A stretch of 64,000 nt of DNA, from assembly GCA_017303935.1 (NCBI GenBank), contig JAFLBD010000002.1:558001-622000 (forward strand), given 5' to 3'. The notes under the pieces were generated by a model, which was not told where the DNA came from, made no database searches, and worked only from the letters and a program-made list of their open reading frames with translations. Shown here one piece after another: positions 1 to 64,000 of this stretch (positions are counted from its first letter, which is position 1; the number at the start of each line of letters is the position of its first letter). The stretch is from Armatimonadota bacterium. GTDB taxonomy: Bacteria; Armatimonadota; Fimbriimonadia; Fimbriimonadales; Fimbriimonadaceae. The position numbers and the translations under genes were made by a program.

Positions 1-564
1 TCTAAGCTCGTGAGTCAAGGTGTGCGAGTGAGCTATGGGCACACGAACGCGACCTTTGCTGAGTGCCAGTCCGGATTCAAAATCGGTGCTAGGCACACGA
101 CCCATACCTACAATGCGATGCGGCCATTACACCACCGTGAAGCAGGGACGGTCGGCTATGCGCTTGCCAATCCGGAAGTGCGAACTGAGCTCATCTACGA
201 TCGAATCCATGTTTGCAGAGAAGCCGCTGAGGTTCTGATTCAGGCGAAGGGGCCGGAGTCTGTGATCGCGATCAGCGACAGCACACTAGCTTCTGGATTG
301 CCTTCCGGAAGCGAGGTGATGATGTGGGGACATGCTTGCGTGATGGGGGACAAGCAAATTCGTTTGAAGTCGAACGGAGCACTTGCCGGAAGCGCCATTA
401 CACTCAAGGATGCCTTCCAAAATCTTGCTGACGATTTCGGAATAGAATTCGCGGTGCGGGCAACCTGCTATAATCCGAGATTGGCGCTGGGTCTTCCAAC
501 GGAGGAAAATCAAGGGCTTATTCTAAATAGCCAATGGGAGATCATTGACCGAATCGCTTTCTAG
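1..564 (+). CDS. nagA: N-acetylglucosamine-6-phosphate deacetylase, C-terminal part (5' end outside window)
   Basis: The reading frame is open from base 1, so the start lies outside the window; the GTG at 10 is internal. NagA removes the acetyl group from GlcNAc-6-phosphate in the cytoplasm during amino-sugar and cell-wall recycling. Visible family motifs in order are GHTNAT, the metal/substrate segment THTYNAMRPLHHRE, DRIHV, the catalytic-Asp segment ISDSTLASG, the AGSAITL stretch and the terminal NPRLALGL. About half of a usual ~380-residue protein is present. It is followed after 30 bases by the potassium transporter on the same strand, but no functional link between them is obvious. Confidence 0.9.
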   Translation, partial: SKLVSQGVRVSYGHTNATFAECQSGFKIGARHTTHTYNAMRPLHHREAGTVGYALANPEVRTELIYDRIHVCREAAEVLIQAKGPESVIAISDSTLASGLPSGSEVMMWGHACVMGDKQIRLKSNGALAGSAITLKDAFQNLADDFGIEFAVRATCYNPRLALGLPTEENQGLILNSQWEIIDRIAF

Positions 565-593
565 CGTAATCGGGCAGAACTGAATCCGAGAAT

Positions 594-2477
594 ATGGGCG
601 GGTTTTCAAAATTTAAACGATTCGTTTTCGGGCGACCCATCGCCACCAAGCACGCGCACAACGAGCGACTCTCAAAGCGAATTGCCCTTCCGGTGTTTGC
701 GAGCGACGCGCTTTCTTCCTGTGCTTATGCCACCGAAGAAATCATGCGCGTGTTCATGATCATCGGTGCGTCGGCTGGGTTTGGACCGGCATTCCTCCAC
801 AAGACATTCGAGATTTCGATCTGGATTTGTGTGCTCATCGCGATTGTTGCGCTGAGCTATCGGCAGACGATCTACGCGTATCCAGGCGGCGGAGGCTCGT
901 ACACAGTTGCCAAGGAGAATCTGGGTAGCTTCCCGGGCGAAGTCGCTGGTGCCTCACTTCTGATCGACTACATCTTGACGGTGTCGGTATCGGTGTCCGC
1001 TGGTGTTCTTGCGATCGTTTCGATCAATCCAGCGCTATCGCCGTACATCGTCCACATGGGCATCTTTGCGGTTGCAGTGATCACGATTGCGAACCTGCGA
1101 GGAGCGAAGGAATCTGGCGCAATTTTCTCGATTCCAACTTACAGTTTTATCCTGTTGCTCGGAGTTGTCATCGTCTACGGCATCTTCTTCAAGCAACCGG
1201 CGCCGATTCCTCAAGAGGTAATCGAGGCACGTTCAAAAGTGCCGCCAGACTATCAGATGCTTTCATTCGCATATATCTTTATGGTGGCGCGAGCCTTCAG
1301 TAGCGGATGTACTGCGTTGACCGGTATCGAGGCGATCTCCAACGGTACTCAGGCGTTTAAGGAACCTGTAAGCAAGAACGCCTCAACCACGCTTTGGTGG
1401 ATGGCGGCAATCCTGGCATTCCTTTTTATCGGTAGCAGCTTTCTCGCAGAGAAGTTCCACATCGTCCCAATCGAAGATGTCACTGACCCGCGCTTTAAGA
1501 CGGTTATCGCGTCGATTGTTGCGAACGTGTTCCCAACAAATACGCCGTTTGGGATGTTCTATTACAACGCGATGCTGGTGATGACGGCGGGTATTTTGAT
1601 CCTCGCCGCGAACACCGCTTTCGCTGACTTTCCACGGCTTGCCAGCTTGATTTCTCGGGATGGCTACCTGCCTCGCCAGCTCAGTAGCCAAGGCGACCGA
1701 CTGGTATTCCAAAACGGAATCATCATCCTCGCTTTGGTTGCTGGATTCCTGATTTTCATCTTTGGCGGCGATACGCACAAGCTGATCCCACTCTATGCCA
1801 TCGGCGTCTTCATGAGCTTCACGTTGAGCCAATTCGGAATGGCGATCCATGCCAAGAAGCACAAGCAGAAGTTCACGAATGTTCTCTTGAGTGCGACTGG
1901 CGGAACGATCACGCTCGTGATCACCGGCATTATCACTGCGACGAAGTGGCACGATGGAGCGTGGCTGGTACCAATCGCGATCGGCATCGTCCTGTTCATG
2001 TTCACCCAGATCAAGAAGCACTACAAGTACCTGGCGGGCGAATTGGAAATCACGCCTGAAGACGCCGTTCCAAAGGCGCGCACGACCGTGCTGTTGATGA
2101 CGCCAAGGCTGCACAAGGGCATTCTGCAAGCGATTGGTTATGCGCAATCTTTGGCTGACGACGTCCGCGCAGTACACGTGACGCTCGATCCGAAAGGAGT
2201 CAAGCGCGTGAAAGACGATTGGGATCGATTTGGTTCGGAAATTCCGCTGGTGATCTTGGAATCGCCTTATCGCTCGCTGATTGAGCCGATTATTGAGTAC
2301 ATCGATGAGGCCTTGGAAGAAGATCCGACCCAGATCATCACCGTGATCGTGCCGGAAGCTGTCCCGCGCAAGTGGTGGCACCGATTCCTTCACAACAATG
2401 TGGCGATCGCTCTCAAAATCGCGCTCGGGCAACGTAAAAATGTCGTGATTACCAACGTTAGGTACTTCTTGAAATGA
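594..2477 (+). CDS. kimA: KimA-type APC-superfamily potassium importer
   Basis: A 627-residue membrane transporter with about 12 hydrophobic helices (residues ~30-480) and a cytosolic C-terminal domain of the universal-stress-protein-like type. It resembles Bacillus subtilis KimA (YdaO) strongly: FASDALSSCAYATEE at 35-49, YPGGGGSY at 96-103, LLIDYILTVSVS near 122-133, and FSSGCTALTGIEAISN. The Asp and Tyr residues that I recall coordinating K+ in KimA correspond to D38, Y45 and D125. Many databases would call this simply an amino acid permease; the end-to-end resemblance favours K+ uptake. Its stop overlaps the next gene by ATGA, so the two are probably translationally coupled. There is no room upstream (30 bases) for a ydaO-type c-di-AMP riboswitch. 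Confidence 0.85.
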   Translation: MGGFSKFKRFVFGRPIATKHAHNERLSKRIALPVFASDALSSCAYATEEIMRVFMIIGASAGFGPAFLHKTFEISIWICVLIAIVALSYRQTIYAYPGGGGSYTVAKENLGSFPGEVAGASLLIDYILTVSVSVSAGVLAIVSINPALSPYIVHMGIFAVAVITIANLRGAKESGAIFSIPTYSFILLLGVVIVYGIFFKQPAPIPQEVIEARSKVPPDYQMLSFAYIFMVARAFSSGCTALTGIEAISNGTQAFKEPVSKNASTTLWWMAAILAFLFIGSSFLAEKFHIVPIEDVTDPRFKTVIASIVANVFPTNTPFGMFYYNAMLVMTAGILILAANTAFADFPRLASLISRDGYLPRQLSSQGDRLVFQNGIIILALVAGFLIFIFGGDTHKLIPLYAIGVFMSFTLSQFGMAIHAKKHKQKFTNVLLSATGGTITLVITGIITATKWHDGAWLVPIAIGIVLFMFTQIKKHYKYLAGELEITPEDAVPKARTTVLLMTPRLHKGILQAIGYAQSLADDVRAVHVTLDPKGVKRVKDDWDRFGSEIPLVILESPYRSLIEPIIEYIDEALEEDPTQIITVIVPEAVPRKWWHRFLHNNVAIALKIALGQRKNVVITNVRYFLK

Positions 2478-3265
2478 TTGTTGAATCGTACGAAGACGTC
2501 ATTATCCTCTCAGGCTCCATTGAGTCGAACCATTGGGAGACTCTGCAGACCGCGATTTCTCTCACGCTGAAGCGACATCCATCCGGAGTCGTGATCGACG
2601 TGAGCCAGATTTCGCGCATGAACCAGTTCGGCGCGGACACTTTTCGATCCGTCATGGAATACATCCATGACCACGACGCCCGGGTTATCGTCGCCGCTGT
2701 TCCAGAGCACGTCATGACCGTTCTGAAAAGCGTGCCTGACGTGCGCTCGCAGCTGCCGATTGTAAATACCGTCGAGGAAGCAAGAGCCTCGCTGGACTTG
2801 CTCGGATACGAAGAGGAATCTCACGAAAAGAAGGGCAAGGGATCGCCAAAGACTTCGATCATGGTGGTACTCAACGGGACGGCTTGCGATACGTACGTCA
2901 TCGAAACTGCAGCCGAACTCGCGGAGAGTTTGAAGGCTGGAGTGAATGCGATTTACCCTTTGATTGTGCCGAGGGATATGCCGTTGCAGGCGCCGATGCC
3001 GGAGGAAGAAAAAGCAGCTCTGAAAGCGCTGAACTCTGCAGAAGACCTCTTGGATTCGCGAGAAGTGCACCACCAGATGTTCCTTGAACGAGGTCGTGAC
3101 CTCGGTTCGGCGATCGCTTCGGCTCTCGAAGAGCACCCTGGGACTCACGTGTTGATCGGGGTGCCGGAGTGCCGGGACGAAACGGAGAATGCAGGCAAGG
3201 TCGTTAATTCGGTTCTTGCGAAGGTGAAGTCGGCTGTGATCTTTATCCGCGGGCCGGTCAGCTAG
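2474..3265 (+). CDS. STAS domain plus USP-like domain protein, partner of the K+ transporter
   Basis: 263 residues. Residues ~1-105 have the pattern of a STAS (anti-sigma antagonist-like) domain: alternating strands and helices with VVIDVSQISRM followed by FGADTFRSVMEYI. The usual phosphorylatable Ser in a DSSG-type loop is not evident. A charged linker (~112-125, EESHEKKGKG) leads to a C-terminal alpha/beta domain starting TSIMVVLNGT and ending LIGVPE... VIFIRG, which looks like a universal stress protein fold. The start overlaps the stop of the KimA-like gene by 4 bases. I infer a soluble regulator of the transporter; direct proof is absent. Its end overlaps the convergent next gene by 8 bases. 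Confidence 0.65.
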   Translation: MIVESYEDVIILSGSIESNHWETLQTAISLTLKRHPSGVVIDVSQISRMNQFGADTFRSVMEYIHDHDARVIVAAVPEHVMTVLKSVPDVRSQLPIVNTVEEARASLDLLGYEEESHEKKGKGSPKTSIMVVLNGTACDTYVIETAAELAESLKAGVNAIYPLIVPRDMPLQAPMPEEEKAALKALNSAEDLLDSREVHHQMFLERGRDLGSAIASALEEHPGTHVLIGVPECRDETENAGKVVNSVLAKVKSAVIFIRGPVS

Positions 3266-3869
3266 CTGCTCGCCACTGCTTCAACTGTTCAAGAAGCGTA
3301 GCGCCGTGACGCTTATTTTTCAAGATCGACTGGTACTTTCTGGGTTCGATGTAAAGCGTTGATGGCCCGGCTTCGATGCAGATAAACCGGCCCAAGCCGA
3401 TCCAACTATGCGCATTCGACCGGAATCGTAGATCGGTAATAGAAGACTTTTCGATTTTGAATTCTTCATTCTCACCGAAAATGAGCAGGTGATCTTCGTT
3501 GATCACCAAGAATCCGATCTCTTGATGCGGATCCCAGATGCTCCTAAAGTTCGGATGGGCAAAGCCAATGAAGTTCAATTCGCCCTTCGGCGCGCCATGA
3601 ATCCTTCCCCAGCGTTTGCCAAGCTCGTTTTGCATTGAGCTGTTGCCGAAGAGTCCTGTGAAATTGAGAGCGATCACCCCGACGACCGGAAATGCTGCCA
3701 GCCAGAGAATTGGATTCAGAGCCAATGGAGATTCAGGGCGAAACTGGATGAGCCCAATCGCCGCGAATGGTAGACTAAAGACTGCCGGAATGAGATTGCC
3801 AAGTATCTTCTTAGTTCCTGACCAAATCCGCGCCGCCACAAAGTTATAATACTCAGAACACGGCACCAT
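3258..3869 (-). CDS. Hypothetical membrane protein with two N-terminal helices
   Basis: About 203 residues from ATG at 3869. Two hydrophobic segments (NLIPAVFSLPFAAIGLI and PILWLAAFPVVGVIALNF) lie in the first third, followed by a soluble beta-rich region with EIGFLVINEDHLLIFGENEE and SSITDLRF that resembles a PH-like fold; this last point is only an impression. I do not recognise the family. The chosen ATG shares the palindrome CATG (3867-3870) with the divergent AddB-like start, so one of the two starts may really lie further in; an in-frame GTG at 3839 would give a shorter protein starting just before the first helix. It is convergent with the STAS/USP-like gene. Confidence 0.55.
   Translation of the reverse strand: MVPCSEYYNFVAARIWSGTKKILGNLIPAVFSLPFAAIGLIQFRPESPLALNPILWLAAFPVVGVIALNFTGLFGNSSMQNELGKRWGRIHGAPKGELNFIGFAHPNFRSIWDPHQEIGFLVINEDHLLIFGENEEFKIEKSSITDLRFRSNAHSWIGLGRFICIEAGPSTLYIEPRKYQSILKNKRHGATLLEQLKQWRAAS
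3845..3850 (+). promoter_or_regulatory. Candidate -10 box for the AddB-like/helicase operon
   Basis: A perfect TATAAT hexamer lies 17 bases before the ATG at 3868. No convincing TTGACA-like -35 element is seen at the right distance, so this is a sequence match only. Confidence 0.35.
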
Positions 3870-6723
3870 GCCTCGGTCCGCACTCAAGATCTCCTCGATA
3901 TCCCCTGATCCCCAGAGCTTAAAGCGGCTTCTGGATGAACTCCCAGACGAGTTGGGCTATGTCACCGCCTTTGACGACTCATCGCTTGCGGTTGCCCATC
4001 GCCTTGGCGTAGGGGACGAGTCCATTGAACTACTAAGTTTTGGTGACCTTCTCGGGCGAATCTGCATGGATGTTGGGATTCCGACAAGCAATCTGGCTTC
4101 TAGGGGAAGACTTCTCGCAGCCTATGAGGTGGCCTGCCACCGTCTCGAACGCACCCGAGTTTTTAAGAATTGCAAAGATTTCGCGGGGTTTCACGAGTCG
4201 GTCTCGGAGACATTGCGGGAACTGCACCATTGGGGGATCGACGCTGATAAATTGGTTGCTGCAGGAAAGTCGATTCCTGGGGCCGAAGGGCAGAAGCTGT
4301 TAGAGCTGGCCGAGATCGATCAGTCCGTCAGTCAGTTGATGCTAAAGGTCGGAAGCATCCAGCCCTACGAACGCGCTCGGGCTCTGCTTTCAGAAGAGTT
4401 TTTGCGCCCGCTGCACTTCAAGATTCTAGTCGTCCTCACCAATTCCGAAGTCCGTCCGATCTACCACGAATTGCTCAAAAAACTGTCGCTCCATGGCGTT
4501 CGAGTACACGTGGTTCTCGAAAAATCTGACGGTGTGTTTGAGGGTAGCCGGTTGATCGCCAAGAGCTTTGGTACCGAGCCAAAGCGATTCGGTGCGGATT
4601 CTTGGGCCGAAGGTCTGTTCCAATCAGAGAAAAAGGCCGACCCACCGGCAGTTGAAATTTTCGACGCTCCCGATGCTCTTTCAGAGGCAGAGTGGGCTTT
4701 GCGTAAGTGCCAAGAGGCGATTGCAGAAGGAGTTTTGCCGCACCGGATTGCCATACACGCATCGGATCAAGAAACCTATGTGCCTTATCTAAAATCGACC
4801 GCCAGGCGGTTTGATTTGATGCTGGACGCACGGCACATGATGCCGTTGCTGACTATCGGATTTGCGAGCCTCACCATGAAAGTGTTGGAGGCATTGAGTG
4901 CGTACAACCCCAAGTCGCTGATTCAGCTGGCGACCTCAAGCTATTTCCCCACGACCCGAGAAGCCCGGTTACGATTGGCCGACGCGGTTCACGACGCCAT
5001 TCGGAAAGGCGATGAATCTTGGGCCGCGATTGAAAAGTCTGCCGATGAAATGGCCGAGTTGTTGCCTTGGCTATGGCCGCTTTTGCGCTGGCGTGCAAAG
5101 TCAATTTCACAGCCTTATTCGATGCCGGAATGGCACGGAATGCTCGATGACTTTTTCCGGATTGAAGTGATCGAGCGAAACGCGCAGAACGGAGTCAGCA
5201 AAAAGCAATCGCACGATCAGCGCGCTCAGATGGCGATGATGCGATCGCTGGCAGAGTACGCGCCCACCTACGACGCTGAGGCCGAGGAAAAGATCACCTT
5301 CAGCGAATTTGTAGGGATTTGCGCGCGGCTTTGGGATCGTGAAGAAGTGATTTCACCGACCGATCGGCGAGGGATTCGGGTGGTCTCCAAGTCGACAGAA
5401 GTTGGCGAAGCGGACATCGTCATCGTCATGGGCATGCTGGAAGGGGTGATGCCGAAGCGACGTACGGAGGACCCAATTCTCAGCGATGAGGAGCGAGCGG
5501 GCTTGACGAGAGCGTTAGGATTGGAGTTTCCACTGCTAGACTCCGGATTCGAGGCGAGAGCACAGCGTGATGCATTCGTTCGGCTTTGCGCGGCAGCAAA
5601 GCAAAAGCTTATCTTGAGTTATCCCCGCGCAGATGAAGAAAGGCTCAATGTCCCGGCGAGCTACCTCAGCGAGATTCGGGCGCTGGTCGGTGATGCGATC
5701 TCAACTTCTTCCTATACGAGAGCGGAGCTCGTTCCGCAAGCGAGCGAATGCCGAAATTATGCCGACCTGAGGATCGCGGAGGCGCTAGCCCTTCCACGGG
5801 AAGACCATATGGTGGAGAGACTCAAGTCCGAGGCCGCCAGGGAGATCGTGCGCCCAGATTTTGAATCTCGAATCGAGGTTCGAGAGGTAGTGGATGCGAC
5901 GGAGTGCTTGTTCAAATCGAATGCGCGATACCGGCTCGGGATTCATCCCAAGTCGAAAGGGATCAATAGCCTCCTTCGGCGGTTGCCCGCGATGGCACAA
6001 TTGCGATCCCAACCGGACGCGGATACAGCGAGAGCTGCGCTCGAAGCTGCGCTGAGCCAGTCCATCGCCGACCGGAGCACCGAGATCGAAAAATGGGAAG
6101 AATCACTGATCGAGGCGACGGCCATGCGTCAAATCGATCAATGGGTTGAGACTGAATTTGCCGCTCGAGAATTATGGAAACTCGAACCCGCACAGTCAAA
6201 TGTGGGGCTCGACCACCCCGTGTTTAGGCCCTCACTCAAGATCGGAAATACCAAAATTCAGTTCAAAGCCAACGTCGACGGGATTTCTGAACTCGGGCCT
6301 TATCTGGTGATTCATCGGTTTTTTCAACCGAATCCGAGCGCTAGTTTCGAGAAGTCTCCCGGTGTTTGGCTGGAGATTGCAATTCTGTATGCACTTTCCA
6401 AAACCCACAATTCGAGTCAGATTTTCGACCTTGATCTGTCTTCTGGTGGACGCTTGGCGTTGACTTTCATTAAGGCAGATGGTGTTGCCTTAGCCTCAAA
6501 TTCCAGAAGGCACCTGAGCACGAGACAACCGGTCGATACTCGCGGGTTGCTTGATTTCTTGAAAGAAGAACTCGACCGAGCGACGTTTCGGCTGGAGACA
6601 GGAAACATGGTCGCGACTCCAGGAGAGCATTGTGAAAACTGTGCGTTCGGAGAATTGTGCCGAGTTTCGCGCGAACACAACGATTTTGATCTCCAAGCTG
6701 GGGGTGCGACGTGGCCCAGTTGA
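3868..6723 (+). CDS. AddB-like RecB-family protein with Fe-S cysteines and a degenerate nuclease site
   Basis: 951 residues, organised like the inactivated-helicase subunit AddB of the AddAB double-strand-break repair complex. There is no Walker A motif in the N-terminal helicase-like half. The four cysteines that hold the 4Fe-4S pin in AddB are present: C680 (DATECLF) and C922, C925, C931 (HCENCAFGELC). In the PD-(D/E)XK nuclease region the first Asp is kept (VDG, D804), but the usual DYK triad position reads H816-R817-F818 and the QxxxY position reads LEIAILY, so cleavage is unlikely. The next gene overlaps by 13 bases and encodes the helicase partner. Likely role: structural or DNA-recognition subunit of a recombination helicase. 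Confidence 0.75.
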   Translation: MPRSALKISSISPDPQSLKRLLDELPDELGYVTAFDDSSLAVAHRLGVGDESIELLSFGDLLGRICMDVGIPTSNLASRGRLLAAYEVACHRLERTRVFKNCKDFAGFHESVSETLRELHHWGIDADKLVAAGKSIPGAEGQKLLELAEIDQSVSQLMLKVGSIQPYERARALLSEEFLRPLHFKILVVLTNSEVRPIYHELLKKLSLHGVRVHVVLEKSDGVFEGSRLIAKSFGTEPKRFGADSWAEGLFQSEKKADPPAVEIFDAPDALSEAEWALRKCQEAIAEGVLPHRIAIHASDQETYVPYLKSTARRFDLMLDARHMMPLLTIGFASLTMKVLEALSAYNPKSLIQLATSSYFPTTREARLRLADAVHDAIRKGDESWAAIEKSADEMAELLPWLWPLLRWRAKSISQPYSMPEWHGMLDDFFRIEVIERNAQNGVSKKQSHDQRAQMAMMRSLAEYAPTYDAEAEEKITFSEFVGICARLWDREEVISPTDRRGIRVVSKSTEVGEADIVIVMGMLEGVMPKRRTEDPILSDEERAGLTRALGLEFPLLDSGFEARAQRDAFVRLCAAAKQKLILSYPRADEERLNVPASYLSEIRALVGDAISTSSYTRAELVPQASECRNYADLRIAEALALPREDHMVERLKSEAAREIVRPDFESRIEVREVVDATECLFKSNARYRLGIHPKSKGINSLLRRLPAMAQLRSQPDADTARAALEAALSQSIADRSTEIEKWEESLIEATAMRQIDQWVETEFAARELWKLEPAQSNVGLDHPVFRPSLKIGNTKIQFKANVDGISELGPYLVIHRFFQPNPSASFEKSPGVWLEIAILYALSKTHNSSQIFDLDLSSGGRLALTFIKADGVALASNSRRHLSTRQPVDTRGLLDFLKEELDRATFRLETGNMVATPGEHCENCAFGELCRVSREHNDFDLQAGGATWPS

Positions 6724-8960
6724 CCGAAGAACAGCGCGCTGTTGTCGTTAGTCAAGAGCCCAGATTAACCGTTCGTGCTGGCGCGGGTTCTGGCAAAACG
6801 CGGGTATTGGTCGACCGATATTTGCGGTTCGTGATCGAGGACGGGATCGAACCGGAGCAGATTTTGACGGTCACGTTCACTCGAAAGGCTGCCGCAGAGA
6901 TGAAGGAGCGTATCATCCGGTCGCTCAAATCTGCGGGAAGATACGCCCAAGCACAATCGGCTGAAACCGGACCCATCCAAACCTTCGACAGCTTGTGCGA
7001 AAAATTGCTGCGTGAAAACTCGGTGAGTGCGGGCATTGATCCTGGCTTTGAGGTGATGAAGGATAGTGTGCGTAAGCCGCTGATCGAATCGTCACTGAGT
7101 GCGGTGCTGTTGCCACAACAAGCTTCGCGCCCTCAAATCGAGAAATACATCGCCAAACAGGCCGGCAAGCGGGGTTACAACATCGGACCTAGTGTTCATG
7201 CCGCGATCTTGAAGGAAGTGACGTCGCTACTCGACAAACTGCGTACCGGTCTGATTTCTCGGGAAGAACTAGAGAATATTTACCGCACGCCAGAGAGCTT
7301 CTCCTCTTATGCCATTCAGATGCTCCGGTCGATGGAATTCGGCCAGGTCGCCGCGGAATACGAACGATCACTGGAAGACGACACACCAGACGCGAAGCTG
7401 GAGCGGAATTCTGTCGAGCTCACCGTTGGGCTCATGCAGATCGTGCTCGCTGTTTGGAAGCAGATCGAAACTGAAATGGAGCGGTTGCAGCAGTTCGATT
7501 TTCCAGAACTTGAGCGTCGGTGCAGCGATATGTTGCGGCACAACGAGTCGGCTCGCACGCGTGTAAACGCGAAATTTAAAGCGATTCTGGTGGACGAGGC
7601 ACAGGACTTAAATCCGGTGCAATACCGATTGCTGAACGCACTAAAACTCGACTCGCAGATGTTTGTGGGAGATCCGCAACAGAGCATTTATGGGTTCCGA
7701 CAAGCAGACTATCGATTGTTTGAAGAGTACAGTCGTCATAGCTACACCTTGAGTTTGAGTTCAAATTTCCGAACTTCGGAAGGCGTTTTAGGATTCATTG
7801 ATCGACTGTTTGCCGAGCATTGGGGCCAAGAATATGTGCCGATGATGAGTCAAGTGCGCCAACCGGGTGAGATTCAGATTTGGGAATCGCGGAGATTTTC
7901 TTCGGCTGTGGTCGCGGACGGGATTCTGAACCTCATTCAATCCGGTGTGAACGCAGGAAAGGTCACCGTCGTTGTCCGAAAGGACATTCAAGGGCAGATG
8001 ATCGTGAAAGAGCTGCGCAAATTGGGTGTGAACGCACAACTGGCGGGCGGAGGAAAGAAGCTGTTCCAACGCCAGCACGTGCTCGATCTGGCTAACGCAC
8101 TGGAAGCATTGACCAATCCTGATGCGGATTACGCGCTTCTTTGTGTCTTGCGCTCACCGATTGTCGGCATCAGTTTGGATTCGCTCGTGATGCTCGCCGA
8201 CAAGCGTCAACGCGAGGACTCGTATTTGAGATCGGTGATTGAGACCGCGGAACTAGAGGATGAGGACGACCAGGAGAAACTCGATCGATTTCGAGAGTGG
8301 TTCGAGCCGCTTTCGCTATATGCGGATCGGCTGAGCGCTTGGGAGGCACTGTCCGAGATCTTACGCGAGTCGCCTTATCTGGCCCAGGTCGCGAAGCTTC
8401 CAGAGCCGTATCAGCCGATCGCAAATATCAGAAAGGTGTTTGGGTTGGCGGTTGACGATCGAAAGATGGGGCCGATGGAATTCGCCAAGATGGTACGTCG
8501 GCTGCGAAATGTTACTGACGAAGGTGATGCGCCAGCGAATGACATGGATGAAGACACCGTCAACGTCATGACCATTCACAAAGCGAAAGGATTGGAGTTC
8601 GATACGGTTGTCGTGCCCTGCACCTTTGAGGCTGTGAATTCGAGAACGAGTGAAATTCTCGCTGACCAAGACACTGGGATCGTCGCGATGAATCTAGAAG
8701 GCCATAAGCAAAAGCTCTACACGTGGTTGCGGTCACGATACGTCGAAAAAGAGAAGAGTGAGCAGTTGCGGCTGATGTATGTTGCCATGACGCGCGCCAT
8801 CAATCGGCTTTGTCTCTTGGGTTCCGAATCTCCTCAAATCGGAAAAGAGCAAAGTTCGAACTGCATCGCCAAGTCCGTTTATGAATTGGCAAAAAGCCCC
8901 GAGTGGCCCTCGGGGCTGATCCAGATATTAGATTTCAATCCGGCGCAGGAAAACGCTTAG
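6711..8960 (+). CDS. UvrD/AddA-like superfamily 1A DNA helicase
   Basis: 749 residues from a GTG start inside the end of the AddB-like gene. All main SF1A motifs are intact: Walker A AGAGSGKT (23-30), ILVDEAQD near 293-300, VGDPQQSIYGFRQ, SSNFRTSEG, VNVMTIHKAKGLEF and LRLMYVAMTRA. A typical AddA is about 1200 residues and ends in a nuclease domain; this protein stops shortly after motif VI, so it has no nuclease. Coupled with the upstream AddB-like gene it should form an ATP-driven 3'-5' DNA translocase. Its last ~60 bases also contain the terminator hairpin of the convergent efflux operon. Confidence 0.9.
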   Translation: MAQLTEEQRAVVVSQEPRLTVRAGAGSGKTRVLVDRYLRFVIEDGIEPEQILTVTFTRKAAAEMKERIIRSLKSAGRYAQAQSAETGPIQTFDSLCEKLLRENSVSAGIDPGFEVMKDSVRKPLIESSLSAVLLPQQASRPQIEKYIAKQAGKRGYNIGPSVHAAILKEVTSLLDKLRTGLISREELENIYRTPESFSSYAIQMLRSMEFGQVAAEYERSLEDDTPDAKLERNSVELTVGLMQIVLAVWKQIETEMERLQQFDFPELERRCSDMLRHNESARTRVNAKFKAILVDEAQDLNPVQYRLLNALKLDSQMFVGDPQQSIYGFRQADYRLFEEYSRHSYTLSLSSNFRTSEGVLGFIDRLFAEHWGQEYVPMMSQVRQPGEIQIWESRRFSSAVVADGILNLIQSGVNAGKVTVVVRKDIQGQMIVKELRKLGVNAQLAGGGKKLFQRQHVLDLANALEALTNPDADYALLCVLRSPIVGISLDSLVMLADKRQREDSYLRSVIETAELEDEDDQEKLDRFREWFEPLSLYADRLSAWEALSEILRESPYLAQVAKLPEPYQPIANIRKVFGLAVDDRKMGPMEFAKMVRRLRNVTDEGDAPANDMDEDTVNVMTIHKAKGLEFDTVVVPCTFEAVNSRTSEILADQDTGIVAMNLEGHKQKLYTWLRSRYVEKEKSEQLRLMYVAMTRAINRLCLLGSESPQIGKEQSSNCIAKSVYELAKSPEWPSGLIQILDFNPAQENA
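8890..8917 (-). terminator. Rho-independent terminator of the efflux operon, inside the helicase coding end
   Basis: A perfect 9-bp stem (8895-8903 with 8909-8917, arms AGCCCCGAG and CTCGGGGCT, 5-base loop) is followed on the minus strand by TTTTT (8891-8895). It lies 40 bases past the stop of the minus-strand HlyD gene and within the final codons of the plus-strand helicase. The T-run is on the minus side only, so it serves the efflux operon. Confidence 0.8.
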
Positions 8961-10708
8961 CGGCCTCTTGAGCCTCCGCCGGAGCCTCCGCCACCGCTCA
9001 TGCCCATTCCACCGCCACTGGCGCGGCTCTGGGTGCGTCCGCCTTGCTGACCGCCGGCGAGTCCACCGCCTTGCTGGACTTCTTGCATTCGAGCTTGGAT
9101 TTCGCGCATTTGAGCGAGGTTGATTTCTGCCGTCACGACTTCGACGCCGACTTCCAATCCCGAAAGAATCTCCACGCCTTCGTTGCCCTGCTCGCCGATT
9201 TTGACATCGACGCGCTTGGGCTTATCGTTGGTTTTGACGAGCACGTAGGTTTTGTCCCCTTCGCGCTTGATCGCCTGTTGCGGCACGATGATCACGTCTT
9301 TCTTTTCCAAGGTAAGGAATTCGCAAGTTGCGTTCATTCCCGGGCAGAGAGAGATCCCTTTTTCTTTAGTGAGCTCCACTCGGACGCGAATCGCGGTGAT
9401 GTTCTGGTTAGTTTCTGCGGCCGGATTGATTCGTGTGACTTTGCCCTTGAGCTTGCGGCCCGGAAATGCTTCTAGCGTCACGCGGACGGCTTGATCGAGT
9501 TTCACTTCGGCAATATCGGCTTCATCCACCGAGCATTCGACGAACATTCGCGTGGTATCGCTGAGTTGCAAGATCGCGGTGCCTTGGCTGAAAGCGCTCG
9601 CGCCAGGTGGAATAATGGTCCCAGCCTCAAGGTACTTTTTGGTGATCACCCCATCTCGCGGCGAATTGACGATGGTGCTGTCTAGCTGAATCTGTGCGTT
9701 GTTGAGCGCGACTTTGCTTCTAACAGTGCTGGCAGCGGCAGAGCGACGATCCATCGACCGGATATCGACATTGAGCAGCTCTTGATTTGCCTGTTCGAGA
9801 TTCAGTTGTGCCTGGCGGTAGTTGCGCTTGGCTTCTTCAAAATCATTGGTGGTGTTGGCATCTCGAGTCTTGTTTGCCAAGGCGGTTTGCACCGACGCTT
9901 CAGCTTGGCGCAGTCGAGCTTCTTGCTGCTTGATCTTGCTCTCGATGTCTCGTTCGAGCGTCTTCGCATCTTGTTGGGCAGATTCGAGGCTGGCGCGAGC
10001 GGTGACAAGCGCAGCTCGAGCGCGTTCAAGCGTGCTCTTGGAGATGTAATCTTGCTTGTAGAGGTCCTCTTGGCGGGCCAGCTCAGATTGAGCGTTATTG
10101 AAATCTGAGTTCGCCCGGTCGAGGGCTGCTTTGGTATCGGCGCGCAATCTCGGGATCTCGACGTTCTTGAGGTTGAGCATTGCTTGCTCTTGGGTGGCGA
10201 GATCGGCGCGTGCGCTTGCTAGGCTCGAACTGGTCAAGGAGGGTTGAGTGTTCGCAGTTGTTTCTGCTCGCGCTAGTCGAATTCTGGCGATTTCAAGCGC
10301 GTTTTCCGCATCTTTGACCGCATTTCGGCGGTTTTTCTGCTCCAGGGTTAAGGTGTATCCAGCTTGGGCGGCTCGTGCTTGTGCTGATTGCAAGTCGGCC
10401 TGAGCTTGGTCTACGGTCGCGCGTGTGTCTTCAGGATCGATCTTTGCTAGAAGTTGACCAGCGGCGACTTCATCGCCTTCATCCACGAGAATTTCTTCAA
10501 CTTTTCCACCGGCTTTGGATCGAATGTCGACAGTTGTCAGTGGAATGAGCACGCCTGTCGCAGAAATCGAACGGACAAGCTCCCCTTTTTCCGATTTTTC
10601 GTACTTGTATTGAAGGTCAGAAGCGGTCGAACCAGCGCGACCCCAAATGAAATATCCTGCACCGATTAGCGCAACGATGCCAATGCCATATCCAACCTTT
10701 TGATTCAT
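8957..10708 (-). CDS. HlyD/MacA-type periplasmic adaptor protein of an efflux pump
   Basis: 583 residues from ATG at 10708; a TTG nine codons upstream is possible but the ATG sits right before the membrane anchor (VGYGIGIVALIGAGYFIWG). Order of parts: anchor, barrel-sandwich strand (VDIRSKAGGKVEEILVDEGDEV), a very long alpha-helical coiled coil (about 100-330, rich in Ala, Gln and Arg), second lipoyl half (RDGVITKKYLEAGTIIPPG), beta-barrel and membrane-proximal domain, and a Gly/Gln/Ser-rich tail from ~545. Such adaptors join an inner-membrane transporter to a TolC channel. It is cotranscribed downstream of the TolC-like gene. No ABC or RND transporter gene is beside it, so the pump partner must be elsewhere. 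Confidence 0.9.
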   Translation of the reverse strand: MNQKVGYGIGIVALIGAGYFIWGRAGSTASDLQYKYEKSEKGELVRSISATGVLIPLTTVDIRSKAGGKVEEILVDEGDEVAAGQLLAKIDPEDTRATVDQAQADLQSAQARAAQAGYTLTLEQKNRRNAVKDAENALEIARIRLARAETTANTQPSLTSSSLASARADLATQEQAMLNLKNVEIPRLRADTKAALDRANSDFNNAQSELARQEDLYKQDYISKSTLERARAALVTARASLESAQQDAKTLERDIESKIKQQEARLRQAEASVQTALANKTRDANTTNDFEEAKRNYRQAQLNLEQANQELLNVDIRSMDRRSAAASTVRSKVALNNAQIQLDSTIVNSPRDGVITKKYLEAGTIIPPGASAFSQGTAILQLSDTTRMFVECSVDEADIAEVKLDQAVRVTLEAFPGRKLKGKVTRINPAAETNQNITAIRVRVELTKEKGISLCPGMNATCEFLTLEKKDVIIVPQQAIKREGDKTYVLVKTNDKPKRVDVKIGEQGNEGVEILSGLEVGVEVVTAEINLAQMREIQARMQEVQQGGGLAGGQQGGRTQSRASGGGMGMSGGGGSGGGSRGR

Positions 10709-10777
10709 AACGTAACGAAGAGCGGAGTCCCGCAAGAGACTACGTTGTCAGGAAGATATTAAGTTCCTTTGAACTTG

Positions 10778-12064
10778 CTACTCGCCCGCCAAAGGCAACC
10801 CGACGGCGAGCCTCAATTGCGAATCACTGATGAGTGAATCGTAGATCGCTTCGACCGCGTTGACTTCAGCTTGGACCAAACTTGTTTGAGCCTGCACGAC
10901 TTCGGGCAATGCCGCTGCGCCAAGGCTCTGCGCCTTAACCGCCGCTTCAAAGTTCTTTCGTGCTGCGGCTAGTGCAGCGTTCGCCGCCTTCAACCGCAGT
11001 TGGTTCTGGGTGTAGTTGGTGTAAGCCTGCTCGACTTCGGCGAGAACATCGCGCTCGGATTGTACATACCGAGCTTTGGCCGCTTCGAGAGAATATTTGC
11101 GTTGGGCGACTTCGAGCTTGCTGGCTCCACCATCGAAAAGCGGGATGCTGATGGCTAGCCCAATGGCACTGCGATTGAAAACATCGCGAGCAAATGACCG
11201 GGTGAAGGTCGCATCGACAGAGTAGTCAAACCCTGCTTGTGCTTGGGCCAAGCGGACCGACATTTCGCTGCTTTTGAGTTGGGCTCGGCTTGCGCTTAGG
11301 TCGGGGCGCTGACTCAAAGCCATCTCGTTGGCTTGGTCCAATGTGAATGTCGGGTCAGCATAGGCCACTTCTGAAGTTCCGGCGAGTTCCAGAGATTCCT
11401 TTTGCTCCCAACCGATTTCGGCTTTGAGGCTGGTCACAGAAGTTCGAACGCGTTGTTCGGCCTGTAGAAGTGCAACTTGCGCGTTGAGCTGGTCGGCCTC
11501 GGCCTGGAGGATGTCCTTGCGAGCGATGTCGCCGACTTCGGCCCTAGCTTTGGTCTGATTCAAAATCAGGGTGGCACGGTCGAGCTGCGCCTTTTGAACT
11601 TTGAAAAGCTCCTGTGCCCGCAGGGCCTCATAGTACTTCTGGATCACCGAAAAGAGCGTTGATCGCAGGGTCTGAATCAGCTGTGCTTCTGAAGCGGCCA
11701 GGTTCGCCTTGTTGCTGAGAATGTTGTACTTGCGCGAACCGTTATCGAGCACTCTGTAGCTGGCGGTGATGTCCAAGGAAGACCCACTTGTGCGAGTGTC
11801 GCCGAGAGAACCTGTAAACCGCTCGGTGTCGGTGGTGTCGTACCTGAACGTTGGAGTGACCTTTGGCAATAGCGAAGTTCTGGTTTGAGCTAGGCTCGCC
11901 CGTGCGCCGCGTACATTGAATTCCGCGCTCTTCAAGGTCCCATTTCGTTGCTTTGCGAGTTGGATTGCATCCAAGAGACTCAATTCTGCAGCGTTTGCGA
12001 CTGAAAAGCTGCCCAGAAGAATCATCGCCAAAGGCACCGATTTTTGAATGGAACGCAGGTTCAT
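10778..12064 (-). CDS. TolC-family outer membrane efflux protein
   Basis: 428 residues with a signal peptide (SVPLAMILLGSFSVANA) and two helical repeats typical of the outer membrane efflux protein family: LLDAIQLAKQRN near the start, and TLDQANEMALSQRPDLSASRAQL at mid-length. Long Ala/Gln-rich helices form the trans-periplasmic tunnel. It is the first gene of a two-gene minus-strand operon with the HlyD-like adaptor (about 70 bases apart). The substrate cannot be read from the sequence. Confidence 0.9.
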   Translation of the reverse strand: MNLRSIQKSVPLAMILLGSFSVANAAELSLLDAIQLAKQRNGTLKSAEFNVRGARASLAQTRTSLLPKVTPTFRYDTTDTERFTGSLGDTRTSGSSLDITASYRVLDNGSRKYNILSNKANLAASEAQLIQTLRSTLFSVIQKYYEALRAQELFKVQKAQLDRATLILNQTKARAEVGDIARKDILQAEADQLNAQVALLQAEQRVRTSVTSLKAEIGWEQKESLELAGTSEVAYADPTFTLDQANEMALSQRPDLSASRAQLKSSEMSVRLAQAQAGFDYSVDATFTRSFARDVFNRSAIGLAISIPLFDGGASKLEVAQRKYSLEAAKARYVQSERDVLAEVEQAYTNYTQNQLRLKAANAALAAARKNFEAAVKAQSLGAAALPEVVQAQTSLVQAEVNAVEAIYDSLISDSQLRLAVGLPLAGE

Positions 12065-12282
12065 AAGCTATTAGTGTATCTCTTCGGAGAAAAGGACTCC
12101 AGGACTCCTTCATTGGCTACGGTAAGGGTGGGTTTCAGGTTCCAGCAAACTGTCACACTTCCGTTCAGAATAGGAACAATGGTCCTAGAAACACGTAGGA
12201 CTCTATGACGAGCGAGCGAGGGATGTGGAACCGTGCACCGTCGCCGGTTGTTTTCTCGTACCAAGTATAGGAAGCGATTGAT

Positions 12283-14175
12283 TTGGAAAATTTCGAATTT
12301 CTGTCCAAAGTTGTGAACCCAGTGGAACTTCATTCGCTGGACATGACCCAGCTAAAGGAAGTCGCCAATGAGGTTCGGCAAGCAATCGTTTCTCGGGTGA
12401 GTCAGACCGGAGGGCACTTTAGCTCGAATTTGGGCACGGTGGAGCTGACCGTCGCTCTCTACGCCTCCTACTCACTTCCTCCGGACAAGGTCGTTTGGGA
12501 CACTGGACACCAAGCCTATCCTCACAAGTTGCTCACGGGTCGGCTGGACCGATTCGATACGCTCAGAAAGTACAAGGGGATCAGTGGATTCCTCAAGAGA
12601 GAGGAAAATGAGCACGACGTATTTGGTGCGGGCCACGCTGGTACTGCGATTAGCGCTGCTCTCGGAATGGCGATGGCGAGAGACCAACTCGGAGGGACTG
12701 AGCGCGTTGTCGCCGTCACCGGAGACGCCGCAATTTGTAGCGGAATGTGCTGGGAAGCGCTCAACCATGCCGGGGATTTGAACACTCAACTTGCGGTGGT
12801 TTTGAATGACAACCGAATGTCGATCGCACCGAATGTTGGCGCGATGACGCAGTATTTCACTCGGTTGCGAGCTCGCCCTGACCTGCAGGACATGGCGCAC
12901 AAGGCGAAGCGGGTTGTCAAAGGAATTGGTGGACCAGTCGAAAAAATGGCTGCTGGTTTTCGCCATGGACTGACCCACTACTTTGCCCCGGAAGAAGCGG
13001 GCACGATCTTTGAAGAGATGGGATTTGAGTACATCGGTCCGATTGATGGTCACAACTTGGAAGTGATGGTCGAGATTTTTAGGAACGTCCGCGAACTGAA
13101 GATGCCTGTTTTCGTACATGCGATGACGGTGAAAGGTAAGGGTTACGACGTTGCCGAAACCGACAGTCGAAAGTGGCACGGTGTGACGCCGTTTGACATG
13201 GAAACCGGGCAGATTTCAAAATCGGCCGGACCGACAACCTATACCCAGGCATTTGGCGCCGCAGCCGAAGAAGTGGCAGCCGCCGATCCAAAGGTCATGG
13301 TCATTACGGCGGCGATGCCCGATGGAACTGGGCTCACAAAATTCAGCCAGACTCTGCCCAACCAATATGTCGATGTTGGAATCGCCGAAGAGCACGCGGT
13401 GACGCTTGCCGCTGGAATGGCTGCGAGCGGCGTAAAACCGTTCTGCGCGATCTATTCCACGTTCCTACAACGCGGATTTGACCAAATTCTCCACGACGTC
13501 TGCATCCAAAAGCTGCCAGTTCGATTTTTCATGGATCGCGCGGGAGTCGTCGGTGATGACGGGCCGACTCACCACGGAACGTTTGACATTAGCTACTTTA
13601 GTTTGATGCCGAATATGACCCTGGTCGCGCCACGCGACACCACCGAGCTACGGGAAATGACGCTTTGGATGGCGGGCTATGAGAAGGGCCCATCCGCGAT
13701 GCGCTATCCTCGCGGCGCGGGAGATGACAGATTGCCCGAACAGCGCACTCCGGTTCAATTTGGAAGGGGCGAAGTCCTGCGCGAAGGTTCGGATGTCACG
13801 ATCCTGGCGGTGGGTTCAATGGTCTCACCCGCTTGGCAAGCCGGTGTTCTACTGAATGCTGAGGGTATTTCGGCTGAAGTGATCAACGCTCGGTTCTTAA
13901 AGCCGTTTGATGCCGAATTGCTTTTGAATTCGGTGAGAAAAACGGGGCGGTTGATCGTGGTTGAAGAGAATGTGCGGATTGGTGGATTTGGTCAGCAAGT
14001 TCGTGATTGGATGATCGAAAACGAGCTTGGAAGTGTCCCTTCTGTTCTCATGGCGATCCCCGATAAGTTTGTGGAGCATGGTCCTCAGCCGATTCTGCTT
14101 CGCGATCTCGGGCTGGACGACTTGACCATCGCGGCGAATGCGCGTGATCTCATCAAGTCCGGATCGCGGCGGTAA
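12283..14175 (+). CDS. dxs: 1-deoxy-D-xylulose-5-phosphate synthase
   Basis: 630 residues, the usual length. It condenses pyruvate and glyceraldehyde-3-phosphate using thiamine diphosphate, the first step of the MEP isoprenoid pathway. Motifs: SSNLGTVELTVAL, DTGHQAYPHKLLTGR, the ThDP-binding AVTGDAAICSGM... LNDNRMSI, and the transketolase-type pyrimidine domain DVGIAEEHAVTLAAGMA, then GPTHHGTFDISY and the C-terminal ILAVGSMV. A TTG start at 12283 with GGAAG about 8 bases before it keeps the conserved N-terminal helix; the next ATG (12343) would remove it. The 218-base gap upstream shows nothing I can name. Confidence 0.95.
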   Translation: MENFEFLSKVVNPVELHSLDMTQLKEVANEVRQAIVSRVSQTGGHFSSNLGTVELTVALYASYSLPPDKVVWDTGHQAYPHKLLTGRLDRFDTLRKYKGISGFLKREENEHDVFGAGHAGTAISAALGMAMARDQLGGTERVVAVTGDAAICSGMCWEALNHAGDLNTQLAVVLNDNRMSIAPNVGAMTQYFTRLRARPDLQDMAHKAKRVVKGIGGPVEKMAAGFRHGLTHYFAPEEAGTIFEEMGFEYIGPIDGHNLEVMVEIFRNVRELKMPVFVHAMTVKGKGYDVAETDSRKWHGVTPFDMETGQISKSAGPTTYTQAFGAAAEEVAAADPKVMVITAAMPDGTGLTKFSQTLPNQYVDVGIAEEHAVTLAAGMAASGVKPFCAIYSTFLQRGFDQILHDVCIQKLPVRFFMDRAGVVGDDGPTHHGTFDISYFSLMPNMTLVAPRDTTELREMTLWMAGYEKGPSAMRYPRGAGDDRLPEQRTPVQFGRGEVLREGSDVTILAVGSMVSPAWQAGVLLNAEGISAEVINARFLKPFDAELLLNSVRKTGRLIVVEENVRIGGFGQQVRDWMIENELGSVPSVLMAIPDKFVEHGPQPILLRDLGLDDLTIAANARDLIKSGSRR

Positions 14176-14196
14176 ACCGCTGAAATGATTAAAGAG

Positions 14197-14224
14197 AAAG
14201 CCCGGGTGATTGCACCCGGGCTTT
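14197..14224. terminator. Bidirectional Rho-independent terminator between dxs and the metalloprotease
   Basis: A perfect 12-bp inverted repeat: arm AAAGCCCGGGTG (14197-14208), loop ATTG, arm CACCCGGGCTTT (14213-14224). A/T-rich flanks on both sides make it suitable for both converging transcripts. Confidence 0.85.
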
Positions 14225-14247
14225 ACTATTTTAGAATGGGAGACCGA

Positions 14248-16143
14248 TTAGGTTCCGGATTCGCCGAAGTTAGCGACCACGATGTCAAAATCGCTGGATC
14301 CCACTTCACCGTCACCATCAACGTCACCTGTGGTGCCTGATGTTGACGAGTTGCCGAAGTTTGCCACGACGGTATCAAAGTCGCTTGCTCCGACTTCTTC
14401 GTCACCGTTGCAGTCGCCGTTGAGCAAAGTTACGTTCTGCGTAAAGCTGCCAAACGCTGGGACAACGACGTTGTTGACTCGGTTGCTCAACCAGTGGAGG
14501 GCATTGAATCGAATGTCGTAAGTGCCGGCGTTCAATCCGACGATATTGTTCAGGTAGTTCGTGCCGCTCGTGAAGGTCAGAGGAACCGTCAAGAGTGGTG
14601 TGGTACCGCCAGGTGTAAAGAACTGAGCTGTTGCGCCAATGCTGCTCATTGGCCGTCCGAATGGACCAACGTTCAGTGCACCCGTTATTGCTTGCGGGGC
14701 TCGCAAATTCAATGAGCACTTGTAACCTTGGGTCGAGGAAACCGCCGCCGAGTTAACTCGCACGAAGTAAGTTCCTGCAGCAAGTGTGCGGGCTACCGTT
14801 GATTCTGCAACGCCAGTTCCGGTGTCGGTGGCTGAAGACAGCACTGTAGCACCGTCTGTTCCGAGCAACGTCGCGTTGAGATTTGCAACATTGAGCGCGT
14901 CAAAGTTGGTACCGGCGGTACAAGAACCGTTACTATTTTGCGGGCCGTTTAGGTATGTCGATCCAACAGGAGTCGTGGTGAACACAACACTAGTCGGATT
15001 CGTTACCGTGAATCGATAAAGGTCGACATCAGGACCGTTCGGGTGCAGGCTCATGATCGACGTATTTATCGGATCTGGTTGTCCAGCAGATGGATTTAAT
15101 GGGATGTTGCCAAAGTTCACCAGCCCGCTTGCGGAAGAGTAGGTACCCAGCACTGGTTTTACAGTTGCTTCAGCGACGTTGTTGTTTGGCTCATACGGAT
15201 CACCATAGAATGATTGTGCAGCCCGAATATCATCTTGCTGGTGCGTATCGAATCCGGTGTTTACGAACGGTTCCATTAGCTTGGACGCGTTCACTGGGCA
15301 AACGTGGTTGATTCCCATGCCGTGACCGTGTTCGTGCGAAAGCACGTTTCGCAAGAATCGATATCCATTTGCAGCATTGGAATAGCTCGCGATGTTCGAT
15401 GAGTCAATCACCATGTCACCGCTCTGCGGGAAGTAGTTGTATGCCAATACGTTGGAACCGGAAGCTCCATCGATGTTTCGCATCGAAATTCGTAGGTCGC
15501 CAATCGTGGTGTCGTTGCCAGCAGTACCCCATGATGCGCCGCTGTCCCAGTCGTTACCACCACTTGTTACTCGAACGTATGTGATTCCAGTGACTTGGCT
15601 CCAGCGAGCGAAAATCTTTTCAAATTGTGCGATCCAGGTTGCTCGACCGCCAGCCGAAGCAAATGCGGCATCCATTGTTGCGAACAGTGTGCTGCCAGAA
15701 CTCACGCCGCCATTGTCCGAGGCACCGGTGGATGTGATGGTAGTTCCATCTGGAACGAAGCTCCAAGTCAGGGTTATTGGTTGACCAGCGGTACCGTTTG
15801 CGACGTGAGGAGTATTCCATCGCGTGCCGGTGAAGTAGCGTGAACCTGCACCTGGCCATGCGCCTTCTGCCGATTGCTCAAGCGCCTGTTGGAATGCGGC
15901 GACGTAAGCGGGATCGGTGCCTTCAGCAAAACAGGCGACCGCCAGCGCGTTCTGACCTGTTGCCTTAGGGTCTTGCATGAATCCTTTCACGAGCTTGGTG
16001 AAAGTCTTGGCATCATAATCCTTCGGATTCATGCTGATGCACTCATTCTTCTTTGCGGACTTCAAGTTCGAAGCGAGCAGTTGTTGAAAACCAACCGCTC
16101 CAGCGACAGCAAATACGCTTGCTAAAACCAAATACTTGGACAT
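14248..16143 (-). CDS. Secreted matrixin-like zinc metalloprotease with pre-peptidase and dockerin-like domains
   Basis: 631 residues with a signal sequence (YLVLASVFAVAGAVGF). The zinc site HEHGHGMGINH (H270, E271, H274, G277, H280) fits the metzincin pattern HExxHxxGxxH. After it come a pre-peptidase C-terminal-like beta domain (DVDLYRFTVTNPTS... GTYFVRVNS, ~370-480), another beta domain, and two C-terminal calcium loops (GDCNGDEEVGASDFD and GDVDGDGEVGSSDFD) each followed by VVANFG, a dockerin/EF-hand-like pair. Likely an exported protease that degrades extracellular protein. It is transcribed alone, and its 3' end meets dxs at a shared terminator. Confidence 0.85.
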   Translation of the reverse strand: MSKYLVLASVFAVAGAVGFQQLLASNLKSAKKNECISMNPKDYDAKTFTKLVKGFMQDPKATGQNALAVACFAEGTDPAYVAAFQQALEQSAEGAWPGAGSRYFTGTRWNTPHVANGTAGQPITLTWSFVPDGTTITSTGASDNGGVSSGSTLFATMDAAFASAGGRATWIAQFEKIFARWSQVTGITYVRVTSGGNDWDSGASWGTAGNDTTIGDLRISMRNIDGASGSNVLAYNYFPQSGDMVIDSSNIASYSNAANGYRFLRNVLSHEHGHGMGINHVCPVNASKLMEPFVNTGFDTHQQDDIRAAQSFYGDPYEPNNNVAEATVKPVLGTYSSASGLVNFGNIPLNPSAGQPDPINTSIMSLHPNGPDVDLYRFTVTNPTSVVFTTTPVGSTYLNGPQNSNGSCTAGTNFDALNVANLNATLLGTDGATVLSSATDTGTGVAESTVARTLAAGTYFVRVNSAAVSSTQGYKCSLNLRAPQAITGALNVGPFGRPMSSIGATAQFFTPGGTTPLLTVPLTFTSGTNYLNNIVGLNAGTYDIRFNALHWLSNRVNNVVVPAFGSFTQNVTLLNGDCNGDEEVGASDFDTVVANFGNSSTSGTTGDVDGDGEVGSSDFDIVVANFGESGT

Positions 16144-16299
16144 AATTTCTCTCCAAAACCTGCAACATTCGTGCCAGAACGCACGAGTTTGCTACGCAGT
16201 TGGACGACTATTAGGGGAATTTAGTTCGCGAAGCAAAAAGCCCCCCGACTCACCCAAGAAAAGAAGTTTGCAAAACGCGCAAAAATACAGGGAATACGC

Positions 16300-17466
16300 T
16301 TACTTAAAATTAAGTTCGTAAATCCGAATCACTTTGTCGAGCCCACCGACGGCAAACAGATTGCCGGTGTGGCTGAACGCAGCGGTCGAAAGCGGCTGAT
16401 CGGATGCCTCGATCTTTCCGTGGCCACGCCCTTGCAGGACGTTCCAGAGATAGACGACTCCATCGCGACCGACGCTCGCCATAAGCTGACCGTCTGGGTG
16501 GAATGCGACCGACTCGATCGGCTTTTCATGACCGAAGAAAGTCTTGATCAAATCATTGTCACCGAGCCGGAAAATTCTGATGGATCGATCCACTGCGGCG
16601 ACAGCGAGAATCCGCGAATCTGGGCTGAAAGCCATCGCAGTCACCGTCGAACGGACCGCGGTAAACGTGTGCAAGAGCTTGCCAGTCACGGCACTCCAAA
16701 TTTTCACGGTCGCATCTGCAGATCCGGTTGCTAGCAACTTACCGTCGGGTGACCATTGGACAGCTGTTACAGACTGGTCGTGGTTATTCCCCGAAAACAC
16801 GACGTCGCCCGTTGGCGTTCGGCAGACTTGGACCACGGAGTGGATCGAACCCAGCGCGACTTTGCTGCCATCTGGGGCAATGCCCACGCAGCAAATCCAC
16901 TCTAAGGGACTGTTGCGCCAGCTAATAACTTCGCCGCTATTGATCTGCCAGACCGAAACAAGCGATTCGCTACAGCCTGCAGCGACGATCTTGTCGTCAC
17001 CAATCGGGTGCACGACGTTGACGACGCCACCTTCGAGGCGCAAAGACCTGCGAACTTGGAAATCCTTCCCCCACCAAAGTATTTGGTTATCGAACGAACT
17101 GGACAGAAGTTGGTTTGTGTCCGGTTCAAAAGCCAAAGAATAAATCGGTGTTCGGTGGTCCTTCAGCTTCTGAACAAGTCGAACGCTGACCGAATCTCGG
17201 GTTTGCTCGGCGGCCTTAACTGCAGCTGCAGTGATGCCGGGTGTGCCGAATAATGTGGCATCGTACTCCATCCGTCGCGAAGGATCATTCAGAGTTTCGA
17301 AGGCCATGTTGATCTGGGCCATTCTCTCGTGTGCGACGGGGTCTGGGTTGATGTCTGGATGGTACTTCCGAGCCAATCGACGGTAGGCATTCCTCAACGT
17401 CTGCGATTTCGCTTTCGGGTCAACTCCAAGAATTTCGTAAAGACTAGCCACCGGTTCAAGGGTCAT
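16300..17466 (-). CDS. DnaJ-domain / WD40 beta-propeller fusion protein
   Basis: 388 residues from ATG at 17466; an upstream in-frame start would run into the divergent gene. Residues ~8-70 are a J domain (YEILGVDPKAKSQTLRNAYR, HPD at 36-38). From about residue 95 to the end there are roughly seven WD40 repeats, with recognisable blades such as VTAVQWSPDGKLLATGSAD ATVKIW and IESVAFHPDGQLMASVGRDG. J domains stimulate DnaK; propellers bind partners, so this may target DnaK to a specific complex. No signal peptide is seen, so it is cytoplasmic. The pairing of these two domains is unusual in bacteria. Confidence 0.85.
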   Translation of the reverse strand: MTLEPVASLYEILGVDPKAKSQTLRNAYRRLARKYHPDINPDPVAHERMAQINMAFETLNDPSRRMEYDATLFGTPGITAAAVKAAEQTRDSVSVRLVQKLKDHRTPIYSLAFEPDTNQLLSSSFDNQILWWGKDFQVRRSLRLEGGVVNVVHPIGDDKIVAAGCSESLVSVWQINSGEVISWRNSPLEWICCVGIAPDGSKVALGSIHSVVQVCRTPTGDVVFSGNNHDQSVTAVQWSPDGKLLATGSADATVKIWSAVTGKLLHTFTAVRSTVTAMAFSPDSRILAVAAVDRSIRIFRLGDNDLIKTFFGHEKPIESVAFHPDGQLMASVGRDGVVYLWNVLQGRGHGKIEASDQPLSTAAFSHTGNLFAVGGLDKVIRIYELNFK

Positions 17467-17579
17467 TATGGAAGTTGAGGAGCCCCAAAAGCTACCTTTT
17501 GGCGTCAATCTCTAACGAAACTGGTGACAATCCTGATATCTCCCTGCAAATCAGCGATGCGGTCGGGTATTCGAATGAT

Positions 17580-18020
17580 GTGAAGCGACTTTTTTCGGCG
17601 GCACTCATCGCAATTGGCGTCATCTCATTGCTTTTCATCGGCTACACCGGGCTTTCGTTGTGGGCGGTGTATCGCATGGGCGACACCGTTAAGAACACTG
17701 CAAAGGCGTTTGTTGTCGAATTGATGCCGGATTGGAACAAGGAGACATTCAGTAAATACGCCTCTCCAAATTTGCGAAAAACCAATCCGAAATTCGCGGA
17801 CCATCTCGAAGTAATTCACCGTGAAATGGGTGAACTAAAGTCTTTCTCGACTGTCGAAGTAAAAAATGTGAGTTCGCAAAAGGAAGTGCCAAAGGGGATT
17901 GAGTATTTCGTCGATGTTGAAATCCAGTGTACGAAGGGAAAGGCCACGATGAACCTCGGCATGGCGGAGTATCCCGATGGATTCCGGTTGACGCGGTTTA
18001 TGGTGTCGGACAAGCGGTAA
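17580..18020 (+). CDS. Small membrane-anchored hypothetical protein
   Basis: About 146 residues from GTG at 17580, which begins VKRLFSAALIAIGVISLLF, a single N-terminal membrane helix. A longer TTG start at 17475 exists but would nearly abut the divergent DnaJ-WD40 start and adds a non-hydrophobic leader. The soluble part (KNTAKAFVVELMPDWNKE... GFRLTRFMVSD) looks like a small cystatin- or NTF2-like fold such as those in proteins of unknown function. I cannot assign a role. It lies 15 bases before the DppA-like gene and may be cotranscribed with it. Confidence 0.6.
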   Translation: MKRLFSAALIAIGVISLLFIGYTGLSLWAVYRMGDTVKNTAKAFVVELMPDWNKETFSKYASPNLRKTNPKFADHLEVIHREMGELKSFSTVEVKNVSSQKEVPKGIEYFVDVEIQCTKGKATMNLGMAEYPDGFRLTRFMVSDKR

Positions 18021-18035
18021 CCTATTTCTCGGTTC

Positions 18036-18878
18036 ATGAAGGTCTTTATTTCTGCGGATATTGAGGGAATTTCTGGGATCGTCGCATGGTCTCAATGCGG
18101 CCGTCCAGACGGCGACCACTTCGATTTTCGGTGGGCGAGAGAGCGAATGACCTCGGATGTGAATGCTGCGATTCGCGGTGCGCGAAAAGCGGGCGCGACC
18201 GAAGTTGTGGTCAAAGATAGCCACGGAAATTCAAAGAACTTGCTGGCAGACATGCTGGAGCCAGGCACTAGGTTGATCAGCGGCTTTGGGGCCTCAACCC
18301 AGGGCATGATGGCGGGAATCGATCGCTCGTTTATGGCGGCGATGCTGGTGGGTTACCACGCAATGGCTGGCACCCAGGGCGGCATTATGGAGCACACGAT
18401 CACCGGCAACGTCCACCGAATGTGGATCAATGACAAGCCGTGTGGTGAGATCGCGCTCAGTGCAGGCGTCGCGGGATGCTACGATGTTCCGATCGTCCTC
18501 GTCACGAGCGACCGAGCAGGATGTTTGGAGGCAGAAGATCTCTTGCATGGTGTGGTCACCGCAAAGGTAAAGGAAGGGTTTGGTCGGTACATGGGCGAAC
18601 TGATGCATCCAGATGACGCTGCCGCGCTGATCGAGGAGCGAGCCTTTGAAGCCGTGAACAAGGCGAGCATGCTTGACCCTTGGCTGCCCGAATCTCCTAC
18701 AAAGATCGTGATCGAACTCAACCGGTCGGAGGAAGCGGACTTCGCAGCAAGAATCCCCGGCGTGGTTCGGCGAGATGCGTACACCCTCGAGATCGAGGAA
18801 GACAGTTACGCCGTCGCCCACCAGATGGCCTGGATGGTCTTCGCCATGGGCGGGATGGGGCGCAGCGCCGACGTCTAA
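18036..18878 (+). CDS. dppA: M55-family D-aminopeptidase (DppA-like)
   Basis: 280 residues. The start MKVFISADIEGISGI carries the zinc ligands D8 and E10 of the DppA family, and later VVVKDSHGNSKNLL and VGYHAMAG fit the same fold. The family enzyme removes N-terminal D-amino acids from peptides, e.g. D-Ala-D-Ala from cell-wall turnover, as a barrel-like decamer. No peptide transporter lies next to it. Its end overlaps the convergent MoxR gene by 4 bases. Confidence 0.88.
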   Translation: MKVFISADIEGISGIVAWSQCGRPDGDHFDFRWARERMTSDVNAAIRGARKAGATEVVVKDSHGNSKNLLADMLEPGTRLISGFGASTQGMMAGIDRSFMAAMLVGYHAMAGTQGGIMEHTITGNVHRMWINDKPCGEIALSAGVAGCYDVPIVLVTSDRAGCLEAEDLLHGVVTAKVKEGFGRYMGELMHPDDAAALIEERAFEAVNKASMLDPWLPESPTKIVIELNRSEEADFAARIPGVVRRDAYTLEIEEDSYAVAHQMAWMVFAMGGMGRSADV

Positions 18879-19825
18879 CGCGGGACTTCTTGGGCGTCCA
18901 AGATATCCTGGATCACATCATCGACGGTGATACCTTGTGTGTCAACATCGGCTCGGATGAGCACACGATGGCGCAGAATCGGAATCGCGACTTCCTTGAT
19001 GTCGTCAGGAATTACAAAGTCTCGACCGCGAATGCCGGCGAGTGCCTTTGAGCAAGCAACCAAACTCAAGCTAGCGCGTGGGCTGGCACCGATCTGAATC
19101 TCATGATTGTCCCGAGTGCTTGCCACAATTCCGTAAACATAGTTGAACATTCGATCATCCATCTGGATGCGTGCTGCCTCGGCCTGAAGTTCGATGAGCT
19201 GTTCGGCGTTTGTGACCGTTTGAATTCCGACCGCGCCCAAATCCTGCGACCGGAACCCAGAATGGAAGCGTCGAATGACTTCGATTTCCTCTTCTCTCGA
19301 CGGATATCCCACAAGGACTTTCATCAAAAATCGGTCTTGTTGCGCTTCTGGAAGCGGGTAGGTGCCTTCGTATTCGATCGGATTTCGAGTCGCGAACACC
19401 AGAAACGGGGCCGGGAGTGCATGGCGCTCGCCATCGATGGTGCATTGACGCTCTTCCATGGCCTCAAGAAGCGCGGATTGAGTTTTGGGCGGTGTTCGGT
19501 TGATCTCGTCCGCCAGCAGAACGTTGGCGAAGATCGGACCAGTTCGCAGGGTGAAGTCGACCTTGCGAGCGTCAAATACATTGGTGCCGACGACGTCGCT
19601 GGGCATCAAATCTGGCGTGAATTGGATTCGCGAGTATTGCAGCCCTAGGGTTTGGGCAATGGCTCGAACCAACAAGGTTTTGGCGACACCCGGAACTCCT
19701 TCAAGCAAAACGTGACCGTTGGCGAGCAGCGTGACCAGAACCTGGTCAACCAGCTTATCTTGGCCAACAACCGCTTTTCGAACCTCGGTACGGATAGATT
19801 CAGCAACTTGCGCGATTCGTGACAT
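18875..19825 (-). CDS. MoxR-family AAA+ ATPase
   Basis: 316 residues. Walker A GVPGVAKT (43-50), Walker B VLLADEINRTPPKTQ, sensor-like FATRNPIEYEGTYPLPEAQ and the C-terminal lid ASPRASLSLV are all present. MoxR ATPases act as chaperones for maturation of metal-dependent or surface complexes, normally with VWA-domain partners. No VWA or DUF58 gene is adjacent here, so the partner is not visible. Confidence 0.9.
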   Translation of the reverse strand: MSRIAQVAESIRTEVRKAVVGQDKLVDQVLVTLLANGHVLLEGVPGVAKTLLVRAIAQTLGLQYSRIQFTPDLMPSDVVGTNVFDARKVDFTLRTGPIFANVLLADEINRTPPKTQSALLEAMEERQCTIDGERHALPAPFLVFATRNPIEYEGTYPLPEAQQDRFLMKVLVGYPSREEEIEVIRRFHSGFRSQDLGAVGIQTVTNAEQLIELQAEAARIQMDDRMFNYVYGIVASTRDNHEIQIGASPRASLSLVACSKALAGIRGRDFVIPDDIKEVAIPILRHRVLIRADVDTQGITVDDVIQDILDAQEVPR

Positions 19826-19971
19826 ATCTTGCAGTATAGAACGTGAAATGCTCCCGCAAGGATGCGAGCTTTCGGTAAACAGAAACCAAAAGCCCGCTCG
19901 GTTCGTTCATAATTTGTAGTGAGGGGAACAGGAAGTTGGTAACTTTGGTTTGAGCAAGGATGCTCTCCTCG

Positions 19972-21267
19972 TTATTCCGTAATCACCGCCGACGTAATCA
20001 CGTCCCCTGCGCCGATTGCATCTACGATGCTCAGCCCAACAGACACGTTGCCGAATGAGGCGTATTGTCCATCGTAGGTCGTATTGTCGCTCTTCATGAT
20101 GAAGAACTGACTACCTGCCGAGTTGAAATCGCCGTCTCGTCGGGCCATTGAAATCACCCCTCGGACGTGGGAAATTCCCGTGTTTTCGAAGTTAATCGTG
20201 TACCCTGGACCGCCAGTTCCGATCTGTGAATCACTCAATGGAAGAGTCTTGGTGAGCGGATCGCCTCCTTGTATCAGCGATGACTCGACCCGGTGAATCT
20301 TGATTCCATCATAGAAGCCTTTGTTGGCCAGGCTAACGATGTTCGCGCAAGTCAGCGGTGCAGCGACCGAATTGAGATCAACCTCGACGTCGCCACGACC
20401 TTCGATAGAGAGCACCAACTTCGCGGCGGCGACGACCTTGACTGTCTGGGTTGCCGTCTTTGTGCTGTCCGCAGTGCTAGTTGCCTTGATGGTGTAGGTT
20501 CCGGCCGTAGTTGGTGCGGTCCAAACGCCGTTGCTGGTGATCGTGCCACCGCCGGATTCGACCACACTCCATGTGAAATTCTTATTGACGTTGCCAACTA
20601 CTTTGCCCTTGAAGTCAACCGTGCTTCCTGCGATGGCGATCAGCTGCCGAGTTGGCGAGGTGATTCGGACTTCGGTGCCAGGAATCACGACGACGGTGGT
20701 CGTGGTGGTCTTCGTGAGGTCCGCGGCGGCTTTGGCTAGAATCGTGTAGGTGCCAGGTGTATCGGGCGCGGTGTAAACGCCTGCTCCGGTAATCGTCCCT
20801 CCCGATCCAGTTCCTTGAACCGTAATCACCGCATTTGGATTGCTTGTTCCGGTGACGGCGGCGGTGAATGTGACATCATCGCCCAGTTTGATGGTTGGAT
20901 TTTGCGGGCTGAGCGTGATGTTGACTCCGCTCTGAACGGTGATCGTTGCGGTCGCGGTGACTCCTGGGTCGGCAGCGCTCGTGGCTACAACTCGGTATTG
21001 TCCGGGACTGGCCGGCGCCGTGTAGACGCCTCCGCTGGTGATCGAACCGCTGCTGGTGCCACCGGTTACGCTCCAATTGACGGCCGTGTTCGATGTACCC
21101 GTAACTGACGCCGAAAACGTGAATGTGCCGCTCGGGCTCAGGTTCACAGATGGAGTTGCCAGATTTACTTGGACCCGTGAGGTGGGCGTCGTCGGTGACG
21201 CATCGTTGCCGCCACAACCGACAAGGATCAAAGAGACCATCAGGCAGAAAACCGCGAAGATTCGCAT
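19972..21267 (-). CDS. Lipoprotein with Ig-like repeats and a C-terminal cyclophilin domain
   Basis: 431 residues. A lipobox (MVSLILVGCGG, Cys near 18) predicts lipid anchoring. Three similar ~85-residue bacterial Ig-like repeats follow, each with a motif like GSITSGGVYTAPASPGQYRV / GTITGAGVYTAPDTPGTYTI / GTITSNGVWTAPTTAGTYTI. From ~residue 285 a cyclophilin-type prolyl isomerase appears: GFYDGIKIHRV, GGPGYTINFEN, HVRGVISMAR, SAGSQFFIM and ASFGNVSVGL. Likely role: folding helper for exported proteins, held away from the membrane by the repeats. It is the last gene of a minus-strand run from the rhomboid gene. Confidence 0.88.
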   Translation of the reverse strand: MRIFAVFCLMVSLILVGCGGNDASPTTPTSRVQVNLATPSVNLSPSGTFTFSASVTGTSNTAVNWSVTGGTSSGSITSGGVYTAPASPGQYRVVATSAADPGVTATATITVQSGVNITLSPQNPTIKLGDDVTFTAAVTGTSNPNAVITVQGTGSGGTITGAGVYTAPDTPGTYTILAKAAADLTKTTTTTVVVIPGTEVRITSPTRQLIAIAGSTVDFKGKVVGNVNKNFTWSVVESGGGTITSNGVWTAPTTAGTYTIKATSTADSTKTATQTVKVVAAAKLVLSIEGRGDVEVDLNSVAAPLTCANIVSLANKGFYDGIKIHRVESSLIQGGDPLTKTLPLSDSQIGTGGPGYTINFENTGISHVRGVISMARRDGDFNSAGSQFFIMKSDNTTYDGQYASFGNVSVGLSIVDAIGAGDVITSAVITE

Positions 21268-21275
21268 AGCCTATT

Positions 21276-22064
21276 TTAGCGCGAGTTTTGCGCTAAAGCG
21301 GTTGCAAGTTTGGGAAAGAACTGTAATGCGTTCTCTGTCGTGACCATTTCGGCTTCGTCGGTGGTAATTCCAAGGGTGGACGCCAGCCCTTCGAGCACGA
21401 GCTTGAGCAGCGCGGGAGAATTGCGCTTGCCTCGGTGCGGATGTGGTGCGAGCCACGGAGCATCGGTTTCGATGACGATTCGGTTCCTATCCAAGCTCGC
21501 AATCACCGAGCGAAGTTCATGGGCAGATTTGAACGTGATTGGGCCATCGACTCCGAAATAGGCACCCAAATCCATCGCGCGTTTAGCCTGATCGGCGTTT
21601 CCTCCAAAACAATGGAAGAGCAATGGAGGGTTCTTCGTGCGAGCACTCAGAAACTCGAGCGTTTCGTCATACGCTTCTCGTACGTGGAGGACGACCGGTG
21701 CGCCTAGCTCCACCGCAAGGTTGAGTTGAGCTTCAAATGCTGACTGTTGTTGAGAGAGCGTGGCGTAATCCCAGTGGAAATCGAACCCGATTTCGCCGAT
21801 GGCGACGGTCTTTGGATGGGAGTAGAGCCGGCGATATTCGTCGAGTAAAGCTTCTGAAAATGTAGCGGCGCAATTCGGATGATGGCCCACAACGGCATAG
21901 ACGGGCTCGAATTGATCAGCGAGATCGACTGCTTTGACGCTCCAGTCGTGGTCGATACCGACAACGACAAGTTGATTAACATCCGCGGAAATAGCTTCGT
22001 CGATCGCCGATTTTGGGTCAGGAAACGCCTCGACGTCATTGAGGTGGCAATGCGTGTCGATCAT
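21276..22064 (-). CDS. tatD: TatD-family metal-dependent hydrolase / DNase
   Basis: 262 residues with the TatD metal ligands: MIDTHCHLND, GEIGFDFHW, VVLHVREAYDETL, FHCFGGNADQA and ETDAPWLAPHPHRG. The family comprises 3'-5' exo-DNases and related amidohydrolase-like enzymes in the cytoplasm. It starts 4 bases inside the acyltransferase gene (ATGA overlap) and ends 9 bases before the cyclophilin lipoprotein start, so the run is likely one operon. Confidence 0.92.
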   Translation of the reverse strand: MIDTHCHLNDVEAFPDPKSAIDEAISADVNQLVVVGIDHDWSVKAVDLADQFEPVYAVVGHHPNCAATFSEALLDEYRRLYSHPKTVAIGEIGFDFHWDYATLSQQQSAFEAQLNLAVELGAPVVLHVREAYDETLEFLSARTKNPPLLFHCFGGNADQAKRAMDLGAYFGVDGPITFKSAHELRSVIASLDRNRIVIETDAPWLAPHPHRGKRNSPALLKLVLEGLASTLGITTDEAEMVTTENALQFFPKLATALAQNSR

Positions 22065-22720
22065 GCTTGTCCCATCATCCGGTCAGCCTCAAGTTGGGTG
22101 GCATCGATCGCACGCTCAAGCTGAATTCGCAATTCTTCAACTTGCTCCGGAGTGGCATCTTTGGGCACAGTGATCGGCTCTGCAAAGATCATCACCGCCT
22201 TCGAGAATGGCTTCGGCACCAAATACCTGTCCCAAGATTTTGCGTACCAGCATTTGGCCGCAGAGACTCCGGTTGGAATGATTTCCGCACCAGATTTTTG
22301 GGCCATCATCATGATTCCGGGCTGAACGACGCCACTCGGACCTCGCGGCCCGTCTGGAGTCATGGTCAAACTTCCGCCTTCCTTGAGCACGCGGATGGCT
22401 TCGATTGCTGCCTTCACACCCTCGCGTCCGGTGCTTCCACGGATGGTCTTGAATCCGAACTTTTGGAAAATTTTGTTTTGCATTTCGCCGTCGCGAGAAT
22501 TGCTGATGATGGCGTAGAACCCTCGGTCGCGGAAGAAGCGCGTGGCGACGAAGGAGCGTCCGTGCCACCCGGCGAAAAGATAGGGCTTTGTGTCCGGGGA
22601 GAGCTTCTCCCAGCCGACGGTTTGTACCTTGAGGGTCTTGCCAATCGCCGAAACCAGTGCGAACGCGAGACCACCGAGTTTCGGAAAGAGGCTACGCTTC
22701 CAAGCGCGAAACTTGCTCAC
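22061..22720 (-). CDS. DUF374/LPLAT-type lysophospholipid acyltransferase-like protein
   Basis: 219 residues. The active-site-like FAGWHGRSF, then IISNSRDGEMQ, RGSTGREGVKA and MTPDGPRGPSGVVQPG are the hallmarks of the DUF374 branch of lysophospholipid acyltransferases. It has a weak N-terminal membrane-associating segment. The likely function is acylation of a glycerol- or lipid A-like acceptor at the inner membrane; substrate unknown. Overlaps with both neighbours indicate translational coupling. Confidence 0.85.
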   Translation of the reverse strand: MSKFRAWKRSLFPKLGGLAFALVSAIGKTLKVQTVGWEKLSPDTKPYLFAGWHGRSFVATRFFRDRGFYAIISNSRDGEMQNKIFQKFGFKTIRGSTGREGVKAAIEAIRVLKEGGSLTMTPDGPRGPSGVVQPGIMMMAQKSGAEIIPTGVSAAKCWYAKSWDRYLVPKPFSKAVMIFAEPITVPKDATPEQVEELRIQLERAIDATQLEADRMMGQA

Positions 22721-23775
22721 TTGACTAGCCCTTTGTTCTTGGCGATCTGGAAGGCAGGGTGCATCGGGAATTCGTTTGCGAGTTGATTAGCCCATGGTTC
22801 GGATGGAGCTAACTCGGCGAGAGCAAGCAGCGCGTTGGGTCGCTCGGTCGAATCTGTTTCGGAGGCGACACTCTTTAGAAGTTGGAGTTTCGTTTCCTCG
22901 GAGGTTGATTTGCTCGCAAGTTTTAATCGCTCGACATCTTTGATCGTGCTCAACATGCCGATTTTTTGCAATCCAGCGACGCTCCGATCAAGATCAATCG
23001 GAACGAGTTTGGCGAAGTACTCGGCCGCTTCTTTGTCATGGCCCAGCATCACCGAGGCTTCAGCGGCTTCGGCAAGAGCCCTCGGGTCGTTTGGGTGCGA
23101 GCTCAAAATACTCTCAGCAGACGAGAGTTTTGCGGACGGCGAACGGTGCGCCATGTCGTCCAAATGCTCGTGACCAGCAGCCAGCGCAGCCATGTTTGGC
23201 GCGCCGAGCAAAAGGCTTGCAAGAACTCCGAGTGCGAATCCGCCGAGATGGGCCGCAAAGGCCGCACCGGCGCCGGTCGATCCCACCGACATGATCGTTC
23301 CGATCGCTTGCAGAATCACCCAAAGTACAACGAGAAGCCAAGTCGGAACACCCACTTTAGATCCTGGTGGGAGTTTGGTTAAGGCAAAACGGATGCCTGC
23401 GAAACCGATGCATGCGGCGATGCACGCTGAGGCTCCGATTAGCGGCGGTGCACCGACCTGAGACTTGAAGAGAAGAAAATGCGCTCCAACTCCGGCGAAT
23501 CCTCCGAGGAGATAAACCAGGCCAAATTTGAGCGAGCCAAACGAAAGTTCTACTGCCGCGCCAACCAGAACGAGCACCATCAGATTGCCAAAGAGATGAA
23601 GCACGTTCTGATGCAAAAACAGACTCGTTAAGGCGTTCAGAATCGAAGGTCGATCGGCATGAAATCCGAATTGATCGACAAGCAACCCACCCGAGAACGT
23701 CACCCAATAGGCGAGGATGATGTTGGCGGCCACTAACGCAAGCGTCAGCCATGGGATGGGTTGCTTTGAGTTCAA
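22717..23775 (-). CDS. Rhomboid intramembrane serine protease with C-terminal helical repeats
   Basis: 352 residues. Six or so transmembrane helices cover 8-205, with the rhomboid features HLFGNLMVL (H60, N64), catalytic S116 in GASA, and H176 in AHLGGF. The serine motif reads GASA rather than the more common GASG. Residues ~215-350 are a soluble TPR-like region (SSAESILSSHPNDPRALAEA). It cleaves transmembrane helices of other proteins. First gene of the overlapping run acyltransferase-TatD-cyclophilin. Confidence 0.88.
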   Translation of the reverse strand: MNSKQPIPWLTLALVAANIILAYWVTFSGGLLVDQFGFHADRPSILNALTSLFLHQNVLHLFGNLMVLVLVGAAVELSFGSLKFGLVYLLGGFAGVGAHFLLFKSQVGAPPLIGASACIAACIGFAGIRFALTKLPPGSKVGVPTWLLVVLWVILQAIGTIMSVGSTGAGAAFAAHLGGFALGVLASLLLGAPNMAALAAGHEHLDDMAHRSPSAKLSSAESILSSHPNDPRALAEAAEASVMLGHDKEAAEYFAKLVPIDLDRSVAGLQKIGMLSTIKDVERLKLASKSTSEETKLQLLKSVASETDSTERPNALLALAELAPSEPWANQLANEFPMHPAFQIAKNKGLVK

Positions 23776-23781
23776 ATTGGC

Positions 23782-24522
23782 TTACTCTTCGTAATATTCT
23801 TCTGGGATTTCGACGTTGACATAGGTCTCTTTGACGTCGTCGAGCTCCTCCAACATGTCGAGCATTTTTACGAGCTTGCGCATGTCATCCGGGCCAGGCT
23901 CGGCCATATTGGTTGCAATTCGAACCAGTTGAACATCGGTGGACTTGATCCCGGCTTTGTCCAAATTGTCGTTGGTTGAGTGCAGATTTTCGATTTTGGT
24001 TTCGATGACAAAGACGTCTTCGTTGAGTGCGATATCTTCAGCGCCGGCATCGAGCGCGGTCAGGGTGATTTCTTCTTCGTCATGACCTTCGGCAGGGACA
24101 ATGATTTGGCCGACATGCTTGAACTGCCAGCTCACTGAACCGTTTTCGCCAAGACTTCCACCGTTCTTGCTGAACGCGTGTCGGAGATCAGCCACGGTAC
24201 GGTTTCGATTTTCGGTGTAAACCTCGACTAGGAGTGCCGATCCGCCGGGACCCTTGCCTTCGTACAGAATTTCTTCGTAAGACTCGCCTTCGATTTCACC
24301 GGTGCCGCGCTTGATGGCGCGATCGATGTTTTCTTTAGGGAGCGATTCTTCCTTGGCGCGTTCAACAGCCACGCGAAGTCGAGAGTTGGTGGCGATGTCT
24401 CCACCACCGGCTTTGGCGGCCATGATGATTTCCCGCCCGAGCTTTGTAAACAGTTTTCCGCGAATTGCATCCTGCTTACCTTTGCGGATGCGAATATTTT
24501 TCCATTTCGAGTGGCCAGCCAT
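23782..24522 (-). CDS. yebC: YebC/PmpR/TACO1-family protein
   Basis: 246 residues with the family opening MAGHSKWKNIRIRKGKQDA, then VERAKEESLPKENIDRAIKRG and YEGKGPGGSALLVEV. The family acts as a translation factor that relieves stalling or as a transcription regulator, depending on the member. It lies 6 bases upstream of the rhomboid gene on the same strand, so it probably heads that operon. Confidence 0.95.
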   Translation of the reverse strand: MAGHSKWKNIRIRKGKQDAIRGKLFTKLGREIIMAAKAGGGDIATNSRLRVAVERAKEESLPKENIDRAIKRGTGEIEGESYEEILYEGKGPGGSALLVEVYTENRNRTVADLRHAFSKNGGSLGENGSVSWQFKHVGQIIVPAEGHDEEEITLTALDAGAEDIALNEDVFVIETKIENLHSTNDNLDKAGIKSTDVQLVRIATNMAEPGPDDMRKLVKMLDMLEELDDVKETYVNVEIPEEYYEE

Positions 24523-24565
24523 ACGTTCGCCTCATTTTGGCACGGATAGCCTCTCAAGTCAAAAC

Positions 24566-24585
24566 AAGAACTCGAGTTAGTTCTT
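24566..24585 (-). terminator. Weak terminator-like hairpin at the end of the small KOW-like gene
   Basis: Inverted repeat AAGAACT (24566-24572) with AGTTCTT (24579-24585), including the stop codon region of the minus-strand gene and followed on that strand by TGTTTTGA. The stem is short and AT-rich, so the call is tentative. Confidence 0.3.
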
Positions 24586-24906
24586 TTCGAGGTCGGCGGA
24601 TCGGCAGAGCAACACGTAGTTCGTGACGAAATTTGTCTCTTCTGGGGTGAGCTGTGACCGAGCTTCTTCGCTTGCCTGGGCGAGGAACTTCTCCTTCATT
24701 CGGCGGTTGGCTTCATTGCGCACCGACTTTGCGGGATCTGGAAGTTGAGTCAAGTCGATCTTGACGGAGACTTCATCCTCGTTGTAGACGCTTTGGACTT
24801 CGCCCACCAACCCAGCCATATGCTCGAAATAGCGATTTGCTTTTCGATCTTCTGCGGTCACAGGTCTTGTAACGACCTTAACCTTGTCGCCGGGTTGAAA
24901 CTTCAT
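24577..24906 (-). CDS. Small KOW/SH3-like hypothetical protein
   Basis: 109 residues from ATG at 24906; three extra upstream codons are possible. The N-terminal ~55 residues (MKFQPGDKVKVVTRP... LVGEVQSVYNEDEVSVKID) look like an SH3-like barrel of the KOW type. The rest is a charged helical tail. No enzyme motif. It is divergent from ftsY (57 bases apart). A role in nucleic-acid or ribosome binding would be a guess. Confidence 0.6.
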   Translation of the reverse strand: MKFQPGDKVKVVTRPVTAEDRKANRYFEHMAGLVGEVQSVYNEDEVSVKIDLTQLPDPAKSVRNEANRRMKEKFLAQASEEARSQLTPEETNFVTNYVLLCRSADLEKN

Positions 24907-24962
24907 ACAGGCCATTGTACCCTCGGGACTTTCTCGCCCCTGCCATACTTTAGGGCGACGCC

Positions 24963-25835
24963 ATGTTTAAGAAATTGATGCAAACGTTCGACCGATTGGT
25001 GGGACGTGGGGTGATTGATGATGAACTCTATGAGGAACTGGAAGAAGCCCTTTTGCAGGCGGACACCAACATCAACACCACCGAAGAAATACTGGCGGAA
25101 TTGCGCCGAGCGGTCCGAGACGAAAAGATCACTGATCCGGCCGCAATGAAAGTTCGGTTGCAGGAATTGATCGCGAGCAAGTTCAAACAAACCGGGAACT
25201 TTGAGCTCGCAAAGTCCTCTAGTGGACCGACGGTCTATCTCTTTGTGGGAGTCAATGGAGTTGGAAAGACGACCTCTATTGGCAAGCTCGCTTTGCGTCT
25301 TCGGCAACAAGGGAAGTCCGTAATCTTAGCGGCGGGGGATACGTTCCGTGCGGCCGCAATCGAACAGCTAGAAATTTGGGCCGAGAGAACAGGAACTCAA
25401 ATTGTCAAATCTCAGCACGGTTCGGATTCGGCGGCGATCATTTTCGATGCGATCCAAGCGGCCAAAGCGCGCGGCGTGGAATACGTGCTCGCAGATACTG
25501 CCGGACGACAACACAGCAAGCAGAATTTGATGGAGGAGCTTGGCAAGGTGAGTAAGGTCGTCGAGAAGGGCCTTGGGCGGCCAGCCGACGAAGTTCTTCT
25601 GGTCTTGGACGCGAATACCGGGCAAAACGCGCTCAGCCAAGCCGAGAAGTTTATCGAAACCGCACACGTTTCGGGTTTGGTACTGACGAAGCTGGATGGC
25701 ACCGCAAGAGGCGGAGCGCTGATTGGCGTTTTTGAGAGATTTGGTGTTCCAATCAAGCTGATCGGTGTGGGCGAGCGACCCGAGGACCTGCGAGACTTTA
25801 ACGCAGAAGAGTTTGCTTCGGGGCTATTCGAGTGA
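24963..25835 (+). CDS. ftsY: Signal recognition particle receptor FtsY
   Basis: 290 residues: NG domains only, without the long acidic A domain of E. coli FtsY. GTPase motifs: GVNGVGKTTSIGKLA (G1), AAGDTFRAAAIEQL (G2), DTAGRQHSKQNLMEEL (G3), LTKLDGTARGG (G4) and GVGERPEDLRDF (C-terminal). It receives ribosome-nascent chains from SRP at the membrane. The downstream lipoprotein gene overlaps or nearly abuts the stop. Confidence 0.95.
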   Translation: MFKKLMQTFDRLVGRGVIDDELYEELEEALLQADTNINTTEEILAELRRAVRDEKITDPAAMKVRLQELIASKFKQTGNFELAKSSSGPTVYLFVGVNGVGKTTSIGKLALRLRQQGKSVILAAGDTFRAAAIEQLEIWAERTGTQIVKSQHGSDSAAIIFDAIQAAKARGVEYVLADTAGRQHSKQNLMEELGKVSKVVEKGLGRPADEVLLVLDANTGQNALSQAEKFIETAHVSGLVLTKLDGTARGGALIGVFERFGVPIKLIGVGERPEDLRDFNAEEFASGLFE

Positions 25836-25852
25836 ACGGTATCATCTCTTCC

Positions 25853-27097
25853 ATGCGTGGATCGACTTTGTTACTGGGATTGGCGACTCTTGCCATTTGC
25901 GGATGCAAGGGAGGCGGAGGTGGGAACACCGTTTCTGCGGGCAGTGAATTGCCCAAGCCGATGCCAGTCAGCGAACTCAAAGGTGATGGCGTTGAGCTTT
26001 TGAGCAAGATCGCCGATCGCTACCAGAGCCTCAAGTCATACAGCGCAACCATCTCATGGAGAATGGAAACAAACGGCCGGGACACGATTACGAGCGAGCG
26101 ACTGTTTTTCTATGAAGCACCTAACAAATTCCGTGCGGAAGCGGTGACAGGCTCGATGAAATTCACTTCGGTGTCGGATGGAAAGTCGATTTTGGAATTC
26201 ACCGGCAATCAAGGTCAATTTGACTGGGTTCCGCCGCGCATGGACCAACAGCGCACGAGTATCGCCACTGGGTTTCAGCTTGCGGGGTCGCTTTCGACGA
26301 ATCTGTTTTCAGGTTCGAAGTATTTGATCAATTGGATCGACCCGTCGATGGACATCGAACGCGTTAAGGAAACCGAGAATGGCACGGTCAGAGTTCGATT
26401 CAAGGCAAAGGGAAGCTGGGGTACCACTGATTTCATCGCTGATGAGAAATCGCTTTTGCTAAAAAGCGTGAAGTACCAATTCGAGCCGTTTATTGACGAA
26501 TTGAACGCGAGCAAGCCTCAGGAAGAAATGCGCTCAATGAACGTGATTGAATCGTTCGCGAATGTAAAAACGGACTCAAACATCAATCCTGCGACGTTTA
26601 GTACGAAAGCTCCCGATGGAATGAAGGTTGTCGACAACCGTACCAAGTCCGAAACTGGAGATGAAATCGCGATCCAACCCGGGTTCGATGCACCGAACAT
26701 TTCTTTGAAACAACTCCAGGGCGGTCAATTCGATCTCTCGGAGCACAAGGGCAACGTAGTATTGCTTGATTTCTGGGCGACTTGGTGTGTGCCTTGCAAG
26801 AAGACTTTGCCACTCACTTTTGAACTTGGAAAGAAGTACGCAGGCAAGGGGCTTGTGGTCGGAGCTATCTCGAACGAAGATCCAGAATTGATCAAAGTCT
26901 TTTTGAAGCAGGAGCGGCTTGAAGGGCTTAACGTGCTGTTGGACACCGACAAGAACGTGGGTCAAACGTATCAAGCCAGCGCGATTCCGATGTTTGTCGT
27001 GATCGACAAAGAAGGCAAGATCAGCTACGTTCATGCGGGCGAGCTTGGAATTCAAGAACTTTACCGGGCTCTTGAGGATGCTGGGCTAAAACTGTAG
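25853..27097 (+). CDS. Lipoprotein with LolA/DUF2092-like domain and TlpA-type thioredoxin domain
   Basis: 414 residues from ATG at 25853; a GTG at 25832, overlapping the ftsY stop, would add seven residues before the signal. The lipobox is LAICGCKGG. Residues ~45-260 resemble the outer-membrane lipoprotein carrier/DUF2092 fold (KSYSATISWRMETNG... LFFYEAPNKFRAE). From ~275 a TlpA/AhpC-type thioredoxin domain follows, with WATWCVPCKK (redox Cys 312 and 315) and a cis-Pro AIPMFVVID. Likely a periplasmic, membrane-tethered disulfide reductase or redox sensor with a hydrophobic-ligand-binding front domain. Confidence 0.85.
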   Translation: MRGSTLLLGLATLAICGCKGGGGGNTVSAGSELPKPMPVSELKGDGVELLSKIADRYQSLKSYSATISWRMETNGRDTITSERLFFYEAPNKFRAEAVTGSMKFTSVSDGKSILEFTGNQGQFDWVPPRMDQQRTSIATGFQLAGSLSTNLFSGSKYLINWIDPSMDIERVKETENGTVRVRFKAKGSWGTTDFIADEKSLLLKSVKYQFEPFIDELNASKPQEEMRSMNVIESFANVKTDSNINPATFSTKAPDGMKVVDNRTKSETGDEIAIQPGFDAPNISLKQLQGGQFDLSEHKGNVVLLDFWATWCVPCKKTLPLTFELGKKYAGKGLVVGAISNEDPELIKVFLKQERLEGLNVLLDTDKNVGQTYQASAIPMFVVIDKEGKISYVHAGELGIQELYRALEDAGLKL

Positions 27098-27146
27098 GTC
27101 GCGGGAACCTGTCTCGCGCGCCAACTGTATGCATTAGTTGGTGATC

Positions 27147-28265
27147 ATGAAGAAAGCAGCATTGGTATTGGTGGCAGCCTTGATTGGTGGCGTTGTTGCG
27201 CTCCAACTTGACCGGGCGTTCTTGCACTCCGGCTCGCCGCGAACTGCCGTTCGCACCGAATATGTGTTGCCCGCTTCAAATGCAGCCGTACCCGTGGATT
27301 TCCGCGAAGCAGCAAAGATCGTTCTTCCATCGGTGGTGAGTATTGATACCGTCGGGTCGGAAGTTGGATTTTGGGGCGTAGAGCAAGCCGTATCTGGTTC
27401 TGGTTCAGGAATCATTTTCTCGAATGATGGCTACATCATCACCAACGCGCACGTGGTCACTGCAGGGCAAAGCAAGCCAGACGTGACGGTACACATCGCG
27501 GATGGACGTTCGATGCCAGCAGAGATCGTCGGCGTTGACCCCATCGCCGATTTGGCTGTGTTAAAAGTCAAAGGCGATAATTTAACCCCGGCCAAGATTG
27601 GGAAGAGCGCAGGCCTAGAAGTTGGGCAATGGGTGATCGCGGTTGGAAATCCGCTTGGGCAAGACCACACGCTCAGCGTCGGGGTGGTGAGCAGTTTGGG
27701 GCGCGACTTGCCCACAAATCGCGATGGAGTTCTGCTCGACGCGATTCAGACCGATGCGGCGATCAATCCTGGGAACTCGGGGGGCGCGTTGACGAACGCA
27801 CAGGGCGAACTGATCGGTGTCAATTCTGCGATTTTGAGCACGCGAGACCAGGGATCGATTGGTATTGGGTTCGCCATTCCAATTGACCGCGCACTGCCAA
27901 TCATCAGCGACTTGATCAAGTATCGCCGCGCACGATATGGGTACTTAGGCTTAGAGGTCTATAGCCGCCCAGGTATTCTTTCGATGTCGGCGTCACGTCA
28001 GTTTTATAAAGAACAGTTTGGTTCAGTGCCACCAGAAACCGGGCTTCCAATTATGGAAGTTGCGCCGAACTCACCAGCCGCTGACGCAGGTCTAAAGCAA
28101 TACGATGTACTTTTGAAAGTAGGTAACACTCCGATTCGTGAGCGGTTCGACTACGTCAAGGAGCTAGCTCGAATGCGGCCCGGAGACGAGTTGAATCTCG
28201 AATTTTGGTCTGAAGGAAAAACGCAGACCAAGAAAATTAAGTTAACAGAACGCGGCGAAATTTAA
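27147..28265 (+). CDS. HtrA/DegP-like trypsin-family serine protease with one PDZ domain
   Basis: 372 residues from ATG at 27147; alternative GTG and TTG codons lie 2-3 codons upstream. An N-terminal signal anchor (AALVLVAALIGGVVALQL) places it in the periplasm. The catalytic triad is H102 (ITNAHVV), D135 (ADLAVLKV) and S211 (NPGNSGGAL). The C-terminal third is a single PDZ domain (LPIMEVAPNSPAADAGLKQYDVLLKVGNTPI). It degrades or chaperones misfolded envelope proteins. Position after the TlpA-like lipoprotein fits an envelope quality-control group. Confidence 0.92.
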   Translation: MKKAALVLVAALIGGVVALQLDRAFLHSGSPRTAVRTEYVLPASNAAVPVDFREAAKIVLPSVVSIDTVGSEVGFWGVEQAVSGSGSGIIFSNDGYIITNAHVVTAGQSKPDVTVHIADGRSMPAEIVGVDPIADLAVLKVKGDNLTPAKIGKSAGLEVGQWVIAVGNPLGQDHTLSVGVVSSLGRDLPTNRDGVLLDAIQTDAAINPGNSGGALTNAQGELIGVNSAILSTRDQGSIGIGFAIPIDRALPIISDLIKYRRARYGYLGLEVYSRPGILSMSASRQFYKEQFGSVPPETGLPIMEVAPNSPAADAGLKQYDVLLKVGNTPIRERFDYVKELARMRPGDELNLEFWSEGKTQTKKIKLTERGEI

Positions 28266-28313
28266 TCAAGTCGCCGATAATAAACCTAAAAGCAGGCCGT
28301 CCTGAAAGCTAAG

Positions 28314-29945
28314 ATGGCGGCCTTTGAACCCCAAGATTTCATGTCCATCTTTACCGACGGCATCCCACAATTCCTCGACATTCTGCCCCCAGTTATTCGG
28401 GAGAAGCTTCAACAAACCGGCGAGATCGACGGCTTGATCGAAGTCGTACTCGACTACGGCCGCCCCGCCGAAGTGCGCTACCGCGATCGCATGGAGCGGT
28501 TTGACACCGCTGTCGTGACCGAGCACGATATTGACTTCGTCGTCAAGTCCGTCGGCGAATTTAGCCTGGATAATCGCGCTGGAATCGAGCGCACACTGCA
28601 CCGAATTTCGTGCATCCGCAACCGACAAGGGAAGATCGTTGGTTTGACTTGCCGAGTTGGACGGGCGATGGAAGGAACGATTGACCTCATTGATGACATC
28701 GTTCGGTCTGGGAAGTCTATTCTGCTTCTTGGAAAGCCTGGCGTTGGTAAGACGACCAAGCTTCGGGAAGTCGCTCGTGTGCTCGCTGATGAAGTCAACA
28801 AGCGTGTGATCATCGTCGACACGTCCAACGAAATCGCTGGTGATGGAGATGTGCCGCACCCTGCAATCGGCAGTGCGCGGCGAATGCAGGTTTCGAACCC
28901 GCTGAGTCAACACGCGATCATGATCGAGGCGGTGGAAAATCACATGCCGGAAGTCATCGTGATCGATGAAATTGGCACGGAGCCCGAAGCTGCTGCTGCT
29001 CGCACCATCGCAGAGCGCGGCGTTCAATTGATCGGTACGGCGCACGGGCAGACGCTTGAAAATTTGATGCTGAATCCGACTCTTTGCGATCTGATTGGTG
29101 GGATTCAGGCAGTCACTTTGTCCGACGATGAAGCTCGCCGCCGTGGCACGCAGAAGACCGTTCTCGAGCGAAAGGCGCCTCCGACGTTCCATGTCGTGAT
29201 CGAACTTCTAGATTTTGATCGGCTGGCCGTCCACAGCGATGTGATGAAAACGGTCGATTTGATCTTGCGCGGCGTACCGCCTCGCCCTGAGATTCGAGTC
29301 CGGACCGGCGAAGGCCGCGTCGAAATCGTGCAAGAAGAGCGAGTCGAAGTGGCTTCGGAAGCGAGTTATGGCGACGAGTTTCCGACTCTTGCTAGGAGAC
29401 AGACTTCGGCGCAGCTGAAGTCCGCGACGCCAAAGGTGAAGATTCCTAAGGAGCCCCACGACCAAAAGGTTCCTCGCGTATTCCGGGTCTATCCTTACGG
29501 GATCGCGCGAGTGAGACTGGAGCGAGCGATTCGGGAAAAATCGGCTCCGCTTGCCATCACGAATGATTTGGCTCATGCCGATGGCGTGATTGCGATCAAA
29601 TCAACGGTCCAGAACAAGATGGGCAAAGGCAAGGAGTTCGGGAAATCGACACCAACCGTCGTCGTGAAGTCGAACACCTTTAGTCAAATTGCGGCCGCAC
29701 TGGACGAGCTTCTGGCGGGCGAGCGCGGAGATTCTAACCGAGAAACAGAGGCGATCGACGAAGTGGTCCGAGCAATTGATCTCGTTCAACAGTCTGGAAA
29801 GCCTGTCGAGCTTGGCCCACAGAACGCCAGGGTGCGCCGGATTCAGCACCAATTCGCTGAGCAGAAGAAATATGCTTGCGAATCGGTTGGCGAAGATCCA
29901 AATCGCCGAGTTCGAATTCTGCCATCACGGATCGCGGGACAATAA
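28314..29945 (+). CDS. Ycf45/SpoIIIAA-like AAA ATPase with C-terminal R3H-like domain
   Basis: 543 residues. Walker [13 protein letters not shown], Walker [16 protein letters not shown] and [15 protein letters not shown] match the Ycf45 family of cyanobacteria and plastids, related to the sporulation ATPase SpoIIIAA. The C-terminal stretch ([17 protein letters not shown] then NRRVRILPS) has the Arg-x3-His spacing of an R3H single-stranded nucleic-acid-binding domain. Role unknown; probably acts on RNA or ssDNA. Start at 28314 has weak SD (AAG); an ATG at 28341 is the alternative. The 5' end also contains a hairpin that pairs AGGCCGTC with GGCGGCCT around the ATG. Confidence 0.85.
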
Positions 29946-30295
29946 CGAAATCTGAATAGTGCTATAAATTTATTGAATCAAATTTCCGGTACTGTTTGAA
30001 CTTTTCAATTTGTTTGATGATGAAAATAATTATTGTTTGATCGATTTGATTTGCGCCCGCGAGTCACCTGGCAAACATTTTGTTCGCTTGGATCGTTATC
30101 GAATCAATTTCTAGCATCAAAACAGGTTGATAGCATCGAGGCGTCAAATGTCAGTTTAGGACCACTGGCACATGGAACTCACCAAATACTAGTTACGATC
30201 GCTGTAAGAACGGGCTAGTATCGTAGTGGCTACTAGCTTGATGCTCCAAAAATCGGCGCATTTTGCTCATGACCAAAAATTAAAGAGAGAATCTT
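29946..30295. other. AT-rich intergenic region before the MerR-like gene
   Basis: 350 bases without a convincing gene. The first 100 bases are clearly richer in A and T than the surroundings and hold several TTTGAT/TTTGAA words, which suggests promoter DNA or a curved region. A palindrome near 30214-30237 is listed separately. Confidence 0.5.
30214..30237. promoter_or_regulatory. Candidate operator of the MerR-like regulator
   Basis: Perfect 7-bp inverted repeat GCTAGTA (30214-30220) and TACTAGC (30231-30237) around a 10-base spacer. A third half-site TACTAGT lies just upstream (30188-30194). It is about 60 bases before the MerR-like start, the expected place for autoregulation. Confidence 0.4.
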
Positions 30296-30850
30296 TTGGC
30301 AACCGCATCAATCAGAAACTTCCAATCTATGCCGCCCGTAACGGCAGATGCACTGGTAGCTTATGCAAATGAGCTCCTCATCTCTCGCGGTTCGGCTTTA
30401 ATCACTAAGCGCACTCTTCGTTTTTACACATCAAATGATGTGGTCCCGTCTCCGCTGGGGTCACCAAAATTTGCTCGGTACGACTACAAGCACCTCATCT
30501 GCTTGGTCGGGGCCAGGGCTTTGCAGGACCAAGGCAACAAGCTCCCCAAGATCAAGAAGGAGCTCACGACGACCCTCGGTGGTAACTATGCGAAAATGGA
30601 GGAGTACATCGATGCGTGGCTCGCACATCATGCGGCTCCAAAGAGTCCAATCCGAGCTCGCGAATCCCGAAGCGACTATGGCAAGGACAGCGACTCGGTG
30701 TTTTCGCAGTTTGAATCTATGGGCGCAAATGTCGTCCGAATCTTGCTCAGCCCGAGCATCACGCTCGAAGTCACCAACTCGGTCACGCTCGAGTCGGAAT
30801 TAGCCAGGGCAAAGAAAGAGTTCGCGAAGGCGTTTGATAAGCTGAAGTAA
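30296..30850 (+). CDS. MerR-family transcriptional regulator
   Basis: 184 residues from TTG at 30296, with AGAGAG 6 bases upstream. Residues ~18-100 match the MerR winged helix-turn-helix (ITKRTLRFYTSNDVVPSP, FARYDYKHLICLVGARALQ, KLPKIKKEL). The remaining C-terminal half is a helical segment without a cysteine-rich metal-binding motif, so it is probably not a metal sensor. It stands alone between two sizeable intergenic features: an upstream palindrome and a strong downstream terminator. The ligand and targets are not visible. Confidence 0.8.
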   Translation: MATASIRNFQSMPPVTADALVAYANELLISRGSALITKRTLRFYTSNDVVPSPLGSPKFARYDYKHLICLVGARALQDQGNKLPKIKKELTTTLGGNYAKMEEYIDAWLAHHAAPKSPIRARESRSDYGKDSDSVFSQFESMGANVVRILLSPSITLEVTNSVTLESELARAKKEFAKAFDKLK

Positions 30851-30870
30851 ACGATACGACTCACAGAAAC

Positions 30871-30906
30871 TGAAATAGCCACTTGAGAATTCAAGTGGCT
30901 ATTTCA
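30871..30906 (+). terminator. Strong palindromic terminator after the MerR-like gene
   Basis: A perfect 16-bp inverted repeat: left arm TGAAATAGCCACTTGA (30871-30886), loop GAAT, right arm at 30891-30906. There is no long T-run outside the stem, but the arm itself ends in ATTTCA. It also lies near the 3' end of the minus-strand tRNA-His. Confidence 0.65.
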
Positions 30907-30943
30907 GCTTACAGCGGTGACAATTCAGATCCAAATTGAGAAA

Positions 30944-31020
30944 TGGGGCGGATAATGGGTCTCGAACCCACGACCTCCTCAGCCACAGTGAGGCGCTCTA
31001 ACCCCTGAGCTATATCCGCC
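30944..31020 (-). tRNA. tRNA-His (anticodon GTG)
   Basis: Full cloverleaf on the minus strand: acceptor arm GCGGATA with TATCCGC, the tRNA-His-specific extra 5' G paired to discriminator C73, D arm GCTC...GAGC, anticodon loop CTGTGGC with anticodon GTG, T arm GTGGG TTCGAGA CCCAT, and encoded CCA at the 3' end. Confidence 0.95.
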
Positions 31021-31082
31021 GCGTGAACCTTCATTATGGCTAGTTTTGACCTAGGTGTCAACACGCGGGTACAACGGGAGGA

Positions 31083-31583
31083 GTGGCGAGGGTGGCAATA
31101 GCCTTTGGATCGAATCTGGGAGATTCGAGTGGGACGATCATCAAGGCAGCCTCGCGCGTGGCGGAATTGATCGTTCATTTTCAGCTTGCTCCTCTTTACG
31201 CCACGTCTCCGATGTACGTCGAGAATCAGCCCGAGTTTGTGAATACGGTGGGAATCGGGAACACAGAACTCTCACCGCGGGCGCTGTTGGCGCAGCTCAA
31301 GCAAATTGAGCAAGAACTCGGTAGGGTTCCCACCGAGCCGAATGGTCCGCGGATCATTGACATCGATCTGCTCACTTACGGCGCAATGCGATACTCGTGG
31401 CATTGTGATGGAGACAGGGCGTTGGTCATCCCGCATCCTCGAATGCACGAGCGGCGCTTTGTGCTCGTTCCCTTGAGTGATCTTGACGGAGGATTCGTGA
31501 TCCCTGGGGTAGGGAATATCGGTGATTTGTTACACGGAGATTTTGCCGGCCAAGAACTCAGGAAGTTAGATTTCGTAGGATAA
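31083..31583 (+). CDS. folK: 2-amino-4-hydroxy-6-hydroxymethyldihydropteridine pyrophosphokinase
   Basis: 166 residues from GTG at 31083. Motifs: VAIAFGSNLGDSSGTI at the N-terminus, ATSPMYVENQPEFVNTV, LLAQLKQIEQELGR and the catalytic GPRIIDIDLLTYG, then IPHPRMHERRFVLVPL. HPPK transfers pyrophosphate from ATP to the pterin in folate synthesis. It is not grouped with folP or folB here. It probably shares a transcript with the GspF-like gene 42 bases downstream. Confidence 0.95.
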   Translation: MARVAIAFGSNLGDSSGTIIKAASRVAELIVHFQLAPLYATSPMYVENQPEFVNTVGIGNTELSPRALLAQLKQIEQELGRVPTEPNGPRIIDIDLLTYGAMRYSWHCDGDRALVIPHPRMHERRFVLVPLSDLDGGFVIPGVGNIGDLLHGDFAGQELRKLDFVG

Positions 31584-31625
31584 CCTGACGAACGCACCAA
31601 AATCACCCGTCCATATTTCAAGGTA

Positions 31626-32864
31626 ATGGCAATTTTTGAGTTTCAGGCGGTCGATCCCACCGGAAAGGCGATCAAAGGAACAATTTCCGGGGCTGACCTG
31701 AAAGTTGCCGAGGACACATTGCGCCAGCGAGGATTGACTCAGTTCACGATCTCGCCCGTTTTCAATCCGGGCGACCCATTGGCGCAGGACCCACCAACTC
31801 AAGCCGATGCGCCTCCTACAGTTAAGGTCACTCAACCCGGATTTTTTGAGTCCTTTTTCACTCAGGTCCCACTGACCCAGATTCAGATGCTTTTCACGAG
31901 AATGGCATCCGTCATTGGTGCGGGAATCAATCCAGCTCAGGGAATGGATTCGTTAGCACGGCAAACCAGTAACGCCAAACTCGCGCAGTCCGTTCGCGAA
32001 ATGGGACTTGCCGCCTCCAGCGGGCAACCGATGAGTTCGGTGATGGTCCAGTATCCCGCGATTTACACGCCGATGATGGTGAGCATCATGGTTGCCTCGG
32101 AGCGCGGCGGAATGGTCGAAAGTGGACTCAGGGACTTGGCAGCGTACGTCCAGGAGGAAATCGAAGTTCGCACGATGATTCGGCGCGAAACATTGATGCC
32201 GAAGCTGACGCTGATCATGTCCATCGTGATCGTCCTAGGCGCGAACCTTATCATTCGAATTTTTGCTCCGGGGTCACCGTTCGGACTTTGGTCCCCTCTC
32301 ACCGAACCAAAAACGTGGCTCTTCTTGGGCCCGGTACTTGTGGTGATGTTCCTTGTAGTGCGGGCAAAGCGCAGCAGCCCCGGCATCAAGTACGCCTGGG
32401 ATGCGGTCGTGTTTCGTATCCCGGTTTTGGGGGCACTCGTTTATGACTACGCGATTTCGAGATTCGCAAGGACGTTTGGAGCTCTTTACCGAGGTGGCGT
32501 CTCGATGGCCGAAGGTGTGGAACTCGCCGCACACTCCACTGGCAACGCGTTTATCTCATCGCACATTCTTACAGCGGTTGAACGCCTTCGTCAGGGCGAA
32601 CCATTGACGCAGACCTTGGCCCAAACCGGCATGATGAACCCGGTGATGCTGGACATGTTGGCGACTGGTGAACGCACAGGTGACGTGGATCAGATGATGC
32701 AACGCGCCGCTCAGTTCCATTTTGACGAAGCCACAATGCGCGCCAGAGTGCTTGGGAAAGTGCTCGGAATCGTTGTTTTGATCATGGTCGCAATCTACGT
32801 CGCGATTGTTGTGCTCAACTTCTACACTGGGTACGTGACGACCATTTTGGGGATCGCCGATTAG
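31626..32864 (+). CDS. GspF/PilC-type inner-membrane platform protein of type II secretion or type IV pili
   Basis: 412 residues. It opens with the usual GspF head (MAIFEFQAVDPTGKAIKGTI) and has two GspF cytoplasmic domains (~70-190 with FFTRMASVIGAGINPAQGMD-type LFTRMAS... and ~275-395 with FARTFGALYRGGVSMAEGVE), separated by a pair of membrane helices (LIMSIVIVLGANLII; LFLGPVLVVMFLVV), and a final helix (VLIMVAIYVAIVVLNFY). It forms the rotor-like platform for pilin assembly. No GspE or GspG lies beside it; a pilin-like gene is at 54.7 kb. Confidence 0.9.
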   Translation: MAIFEFQAVDPTGKAIKGTISGADLKVAEDTLRQRGLTQFTISPVFNPGDPLAQDPPTQADAPPTVKVTQPGFFESFFTQVPLTQIQMLFTRMASVIGAGINPAQGMDSLARQTSNAKLAQSVREMGLAASSGQPMSSVMVQYPAIYTPMMVSIMVASERGGMVESGLRDLAAYVQEEIEVRTMIRRETLMPKLTLIMSIVIVLGANLIIRIFAPGSPFGLWSPLTEPKTWLFLGPVLVVMFLVVRAKRSSPGIKYAWDAVVFRIPVLGALVYDYAISRFARTFGALYRGGVSMAEGVELAAHSTGNAFISSHILTAVERLRQGEPLTQTLAQTGMMNPVMLDMLATGERTGDVDQMMQRAAQFHFDEATMRARVLGKVLGIVVLIMVAIYVAIVVLNFYTGYVTTILGIAD

Positions 32865-32866
32865 GA

Positions 32867-33991
32867 ATGAGCGATAAAGGCTCTCACTACGATGTTCTTG
32901 AATTAGAAGTAGGTGCAACTGAAGATGCGATCCGAAAGGCTTACCGACGCCTCGCGATGAAGTATCACCCGGACAAGTCTGATCTGCCAGACGCGGCAGA
33001 CCGATTTGTACGGGTCAATGAGGCGTATGCCGCGCTGACCGATCCTGACCGGCGGGCAAGCTACGACCGGTTGATCGAGATGAAGCGGCGCGAGGCCGAA
33101 GCGGCCAAAAATCCGCGCCGACAGGCTCCAAAGCCAAATACTCAGCCGTTCGAACCGGTCCAAGTGACCGTACAAAAGCGCAAGGCTAGCGCCGATGAGA
33201 TCGTCAAGTTGACCGGCTTATTAACGCGTGGGAGAATCGCGGATGCCGAGCGATCTGCCAGGCGACTGATCAGCTCTGGAACTCGGCATCCGATTCCATA
33301 CGCGATCATGGGGGATATCGCTCGGATGCGTGGTGAATACACTTATTCAGCGGAAATGTACGCGTACGCCGCTCAAATGGAACCGACAAATGAGGTGTAC
33401 CAGCGCAAGCACGAAGAAGTTCTGCGATCGGTGAATCGACCTGGACCAAAGCACCGAATTGCCGCTCAGGAAGAAGTGAACCCAACCGGAGCACTGATGA
33501 CCATCGGATTGGTGACGTTGCTTGGCGCAGGGTATGTCGCCTTGAGCATCGAGAAGCCCGCGACACTGGGGCTGGAAATCGTAAATACCTGGACTGCTGG
33601 GTTGATTGCTATGCTGTTCTTGCTCGGATGCGTGGTTGGAGGAGCTCTCGGCGCGGCCAGACTGCTTGAACGGTTTACGACTGCATTCGGTACGAATTCT
33701 GTCGCGCCAATTTCGCCGGCGGTTGTGCTTGGATTGCTCGCAGGAGTCAATTTTTGGTTGGCCGCTGCGATCTATGTTGCCGTTGGAATGACGCAAAACG
33801 CATTTAATCCAGCGACATCACGGTTGATGTCTGCGGTTGCAGCGGTGACCACACTGATGGGACTGGCAAGCTGGACTGGTGGCAAGATCAGTCCTTTGCA
33901 AGTTGTCGCCTGGGGAGGGAACGTGATTTACGTCGTCGCCCTACTCGGATGGCTCGTTGCGGACTTGTACCTCGAAGACAAAGGGATCTAG
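32867..33991 (+). CDS. Membrane-bound DnaJ-domain protein
   Basis: 374 residues. The J domain (residues 8-70: YDVLELEVGATEDAIRKAYR, HPD at 34-36) is followed by a basic linker and a TPR-like helical region (~105-195), then four or five transmembrane segments from ~205 (ALMTIGLVTLLGAGYVAL... IAMLFLLGCVVGGALG... VVLGLLAGVNFWLAAAIYVAV). There is no Gly/Phe or zinc-finger region, so this is a type III J protein that brings DnaK to the membrane. It starts 2 bases after the GspF-like stop, so it may be cotranscribed with it. Confidence 0.85.
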   Translation: MSDKGSHYDVLELEVGATEDAIRKAYRRLAMKYHPDKSDLPDAADRFVRVNEAYAALTDPDRRASYDRLIEMKRREAEAAKNPRRQAPKPNTQPFEPVQVTVQKRKASADEIVKLTGLLTRGRIADAERSARRLISSGTRHPIPYAIMGDIARMRGEYTYSAEMYAYAAQMEPTNEVYQRKHEEVLRSVNRPGPKHRIAAQEEVNPTGALMTIGLVTLLGAGYVALSIEKPATLGLEIVNTWTAGLIAMLFLLGCVVGGALGAARLLERFTTAFGTNSVAPISPAVVLGLLAGVNFWLAAAIYVAVGMTQNAFNPATSRLMSAVAAVTTLMGLASWTGGKISPLQVVAWGGNVIYVVALLGWLVADLYLEDKGI

Positions 33992-34019
33992 GTTCGATTC
34001 CGGTAAACTTCTGACTTCG

Positions 34020-35957
34020 ATGTCAAAGAAGTTTTACGTCACAACACCGATTTACTATGTCAATAGCGTGCCTCACGTTGGTCACGCGTTGACGATGCTC
34101 GTTTGCGACATCGAGAAGCGGTTCCACCAACTTCGTGGGCAGGAAGCCTATTTCTTGACAGGTACCGACGAAAACGGCCTCAAGGTGCTAGAAGCTGCCA
34201 ACGAACGAGGAATGGACCCGATGGCGTTTGTCGATGAAATCAGCGAGACCTTTCGAGTGGCGGCTGATACCCTGAACTTCGAATATGACGTGTTCTTCCG
34301 GACGACCAGCGACCAGCACAAGCGTGCGGCGCAAGCGCTGTTTAGCCTGTTGCAAGAGAAGGGATTCATTTATCTGGATACCTATGAAGGTTGGTACGAC
34401 GTCAGCGCTGAGACTTTTGTACGCGAATCGGACCTGGTGGATGGCAAGAGCCCCGATGGAAACGAAGTTCGCCGGGTAAGTGAAGAGAACTACTTCTTCA
34501 AGCTGAGCGCATTCGGGGATCGATTGCTGGAGCACGCAGATGCGAATCCAGAGTTCTGGCTTCCAGAAGGTCGCCGGAGCGAAGTCGTAAGCTTCATTCA
34601 TCAGGGCTTACGCGATGTTTGCATCACCCGGTCGAATCCAGGATGGGGCATCGAAGTTCCAGGCGATCCGACCAAGGTGATCTATGTTTGGTTTGATGCG
34701 CTGATCAACTATTTGGCGGCGACAGGCTGGCCGGATGCCGGGTGGGAGAATCTTTGGCCAGCTGACGTGCACTGGATGGCAAAGGAAATCTACACCAGGT
34801 TCCACGCGACGCTATGGCCTGCGATGCTGATGGCGGCTGATCTGCCGTTGCCCAAAACCGTTGTGGCGCACGGCTGGTTCACTTTTAACGACTCCAAAAT
34901 GAGTAAGTCGAAGGGAAATGTCTTGGCTCCAAAGGACCTCATCGAAGAGTTTGTTGGGGCTGGAGTGAGCCCAGAACTTGCGGTCGATGTAGCTCGCTTT
35001 GCGTTGTGCCGATTGCTCCCGTTCGACAACGACACCAACTTTACGCTCGACGAGGTGGCGAAGCACTACAACGCCGATCTGGCTAACGACGTCGGCAATG
35101 CGCTGAACCGCTCGATCAACATGTGCCAGAAGTTCGTGGATGGTGCGGTTACCGAGGGTGCAAAGCCGGTAGACGAGATGGTGGAAGCCGTTCAGACCGC
35201 TAAAGCGAATTACGCCATCGCGGCAGAACATCACCGATTCCACGAAGCGCTTGATCACGCGATCGGAGTAGTCCGGTTCATGAACAAGTTCATTGCGGAT
35301 CGCAAACCGTGGCAGATGCACAAGGAAGGCGACGCTGACTTGCCGATGGTTTTGAACTCACTTCTGTACGGTCTGAGGGCTATTGAAGGGATGCTCCGGC
35401 CAATCATGCCAGCGACTGCGGATTCGATTTTGGATCAACTCGGATATGCGCCAGACCAGAAGACCCACCATTGGGACGAGATCGGCGATCCTTCGTCGAT
35501 GAACTTTGGCCAAAAGGTCAAAGACCCGCAACCACTCTTCCCACGACTTCAACCCAAACCTGCACAAGAACCAAAAATGGAAACTCCGACTGAACCCAAA
35601 GCCGCTCCGGCTACTGCGGCTCCCGCGACAAAAGAGATTGAATTTGCTGATTTCATGAAGCTCGACTTGCGAGTTGGGCGTGTGCTTGAAGCCGAAAACG
35701 TTCCAAACAGCGAGAAGTTGATCAAGCTCGATTTGATAGTGGGTGAGGAAAAGCGACAGGTTCTAGCGGGAATTCAGAAGAGCTACAAGGCCGCCGATCT
35801 CGTGGGGCGCCAAGTGATCGTTTTGATGAATCTTAAGCCGCGAAAGCTCGCCGGATTAGAGAGCCAAGGCATGGTGCTCGCGGCAGATGGTCCGGACGGC
35901 ACCGCGATCTTGCTCACTCCGGAAATGGAAGCTCCTGAAGGAACTTCTGTTCACTAG
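34020..35957 (+). CDS. metG: Methionyl-tRNA synthetase with C-terminal tRNA-binding domain
   Basis: 645 residues from ATG at 34020; longer starts would overlap the DnaJ gene. Class I features: TTPIYYVNSVPHVGHA with the HIGH-like VGHA at 20-23, TGTDENGLKV, and KMSKS at 293-297. The knuckle cysteines of the zinc-binding form are absent, as in the shorter MetG2-like forms. After a Pro/Ala-rich linker (~520-545, EPKAAPATAAPATKE) comes a Trbp111-like OB fold (FADFMKLDLRVGRV... RKLAGLESQGMVLAA). It charges tRNA-Met in the cytoplasm. Confidence 0.95.
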   Translation: MSKKFYVTTPIYYVNSVPHVGHALTMLVCDIEKRFHQLRGQEAYFLTGTDENGLKVLEAANERGMDPMAFVDEISETFRVAADTLNFEYDVFFRTTSDQHKRAAQALFSLLQEKGFIYLDTYEGWYDVSAETFVRESDLVDGKSPDGNEVRRVSEENYFFKLSAFGDRLLEHADANPEFWLPEGRRSEVVSFIHQGLRDVCITRSNPGWGIEVPGDPTKVIYVWFDALINYLAATGWPDAGWENLWPADVHWMAKEIYTRFHATLWPAMLMAADLPLPKTVVAHGWFTFNDSKMSKSKGNVLAPKDLIEEFVGAGVSPELAVDVARFALCRLLPFDNDTNFTLDEVAKHYNADLANDVGNALNRSINMCQKFVDGAVTEGAKPVDEMVEAVQTAKANYAIAAEHHRFHEALDHAIGVVRFMNKFIADRKPWQMHKEGDADLPMVLNSLLYGLRAIEGMLRPIMPATADSILDQLGYAPDQKTHHWDEIGDPSSMNFGQKVKDPQPLFPRLQPKPAQEPKMETPTEPKAAPATAAPATKEIEFADFMKLDLRVGRVLEAENVPNSEKLIKLDLIVGEEKRQVLAGIQKSYKAADLVGRQVIVLMNLKPRKLAGLESQGMVLAADGPDGTAILLTPEMEAPEGTSVH

Positions 35958-35998
35958 CTTTTTTCCCTAACGATCCACGCAAGTTGAACCGAAATATC

Positions 35999-36038
35999 AA
36001 GTGGAATCTGCGAATGTACTGATTCGCAGAATCCGCTT
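35999..36038 (+). promoter_or_regulatory. Long hairpin directly before the GGDEF/HD-GYP start
   Basis: Inverted repeat of 17 nt per arm with two non-Watson-Crick positions (one is G-T): 35999-36015 and 36022-36038, 6-base loop. It ends 5 bases before the ATG at 36044. It may terminate metG transcription (no T-run follows) or control translation of the next gene. Confidence 0.45.
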
Positions 36039-36043
36039 GTGGG

Positions 36044-38635
36044 ATGGGTAACGTACTCCAAGACCGGTGGTTTGGAAAAAAGTGGGGAGCACCAAGTGCT
36101 GCTCTGTTACCTTTGTTGGCGGTTGCGTACTTCATAAGCACCCAATTTTTGAAGCTAAATGATCAGTCAGCAACGATTGTCACTGCCATAGCAACAGGCA
36201 TCCCGGGCTTGAATGGCGCGCTGTTCTGTGTGATCGTTGCGCGGAAAAGTACAAAGAAATTCCCGTGGATCGCCCTTGGATTCGGGCAATCGCTCGCGGC
36301 GGTCGGCGAACTTAGCTACAACTGGATTTTGCTTCGAACAGGGACTGAGCCAGCTTCCCCACACTTCACAGATTTCTTCTATTTGGGCAGCTATGCGGTA
36401 ATTGGTATCGCAATGCTGAGCACAACGACCAGTATTGTTGGCTTCAGGCGACTACTGGTCGGGCTTGACTCTTTGGTCGTTGCATTTGGCGGCGGTCTCG
36501 CGCTTTGGTTCGTTTTGCTGCAGAAGCTCTTTGGCGCTGAAGTCGGCAGTTCGGCAGAACTCGCCTACGGAGTGGCCTATCCGGTGGGAGGGCTCTTCAT
36601 GCTTTGGGCGACGCTCACCGCATGTGCGGCCGCATTGCTCTCGGGAAAAAATCGACCGTTTGCCATTTGTAGCCTATTTGCCGTCAGTGCAATTGTTATC
36701 TCAGATTGGACTTGGGCATATTCGTCAGCGTTCGACTCTGTAGTATTGGGTTCTTGGCCCGATCAGCTTCTTACGGCAGGTTATTGTGCATTGGCATTTG
36801 CTGCAGTTTTTGGCTGGCGCGGTCTAACCGCAAAATCGGACGATGAAGCTGGAAAGGTCCGGACGAACGTTGTTCTCGCCTGGATTCCAATGGGCGTTGG
36901 AACGCTTGCTGCGGTGATTGGAGGCGGATTCGACTACGTAGATGATGTCAAGTTCACACCAATCACAATTGCAGCAGTCTTCGTCATTTCTCTTTTGACC
37001 GGACTGAGGCAAGCAGTGGCGGCGATGGCCTCTACTCGAGAAATCAGTTTGCTAAACGAGACCCTGGAAGCCAAAGTCAAAGACCGTACATTAGAGCTTC
37101 AATCACAATTTAATCTGGTTCGCGAACTGAACTCGACCCTCGATTGCGCAGAAGTTGTTTCTGTCGCCGCATCCAAACTTGCTCAAGAGTTTCCAGATTA
37201 TGCTGTTGCAGTGGTTGCAACTCGGGAAGATGGCAGCAAACTGCCGGAGCAGACAGTGCTTTTCGGCGAATTCTCTCCGGAAACAAAGAATACTATTGTT
37301 GGCGAGAAGTTGTTGGCGACCGCAACGAGCATTGAGTGGCACGACACATCGGTGGGACTGCGCCAAGTCTGCATCGTTCCGTTGATTTCGTCTGGAGCGC
37401 TGTACGGATGGATTGTCGCGGAATCAGACCGAGAAATTTCGTCTGAAGACCAGAACAAGCTCAGTGTAATGGGCGTGTCGATTTCTTCCGCGTATGCTCA
37501 CTCACAGCTCTATTCGCAAGCGCTAGATTCGTCTGAGCGTGATTACTTGACCTCGCTCTATAACCACCGCGCGGTCAGCCGAAGAATGGAGACCTACTTC
37601 GCGCAGGACGAGATTCCACCGCTTGGGTTGTTGCTCGTCGACGTCGACAATTTCAAATCATTTAACGACACCTATGGACCCGGCGCAGGGGATGACGTTT
37701 TGCGCTGTCTCGGAAGAGAATTAGCGAGTGTCGCTCCGGCAGGATCTTGGGTGGGCCGAGCAGGAGCGGATGAATTCATCGTCGTTCTGCCGAAGACTGA
37801 TCTCAAGAACACCTATCGAATCGCGTCACAGATTCAAAAGTCGGTGAAGGAATTAGAATTTCGGGTGAAAGGCGGGGTGGAAGTCCTGCCGATTTCGGTG
37901 ACCGTCGGTGTCGCCGGATTCCCCGATTCGACCGAACATCCGTATTCGGTCTTGGCATTTGCCGGACAGAATTTGATCGAAGCCAAGCGGTATCAAATCC
38001 CAGTTTATGATCCAAGCGAGCAACCGAAATCGAGCAGTGTTGCCTCGGGTGTCGGCGGAACGATTGATATGTTCTTGACGGCCATCGACAACATGGATTC
38101 GTATACGCGAAGGCATAGCGAAGACGTGACTCAATTTAGCCAGTGGATCGGCCAAGAAATGGGCTGCTCACTTGAGTTTATGCAAACTCTTAGTTCGGCA
38201 TCTTTGCTCCACGATATTGGAAAAATTGCCGTTCCGTCGGCGGTCTTGCGCAAGCCAGGCAAGCTGACCGACGAAGAAGTCGACCTCATCAAACAACATC
38301 CGTACATCGGTTCGCTGATTGTCCGGGCATTGCCAGGGCTCGAAGACACGGTTGATGGGGTGCTTTATCACCACGAAAAGATTGATGGCACGGGATACCC
38401 CGAGGGACTCACTGGAAGCGACATTCCATTCTTGGCGAGGGTGATTTCTGTGGCGGATGCCTTTAGTGCGATGACCACGGACCGAACTTATCGCAAGGGA
38501 ATGGATTTCAATATTGCGGCCGATCGACTCGTGGAAGGTATCGGTACACATTTCGACGAGCAGATCGTTTTCGCCTTTTTGATGGCGCTGCAGAATCGAG
38601 GCTTGATCGAACAACCGAAGCGCAAAGCGGCTTAA
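36044..38635 (+). CDS. Membrane sensor with GAF, GGDEF (GADEF) and HD-GYP domains
   Basis: 863 residues. Residues ~10-330 have about nine hydrophobic helices; a short coiled segment (LNETLEAKVKDRTLELQSQF) leads to a GAF-like domain (~350-490). A GGDEF domain follows, with LLLVDVDNFKSFNDTYG and the signature written GADEF (574-578, second Gly replaced by Ala). The HD-GYP domain holds HD 723-724, HHEKIDGTGYPEGL (GYP 784-786) and DRTYRKG. The last should hydrolyse cyclic di-GMP; synthesis by the variant GGDEF is uncertain. It thus tunes c-di-GMP in response to a membrane or cytoplasmic signal. Confidence 0.9.
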   Translation: MGNVLQDRWFGKKWGAPSAALLPLLAVAYFISTQFLKLNDQSATIVTAIATGIPGLNGALFCVIVARKSTKKFPWIALGFGQSLAAVGELSYNWILLRTGTEPASPHFTDFFYLGSYAVIGIAMLSTTTSIVGFRRLLVGLDSLVVAFGGGLALWFVLLQKLFGAEVGSSAELAYGVAYPVGGLFMLWATLTACAAALLSGKNRPFAICSLFAVSAIVISDWTWAYSSAFDSVVLGSWPDQLLTAGYCALAFAAVFGWRGLTAKSDDEAGKVRTNVVLAWIPMGVGTLAAVIGGGFDYVDDVKFTPITIAAVFVISLLTGLRQAVAAMASTREISLLNETLEAKVKDRTLELQSQFNLVRELNSTLDCAEVVSVAASKLAQEFPDYAVAVVATREDGSKLPEQTVLFGEFSPETKNTIVGEKLLATATSIEWHDTSVGLRQVCIVPLISSGALYGWIVAESDREISSEDQNKLSVMGVSISSAYAHSQLYSQALDSSERDYLTSLYNHRAVSRRMETYFAQDEIPPLGLLLVDVDNFKSFNDTYGPGAGDDVLRCLGRELASVAPAGSWVGRAGADEFIVVLPKTDLKNTYRIASQIQKSVKELEFRVKGGVEVLPISVTVGVAGFPDSTEHPYSVLAFAGQNLIEAKRYQIPVYDPSEQPKSSSVASGVGGTIDMFLTAIDNMDSYTRRHSEDVTQFSQWIGQEMGCSLEFMQTLSSASLLHDIGKIAVPSAVLRKPGKLTDEEVDLIKQHPYIGSLIVRALPGLEDTVDGVLYHHEKIDGTGYPEGLTGSDIPFLARVISVADAFSAMTTDRTYRKGMDFNIAADRLVEGIGTHFDEQIVFAFLMALQNRGLIEQPKRKAA

Positions 38636-38976
38636 TCTGCTTCAATCGCGCCGCGTAGTAACTCCCAATTTTGACCGTCGTACAGCAGGACATCAACTCG
38701 AATCGGGGTAGATTCCGCCGGTTCGAACTTTGCACAGAACTCTTCAACCGCAAGTAGTAGCTTCGCTCGTTTTCCTGCCGAGATGGACTGAATCGCGCTG
38801 CCGTCTTGGCGATAGCGCACTTCGACAAACACCAGTGTCTGTGCGTCGAATGCCACCAGATCGAGCTCTCCGTGAGCTGTCTTTTGTCGCCTCGCGATTA
38901 GCGTCCAGCCTAACGAAAGGAGGTGATTCGCAGCGGCGTCTTCGATCGCCGTTCCTACTCGACGAGCATCAGACAT
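38632..38976 (-). CDS. yraN: YraN/UPF0102-family putative nuclease-fold protein
   Basis: 114 residues. Family motifs: GTAIEDAAANHLLSLGWTLI, KTAHGELDLVAFDAQTLVFVEV and YRQDGSAIQSISAGKRAKL, a PD-(D/E)XK-like core (ELD...VEV). It is commonly found next to rnhB, as here, with its first 22 bases inside the rnhB end. The exact substrate is unknown. Confidence 0.92.
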   Translation of the reverse strand: MSDARRVGTAIEDAAANHLLSLGWTLIARRQKTAHGELDLVAFDAQTLVFVEVRYRQDGSAIQSISAGKRAKLLLAVEEFCAKFEPAESTPIRVDVLLYDGQNWELLRGAIEAD

Positions 38977-39569
38977 GGCTGTTGGATCATGCTGCGGACA
39001 GGTTCAAAGCTCTTCCGGTGGATGGCACAAGGGCCATACTTTTTGAGATTCGCCAAATGCTCGGGAGTCGGGTAACCGAAATGACGATCGAATCCGTATT
39101 CTGGGAATTCCGCCGAATAACTGGTCATGATTCGATCTCGCTCGACCTTTGCGAGAATGCTCGCAGCTGCAACGGCGGCGTAAGTCGCGTCGGCTTTCAC
39201 AATGGCGCAGCAGGCAATCGGTGCCAGCGGCGGAACCCGGTTACCGTCAACGATCGCGCCCTTCACGTCGCCACCGATTCGCTCCAGAGCAAACTGCATT
39301 GCCGTCAGCGTGGCGTTCAAAATATTCAGCCGGTCGATGTCTTCCCACGAGATCGCCACGACTGAAAAGTTGGCCCGCTGTTTGATCAACAGTTCTGCGG
39401 ATTCTCGTTGGCTGGCCGAGAGCTTTTTGCTGTCATCGAGGATCGAAAAGTCAAAATCCTCGGGCAGATCTACTGCGGCGGCAACAACAGGACCCGCGAG
39501 TGGACCTCGCCCAGCCTCATCGACGCCCGCAATTCCTTTTGTGTGGCTTAAGATGGTCTTCCGTGACAT
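38955..39569 (-). CDS. rnhB: Ribonuclease HII
   Basis: 204 residues. The catalytic start GIAGVDEAGRGPLAGPVVAAA holds D17 and E18; later DDSKKLSASQRE, AIVDGNRVPP and the KADATYAAVAAASILAKVERDR block are typical. It removes ribonucleotides from DNA and RNA-DNA hybrids. It overlaps yraN and follows gpsA on the same strand by 30 bases. Confidence 0.95.
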   Translation of the reverse strand: MSRKTILSHTKGIAGVDEAGRGPLAGPVVAAAVDLPEDFDFSILDDSKKLSASQRESAELLIKQRANFSVVAISWEDIDRLNILNATLTAMQFALERIGGDVKGAIVDGNRVPPLAPIACCAIVKADATYAAVAAASILAKVERDRIMTSYSAEFPEYGFDRHFGYPTPEHLANLKKYGPCAIHRKSFEPVRSMIQQPCLMLVE

Positions 39570-39599
39570 ATCCGAACATTAGGACGGGACTAGCGGCGG

Positions 39600-40592
39600 T
39601 TATGGCATCAGACATTCTCGGCGAGGCTCGCGCTCCATGAGTGCCGACACTGCATCGCTGGCTTTGACATGCCCCTGGATCACCCGGTGGATCAGCGACA
39701 AAATTGGAAGTTCGACGCCGTACTGCTTTGCCAGAGCATCAACGCATTCAGCCGTATTGATGCCCTCCGCGACCTGACCGATGCTCGCAAGGGCCTCTTG
39801 AACAGATTGTCCTTTGCCTAGGGCGATGCCAACGCGGTAGTTTCTGGAGAGCTTCGAACTGGCGGTGGCAAAGAGATCACCGACTCCTGCGATGCCAAAG
39901 AAGGTGTCGATCTTCGCGTTCATCTTGAGACCTAAGCGAGTCATTTCTCCCAGTCCCCGCGCGAGCAACGCGCCTTTGGTGTTGTCGCCGTACCCAAGTC
40001 CATCAGCCATTCCAGCGCCGATGGCAAGAACATTCTTGAGCGCTCCCGCGAGTTCAATTCCGATCAGATCGTCGCTGTAGTACACGCGAAATGACCGCGA
40101 TTGAAAGGCTTCGCAGACCTTGGCGACGGCGGTCTCATCCGGGCAGGCAGCAAGGGCGGCAGTAGGAATTCCCTGGACGATTTCGACCGCCAAATTCGGG
40201 CCTGAAATTGCACCGACCAGCGCATTTGGTTTTTCTTCTTTGGCGACTTGTGAAAGCAATTTGCTGGTGCCCGGTTCGAGTCCCTTGCTTGCCAACACGA
40301 TGAATTCGTTGTCTCCGGGGATCGACGCGACGCATGCTCGAACTGCGGACGATGGCACGGCGACCACCACAAAATCGTGGCCCGTGCCCATGTCTTCGAT
40401 GAGCCCAATTTTGATATTTTCAGGCAACCGATGACCCGGGAGATATTCTTTGTTCTCGCGGTCAGCCTGAATCTGTTCGATCTCTGCGGCGTCTCGGCCG
40501 AGGAGGTGGACTTGGTGCTGGTTTCGAGCGAGAAGAATGGACAGTGCGGTTCCCCAACTGCCCGCTCCTAGCACTGCGACATTCATGGACAT
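39600..40592 (-). CDS. gpsA: NAD(P)-dependent glycerol-3-phosphate dehydrogenase
   Basis: 330 residues. The Rossmann opening MNVAVLGAGSWGTALSILLA, the AVPSSAVRACV segment, catalytic Lys in VLASKGLEPGT, SGPNLAVEIVQG and LAGALKNVLAIGAGMADGLG are all diagnostic. It makes sn-glycerol-3-phosphate from dihydroxyacetone phosphate for phospholipid synthesis. Probably cotranscribed upstream of rnhB and yraN. A second ATG lies two codons in. Confidence 0.95.
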   Translation of the reverse strand: MSMNVAVLGAGSWGTALSILLARNQHQVHLLGRDAAEIEQIQADRENKEYLPGHRLPENIKIGLIEDMGTGHDFVVVAVPSSAVRACVASIPGDNEFIVLASKGLEPGTSKLLSQVAKEEKPNALVGAISGPNLAVEIVQGIPTAALAACPDETAVAKVCEAFQSRSFRVYYSDDLIGIELAGALKNVLAIGAGMADGLGYGDNTKGALLARGLGEMTRLGLKMNAKIDTFFGIAGVGDLFATASSKLSRNYRVGIALGKGQSVQEALASIGQVAEGINTAECVDALAKQYGVELPILSLIHRVIQGHVKASDAVSALMEREPRRECLMP

Positions 40593-40671
40593 ATGATAGC
40601 TGGTCTTTGACAGATGCTGGGATTTTGGCTCAAAGTTTGCGATTCGGCAGAATTGGAGTTAGAATAGGGTG

Positions 40672-42003
40672 ATGAAGCTTCGTGAAGTGGTGGCGGCAGG
40701 GCTCGTAGGGATGGCGGCGTTCGGCAACGCGCAGGCCGATTATCCGAGCGCGATCTGGAATGCGGCCGCTGTCGGGAACCAGACGAGCTCAAACCGGCCC
40801 ACCACATACCCGATCGAATATGTGATCATTCACATCACCGAAGGTTCGTATGCGGGCGCGATTTCTTGGTTTAAGAACGAAACTTCGGACGTCAGCGCGC
40901 ACTTCGTCATTCGATCGAGTGACGGCCAAGTGACCCAGATGGTGCGGCTGAAAGACATTGCTTGGCAAGCTGGAAACTCGTTCTATAACCAGCGCGGAAT
41001 CGGTATCGAACACGAAGCGATTTCGACCATTTCGGGAACGAATCCGAACCCACTGACCTGGTTCACGGACGCTCTTTACAACTCGTCATCAACGCTCACT
41101 CGTTGGATCACGACGACCTATGCGATTCCTCGCACCCGGACGTACATCAAGGGACACAACGAAGTCCGTGCCACGAGTTGCCCAAGCACTTATTGGGACT
41201 GGAACCGGTACATGAATCTCTTGAGCGAAGGTGCTTCGTACCTGAGCAATACCGTTCCGACATTCATGACTCCAGGTTCGGAAGTGGATGTTTCTGTGGT
41301 GTTCAACAACACGAGTGACTTCACCTGGACCACAGCGACCGGGAACGATCAAGTGTCTCTTCGCACCTCACCGTCGGGACGCGTGAGCCCATTTTACATC
41401 TCGCCTAGCTGGCAATCGTCGAGCATCGTTGGAACTCCGACTGGAAATGTCGCTCCAGGCTCTAACGCTGTCTTCAATTTCCGAATCAAAGCCCCAGTAG
41501 CTGGGCAGTACACCGAATCGTTCCAACTGTATCGGTCCAGCACAGGAACCATTGGGCCGGTTGTTTCCTTTGCGATCTCGTCTGGATACCAAGACAAAGT
41601 GATCGACAACACGAGCAACGATTTTTACACTAGCGGTGCCTGGACGGCTGGCACTTCGTCAACCGACAAATACGGGACGGACTATCAATTCGTGGCCGCT
41701 TCAGCCCGATCGAATGCGTTTGCGGAGTGGTACCTGAACGCTCCTGTCGCTGGAACCTACGAGGTCTATGCTTGGTGGCCGCAAGGTACGAATCGGTCCA
41801 ATGCTGCTCGTTACGAGATACGTGGCCGACGAGACAAATTGACGAAAATTGTCAACCAACAGGCCGGCGGAGGAACATGGAATCTATTGTGCCGTACGAG
41901 CCTATCGGCGGGCGGTGGCTACGTTCGAGTCTTCGGGCGAAGTAATGGTACCGGTGCGGTGGTGATGGCCGATGCTGTCCGCTTGGTTGGACCTATCCGT
42001 TGA
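40672..42003 (+). CDS. Secreted N-acetylmuramoyl-L-alanine amidase with golvesin-like C-terminal domain
   Basis: 443 residues from ATG at 40672 (GTG one codon earlier). Signal peptide MKLREVVAAGLVGMAAFGNA. The amidase_2 zinc ligands are H54 (IIHITEG), H162 (KGHNEV) and C170 (TSCPS). A beta domain of the Ig-like type (VPTFMTPGSEVDVSVVFNNT) follows, then a domain with the golvesin/Xly-type pattern (DFYTSGAWTAGTSSTDKYG, EVYAWWPQGTNRSNAA, VVMADAVRLV). It cleaves the amide bond between muramic acid and peptide outside the cytoplasm. The next gene starts inside its stop codon (TTGA overlap). Confidence 0.9.
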   Translation: MKLREVVAAGLVGMAAFGNAQADYPSAIWNAAAVGNQTSSNRPTTYPIEYVIIHITEGSYAGAISWFKNETSDVSAHFVIRSSDGQVTQMVRLKDIAWQAGNSFYNQRGIGIEHEAISTISGTNPNPLTWFTDALYNSSSTLTRWITTTYAIPRTRTYIKGHNEVRATSCPSTYWDWNRYMNLLSEGASYLSNTVPTFMTPGSEVDVSVVFNNTSDFTWTTATGNDQVSLRTSPSGRVSPFYISPSWQSSSIVGTPTGNVAPGSNAVFNFRIKAPVAGQYTESFQLYRSSTGTIGPVVSFAISSGYQDKVIDNTSNDFYTSGAWTAGTSSTDKYGTDYQFVAASARSNAFAEWYLNAPVAGTYEVYAWWPQGTNRSNAARYEIRGRRDKLTKIVNQQAGGGTWNLLCRTSLSAGGGYVRVFGRSNGTGAVVMADAVRLVGPIR

Positions 42004-43691
42004 AGCACATCGCTTTCGGCGTACTTCTGTTGAGTGCTTCTGTTGGAGCGGCACCTTTGCCTTCTACCGGTGATTGGGCAACTCCGATCACGGTTCAAGA
42101 GCCATATCTACCCCTTGCCCAGTTCATCGCGAATACGAAACTGCCGGTCAAAATAGATCGTTCGCTTTCCAAACGAAAGTTGATGATTCGAGTTGATGCA
42201 CGTCCAGCGAACGAAGTCCTTACTCGAATTGCGGAAGCTCTCGATTCTGATTGGCTGCTGAAAGACGGCACTTACACGCTTACTCCCGATCCTGACCTGG
42301 CACTGAAAGAATCTGAGTTTCTGAAGGAAACGTTGACCAGCAATTGGGATGAGATTAAAAAATCGCTGGAAAATATTGAAAAATTACGGCGGCTAACTCC
42401 TGCGGAGCTTGAATCTCGGTATCGCCAAATCACAAAGAACCGAGAAACGATCTTGAAGGAACGTGGCGAAAATTGGACCGAACGTCTAGAAGCTCTAGAT
42501 ACAGAGATTGGCGGTGGGTTGCAGTTTCTGGCGGATCGTCCTGATCTCCATTCTGCGCTTCGATCCAGCCGCTTCCTCAGCTTGGCGGATTGGAACGATC
42601 TGCGTGCCTCTCGTCCGGTGTCGCTCGGTGCTTGCGAATTGTACGTTGATACCGTGAATTCGCGATTCGCTTTTTGGAATTCAGGAAACTTGTCCGTTTT
42701 CGAGCTAGGCGAGTCATTTGCGCAAGATGAGCCTGTCGATAGCCGATGGCTCCCGCTCGAAGAAAATTCCAAAAAATTCGAAAAAATTCCGTATGCAATT
42801 TGCTTGCCACCGCTGACTGGAAAATTGGGAGACGCCGAATGGCTTTTTCGATCGACTGAAAAGTCTGCGATGCCGATCGTGATGGAAGCTCTGCGCGACA
42901 CCAGATGGAATTCGAGCATCAAGAACTCAATTTCGAACCGAATTCCACTTGCCGGGTTGAAGCTCAGTGGGTATATCCGCACTAGCGGAGACTGGATCGT
43001 GTTGCGGCCAGAGGGTGCGGTTCTGTCGCGTGAAGATGAACCCGATGAATCTGCGCTCGCTCCGATCGAGGCTGCCGACTCCCTAGAGCTTGACGATTTA
43101 GCACGGATAGCCTCAACCTTGGAGTCTGGCCAATGGCTCGCCGCCGCGCAAGGAGAAATCCCAAGTGCGCTGGATTTTCGGGTGATTTTTGAATTGCGTT
43201 CGCCATTATCACATTGGCGAACCCTAAATAAGCAGAACAAAGATAGCCTAAAGTCTCAGCGTCCAGTGCCCCTACGGGAGTTCTCTACGCCGGCACAGAA
43301 TAACTTTCTGGAAGTGATTCGCGCAGCACAATCGGGTGGGCGGTTCCGTGGCACGTTTGCAAATGGTCAACAATCGAAGGCCAATCGAGATGATCTGTTC
43401 TACTACGCGGAACGGCAAATCAAACCTTGTACGCTGATTGATGATGGCGTCGTGCGGGTTGTTGGCGACATCAACAGCGTGCCAGACAGCTCTATTTTGG
43501 ACCCGAGTCGCGTACTCATCAAGACTCAAGTTTACGAGTACGTCTGGAATTTTTATTACGGTCTTTCGCCTGTGGACTGCACGTTTTATTCGGCCTCGAC
43601 CTATTGGAAGGGTCTTCCAAAAAATTGGGGAAAAATCGATGAAAATTCTCCGCCACCCAAAGATGATGGAAGTCACGGGCCAGGAACTTAG
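42000..43691 (+). CDS. Exported hypothetical protein with STN-like N-terminal domain
   Basis: 563 residues from TTG at 42000, overlapping the amidase stop. Signal peptide KHIAFGVLLLSASVGAAP. Residues ~25-95 (LAQFIANTKLPVKIDRSLSK... EVLTRIAEALDSDWLLKDG) resemble the small STN/secretin N-terminal fold. The long remainder is charged and mostly helical in the middle (WDEIKKSLENIEKLRRL), with no enzyme motif I recognise. Coupling to the amidase suggests an envelope role. Its end overlaps the convergent regulator gene by 4 bases. Confidence 0.6.
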   Translation: MKHIAFGVLLLSASVGAAPLPSTGDWATPITVQEPYLPLAQFIANTKLPVKIDRSLSKRKLMIRVDARPANEVLTRIAEALDSDWLLKDGTYTLTPDPDLALKESEFLKETLTSNWDEIKKSLENIEKLRRLTPAELESRYRQITKNRETILKERGENWTERLEALDTEIGGGLQFLADRPDLHSALRSSRFLSLADWNDLRASRPVSLGACELYVDTVNSRFAFWNSGNLSVFELGESFAQDEPVDSRWLPLEENSKKFEKIPYAICLPPLTGKLGDAEWLFRSTEKSAMPIVMEALRDTRWNSSIKNSISNRIPLAGLKLSGYIRTSGDWIVLRPEGAVLSREDEPDESALAPIEAADSLELDDLARIASTLESGQWLAAAQGEIPSALDFRVIFELRSPLSHWRTLNKQNKDSLKSQRPVPLREFSTPAQNNFLEVIRAAQSGGRFRGTFANGQQSKANRDDLFYYAERQIKPCTLIDDGVVRVVGDINSVPDSSILDPSRVLIKTQVYEYVWNFYYGLSPVDCTFYSASTYWKGLPKNWGKIDENSPPPKDDGSHGPGT

Positions 43692-45076
43692 ATCTCGATC
43701 AGCGATTGTTCGTGCGGAGTTCTGATACAACCGACTTTCTTGCGCATTCGGTCGGCATTTTCAAGGAATTTCTGTGCAATTTCTGTCTGTCCCTGCCGCC
43801 TGTGCCAAGCGCACAATCTTTCAGCGACGCGGGCAGACAAGTGATAGAATCGGTGGGATTCGCACAGCCCCATGACCTGGTTGAGGTGATGCAAACACTT
43901 GTCGGATGAGGAGCTCCCGCGCTGAAGCAGGATGAGTTGCTCGATCATCCGAATCTCTAGAATGCCCATTTTGTCGCCACTCTTCTTCGCCTCAGACTTT
44001 GCATAGTTCAGATGGTGGATAGCCTTTTCGAGGTCGCCGTAGTCGAGGTACATGATGGCGAGGTTGACGCCCACGAAGAGCCTGGTCGCTTCGAAGGAAA
44101 TGTCGACAAAGGACCGCTGACCAAGTTCAGCGTTCTCGATTCCTTGCTTGTAGTCCCGATTTTGGAATTGTGCACAGCCAATCGCATAAGTAGCAATTCC
44201 AGCAACCATCGTGTCGCCATACGACTTCGCATAGGCGAGGATTTTCTTGCCTTCTTGAACCGCTTCTGCGGCTAGTCCAAGCTCGCGCAGGATGACGCTG
44301 GATGAACCTCCCGCGTACAAAATCCCTTCCGGCGTGCCTCTTTCGGTGGCCTCACGAGACAATCTGCGGTAGAGAACCAGCGCGGATTCGAGTTCGCCGA
44401 TGAGATAGTGACAGCGCGCGACCAAATCGAGCACAAGGTAGCAGTTTTCGCTCGTTGTCTCTGATTGCTGGATGCTGGGAGCGAGCAGCTTGACGACGAC
44501 CTGGGGATCAGCAAGACGTAAAAGCGGAATGCAGCGGCTGGCAAGCTCAACAGCTTCCTGGTGGGATTGCGCCTTGGCCCATTGGATAAGTGTGATCGCG
44601 GCCCGGACAGATTCAATCGATTCGGCAGGGAGATGGGAGACTGTTTGATCGGTGGATTGCAGTCCGATCACTGACGTCCATTTGCTTCGCTGGGAGACTG
44701 CCCAACCATCGTTCCACCCTTCGAGTAGAGGTTCGTTCGGGACCTGTAAGTTGATATCTCCTGAGAACAGTGACTCGTCGATCTGCGGTATGTCGGTTTC
44801 AATGTTAGGGAGCAAATTGAGCGTAAATCTTCGTGATTCGATCCAATCACGAAGCTCGGAATCGCGCATCTTTAAGAGGCATTGCCTGAGGCTCACGAGG
44901 GCGCGATCATGTGTAGCGTTCGGCCAAATTGCGGACGCGACTTCACGCCGAGAAGATTTGCCAAACACCGCTAGGTAAGCGAGAACTCGCTCACACGAAC
45001 GATTTGGAGGCGACACCGGAATGTTATCCAGTGTCGCCTCGAATGGACCAAATAGCTTCAGCCTGCGCGACGGCAC
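43688..45076 (-). CDS. SARP/BTAD-like transcriptional regulator with TPR region
   Basis: 462 residues. The N-terminal ~95 residues match the OmpR-type winged helix of SARP/AfsR regulators (RLKLFGPFEATLDNIPV, RVLAYLAVFGKSSRREV, ASAIWPNATHDRALVSLRQC). The rest is helical tetratricopeptide-like repeats (ESALVLYRRLSREATERGTP, GIENAELGQRSFVD, DLEKAIHHLNYAKSEAKKSG), replacing the BTAD plus NB-ARC arrangement of larger AfsR proteins. Likely a DNA-binding regulator controlled through protein contacts. It has no obvious target beside it and is preceded by 43 bases before the cytochrome-fusion gene. Confidence 0.75.
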   Translation of the reverse strand: MPSRRLKLFGPFEATLDNIPVSPPNRSCERVLAYLAVFGKSSRREVASAIWPNATHDRALVSLRQCLLKMRDSELRDWIESRRFTLNLLPNIETDIPQIDESLFSGDINLQVPNEPLLEGWNDGWAVSQRSKWTSVIGLQSTDQTVSHLPAESIESVRAAITLIQWAKAQSHQEAVELASRCIPLLRLADPQVVVKLLAPSIQQSETTSENCYLVLDLVARCHYLIGELESALVLYRRLSREATERGTPEGILYAGGSSSVILRELGLAAEAVQEGKKILAYAKSYGDTMVAGIATYAIGCAQFQNRDYKQGIENAELGQRSFVDISFEATRLFVGVNLAIMYLDYGDLEKAIHHLNYAKSEAKKSGDKMGILEIRMIEQLILLQRGSSSSDKCLHHLNQVMGLCESHRFYHLSARVAERLCAWHRRQGQTEIAQKFLENADRMRKKVGCIRTPHEQSLIEI

Positions 45077-45119
45077 GCTATCATTTTAGAAGATTCACGC
45101 TAGATGCGCAATGATAACG

Positions 45120-46025
45120 TTACGGTTTTGCGCCGTCGTTAACCCACTTCGCGATAGCTTCAATCTGCTCATCTTGAAGTCGACCGCGAGGAGGCATCGC
45201 TCGAGTCCGCACTGCGTTCACCAACACGGATCGGTCGGCATCGCCTGGCTTCACAAATCCGCCGTTGATGATGTTGTCGTAATTACTCAAATCGAGACCC
45301 TTTTTAGCATTGGGACCGCTATGGCAGTTAAAGCAAGCCGATTGGAAAATGGGTCTCACGTCCGCATAAGTCATCGCCTTTGCGGAAGGCACTCCAACTG
45401 GAGTTTCTGAAGCAACAGTAGCTCCTTCTGGCGCGCTCCAAGCGAAGAGCTTCGACTCCAAGGCTGCGGTGCCGACCGTCATTTCTGTGACTTGGATAAA
45501 AGTCTCTTCATTACCGTTCTTGAGTGTTGCACCGCGAACAAGTCCCGACTTCGCTTCAATCATCACGGTGATCGGTCCGTTCTTTCGAGTCAGTGTGTAA
45601 GCCTTTAGCATCACACCCTTTTGGTTGATCTGCTCGCCAGCTTTTTCGGCCGTAGATTGCTTGCCGAGCTCAGCATTGAAGAACGCGCCCCAAGCCCACA
45701 CGGCATCCGAAGAGAACGCGCTGTTGAGGGCATCTGCGCTGAAGTCGACCTGCTTGTAGGTTTTTGAGTTTTTGTCGTAACTCGTGATCTTGACTCCGTC
45801 GCAAACGGTGAGTTTGCTCGGCGACTCCCAGCGCATCAGGTTTGGCTTACTAAGGGTCAGCGTGTTCTCTTCGGCCGTCTTGCCTGGGGTGACAGACCGG
45901 AACTTGACAGTAAACGAGAGGGCCTTGTTCAGAGTCGAAACGTGGTTATCGAATGCGGTTCCAGCTCTGTAAGCGACGAGCGCTGCAGCTAGTGGCAAAG
46001 AAGCAAAAAGAAGTGCAAATTTCAT
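45120..46025 (-). CDS. Exported LolA/DUF2092-like protein fused to a cytochrome c domain
   Basis: 301 residues with an N-terminal signal (FALLFASLPLAAALVAY). Residues ~30-200 look like a LolA/DUF2092 fold (SFTVKFRSVTPGK... TLTLSKPNLMRWESPSK). The last 85 residues are a planctomycete-type cytochrome c: heme motif C231-F-N-C234-H235 and distal MPPRGRLQDEQIEAIAKWV, preceded by ADVRPIFQSA. It should be a periplasmic heme protein with a ligand-binding front. It is divergent from pntA. Confidence 0.82.
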   Translation of the reverse strand: MKFALLFASLPLAAALVAYRAGTAFDNHVSTLNKALSFTVKFRSVTPGKTAEENTLTLSKPNLMRWESPSKLTVCDGVKITSYDKNSKTYKQVDFSADALNSAFSSDAVWAWGAFFNAELGKQSTAEKAGEQINQKGVMLKAYTLTRKNGPITVMIEAKSGLVRGATLKNGNEETFIQVTEMTVGTAALESKLFAWSAPEGATVASETPVGVPSAKAMTYADVRPIFQSACFNCHSGPNAKKGLDLSNYDNIINGGFVKPGDADRSVLVNAVRTRAMPPRGRLQDEQIEAIAKWVNDGAKP

Positions 46026-46155
46026 TGTTCAATTCCTGATGATGATTTAGTTTAGACGCTTGATGAGTCAAATAATATCGGTACTCACAAAAACTTTTGA
46101 ATGCTGCGTTTCTAAAGCAGGATTCTAAGCCGCCTGTGCCGAATAGAGCAGCAGG

Positions 46156-47289
46156 ATGATGCAGGCATTGGTGCCAAAGGAGGCTAACGACGAGCGCCGT
46201 GTGGCGCTGACTCCAGATGGCGTAAAGGAATTAGTTGGGGCAGGGCTCAAGGTCTGTATAGAACCCGGTGCAGGAGAGGGTTCACACCTTTCGGATTCAA
46301 CTTATGAGGCAAGCGGCGCACAATTGGGCGCCGCTATTTCTGAGTCTGACTGGTTGTTGAAGATCAATCCGCCGACGTTGGGTGAGATCGCACAATTGAA
46401 GCCGGGCTCGATATCGGTTTCATTCCTCAGCCCGACCCAGAATCGCGAGATCATTGACGCCCTCTGCCAGCGAGAGGTCACCGCTTTTGCGATGGACTTG
46501 ATGCCACGGATCAGCCGGGCGCAAAGTATGGACGCGCTCAGTTCGTTCAGCACTATCGCAGGATACCGAGCGGCACTACTCTGCGCTTTGCACCTCCCCC
46601 GATTTTTCCCGATGCTGATGACAGCAGCGGGAACATTACCGCCAGCTAGAGCTTTTGTGATTGGGGCTGGCGTCGCAGGATTGCAAGCGATTGCGACGTG
46701 CCGCCGGCTTGGCGCGATTGTTGAAGCGTTTGACGTTCGCCCTGCAGTGAAGGAACAGATTGAAAGCCTTGGCGGCAAATTCGTCGGTCTGAGCCTCGTC
46801 ACCGATGAAGCGGAAGATGCGGGCGGATATGCCAAGGAAGTTTCTACCGACACTCACACCAAAGAACTTGACCTGATCGCAGGAAGATTGCAGCAAGTGG
46901 ATTGCGTGATTTCCACTGCGCTAATCCCCGGGAAAAGAGCACCGACATTGATCACCGAAGAGATGGTCAAGAAGATGCGGCCTGGATCGGTGATCGTGGA
47001 TTTGGCCGCTACAGCTGGTGGGAATTGCGAATGCACCGTCCCGGGAGAAATCGTGAGCAGGCATGGAGTTACCGTGATCGGTAGCACGGACATGGTGATG
47101 TCGATGGCCAGTGACGCGAGCAAGATGTACTCGAAGAACATCACCGCTTTTCTCGGCGTGATTCTCAAGGAAGGCAACCTGAATTTGGATATGGAAGATG
47201 AAATCGTCCGGGGGACACTCGTGACCCATGGTGGCAAAATCGTTCACGAAAGCACTCGAATCGCATTGAACTCTGGAGGCACTTCGTGA
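46156..47289 (+). CDS. pntA: NAD(P) transhydrogenase alpha subunit, NAD-binding part
   Basis: 377 residues: KEANDERRVALTPDGVKEL start, RAQSMDALSSFSTIAGYRA, the Rossmann GAGVAGLQAIATCRRLGA, and PTLITEEMVKKMRPGSVIVD. This is domain I of the proton-pumping transhydrogenase, split from the membrane part as in Rhodospirillum-type enzymes. It transfers hydride between NADH and NADP. Three-gene operon with overlapping stops (GTGA and ATGA). Confidence 0.95.
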   Translation: MMQALVPKEANDERRVALTPDGVKELVGAGLKVCIEPGAGEGSHLSDSTYEASGAQLGAAISESDWLLKINPPTLGEIAQLKPGSISVSFLSPTQNREIIDALCQREVTAFAMDLMPRISRAQSMDALSSFSTIAGYRAALLCALHLPRFFPMLMTAAGTLPPARAFVIGAGVAGLQAIATCRRLGAIVEAFDVRPAVKEQIESLGGKFVGLSLVTDEAEDAGGYAKEVSTDTHTKELDLIAGRLQQVDCVISTALIPGKRAPTLITEEMVKKMRPGSVIVDLAATAGGNCECTVPGEIVSRHGVTVIGSTDMVMSMASDASKMYSKNITAFLGVILKEGNLNLDMEDEIVRGTLVTHGGKIVHESTRIALNSGGTS

Positions 47290-47579
47290 GCTTAATCGCA
47301 GTCATCACCATTTTCATTCTTGCGGTCTTTGTGGGTCTCGAAGTCATTGCAAAGGTGCCGCAGACCCTGCACACACCATTGATGAGTGCGACGAACGCGA
47401 TCCACGGAGTGATCTTGGTCGGCGGCGTCATCGTCTTAGGTCGCGCCAATGACACAGCCTCGATCATCCTCGGATTCCTGGCCACCTTGTTTGGAGTTTT
47501 GAACGTCGTCGGAGGGTTTGTGGTCACTGATCGAATGCTTGAGATGTTTGTGCGAAAGCCAAGGAAGGAATCGAAATGA
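47286..47579 (+). CDS. pntAB: NAD(P) transhydrogenase alpha subunit, membrane part
   Basis: 97 residues with three to four transmembrane helices (AVITIFILAVFVGLEVIA; NAIHGVILVGGVIVLG; IILGFLATLFGVLNVVGGF). This is the small second alpha subunit of the three-gene transhydrogenase, contributing to the proton channel. It starts GTGAG, overlapping the previous stop by 4 bases. Confidence 0.93.
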   Translation: MSLIAVITIFILAVFVGLEVIAKVPQTLHTPLMSATNAIHGVILVGGVIVLGRANDTASIILGFLATLFGVLNVVGGFVVTDRMLEMFVRKPRKESK

Positions 47580-48979
47580 CTGCGGACCTGATCAACATCT
47601 GTTATCTGGCTACTGCGGTGACGTTCATGCTGGCGCTGAAGCTCATGAACGGTCCCAAAACGGCTCGCAAGGGCAACGCATTGGCCGCAATCGGGATGGG
47701 GCTCGCTCTGGCAGCCACGTTCTTTTTGAAGGACGCCGATGGCAAAGGTCTCAAGAATTTTGAGTGGATGGCTCTCGCGTTTGTCGTTGGATCGGTGCTA
47801 GGCACATGGTCCGCGAGAAAGGTTCAGATGACGGCGATGCCACAGATGGTGGCGTTGTTCAATGGACTTGGCGGTGGCGCGGTCGCTTTGGTTGCAGTCG
47901 TCGAATATCCTGCGATCTTCCGCCATGGTGCGATCGATTTTGTGGCTCTATCTGCGTCCATTTTGAGCTTGTGGATTGGGTGTATCAGCTTCATGGGTAG
48001 CTTGGTCGCCTATGGGAAGCTGCAAGAAATTTTAAGCGGAAGACCGATTGTTTGGCCGGGTCAAAAGGTCATGAACATGGTGCTGTTCCTAGGCGCAATC
48101 GTGCTCACAGTGCTGCTCATGAACGGCGTCCAGAACAATGCCTACCTCTATGCACTGCTCGCGATTTCGGTCATTCTCGGATTGACGCTGGTGCTGCCAA
48201 TTGGTGGGGCCGATATGCCGGTCGTCATTTCCTTGCTAAACAGTTTCACAGGATGCGCAGCGGGTCTTGCCGGTTTTGTGCTCGGAAACACCGCGCTCCT
48301 GATCGGTGGCGGCCTAGTGGGTGCCAGCGGCCTCATCCTCACGCTAGAGATGTGCAAGGCGATGAATCGCCCGCTAAGCAACGTCATTTTTGGAGCTTTT
48401 GGCTCGTCTGGTGGCGCCGCGCTCGAGTCCAGTAGCGGCAAGACCGGTACCGTTCGAAGCTATTCAGTTGAGGACGCTGCGATCATCTTCAACTCCGCAA
48501 ACAGCGTGATCATCGTTCCGGGCTACGGCATGGCGGTGGCGCAGGCACAACACGTCGTCAAGGAACTCGCGGCGAAGCTCGCCGAGCGAGACATCACGGT
48601 GAAATATGCCATTCACCCGGTGGCGGGGCGAATGCCTGGTCACATGAATGTCTTGCTTGCTGAAGCGGATGTGCCGTACGAACAGCTTTTTGACTTGGAC
48701 GAGATCAACGCAGAATTCGCAGAAACCGATGTTGCACTCGTGATCGGAGCCAACGACGTCGTGAACCCGGCTGCAAGGTACGACAAAGCCAGTCCGATCT
48801 ACGGTATGCCGATTTTGGATGTGGATAAAGCAAAGACCGTCATTGTGAGTAAACGGAGCATGAATCCGGGGTTTGCGGGGATCGATAACGAACTGTTCAT
48901 CAATCCAAACACGATCATGGTCTTTGGAAACGCAAAGACGACCATCGCCAAGCTCAGCTCGGCCATAGACGCACTTTAG
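47576..48979 (+). CDS. pntB: NAD(P) transhydrogenase beta subunit
   Basis: 467 residues. The first ~290 residues carry about nine membrane helices; the C-terminal ~175 residues are the NADP-binding domain III (SYSVEDAAIIFNSANSVIIV, GYGMAVAQAQHVVKEL, HPVAGRMPGHMNVLLAEA, IGANDVVNPAA, SMNPGFAGIDNELF). It couples proton entry to NADPH formation. ATGA overlap with the previous gene. The formate-THF ligase follows by 6 bases, which suggests a shared supply of reductant and one-carbon units. Confidence 0.95.
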   Translation: MTADLINICYLATAVTFMLALKLMNGPKTARKGNALAAIGMGLALAATFFLKDADGKGLKNFEWMALAFVVGSVLGTWSARKVQMTAMPQMVALFNGLGGGAVALVAVVEYPAIFRHGAIDFVALSASILSLWIGCISFMGSLVAYGKLQEILSGRPIVWPGQKVMNMVLFLGAIVLTVLLMNGVQNNAYLYALLAISVILGLTLVLPIGGADMPVVISLLNSFTGCAAGLAGFVLGNTALLIGGGLVGASGLILTLEMCKAMNRPLSNVIFGAFGSSGGAALESSSGKTGTVRSYSVEDAAIIFNSANSVIIVPGYGMAVAQAQHVVKELAAKLAERDITVKYAIHPVAGRMPGHMNVLLAEADVPYEQLFDLDEINAEFAETDVALVIGANDVVNPAARYDKASPIYGMPILDVDKAKTVIVSKRSMNPGFAGIDNELFINPNTIMVFGNAKTTIAKLSSAIDAL

Positions 48980-48985
48980 AGAAAT

Positions 48986-50617
48986 ATGAATAACTTAGAT
49001 TTCGCTCAACAGGCAACTTTGAAGCCTATTGAGAACATCGCCCAGTGGGCAAACCTATCCGACGAGGATTACGAGCCATTAGGTCGCCATAAGGCCAAAT
49101 TCACAGCCAGCGGAATCCAGAAGTTCGGCACCAGCTCGAAAACAGGCAAATTGGTGCTGATGACCGCTATTTCGCCGACTCCGGCGGGAGAAGGCAAAAC
49201 GACCTGTTCGGTAGGGCTGGCTCAAGGTCTCAATCGAATCGGAGTGAAGGCCATCCCTGCCCTGAGGGAACCGGCGTTAGGGCCAGTGCTCGGCATCAAA
49301 GGTGGGGCGTGTGGCGGGGGCAAAAGTCAGGTGCTCCCGATGGAGGAGATCAACCTTTTTTTCAACGGAGATTTCCCCGCAATTACGGCCGCACATAACG
49401 TGCTCTCGGCGATTCTAGACTCCTCTCTGAACCACGGAAATCCCCAGAATCTGAACACTCAGACCATCTGGTGGCCGAGAACGATGGACATGATCGACCG
49501 CCCGCTGCGAGAGATCGTTATCGGGCTTGGAAACAAGAATGGCCCTGTTCGGACCGACAGCTTTGTGATTACTCCGGCGAGTGAGGTGATGGCCACACTC
49601 TGTATGGCGACATCGTTTGCAGACCTCAAAGATCGCCTCGATAAGCTCGTGGTTGGATTACGCCACGACGGAACGCCAGTCACCGCGAAGGACCTTCAAG
49701 CAAGCGGCGTGATGGCCGCGTTGCTCAAGGATGCCGCTCGACCGAACTTGGTGCAGACCATGGAAGGCGGCGCGGCGATTCTCCACGGTGGTCCATTTGG
49801 CAATATCGCACACGGTTGTTCCAGTATTCAGGGCACGCGGATCGGGCTCTCCCTCGCCGATATCTTGGTGACCGAGGGCGGCTTCGGGTCGGATTTGGGT
49901 GGCGAGAAATTCTTGAACATCGTTTGCCCGCGACTAGGACGAGGGCCAGATACGATCGTGCTGGTCGCCACTGTTCGAGCATTGAAGTATCACGGTCGCG
50001 GGGACCTGGCGAAAGGTTGCGAAAACCTCGGTCAGCACATCAAACACTTGAAACAATATGGTGTGCCGCTGATCGTCACGCTGAATCGTTTTGCCGACGA
50101 TACGCCCGAAGACCTCGGGTTTGTGGCCGCCTACGCTGCGGCACAAGGAGTCAATGCCGTTGAATCTGATCCTTGGATGAGCGGCGGAGAGGGGTGCGAA
50201 GAACTCGCTGAAATCGTCCGCGAGTCGGTGCAACAACCGAGCAACTTCCAGAACCTTTATGAGCAAGACGATCCGATCGTGACGAAACTAGAGAAATTAG
50301 TCATCGGATGCTATGGAGGCAGTTTAGTCACACTCAGCAAGGCCGCGCAATCCAAGCTGAAATGGTTACAGACTCACGGGTATGGAACGCTGCCTGTCTG
50401 CGTGGCAAAGACGCAAATGAGCCTGAGCGACGATGCGACGTTACTGGGGGCGCCGAAAAACTTTGAACTGCATGTTCGCGACTTCAAATTGTCGGCTGGC
50501 GCGGGTTTCGTGGTTGCGGTGTGCGGAGACATCTTGTTGATGCCAGGAATGGGTAAAGATCCTGCCGCTCATCACATCACCATCTCGGATGATGGCGTGA
50601 TCAGCGGCATTTACTAG
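48986..50617 (+). CDS. fhs: Formate-tetrahydrofolate ligase
   Basis: 543 residues. ATP-binding motif TPAGEGKTT (65-73), then LREPALGPVLGIKGGACGGG, HNVLSAILDSSLNHGN, DSFVITPASEVMA, and the C-terminal PTP... here TLPVCVAKTQMSLSDD. It makes 10-formyl-THF from formate, ATP and THF in the cytoplasm. It closes the pnt operon and ends 4 bases before a convergent gene, with no clear terminator between them. Confidence 0.95.
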   Translation: MNNLDFAQQATLKPIENIAQWANLSDEDYEPLGRHKAKFTASGIQKFGTSSKTGKLVLMTAISPTPAGEGKTTCSVGLAQGLNRIGVKAIPALREPALGPVLGIKGGACGGGKSQVLPMEEINLFFNGDFPAITAAHNVLSAILDSSLNHGNPQNLNTQTIWWPRTMDMIDRPLREIVIGLGNKNGPVRTDSFVITPASEVMATLCMATSFADLKDRLDKLVVGLRHDGTPVTAKDLQASGVMAALLKDAARPNLVQTMEGGAAILHGGPFGNIAHGCSSIQGTRIGLSLADILVTEGGFGSDLGGEKFLNIVCPRLGRGPDTIVLVATVRALKYHGRGDLAKGCENLGQHIKHLKQYGVPLIVTLNRFADDTPEDLGFVAAYAAAQGVNAVESDPWMSGGEGCEELAEIVRESVQQPSNFQNLYEQDDPIVTKLEKLVIGCYGGSLVTLSKAAQSKLKWLQTHGYGTLPVCVAKTQMSLSDDATLLGAPKNFELHVRDFKLSAGAGFVVAVCGDILLMPGMGKDPAAHHITISDDGVISGIY

Positions 50618-50620
50618 ATC

Positions 50621-51349
50621 CTATTCGTCGCTGCGACCGAAGTTCGAGACAATAAAGTCGAAATCCGTCGATCCGATTTCGCCATCCCAATCGAGGTCGG
50701 CGATTTCGATGAAATTCGGACTCGAGGAGTCCAGTCCGAAGATCGAAACGATTGTATCGAAATCGCTGCTTCCGATCTCGCCATCGTCGTCGATATCACC
50801 GGTATAGATGGTCGCCGTATACGTCGTCAGGTTGCCAGAACGCATGTCGATTGTCGGTTTGACATTCAAAAATGGCGCAGGAACGATGAACCGGACATCC
50901 GCTACCATTCGCTTGGTTTGAATGATGAAGAAGTTGTTCGGTTGACGCGTTGAGGTGCCACTCGAAACCAGTTGGTTCGTCTGGTTGTAGTACGTTTCGT
51001 ACGGTACAACTCCAGGGCCATCTTGCGGTGTCGGCAGGCCTTGGAAGATCAAGGTGAAGCTACAAGTCGCGGGCATCGCCACTGAGATCTCGCGCGAAGA
51101 GAAGGTCCCCCGGCGCGAAATATCGAAGTTGACGTTGTACTCTCGGCTAATCGAATTCGAAACTACTCCCGAGTTCGAATTGCGTGAGATATTTATCTCA
51201 CGCGTCATCGCCGAGTTCGTTTGTGAACTGTCGGAGTTCAAGCTGACATTCACTTCCCGGGAAACCGCCTCCTCAGCGGTTTGTGCAAACCCGATCGAGG
51301 CGCACCCAAGAACGATGCCGCCGATAAAACCTAGGCGAGCCAGCTTCAT
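50621..51349 (-). CDS. Exported protein with C-terminal dockerin-like calcium repeats
   Basis: 242 residues from ATG at 51349. Signal peptide MKLARLGFIGGIVLGCASIGFA. An unusual internal repeat follows: VSREVNVSLNS, MTREINISRNS, ISREYNVNFD and SSREISVAMP, i.e. a [ST]RE-[VIY]-N-[VI] pattern every ~17-20 residues. The tail has two EF-hand-like loops, GDIDDDGEIGSSDFD and ADLDWDGEIGSTDFD, each followed by I-V-S-x-F-G. Function unknown; probably secreted or attached to the envelope. Coupled (ATGA) to the upstream gene. Confidence 0.75.
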   Translation of the reverse strand: MKLARLGFIGGIVLGCASIGFAQTAEEAVSREVNVSLNSDSSQTNSAMTREINISRNSNSGVVSNSISREYNVNFDISRRGTFSSREISVAMPATCSFTLIFQGLPTPQDGPGVVPYETYYNQTNQLVSSGTSTRQPNNFFIIQTKRMVADVRFIVPAPFLNVKPTIDMRSGNLTTYTATIYTGDIDDDGEIGSSDFDTIVSIFGLDSSSPNFIEIADLDWDGEIGSTDFDFIVSNFGRSDE

Positions 51350-52575
51350 GGTTTGAACGCACGAACTTGGATCGTGCGGAGCCCTTCGGCGAACGTCAAA
51401 CTCGTGGTCCAATAGCTCAGCAATTGGTTGCCCGATTGAAATGTCATCGGAGTTTCAAACGCGGCACCGTTGCGCAAATTGCTTCGTAGCACGACAGACC
51501 AAGTCCCGTTGGTTGGGATGTTCTTTGCTTGAGCTTGAACCGTGAATGGACCTTCACTTGGAAGTTCGATATCCGGCGCGGTAAGACCTCCAAATGGGTC
51601 TGTAGGTGCGCTGATTGAACCGACAGAAACAACCGAGACGGATGGATCAAGATTGTCGGGCCAGAGTTTTGCGACAACGCCGACCGAACCGTAACTCGGA
51701 ATGGGTGCGGTTGATTGTCCGGTCAAAGCACCATTGATCTTTTCAATTCGAATGCGGCCCTGTCCGCCCGTTGTGTTGTTGCCACCGCCACTGATCGCTT
51801 GAAGGTTGCCCGTCCCTGCGAGGGTTTCTGTGATGAAACGAATCGCTCCGCCTGATCCAGCTCCATAAAGATTAAAGCTAACAGAAGGAGCGTTCGCCTG
51901 AATAGAGCCGTTGACGGTAAGAGTACCGCGAACGACAAGTAGCAACGCTCCTCCGCCTCCTTGCCCACTGTTTTGGTAGTACGCGCCACCGCCCGATCCA
52001 CCGATCAACGGGATGATTCTATCGTTTCCATAGAGTGAGCCAAGGCCAATGCCAGCTGTACCGAAGGTTGAATAGGATCCTGAGCCAGCAAGAACTCCGT
52101 TAGTCGATGACGGCTGCCCTCCGCCAGGCCCTCCACCCGCCGAGCCCAAAATGGTCCCGGCAGTGTTTCCAAATGCTCCGCCAAAAAATCCGCCAGGACC
52201 TGGTTGCGAACCGTTCGAGTTCAAATTAATCGTCCCATCGATGGTTGCGTTCCCTTGAACAATGATCACAACTGGACAGGTATTCGCCCGATTCGAGAAG
52301 GTGATGCTAGCGTTCAACGGAATATTGAGGGTACTGAATTTGTAGACAACCGCAAACACATTGTTGTCATAGACGCCTTTGCCCGGGACAGGAGAAACTG
52401 CGTCCCAATTTGCTGGGGAGGCCTCGCTAAGTGCCAATACTCTGTTCTCGAAACTGTTGACGTTGATCGCGCCATCGGATGCATCCGTTGTGCCGACGTC
52501 GATCAATGCGAATGCGCTTGAGCTACCCAGGACAGTCAAAGCAGCCAATGAAACTAACTTCCCAAAACGAAACAT
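51346..52575 (-). CDS. Exported hypothetical protein rich in Gly/Ser beta repeats
   Basis: 409 residues from ATG at 52575. Signal peptide MFRFGKLVSLAALTVLGSSS ending AFA. The middle is glycine-rich and beta-helix-like (GGFFGGAFGNTAGTILGSAG; GGSGGGAYYQNSGQGGGGA), with INVNS-, DGTINLNSN- and LTVNGSIQAN- segments typical of parallel beta repeat surface proteins. No catalytic motif. It heads a two-gene minus-strand operon with the dockerin-like protein, with a terminator-like hairpin in its leader. Confidence 0.7.
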   Translation of the reverse strand: MFRFGKLVSLAALTVLGSSSAFALIDVGTTDASDGAINVNSFENRVLALSEASPANWDAVSPVPGKGVYDNNVFAVVYKFSTLNIPLNASITFSNRANTCPVVIIVQGNATIDGTINLNSNGSQPGPGGFFGGAFGNTAGTILGSAGGGPGGGQPSSTNGVLAGSGSYSTFGTAGIGLGSLYGNDRIIPLIGGSGGGAYYQNSGQGGGGALLLVVRGTLTVNGSIQANAPSVSFNLYGAGSGGAIRFITETLAGTGNLQAISGGGNNTTGGQGRIRIEKINGALTGQSTAPIPSYGSVGVVAKLWPDNLDPSVSVVSVGSISAPTDPFGGLTAPDIELPSEGPFTVQAQAKNIPTNGTWSVVLRSNLRNGAAFETPMTFQSGNQLLSYWTTSLTFAEGLRTIQVRAFKP

Positions 52576-52591
52576 AACAAATACAATAATA

Positions 52592-52628
52592 CAAAACAAA
52601 ACCCACCAGTGCAAAACCGGTGGGGTGT
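52592..52628 (-). promoter_or_regulatory. Terminator-like hairpin in the leader of the secreted-protein operon
   Basis: On the minus strand, CCCCACCGG pairs imperfectly with CTGGTGGG around TTTTGCA, followed by TTTTGTTTTG. It lies 17-50 bases upstream of the start at 52575, and the gene upstream on the other side is divergent, so no gene end explains it. Attenuation is possible. Confidence 0.45.
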
Positions 52629-52755
52629 TTTCTGATTTTTCGAGGAAGGGAAGTCTAAATTACTGACTCTTACAAGCAAGAGCGATGCTGTCAGGCAATT
52701 GGTTCGCAAAATATTGCAGAAACTTTTGAGAACGACTTTTTATGTATAGTGCGGT

Positions 52756-54591
52756 ATGGCATTTATTCGTTTTGGTGTCGCTGTTTTCTGCGTTTCACTA
52801 GGTGCTGGTGCAGCCCTTGCCCAGCAGCCTCGACCGAATTGGCGCGATTCGTGGGACGCGACCGAAGTCATGATCCCAATGCGCGACGGAGTCAAACTCC
52901 ACACTGTTTACTTTGTTCCGAAAGGTAAAACGGGCCCGTTTCCGATCCTGATGGAGCGAACCCCGTATGGTTCGGGAACAGCTAACCGACCACCTCAGCG
53001 CTCGAGCCAACAAATTACTGCCGCAGGATATATCCTCGCGTACCAAGACGTCCGCGGTAAGGGCGCCAGCGAAGGCGAATACGTCAATGTCAAGCCGATT
53101 GTGCCCAAGGGCAAGCCAGGCACGGATGAGTCGACCGATACCTACGACACTGTGGATTACCTGATCAAAAATGTTCCGCAGAACTCCGGACGGGTCGGAC
53201 TTTGGGGGATCTCATATCCTGGATTCTATGCTGGCGCGGGCGCGGTTCGAAATCATCCAGCACTTAAAGCGGTCTCGCCGCAAGCCCCGGTCAACGATTG
53301 GTTCATGGGAGATGATGTTGCGCACCGAGGCGTGATGTTCGTTCAGGAGACTTTTGACTTTTGCCTATTCTTCGATCTCGCCAAGGGAGCCAGCCCGATC
53401 CGCATCGACCGTGGAACGCTGAGTGCCTACGATTGGTACCTTTCCGCCGGTTCGCCTGCGAGCTTTGAAGAGAAGTTCCTCAAGGGACGCATGCCGTATT
53501 GGCAAGAGTTGATGGACAACGACACCTACAACCAGTATTGGAAGGAGCGCGCTTTGTGGCGATCGTTCAAAGATGTGGGTTGCGCGGTGATGACGGTTGG
53601 AGGACTGTTCGACAAGGAAGATATGTGGGGAGCTTTGAACCTGTATAAGGCGGGCGAGAAGCAAAATCCTGGCATCATCAACTTTTTAGTGATGGGGCCG
53701 TGGTCTCATGGCCAGTGGGCATCGCCCGGCGGATCTCAGTTGGGTGATTTTAAATGGGGGACGACCACGAGCTCAACGTTCCAGGCCGAGATGGAGTTCA
53801 AGTTCTTCGAGAAGTATCTCCGAGGGGACGACAAGGTCGGTAGCATTCCAGAAGCGACCATCTTTGAAACCGGCAGCAATGAATTCAAGACTTTCCCAAC
53901 TTGGCCGCCGAAGGGGCTAGGCAAGAAGAGCCTTTACGCGGGTCCTTTCGGGACATTGGCTTGGCAAGCACCAACCGCATCCGGCGCAAGGTCGTACAAC
54001 GTGGACCCGATGAATCCGACGCCGTATCTTGCAGACTACAAAATAAGCCGCCGTGCTCCGGGGGATTGGCTCGCGCGGGATCAAAGTTTCCTCGATAATC
54101 GCAAAGATCAGACCACCTTCTGGCTCCCGGCGTTGAGCGAAGATTTGCGAGTTGCGGGGCCGATCACGGCCGACCTTTGGGTCACGACTACCGGTACCGA
54201 CGGAGATTTTGTAGTTCAAGTGATTGACCAGTTTCCAGCGGATACCACCGAGACCAAGACGAACGGTCAATCTGCCGCTGGAGCGCAATTCATGGTTCGC
54301 GGAGAGATCATGCGCGCCAAATTCCGAAACAGTTTCGAAAAGCCGGAGCCTGTGGATCCGGGCAAGCCAACAAGGGTGCGGTTCGAGTTGAACGATGTTC
54401 TCCACAAATTCAAGAAAGGCCATCGCATCGGGATTCGGATCATGAGCTCATGGTTCCCGATCGCAGAAAGGAATCCGAACCAGTTCCTTTCGCGCGCGAA
54501 GACAACAGACGCCGACTACCGAACTGCGAGAGTCGAAGTGTTATACGGCCCGGAAACTCCAACGCGTGTTGAATTCGGCACCTTGCGCTGA
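52756..54591 (+). CDS. CocE/NonD-family alpha/beta hydrolase (X-Pro dipeptidyl-peptidase-like), exported
   Basis: 611 residues with a signal peptide (FGVAVFCVSLGAGAALAQ). S15-type features: PMRDGVKLHTVYFVPKG, nucleophile S153 in WGISYPG, QDVRGKGASEGEY, GPWSHGQWASPGG with the catalytic His, and the C-terminal jelly roll (VAGPITADLWVTTTGTDGDF... HRIGIRIMSSWFP). It hydrolyses esters or peptides with an acyl-transfer-like mechanism; the natural substrate is not readable. It stands alone. Confidence 0.9.
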   Translation: MAFIRFGVAVFCVSLGAGAALAQQPRPNWRDSWDATEVMIPMRDGVKLHTVYFVPKGKTGPFPILMERTPYGSGTANRPPQRSSQQITAAGYILAYQDVRGKGASEGEYVNVKPIVPKGKPGTDESTDTYDTVDYLIKNVPQNSGRVGLWGISYPGFYAGAGAVRNHPALKAVSPQAPVNDWFMGDDVAHRGVMFVQETFDFCLFFDLAKGASPIRIDRGTLSAYDWYLSAGSPASFEEKFLKGRMPYWQELMDNDTYNQYWKERALWRSFKDVGCAVMTVGGLFDKEDMWGALNLYKAGEKQNPGIINFLVMGPWSHGQWASPGGSQLGDFKWGTTTSSTFQAEMEFKFFEKYLRGDDKVGSIPEATIFETGSNEFKTFPTWPPKGLGKKSLYAGPFGTLAWQAPTASGARSYNVDPMNPTPYLADYKISRRAPGDWLARDQSFLDNRKDQTTFWLPALSEDLRVAGPITADLWVTTTGTDGDFVVQVIDQFPADTTETKTNGQSAAGAQFMVRGEIMRAKFRNSFEKPEPVDPGKPTRVRFELNDVLHKFKKGHRIGIRIMSSWFPIAERNPNQFLSRAKTTDADYRTARVEVLYGPETPTRVEFGTLR

Positions 54592-54649
54592 CTTTCATCA
54601 TCGCTTAACAAACCGATAACCGCGGGTTAACACAGCCGCCGAATACTCT

Positions 54650-54675
54650 GGGAGTTCCCTGCAGGAGGAACTTCC
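54650..54675 (+). promoter_or_regulatory. Hairpin overlapping the ribosome-binding site of the pilin-like gene
   Basis: GGGAGTTCC (54650-54658) pairs with GGAACTTCC (54667-54675) with one mismatch. The right arm and loop include AGGAGG (54663-54668), the expected Shine-Dalgarno 12 bases before ATG 54681, so folding could mask it. Confidence 0.4.
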
Positions 54676-54680
54676 AGATC

Positions 54681-55640
54681 ATGAAACGCGCCTTCACGCT
54701 CATCGAACTCTTGGTTGTGATTGCCATTATCGCAATCCTCGCCGCTATCCTCTTCCCGGTTTTTGCTCAGGCTCGAGAAGCCGCGAAGAAGACCGCCGAC
54801 CTCAACAACATGAAGCAGATTGGCATCTCGATGCAGATGTATCTGACCGATAACGACGACACCTATCCGAGTGCCTACTACTATCGAAACGATGCTTCAA
54901 ACGCAGGCACAGCTCCTAACTGCGGCTATGTGAATTGGTCGGGAATGCTCCAGCCCTATACCAAGAATCTGGACATCTTTAAGAGCCCAGGCGACAAGAA
55001 CGGTGGTCTCGCACCAACGAACTTTGTCGGCAACAACCGAGGCTACGGCGTGCCATCTGGGCAAATCACGAGCGGCGCATGCAGCATCGCTGACGATCAG
55101 GCGCCACGACTTTCCTATATTCCAAACAGCATGGTGATGCCGCGCAAGCGCCGATCCGCTGACCCAATGAACGTGATTCAGTCGACCTCGCTGGACGAAG
55201 GCGCGCGAACCATCGTTCTCGCACCGATGACCGACTCAGCAACCTGTATCAACGATGCTTCTTCAGCTTCGGGAACGGCGTTCAAGACTCACCGCCCAGC
55301 AAACGCGATTTTGCTCCCAACCGGAGCCAAGTTCCAGGGTGAAGATGTCGCTGAAGTTGGACTCGCTTTCTATCAGGCGGTCACGGCACAGCGGGTTCGA
55401 AACGAACTCAAACTCTGCGAAGCAGGTACTGGCGCATCGACCTACTCGCACATGGTGTACACCAAGCCAAACCGCTTTGGTGGGAACATCGCCAACTACA
55501 TGTATGGAGACACCCACGCAAAGGCCGCTCCGCTGGAGGCAACTTTGAACCCAACGAAGTGGCAATGGGGCTTGCGAGCATACACCGCTGGCGGCGGAGA
55601 AATCCGAACTGCAGCAGGTGTAGCCGTTCAATTAGTTTGA
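54681..55640 (+). CDS. Type IV pilin-like / DUF1559-type protein
   Basis: 319 residues. The N-terminus has the prepilin cleavage region and hydrophobic helix ([18 protein letters not shown]), followed by [14 protein letters not shown]. The pattern of N-terminal methylation motif plus large globular domain matches DUF1559-type pseudopilins, abundant in Armatimonadota and planctomycetes. The C-terminal [18 protein letters not shown] fits the family's H-x-A region. Needs a prepilin peptidase and GspF/GspE-type machine; a GspF-like gene lies at 31.6 kb. Strong terminator downstream. Confidence 0.85.
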
Positions 55641-55653
55641 TCATTTGATCTTT

Positions 55654-55692
55654 GCGGGCCTTGGCAATACGGGTGCCTCGGCCCGCTTTTTT
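55654..55692 (+). terminator. Rho-independent terminator of the pilin-like gene
   Basis: Stem GCGGGCC (55654-55660) with GGCCCGC (55680-55686), partly extended inwards by TTGGC/GCCTC, followed directly by TTTTTT (55687-55692). The stop codon is about 14 bases upstream. Confidence 0.85.
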
Positions 55693-55746
55693 GCGCCTGG
55701 ACGGACTGCGCTTGCGCATCTGGCGCGCGAACTGTAAACTGGGGCC

Positions 55747-56430
55747 GTGAAATACATCAAGCGATTGGCGCAACTGGTCCGGGTCTATTTTGGATTGGCC
55801 AATTTCTTGGAACAGTGCTACCAATCGCGCGGAAATAGCCGAGCTTTGGTACGGTTTGTCAATGGCTATTGCGACGGCTTTATTCGCCCGATTCAGGTCG
55901 AGGATGAAATTGTCGCCCTGATGGACCGGGTGCGCGATCTAAATCCGAAGGTCGTTTTAGAGATTGGGACCCATTGGGGCGGCACCTTGCTGTTTTGGGC
56001 CCACGTCGCGGCAGAGGATGCGCTCATCATCAGCTGCGATCTCCCAGGTGGCGATTTTGGGGGAGGATATTCTGAGGCCCGCGTGCCGCTGTATCGTGGA
56101 TTCGCGCTCAAGGGCCAAACGATGGAGCTGGTACGCGCCGATTCCCACTCACCCGACACCCTGGCCAAAATTCATTCGATTCTCGGCGATCGGTCTGTCG
56201 ACTTTTTGTTCATTGATGGCGATCACACGTACGAAGGTGTCAAGGCGGATTTCGAAATGTATTCCAACCTGGTCCGCCCTGGTGGCCTTATCGCATTTCA
56301 TGATATTGCGAGCAGCTACGACCGTACCGAAGTCGAGCGGTTTTGGCAGGAAGTCAAACAGGTTCGAGAGTTCGAAGAATTTATCAGCAACCCCGGCGGC
56401 CTGTACGGTATCGGCCTTATCCGCGTGTGA
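55747..56430 (+). CDS. Class I SAM-dependent methyltransferase (CmcI/cephalosporin-hydroxylase-like group)
   Basis: 227 residues from GTG at 55747. SAM motif I KVVLEIGTHWGGTLLFWA, then DLPGGDFGGGYSEARV, DFLFIDGDHTYEGVKADFE, VRPGGLIAFHDI and the C-terminal GGLYGIGLIRV. The family includes rhamnosyl and sugar O-methyltransferases and CmcI. A role in polysaccharide or secondary metabolite methylation is plausible, but no biosynthetic neighbours are present. Confidence 0.8.
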   Translation: MKYIKRLAQLVRVYFGLANFLEQCYQSRGNSRALVRFVNGYCDGFIRPIQVEDEIVALMDRVRDLNPKVVLEIGTHWGGTLLFWAHVAAEDALIISCDLPGGDFGGGYSEARVPLYRGFALKGQTMELVRADSHSPDTLAKIHSILGDRSVDFLFIDGDHTYEGVKADFEMYSNLVRPGGLIAFHDIASSYDRTEVERFWQEVKQVREFEEFISNPGGLYGIGLIRV

Positions 56431-56515
56431 TGATCAAGATCACGGCCCAACTTGAAGAGCAGATGACCAAATTAAGCTAGCAACCAATCTATAGCCGCAA
56501 TAGTATGAATTAGTA

Positions 56516-56755
56516 ATGGACTGGTGGATTTGCTGCTCATGCGGAGAAGCAAATGGCGATCGCGAATATTGCTCGAAGTGCCTTGCGAGTCGCCCTGAGC
56601 CATTTAGATATCGTGGCCGACCTTTCTTTTATGTCGGTATCGTCGGAAATCAGGGCGGTTGGGGTGAGGACAGATCTTCTCCGGTACCGGATAGAATTGT
56701 TCTGGCGGGCTTAATACTCTTAATTTGTACCCTAATCTACATGATCATTAGGTAA
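56516..56755 (+). CDS. Small zinc-ribbon membrane protein (copy 1)
   Basis: 79 residues. N-terminal zinc ribbon C6-x2-C9...C19-x2-C22 (WWICCSCGEANGD, YCSKCLASRP) and one C-terminal membrane helix (IVLAGLILLICTLIYMII). Clearly paralogous to the protein at 57090, with conserved start M-[DE]-W-W-[IV]-C and EYCSKCLA-RP. No assigned function. A hairpin-rich element sits between the two copies. Confidence 0.65.
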   Translation: MDWWICCSCGEANGDREYCSKCLASRPEPFRYRGRPFFYVGIVGNQGGWGEDRSSPVPDRIVLAGLILLICTLIYMIIR

Positions 56756-56760
56756 AGCAC

Positions 56761-56996
56761 CCCCCCTCATGCGCTTCGCCAATGAGGGGGGAGAAGAAAG
56801 ACTTTCGAAGAGGCGGAATCTCGCCCCGCGCGGCTCCCCGAAGCCACGCCCTCGCGGAGGTTGCTTCGCACCTCCGCTCCGCCTCCCCGCGCGGGGCTAA
56901 CTGTATACGCGCGAGTGAAAGCTGACGAATCCAATCCGCCGGGATGTGGGAGCGAGGCGGAGCCGAGCGGGGTGGGTGGGCGAAACATCCCGGCGG
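56761..56996. repeat. Hairpin-rich palindromic element between the zinc-ribbon genes
   Basis: Covers most of the 334-base gap 56756-57089. It holds several perfect inverted repeats: CCCCCCTCAT/ATGAGGGGGG (56761-56791), CCCCGCGCGG with CCGCGCGGGG (56824-56896), GCGGAGGT/ACCTCCGC nested inside (56854-56877), and a 12-bp pair CCGCCGGGATGT/ACATCCCGGCGG (56936-56996). It is much more GC-rich than both flanking genes. It resembles an interspersed REP- or MITE-like repeat. No gene is visible inside. Confidence 0.6.
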
Positions 56997-57089
56997 CATC
57001 AGATTCAATGCGGAAGTCCCAAAATTATGTGAAGCATCGACTGCCAAGAAAATGCACACACACGCAGCCCGCACGAGTAATATTCGCCT

Positions 57090-57338
57090 ATGGAATGGTG
57101 GGTTTGTGAAGCCTGCGGCGAGTTGGCTAAGGGCGAGTACTGTTCGAAGTGCTTGGCCAATCGCCCCCCTTCTTCTGGGCAGCCATTTAACAACGAACCC
57201 GGCAGTTACATTCACATCATTCATGGGAAGGGACTGATGACATTGCCGCCCAATTGGGCGAGAGTCTTTTTGTTAATCATTCTGCTCGCTGTGCTCCCTC
57301 TGTTGATGTTGATTTTTCTCCCGCTTTTTCGCAGGTAG
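57090..57338 (+). CDS. Small zinc-ribbon membrane protein (copy 2)
   Basis: 82 residues. Zinc ribbon C6-x2-C9...C18-x2-C21 (WWVCEACGELAKGE, YCSKCLANRP), a short loop and a C-terminal membrane helix (FLLIILLAVLPLLMLIFL). Paralogue of the protein at 56516, likely by local duplication. Cytoplasmic ribbon facing inward is an inference. Function unknown. Confidence 0.65.
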   Translation: MEWWVCEACGELAKGEYCSKCLANRPPSSGQPFNNEPGSYIHIIHGKGLMTLPPNWARVFLLIILLAVLPLLMLIFLPLFRR

Positions 57339-57502
57339 TCGTTTCAGAAGGGGCGCAAATTCATGGCCTAACGTTTCCAGAAGTGGCTCAGGTTCGTTGA
57401 TGGGAAATGAATCCGGATCCAACTCAGATTGAGATGCCGACCATCTCAAGTCAAAACTGAAGATTGGCAGAGTCCAGCGGACAATTCATGACGGGGAATG
57501 GA

Positions 57503-57577
57503 TGGTGGTCGGTATAGGATTTGAACCTACGACCCCTTCGGTGTGAACGAAGTGCTCTACCACTGAGCTAACCGCCC
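57503..57577 (-). tRNA. tRNA-Val (anticodon CAC)
   Basis: Cloverleaf on the minus strand with D arm GCTC...GAGC, anticodon arm CTTCG/CGAAG around TTCACAC (anticodon CAC), T arm GTAGG TTCAAAT CCTAT and encoded CCA. The acceptor stem GGGCGGT/ACCGACC has one mismatch at G3-A70. The 5' end AACCGCCC (plus 57570-57577) is also repeated inverted at 57598-57605. It may be an integration site for the accessory DNA to its right. Confidence 0.88.
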
Positions 57578-58013
57578 TCTATCTAGGTTCAGCACTCGGG
57601 CGGTTTTGACTCCCGAAAATGTCGAACGAAGTGGTGTATGAAAACACCCTCTCGCCTGTTTATACCCCCTTTTCAGGATTTTCCTCGAACGAATTTGATA
57701 TAGGAAAACTGATGGCACAAACTTGCATTTTGAACCTAGAACCCCTTGATTCTCTCCCCCGTCTCTGCCATAATATCATCGTCCCGGCTGTGACCTGATG
57801 GGGGCTTCGCCCGCCATCAATATTCAGCCTGAGGTTTTCCGCCAAGAGCGAATGGATAGCGGGTTCGCACGCAAACAAGCGCGAAATTTTCAGGAGTGCG
57901 AGACAGTTACTTCTAGCGGCTGATTCCGGCAAAACAGGAGTCCACAACAAGAATATAGGCAAGACGCAGAGTGCGTTCCCTTGTTGTGATGCCACTAGGA
58001 ACTATGAATCGCA
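57578..58013. other. Leader region before the replication protein, with two inverted repeats
   Basis: 436 bases with no convincing gene. It contains the hairpin TGATGGGGGC TTCG CCCGCCATCA (57796-57819) and a nested inverted repeat ACAACAAG...CTTGTTGT (57944-57951 with 57980-57987) that encloses ACGCA...TGCGT. The latter lies just before the TTG start at 58014 and could be an operator, leader structure or origin-related site. Confidence 0.4.
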
Positions 58014-60263
58014 TTGAAAATCAAGAAATCTACTTCGCCACAACGAGGGCAACTTCTGCCCCACCATCTTGAACAACTCAAGGCTTCTGGAATCTCCGAT
58101 GAAGTCATAGCCGAAAGGGGCTATGAGTCGGTCACAAAGTCAGAAAAGCTCAAAGACCTTCAGTTCCCTTGGTATCAAGCAAAGGTTCCTGCCCTCTTGA
58201 TCCCACTCTATCCGGTGGGAAACAACCCAAATTCTGCCGACTTTGTATCACGGCCCGACAACCCGCGTCCCGGTGAAAAGGGAAAGCCGATCAAGTATGA
58301 AACCCCGGCTGATTTTGAAGTCCCGATTGACTGCCCTCCACGATGTAAACAGGACTTGCTTGACCCTGCGATACCCCTATTCGTCACGGAAGGAATTAAG
58401 AAGGCTGATTCAGCGGCTTCACGTGGTCTGTGTTGCGTCTCGCTACTCGGGGTTTGGCAGTTCCGAAATCATGACTGGGACGAAATTGAACTGCGAAGGC
58501 GAAAGGTCTACATCGCCTTTGATTCCGATTCGTTGGAGAATCCCCATGTACACGACGCGGCAAAAAAGCTTACTAACCTTCTGCGTGGATTGGGTGCTAC
58601 CGTTATTCGGCTCTACATTCCATCCGGCCCGAACGGTGAAAAAGTCGGTTTGGATGACTACTTCGCCAAGGGTGGAACACCGGAAGAACTCGTTACGTTC
58701 ACAACGAGATTAAGAAGCGGAAAGTTGAAGATTCGGGCTGATCTCCCAACCATCGAAAGCCACGAGGAACGGCTTGAAGAAATGGTTGATGCTTCGATTC
58801 AAGCTTTGGTTGATCAAAATCACCCCCCGTATTTGTTCGTCTACGGAAGCCGCCTTTCCCGACTAAAGAGGTGCGAAGTGAACGGCGTTCTCTTGCCTCA
58901 GATTGAGGACGCAACCAAGGACATTATCATTGATCGTCTCAGCCAATCGTTGAACTACGTGTCTGTAAGCTCGAATGGGCGAAGAATTGTCAACCCCCCG
59001 GATATTGTGGCCCGTATGATTACGGCACGACCTGAACTGCCTGGAATCCCAACAATCAAAGGTATTGCAACCTCTCCGTTCTTTTCGAAGCAAGGCAAGC
59101 TCATTTCTGAACCAGGATACGACCCTGAATCTGGGGTTTATCTCTTCATTCGTGACGGGCTGAAGTTACCGAAACTGGACACTTCGCCGGAAGGAGTTCA
59201 AAGAGCACGTGAGACGATAGAAGACCTGATTTGTGATTTCCCGTTTGAGGACGAATCTTCCCGTGCTCATGCAGTGGCATTCCTGATTTCTCCGTTTGTT
59301 CGGGAAATGATTATCGGGCCAACTCCGATGTTCCTCTTCAATGCGCCAAAGCCCGGATCGGGAAAAACGCTTCTTATGACGACGCTTGCAAGGGTGTTTG
59401 TCGGTGATGGAGTTGCCTTCACTTCTGCCCCTCAGTTCGAAGAAGAATGGAGGAAGCGGCTAACCTCACTGTTCAAAGAAGGCGTCACGCACGGACTTTT
59501 CGACAATCTGGCAAGGTTCGGAAGTGAAGCCCTAAACACGGCTTTAACTGCCCCAGATTGCATTTGGAAAGATCGTCTACTTGGACGCAACGAAACCCCG
59601 CATTTGCCCATTCGGTGCGTTTGGGGTGCTACGGCGAACAACTTTGAAGGCACGGAAGAAGAGCTTCGAAGGTGCCTCAATATCCGAATCAATCCGAACG
59701 AAGAAAACCCGGCTCAACGGCGGGGATTCAAGCACTCGGATTTGAAGGCATTCAGTGAGCAGAATCGGCCTCAGATTCTGGCCTCAGTCGTGACTCTGGT
59801 TCAAGCTTGGATTGATGCCGGACGGCCCGAATACTCAGAAGCAGAACCCCTCATGGGAAGCTTCGAGAATTTTTGTCGGTTGATCGGTGGAATTCTCGAA
59901 TTCGCCGGATATACGGGCTTTCTCTCGAATCGGGAAGAATTCCTTGCTCAATCTGACATTGAAACAGAGCAGAACAAATCCTTCATTCAAGCTTGGTCGG
60001 AAACCTACGGCAAAGCAATGGTTAGGGCTAGAGACTTGGAGATCATGGCCTGCAACCATTTCCCCGAGTTGGACGCACTCCCGGCGAACGTCGCAAGGGT
60101 GCAACTGGGAAGGCTGTTAGGGAAGCTCCGTGACCAAGTGATTCTAGGCAAACGGATTTGCCGGAAGCAGAGCGACGACGGATTCCGATATTGGCTTGCC
60201 GAAGCTACTAAGCCGGGGAAACGGGTAGCAACCGGGTTCATCGGTGAGGACGACAAGAACTAA
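58014..60263 (+). CDS. DUF3854-type TOPRIM / P-loop replication protein of a mobile element
   Basis: 749 residues from TTG at 58014 (AGGA upstream at a long spacing). Residues ~115-215 hold TOPRIM-like motifs: PLFVTEGIKKADSAASRGL and VYIAFDSD, then VGLDDYFAKGG, the DUF3854 pattern. From ~420 comes a P-loop ATPase, with FNAPKPGSGKTLLMTTLAR (Walker A near 447) and later GATANNFEGTEEELRRCLNI (sensor-like). Such primase-helicase-like proteins belong to integrated plasmids and integrative elements. It is the clearest mark that the region right of tRNA-Val is foreign DNA. Integrase not seen in the window. Confidence 0.75.
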   Translation: MKIKKSTSPQRGQLLPHHLEQLKASGISDEVIAERGYESVTKSEKLKDLQFPWYQAKVPALLIPLYPVGNNPNSADFVSRPDNPRPGEKGKPIKYETPADFEVPIDCPPRCKQDLLDPAIPLFVTEGIKKADSAASRGLCCVSLLGVWQFRNHDWDEIELRRRKVYIAFDSDSLENPHVHDAAKKLTNLLRGLGATVIRLYIPSGPNGEKVGLDDYFAKGGTPEELVTFTTRLRSGKLKIRADLPTIESHEERLEEMVDASIQALVDQNHPPYLFVYGSRLSRLKRCEVNGVLLPQIEDATKDIIIDRLSQSLNYVSVSSNGRRIVNPPDIVARMITARPELPGIPTIKGIATSPFFSKQGKLISEPGYDPESGVYLFIRDGLKLPKLDTSPEGVQRARETIEDLICDFPFEDESSRAHAVAFLISPFVREMIIGPTPMFLFNAPKPGSGKTLLMTTLARVFVGDGVAFTSAPQFEEEWRKRLTSLFKEGVTHGLFDNLARFGSEALNTALTAPDCIWKDRLLGRNETPHLPIRCVWGATANNFEGTEEELRRCLNIRINPNEENPAQRRGFKHSDLKAFSEQNRPQILASVVTLVQAWIDAGRPEYSEAEPLMGSFENFCRLIGGILEFAGYTGFLSNREEFLAQSDIETEQNKSFIQAWSETYGKAMVRARDLEIMACNHFPELDALPANVARVQLGRLLGKLRDQVILGKRICRKQSDDGFRYWLAEATKPGKRVATGFIGEDDKN

Positions 60264-60420
60264 AGGTGCTCCAAAGTGAAGCTCCTGAAGGTTGCTCGGA
60301 GTCCCCCGGTTCCAGCCCGTCCCAACCTGAAAAACGTCAACTGTCGGCCCTAGGGGGTCGGCACGTTAGACGGTCGGAACTGGCCTAACCTAACAACTAC
60401 AAGAAATGGAGTGTTTTGAA

Positions 60421-60717
60421 ATGAATGAATACGCGAATGAATTAGCACTTGAAGAATTAAGTGACCGTTCGATCTATACAAAGATGCGAATGCGAAACAG
60501 AGCCTTGAAGCTCACTAGAGAAGTGGAGTGGTTCAAGTATTGCGAAAAGGCACGATCTAGAATCGAAAAGCACGGAATTCAACCCGTCGTTGTTGATGAA
60601 CGAAAGTGGTCGGGGTACCTAATGAACTCGGAAGGCAAGATCGTTAGCGAGAAAAGGGTGGTCACGGAACAAATCGCGATGATGATTGAAAATGGAGAGT
60701 TCGGGGACATTTGGTGA
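60421..60717 (+). CDS. Small charged hypothetical protein
   Basis: 98 residues from ATG at 60421 (an earlier in-frame ATG at 60406 adds five residues). Highly charged, helical (MRMRNRALKLTREVEWFKYC), no recognised domain. It follows the replication protein after ~155 bases. Its 3' part overlaps the opposing ORF 60579-61328 by 139 bases. I favour this one as real because its composition fits a small soluble protein, but it stays unverified. Confidence 0.4.
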   Translation: MNEYANELALEELSDRSIYTKMRMRNRALKLTREVEWFKYCEKARSRIEKHGIQPVVVDERKWSGYLMNSEGKIVSEKRVVTEQIAMMIENGEFGDIW

Positions 60718-61328
60718 CTGGGGGGTAGAGGGGTTTTCGAGCCCCTCCATTCCCCCCCACCCCGTCCCGCGCAATTTTTTTGATTTTTCTTAGTTCGGCG
60801 ACTTACATACTTGCTGACCCCTGACCGTAACGATTCAAAAAGCTTGGTTGCCTCTCTCGCCTGGGCTGTTTTTGGGAAGAAAAGGTAAAGCTCCTTTTCG
60901 GCCTTTTCAGACTTGGTTTCCGTGCCGTTCAGTGTGTCCAGTTTAGCAACCTTCGTTTGAATCTCCTTTTTGAACTGAATGCGCGTCGCCTTTTTATCTA
61001 GCTGGATTGACTTGACATTAGACCATTCCACTTCGAAAGTCTGCCTTTCCACCGAGACTGGTACCAAGCCCTCTCGCCGATCCGTTGCGCTGATTCTAAC
61101 AATCTGTACGATCGTGAACTTTGCCTTGCTTGCTTCTGGCAGTTGATACGTGATGCGAAGTCGCTTGTCTTCGAGTTCATATTTTGCGTCGTCCTGAACC
61201 GTATCCTGAAGCGTCTCGAAAGTGGACTTCAGCTTCCCAGAGAGTTGAGCCAAAGAAATCGAAGTGACCAGGACGAATGATCCCAAGAGCAAAATTCGGA
61301 GAAAACGCCTCTCTGAAAGTGAACCCAT
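60579..61328 (-). CDS. Exported hypothetical protein (3' end doubtful)
   Basis: 249 residues with a signal sequence (FLRILLLGSFVLVTSISLAQ). Residues ~25-185 look like a real soluble domain (FETLQDTVQDDAKYELEDKR, RQTFEVEWSNVKSIQLDKKA). The remaining ~60 residues (from NCAGRGGGEWRGSKTPLPPS) lie across the hairpin 60720-60757 and opposite the plus-strand gene, and look non-natural. The true stop may have been lost by an indel, or the tail is real. It is divergent from the XRE gene, and the operator palindromes overlap its start. Function unknown. Confidence 0.5.
   Translation of the reverse strand: MGSLSERRFLRILLLGSFVLVTSISLAQLSGKLKSTFETLQDTVQDDAKYELEDKRLRITYQLPEASKAKFTIVQIVRISATDRREGLVPVSVERQTFEVEWSNVKSIQLDKKATRIQFKKEIQTKVAKLDTLNGTETKSEKAEKELYLFFPKTAQAREATKLFESLRSGVSKYVSRRTKKNQKNCAGRGGGEWRGSKTPLPPSHQMSPNSPFSIIIAICSVTTLFSLTILPSEFIRYPDHFRSSTTTG
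60720..60757. terminator. Terminator-like hairpin after the small hypothetical gene
   Basis: GAGGGG (60728-60733) with CCCCTC (60742-60747), extended by outer runs of G and C (60720-60725 with 60752-60757). A T-run follows on the plus strand only after 17 bases, so it may instead simply be a strong hairpin between converging genes. Confidence 0.4.
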
Positions 61329-61369
61329 ATTGGGTTCAGATTACCTTACTGAACCTCAATAAGGTTTCA
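61320..61369. promoter_or_regulatory. Two tandem palindromes: candidate controller operators (C-box-like)
   Basis: Site 1: TGAACCC (61320-61326), 5-base spacer, GGGTTCA (61332-61338). Site 2: TGAACC (61350-61355), then AGGTTTCA (61362-61369), imperfect. The inner half-sites also form GGTTCAG/CTGAACC (61333-61355). Four related half-sites between two divergent genes, directly before an XRE regulator, is the standard layout of restriction-modification controller binding sites. Confidence 0.6.
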
Positions 61370-61391
61370 TTCCAATGTCAGCTTCTGGATA

Positions 61392-61676
61392 TTGCCAGCA
61401 CGACACAAGATCATCCCCGACATTGAGCACGTCCGATTCGGCGCGTATATGCGTTCCGTTCGGGAGTCGGTCGGGGTGTCTCAAAGGGAGCTTGCCAAGC
61501 TCCTGAACCTGCCCCAAAGCTACGTCTCCAAAATCGAACGCGGGGAACGTCAGCTTCAGGCCCTGGAATTGATCGAAATTTGCCGATTACTGAAGGTTCT
61601 GCCGAGTGAAGTGCTCAGGAGCTATCTGTTGACGCCAGGGGAGCAGACCTACGAAACCAATGAGCGTGTAGAATGA
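61392..61676 (+). CDS. XRE-family HTH regulator, controller-like
   Basis: 94 residues from TTG at 61392. Single Cro/CI-type helix-turn-helix (FGAYMRSVRESVGVSQRELA... LPQSYVSKIERGERQLQALE, residues ~16-72). No other domain. The gene begins the methyltransferase operon, with just 4 bases between its stop and the next ATG. Size and position match a C protein that sets timing of modification and restriction. Start uncertain: ATG 61449 would cut off helix 1; no strong Shine-Dalgarno is seen. Confidence 0.8.
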   Translation: MPARHKIIPDIEHVRFGAYMRSVRESVGVSQRELAKLLNLPQSYVSKIERGERQLQALELIEICRLLKVLPSEVLRSYLLTPGEQTYETNERVE

Positions 61677-61680
61677 AGCA

Positions 61681-62733
61681 ATGCCAGAGTGGGTTGGAAT
61701 CGACCTTTTCGCCGGTGCTGGGGGGATGTCCCTTGGTGCAAGGTCAGCAGGCATTCAGCTGCTGACCGCCGTCGAAGCGTGCCCTCACGCCTCCCGCACA
61801 TACTCCCTGAACTTTCCTGGCACAAAGGTTGTTTGCACCGATGTAAGACACTTTGACGATTGGATGCCGAACACCGGAACAGATTCCAAGCTGATCCTCT
61901 TCGGTGGCCCACCCTGCCAAGGATTCTCCACTTCCAATCAACGCACTCGCAATTCAGATAACGAGCGCAATCATTTAGTGTTTACATTTGTGGAAGCAGT
62001 AAGCAAACTCCAACCAGATGTTTTCGTGATGGAGAACGTGAAGGGAATCCTAGAAACAGAAGGAGCCCACTTCTTACAAAGTGCAGTTGATGCCTTTAAA
62101 AAACTCGACTATCAGGTTTCGGTTCACTTGTTGAACGCCGTGGATTTTGGAGTGCCCCAACGCAGATCACGGGTTTTTGTCGTCGGTTCAAGAAAGCGAA
62201 TTAAGCTCCAAATACCTCCTCAAGAGCAAAGCTTGACTGTATGGGATGCAATCCACGATTTACCATGCCTTACCAATGGAGCGAATGTTGATGAACTTCC
62301 ATATTCGTGTAATTGCGAAAGTCACTATGCATTAGTTATGCGAGGCAACTTGCAAACTGTATCTGGAAATCTTGTGACCAGGAATAGCGATACTGTCGTT
62401 AACAGATATCGACACATTTTGCCAGGACAAAACTGGGAATCCATTCCAGTCCATTTGATGAACAATTATGGAGATCGCACCAAATGTCACACTGGTATTT
62501 ACAAACGACTTGAAAAGTGCCAGCCATCAGTCGTGATTGGAAATTATCGAAAGAACATGTTAATCCATCCTGTGCAAGATCGTGGCCTATCGGTTCGCGA
62601 GGCCGCTAGACTTCAATCTGTTCCTGATAGCTTTCTATTCAGTGGCACAATTGGATTCCAGCAACAACAGGTAGGAAATATGGTTCCACCCTTGCTAGCA
62701 AAATCCGTCTTCGAAGAGGTCATCAAAGGATGA
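61681..62733 (+). CDS. DNA (cytosine-5-)-methyltransferase
   Basis: 350 residues. All core motifs: I IDLFAGAGGMSLGA (7-20), IV GGPPCQGFS with catalytic C79, VI ENV (118-120), VIII QRRSR (160-164), and X QVGNMVPPLLA near the C-terminus. A variable target-recognition region lies between ~175 and ~310. It methylates C5 of a cytosine in an unknown site. It overlaps the next gene by ATGA. The DNA here is more AT-rich than the rest of the window, in keeping with horizontal transfer. Confidence 0.95.
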   Translation: MPEWVGIDLFAGAGGMSLGARSAGIQLLTAVEACPHASRTYSLNFPGTKVVCTDVRHFDDWMPNTGTDSKLILFGGPPCQGFSTSNQRTRNSDNERNHLVFTFVEAVSKLQPDVFVMENVKGILETEGAHFLQSAVDAFKKLDYQVSVHLLNAVDFGVPQRRSRVFVVGSRKRIKLQIPPQEQSLTVWDAIHDLPCLTNGANVDELPYSCNCESHYALVMRGNLQTVSGNLVTRNSDTVVNRYRHILPGQNWESIPVHLMNNYGDRTKCHTGIYKRLEKCQPSVVIGNYRKNMLIHPVQDRGLSVREAARLQSVPDSFLFSGTIGFQQQQVGNMVPPLLAKSVFEEVIKG

Positions 62734-63899
62734 ACAAAGCCACCACTGGACACTTGGTAAAAATTCTGGAAAATGCGTCTGCTGATCCCAAGCATGCGGA
62801 CTTCGCAGAGGCAAAGAAATACCTGGATGCCTTTCGCCACATGGAAGGGAAATTCTTCGACGGAATCCATTCAGATACGGACACCGGTTTGGCTATGGCC
62901 GAAACGGCTGCGAACGAAGGTGGCTCTCCAAACATCTTCACTCGACATAACGGTAATCATATTGTCGATCTAAGTAAGAACCTCGACAAACTCGCAGAAT
63001 CAATCGAAAGGCGCAAAAACGGAACTGCTCTTAGTGTTCTTGAGGCCTATATTCTACTTTGCTCTGCTCACGTTCACGATGCCGCCAACGTTAGCGGCCG
63101 CAAGGATCATCCGCAACGGGTTGGAGACTTCATGGCGTATCCGTTACGCAAACCCCTCTTTACGGGCACGGTGGAAATGGAACATATCCGCGACGTAGCC
63201 TCCGCACATGGGGGAGAGCATGAGGAGTTTGGAAAAGATACATTCCGAGCCATTGAAGCAAACAACTATACGCATCCGCGACTCCACTTGCTTGCCGCAC
63301 TACTTCGTATCGCAGATGAACTGGCAGAAAATCCAGGCCGTGTACCGGAGTACCTGCTTGAACATTACCAGGCTTCAGAGCATAGTCAGTTGGCCCATGC
63401 GTATGCCAGATCCTTTGCAAACTTTGAACTGAGAGATGAATGCCTGAAACTCGTTTACAGGTGCTACCCGGGAATTTGCGACGGTGAGAACGAATCCGTA
63501 TCTTCATTTATTCAGTTTCTTGAAAAGAAGCTGAACGCCATTGAAAGCGAGGCACGTTATTGCTCGCAGTATGGGAGACCCTATCTCAGCATTTCTGAAA
63601 TAGACGTTGCAATTCAGCCGTGGTCACAAGCACCGCCAGGAGGTCAAAAATTGCCTCTCCGACAGTTCAAGCTTAATCTCCTGAACGGATATCCAGAAAA
63701 CAAGAACAGTCTATGCGAGAGGTCCGTTGAACTCAAAGAAGCAGGGTTTAAATGTCTAGATGATGCTTTTGTAGGTCTGTACAATACTTCATCTTCTATC
63801 CGCAAGAGTGGCAAAGCGACAGGTACCGAGCAAAGCACGGAGCCATCACGCTTAGCAAAGTTTTTGAATAAATTATTTTTTTTGGGAGGAAATAGTTGA
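62730..63899 (+). CDS. HD-domain protein of the methyltransferase operon
   Basis: 389 residues. HD-type metal site: H114-V-H116-D117 (CSAHVHDAAN), H160/H164 (VASAHGGEHEEFG) and D196 in LLRIADELAE. The LR-ADEL pattern is close to the HD group that I recall being paired with HSP90-like ATPases and in defence loci. The C-terminal ~150 residues are unassigned. It may act as a nucleotide or nucleic-acid phosphohydrolase effector. Coupled to the methyltransferase (ATGA) and to the next ORF (TTGA). No restriction endonuclease motif is seen. Confidence 0.7.
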   Translation: MNKATTGHLVKILENASADPKHADFAEAKKYLDAFRHMEGKFFDGIHSDTDTGLAMAETAANEGGSPNIFTRHNGNHIVDLSKNLDKLAESIERRKNGTALSVLEAYILLCSAHVHDAANVSGRKDHPQRVGDFMAYPLRKPLFTGTVEMEHIRDVASAHGGEHEEFGKDTFRAIEANNYTHPRLHLLAALLRIADELAENPGRVPEYLLEHYQASEHSQLAHAYARSFANFELRDECLKLVYRCYPGICDGENESVSSFIQFLEKKLNAIESEARYCSQYGRPYLSISEIDVAIQPWSQAPPGGQKLPLRQFKLNLLNGYPENKNSLCERSVELKEAGFKCLDDAFVGLYNTSSSIRKSGKATGTEQSTEPSRLAKFLNKLFFLGGNS

Positions 63900-64000
63900 G
63901 CCAGCACGCTGAGCACAACCCCTTCGAGCTTGTTACCGCTTCTAAACTGAGTGCGCAAGAAGCAGTCAGCCTATGGTGCGACGACAAACGTCTTGACAGA
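63896..64000 (+). CDS. Start of next ORF in the methyltransferase operon (3' end outside window)
   Basis: 35 codons from TTG at 63896, which shares TTGA with the previous stop. The visible residues begin SQHAEHNPFELVTASKLSAQ and end SLWCDDKRLDR. An NPF...A..LS..EA...W..D opening reminds me of the N-terminus of some P-loop (ORC/CDC6-like) ATPases, but no ATPase motif is in the window, so this is weak. Confidence 0.5.
   Translation, partial: MSQHAEHNPFELVTASKLSAQEAVSLWCDDKRLDR

Follow-up and report, generated by a model that had tools for sequence, protein, structure and literature searches.

The leader between a predicted exported-protein gene and the adjacent XRE regulator gene, in the 64,000-nt stretch of DNA analyzed here (the window), carries a pair of inverted repeats, which we call site A and site B. 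We consider it probable that both are binding sites of the XRE regulator, through which it would repress the exported gene, regulate its own expression and, in this genome, also control the Dcm methyltransferase operon. This is the best explanation we have for the sites themselves, their conservation, the association of the dyad with a regulator family and the swapping of modules around it; from these observations, we infer binding, the sign of the regulation, the positions of the promoters and cooperativity.

Both candidate operators were read directly from the sequence: site A (TGAACCC-ATATT-GGGTTCA, 61320..61338; core AACCC-N5-GGGTT at 61322-61336) and site B (TGAACCT-CAATA-AGGTTTCA, 61350..61369; core AACCT-CAATA-AGGTT at 61352-61366). 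They share the core AACC-N7-GGTT, or more exactly the 15-bp dyad AACCY-N5-RGGTT, and their centres, at 61329 and 61359, are 30 bp apart, with 15 bp between the dyads. This reading agrees with a preliminary description of the region, which had placed two palindromes between divergent genes, 30 bases apart centre to centre. The flanking A/T pair matches in site A too, giving a perfect 8-bp arm around a 3-nt loop. Taken singly, site A is only moderately unusual, because about a dozen distinct dyads with perfect 8-bp arms and loops of 3-7 nt occur in the 64-kb window. The pair exceeds chance expectation: a genome-wide search for the two-dyad array returned one match with 0 mismatches in the 2.56-Mb genome, the runner-up having 3 mismatches. 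The absence of a second copy in this genome argues against a genome-wide regulon, and no further 10/10 sites were found in the rest of the island that carries the array. Two 9/10 matches, at 60279 and 63917, fall within genes or at their ends, and we regarded them as chance occurrences.

A search among 291 genomes of the phylum (Armatimonadota) yielded five close XRE genes, including the window's own (genome G000); identity to the window protein is 85% in G138 and G092, and 57% in G085 and G106. The preliminary description had proposed looking for the palindromes in the leaders of relatives, and they are present there: the core of site B matches at 10/10 positions in all five leaders, and site A is clearly kept in four of them, being perfect in G000, matching at 9/10 in G092 and G085, and having a spacer of 4 bp, not 5, in G138. 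In this comparison of the five leaders, site A is gone from that of G106. Since three orthologues have only an imperfect copy of site A and a fourth has none, site A is, by this comparison, not essential to the module, and the conserved site is B, rather than the perfect palindrome A. The letters invariant across the five copies of site B are GAACCT.A...AGGTTTCA; 15 of its 19 columns are invariant, versus 9 of 53 in the remaining leader (Fisher p 2e-6, which is only indicative, as three of the five leader sequences are closely related). The strict pattern GAACCY-N5-AGGTTTCA occurs in one copy in each of the five orthologue-bearing genomes, each time in the XRE leader. Seven extra matches were found among the 291 genomes, none with an XRE orthologue nearby, which is about the level of a reversed-pattern control (about 19 matches).

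Scanning genome contigs turned up 28 relatives of the XRE gene, from Verrucomicrobiota, Chloroflexota, Actinomycetota, Planctomycetota, Acidobacteriota, Cyanobacteriota, Pseudomonadota, Thermodesulfobacteriota and Armatimonadota (about nine phyla). The AACC-N7-GGTT core, chosen beforehand, matches at 7/8 in the leaders of 13 of 25 distant relatives, and these leaders tolerate A or T at position 2 of the half-site, which gives AWCCY-N5-RGGWT. Counting as a match at least 9/10 in the 160 bp that precede the XRE gene, we found this pattern in 26 of 30 homologue leaders; among other ORFs at the same loci, 4 of 131 leaders have it, and so do 4 of 30 reversed leaders. The W at position 2 was fitted after viewing the data and the homologues are non-independent, some loci being near-duplicates; even so, this fitting and these near-duplicates fall far short of explaining the contrast. 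The window's two sites each match at 10/10, and most homologue leaders outside its clade have ATCC half-sites. We also observed that at residue 50 of the XRE proteins (window numbering; L013-L062 proteins), ERGER past the recognition helix tends to go with AACC half-sites and E[ST]GER with ATCC; residue 50 is a possible specificity residue. Viral contigs contained 12 weak XRE homologues, and the AACC-N7-GGTT core was not found upstream of the best five of these 12. Taken together with the confinement of the strict pattern to XRE leaders in the five genomes, the way in which the dyad tracks the XRE family over about nine phyla, amid differing neighbour genes, makes it very unlikely that the dyads are bound by a different island or host regulator while the XRE protein acts elsewhere.

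The regulator is a small single-domain protein of 94 aa with an XRE domain of the HTH_3 type, encoded on the plus strand (61392..61676) from a TTG start at 61392; the start codon is TTG or GTG at the same place in all five orthologues. The Control_protein model of PADLOC matches it with an E value of 3e-10, and a profile search against solved structures placed C.BclI (2e-13) and C.AhdI (6e-11) among its closest matches; C.Esp1396I, too, is among the nearest solved structures when sequence and fold are considered together. An AlphaFold2 model (pLDDT 82) submitted to Foldseek returned C.BclI and C.AhdI at ranks 1-4. The profile, PADLOC and fold matches support the suggestion in the preliminary description that the regulator is C-like: it is C-protein-like by sequence as well as by predicted fold, and the C-like reading is borne out for the protein and for its operator.

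Several of the dyad-bearing homologues are C genes inside real restriction-modification (R-M) loci. In L039 and L054, the XRE gene neighbours genes for a D12-class methyltransferase (MethyltransfD12) and a DUF7687/DUF7690 protein, and in L051 its neighbours are genes for a BsuBI/PstI endonuclease and for an Eco57I-type methyltransferase. These R-M-locus relatives have single dyads or pairs 15 bp apart; the spacing is 16 bp in L020, L022 and L044, 28 bp in L023/L028, and 29-30 bp in the window's clade. One dyad thus comes in a natural spacing series (15, 16, 28, 30 bp), which should be useful for studying how dimer-dimer contact sets such a switch. More generally, a specific operator sequence can now be linked to a C-protein-like regulator family over about nine phyla, and this family extends beyond R-M systems.

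Divergent from the regulator gene, the ORF call gives a protein of 249 aa with an N-terminal signal-peptide-like segment (60579..61328, minus strand). Its minus-strand ATG, at 61326-61328, is the middle of site A, so that the first palindrome does cover the start codon of the divergent gene, as had been noted before. In every case compared, the product of the leftward slot begins like a signal-peptide-bearing protein or a lipoprotein. The leftward proteins of G000 and G092 share 24% identity (E 7e-5), a likeness that stops at about residue 173 of the 249-aa ORF, and show no similarity to that of G138; those of L026, L028 and L029 form a separate related lipoprotein family. Homology of all the divergent exported proteins was considered and rejected, as only the G000/G092 pair and the L026/L028/L029 group are related. 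The island lipoproteins divergent from XRE genes (L026 7870-8811, L028 10439-11389, L029 15698-16723) have weak ThuA/DUF7408 similarity.

A sigma-70 scan of the leader found no promoter; comparison of leaders supplied a −10-like hexamer instead. The candidate leftward −10 element, TAATCT (61338..61343, minus strand), lies between the dyads, 9 nt before the ATG, and each of the five orthologues has a minus-strand TANNNT hexamer in the inter-dyad stretch, at almost the same position (TAATCT, TAAACT, TAAAAT, TAAAAT, TACAAT). In G000, G138 and G092, the distance from the end of the hexamer to the ATG in site A is 8-9 nt; therefore, the exported gene would be nearly leaderless, with site A on its start. 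This may be common in the lineage: across the window and its relatives, TANNNT peaks 6-7 nt ahead of start codons (11 of 264 at 6 nt, versus about 2-3 elsewhere), which suggests that leaderless mRNAs are frequent. The more distant L023/L028 have a perfect TATAAT between their two dyads, and in G142 (L021/L029) the one related dyad, TGTACCC-N5-GGGTACA, covers a leftward TTGACA-N17-TAGGGT-like promoter. A −35 consensus was found neither for the leftward promoter nor for the XRE promoter. The earlier proposal that the exported gene belongs to the same regulon is probably right, given the conserved −10-like hexamer between the dyads and the inter-island DNA identity that starts at site A.

With the ATG inside and eight perfect pairs, site A could also be read as an RNA hairpin, the palindromes serving as an attenuator or sequestering a start codon. 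We regard this as improbable in the extreme, as the AWCC letters are fixed across phyla with only positions 2 and 5 varying, unlike a free RNA stem, and as the predicted start near 61331 would give a leftward RNA with only half of site A. In the operator reading that we prefer, one XRE dimer would occupy each 15-bp AACCY-N5-RGGTT dyad. The dimer at A would cover the leftward start and the ATG, and the dimer at B the leftward −35 region; as A and B flank the leftward −10 element, their occupancy would shut off the exported gene. Judging by position, XRE on site B, directly upstream of its own gene, would provide autoregulation, and site B is the best-conserved site, as an autoregulatory site should be. 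With the dyads 30 bp apart, classical side-by-side contact between dimers should be impossible, and DNA looping may apply, as for C.Csp231I. Judged by position alone, site A may possibly act as an activator site for XRE: with an assumed XRE start near 61373, it would lie at about −44. G106, however, lacks site A.

The whole arrangement is part of an 11.8-kb island (window 57503-64000 and L011 3503-15305) bounded by tRNA-Val(CAC) repeats of 75-76 bp (97%); the corresponding repeat in G092 is 72 bp at 100%. By repeat comparison, the left end is the tRNA-Val(CAC) at 57503..57577 (minus strand), and the right end is a 97% copy at 69231-69305 (window numbering) that adjoins a tyrosine integrase. 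At the end opposite the integrase lies an island replication gene of the DUF3854/Toprim primase-like type, identified by domain match (58014..60263, plus strand); its counterparts in the islands of G092 and G138, which differ in cargo, are 84-95% identical. In the window, the C5-cytosine DNA methyltransferase (Dcm) gene (61681..62733, plus strand) starts 4 bp after XRE and overlaps by 4 bp the gene of an HD-CE domain protein (62730..63899, plus strand); next come an ORC-CDC6-like ATPase gene (591 aa; plus strand, from 63896..64000 in the window to 65671 in window numbering, as read from L011) and a 324-aa ORF without a recognised family. This operon (window 61681-64000 and L011 7681-12645) is a candidate defence system; its HD-CE protein has no PADLOC match, and HD-CE is rare, occurring in 2 of the 291 genomes of the phylum. 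In G092, the cargo comprises a DUF2130 gene and an N6/N4 methyltransferase followed by a 1137-aa ORF, which is probably a type III R-M system. G138 has other cargo genes, with the operator-XRE block inverted relative to the primase gene; therefore, XRE cannot be a co-transcribed controller of the cargo there. A G-rich terminator-like stretch common to G000 and G138 (window 60716-60780 and L024 14777-14840), which marks one edge of the inverted block, is entered by the exported ORF in G000 and by the XRE ORF in G138. In G085, L028 and L029, the module belongs to a different type of element, one that has serine recombinase-like genes and T4SS-coupling-like genes.

The islands share DNA identity from the left edge of site A (L011 7320 or 7317) into XRE; as the exported ORFs differ, the operator and start codon are the constant part and the exported gene the exchanged part. 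Within the limits of sequence comparison, the operator-XRE block is shown to be a transferable module carried by tRNA-Val islands, around which exported genes and defence cargo are swapped. This points to exported proteins as components of such defence-carrying islands that are both regulated and exchangeable. The break in homology at the left edge of A, together with the inversion of the G138 module with respect to its primase gene, would also suit palindromes that serve mainly as a recombination joint for exported-gene swapping and module inversion. That function is highly improbable: distant homologues in unrelated R-M loci have the same dyad ahead of the regulator gene and show no sign of swapping, and the end of homology may merely reflect the end of selection on the operator.

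A further alternative is a true C-protein switch, in which XRE controls a Dcm-based restriction-like system, site A first activating XRE-Dcm and site B later repressing it. The C-like fold and paired dyads, the placement of XRE 4 bp upstream of a C5 methyltransferase, the relatives that are C genes in R-M loci, and the precedent for extended spacing in C.Csp231I and C.EcoO109I (PMC4321490) all speak for it. We nevertheless consider it unlikely, since no restriction enzyme domain was recognised in the XRE-Dcm operon, the array is kept in orthologues without Dcm, XRE in G138 is directed away from the cargo, and the would-be activator site A is the less conserved one. XRE lies 4 bp from a methyltransferase in G000 only, and among the genes read in G138, G085 and G106, no R-M gene adjoining XRE was recognised. 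The reading of the array as an R-M switch is therefore not supported: the array is a C-protein-like operator, and its regulator is C-protein kin, but it is not classed as an R-M controller, because the search revealed no restriction enzyme and the link to R-M genes is lost elsewhere, orthologous modules being without recognised R-M neighbours or reversed with respect to the cargo. Under the preferred reading, the Dcm/HD-CE/ORC-CDC6-like operon would be carried under the same control in G000 only. More tentatively, tRNA-Val islands might have adopted an R-M controller lineage as a plug-in switch, with an operator half-site doubling as a start codon (ATGGG), interchangeable exported proteins, perhaps of barrier or surface function, and independently changed defence cargo; the spacing of 30 bp, double the ancestral 15, would then be the signature of this new use. 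We hold this to be conceivable, although well short of probable.

Among known systems, C.AhdI, C.BclI and C.Esp1396I share with the window a small HTH_3/XRE fold and a pair of dyads ahead of the regulator gene, in many cases located between divergent genes. Classical C-boxes differ in having GACT/AGTC half-sites and about 4 bp between sites, so that the dyads nearly abut (PMC4321490), whereas the window has AACCY half-sites in dyads 30 bp apart, no classical GACT C-box in its leader, and an exported gene as the partner, with no restriction enzyme found. Its geometry is closer to that of C.Csp231I and C.EcoO109I (Sorokin motif 8), which have 5-bp half-sites separated by N5 in 15-bp dyads, as in the window, and an extended gap: 18 bp between the 15-bp sites of C.Csp231I, which is thought to loop DNA, and 25 bp for C.EcoO109I (PMC4321490). 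The half-sites of this class are CTAAG-N5-CTTAG rather than AACCY, and C.Csp231I is absent from the matches to the XRE sequence at E 0.001, so that the likeness looks like one of similar geometry and not of close kinship. As for the C-protein spacing logic in the preliminary description, the 30-bp spacing is not the classical layout and resembles the extended one of C.Csp231I. With phage and island immunity repressors that have divergent operators (lambda CI, SaPI Stl), a group in which weak sequence matches were found, the window shares an island-borne XRE repressor, as proposed here, between divergent genes; unlike them, it is not an evident master switch of its island, as an operator match is absent from the integrase and primase leaders. 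The same regulator family and the same dyad as in the window are found in the AWCCY-N5-RGGWT leaders of Verrucomicrobiota, Chloroflexota, Actinomycetota and others, where pairs 15-16 bp apart or single dyads stand beside methyltransferase or restriction enzyme partners, in contrast to the 30-bp pair and exported partner of the window.
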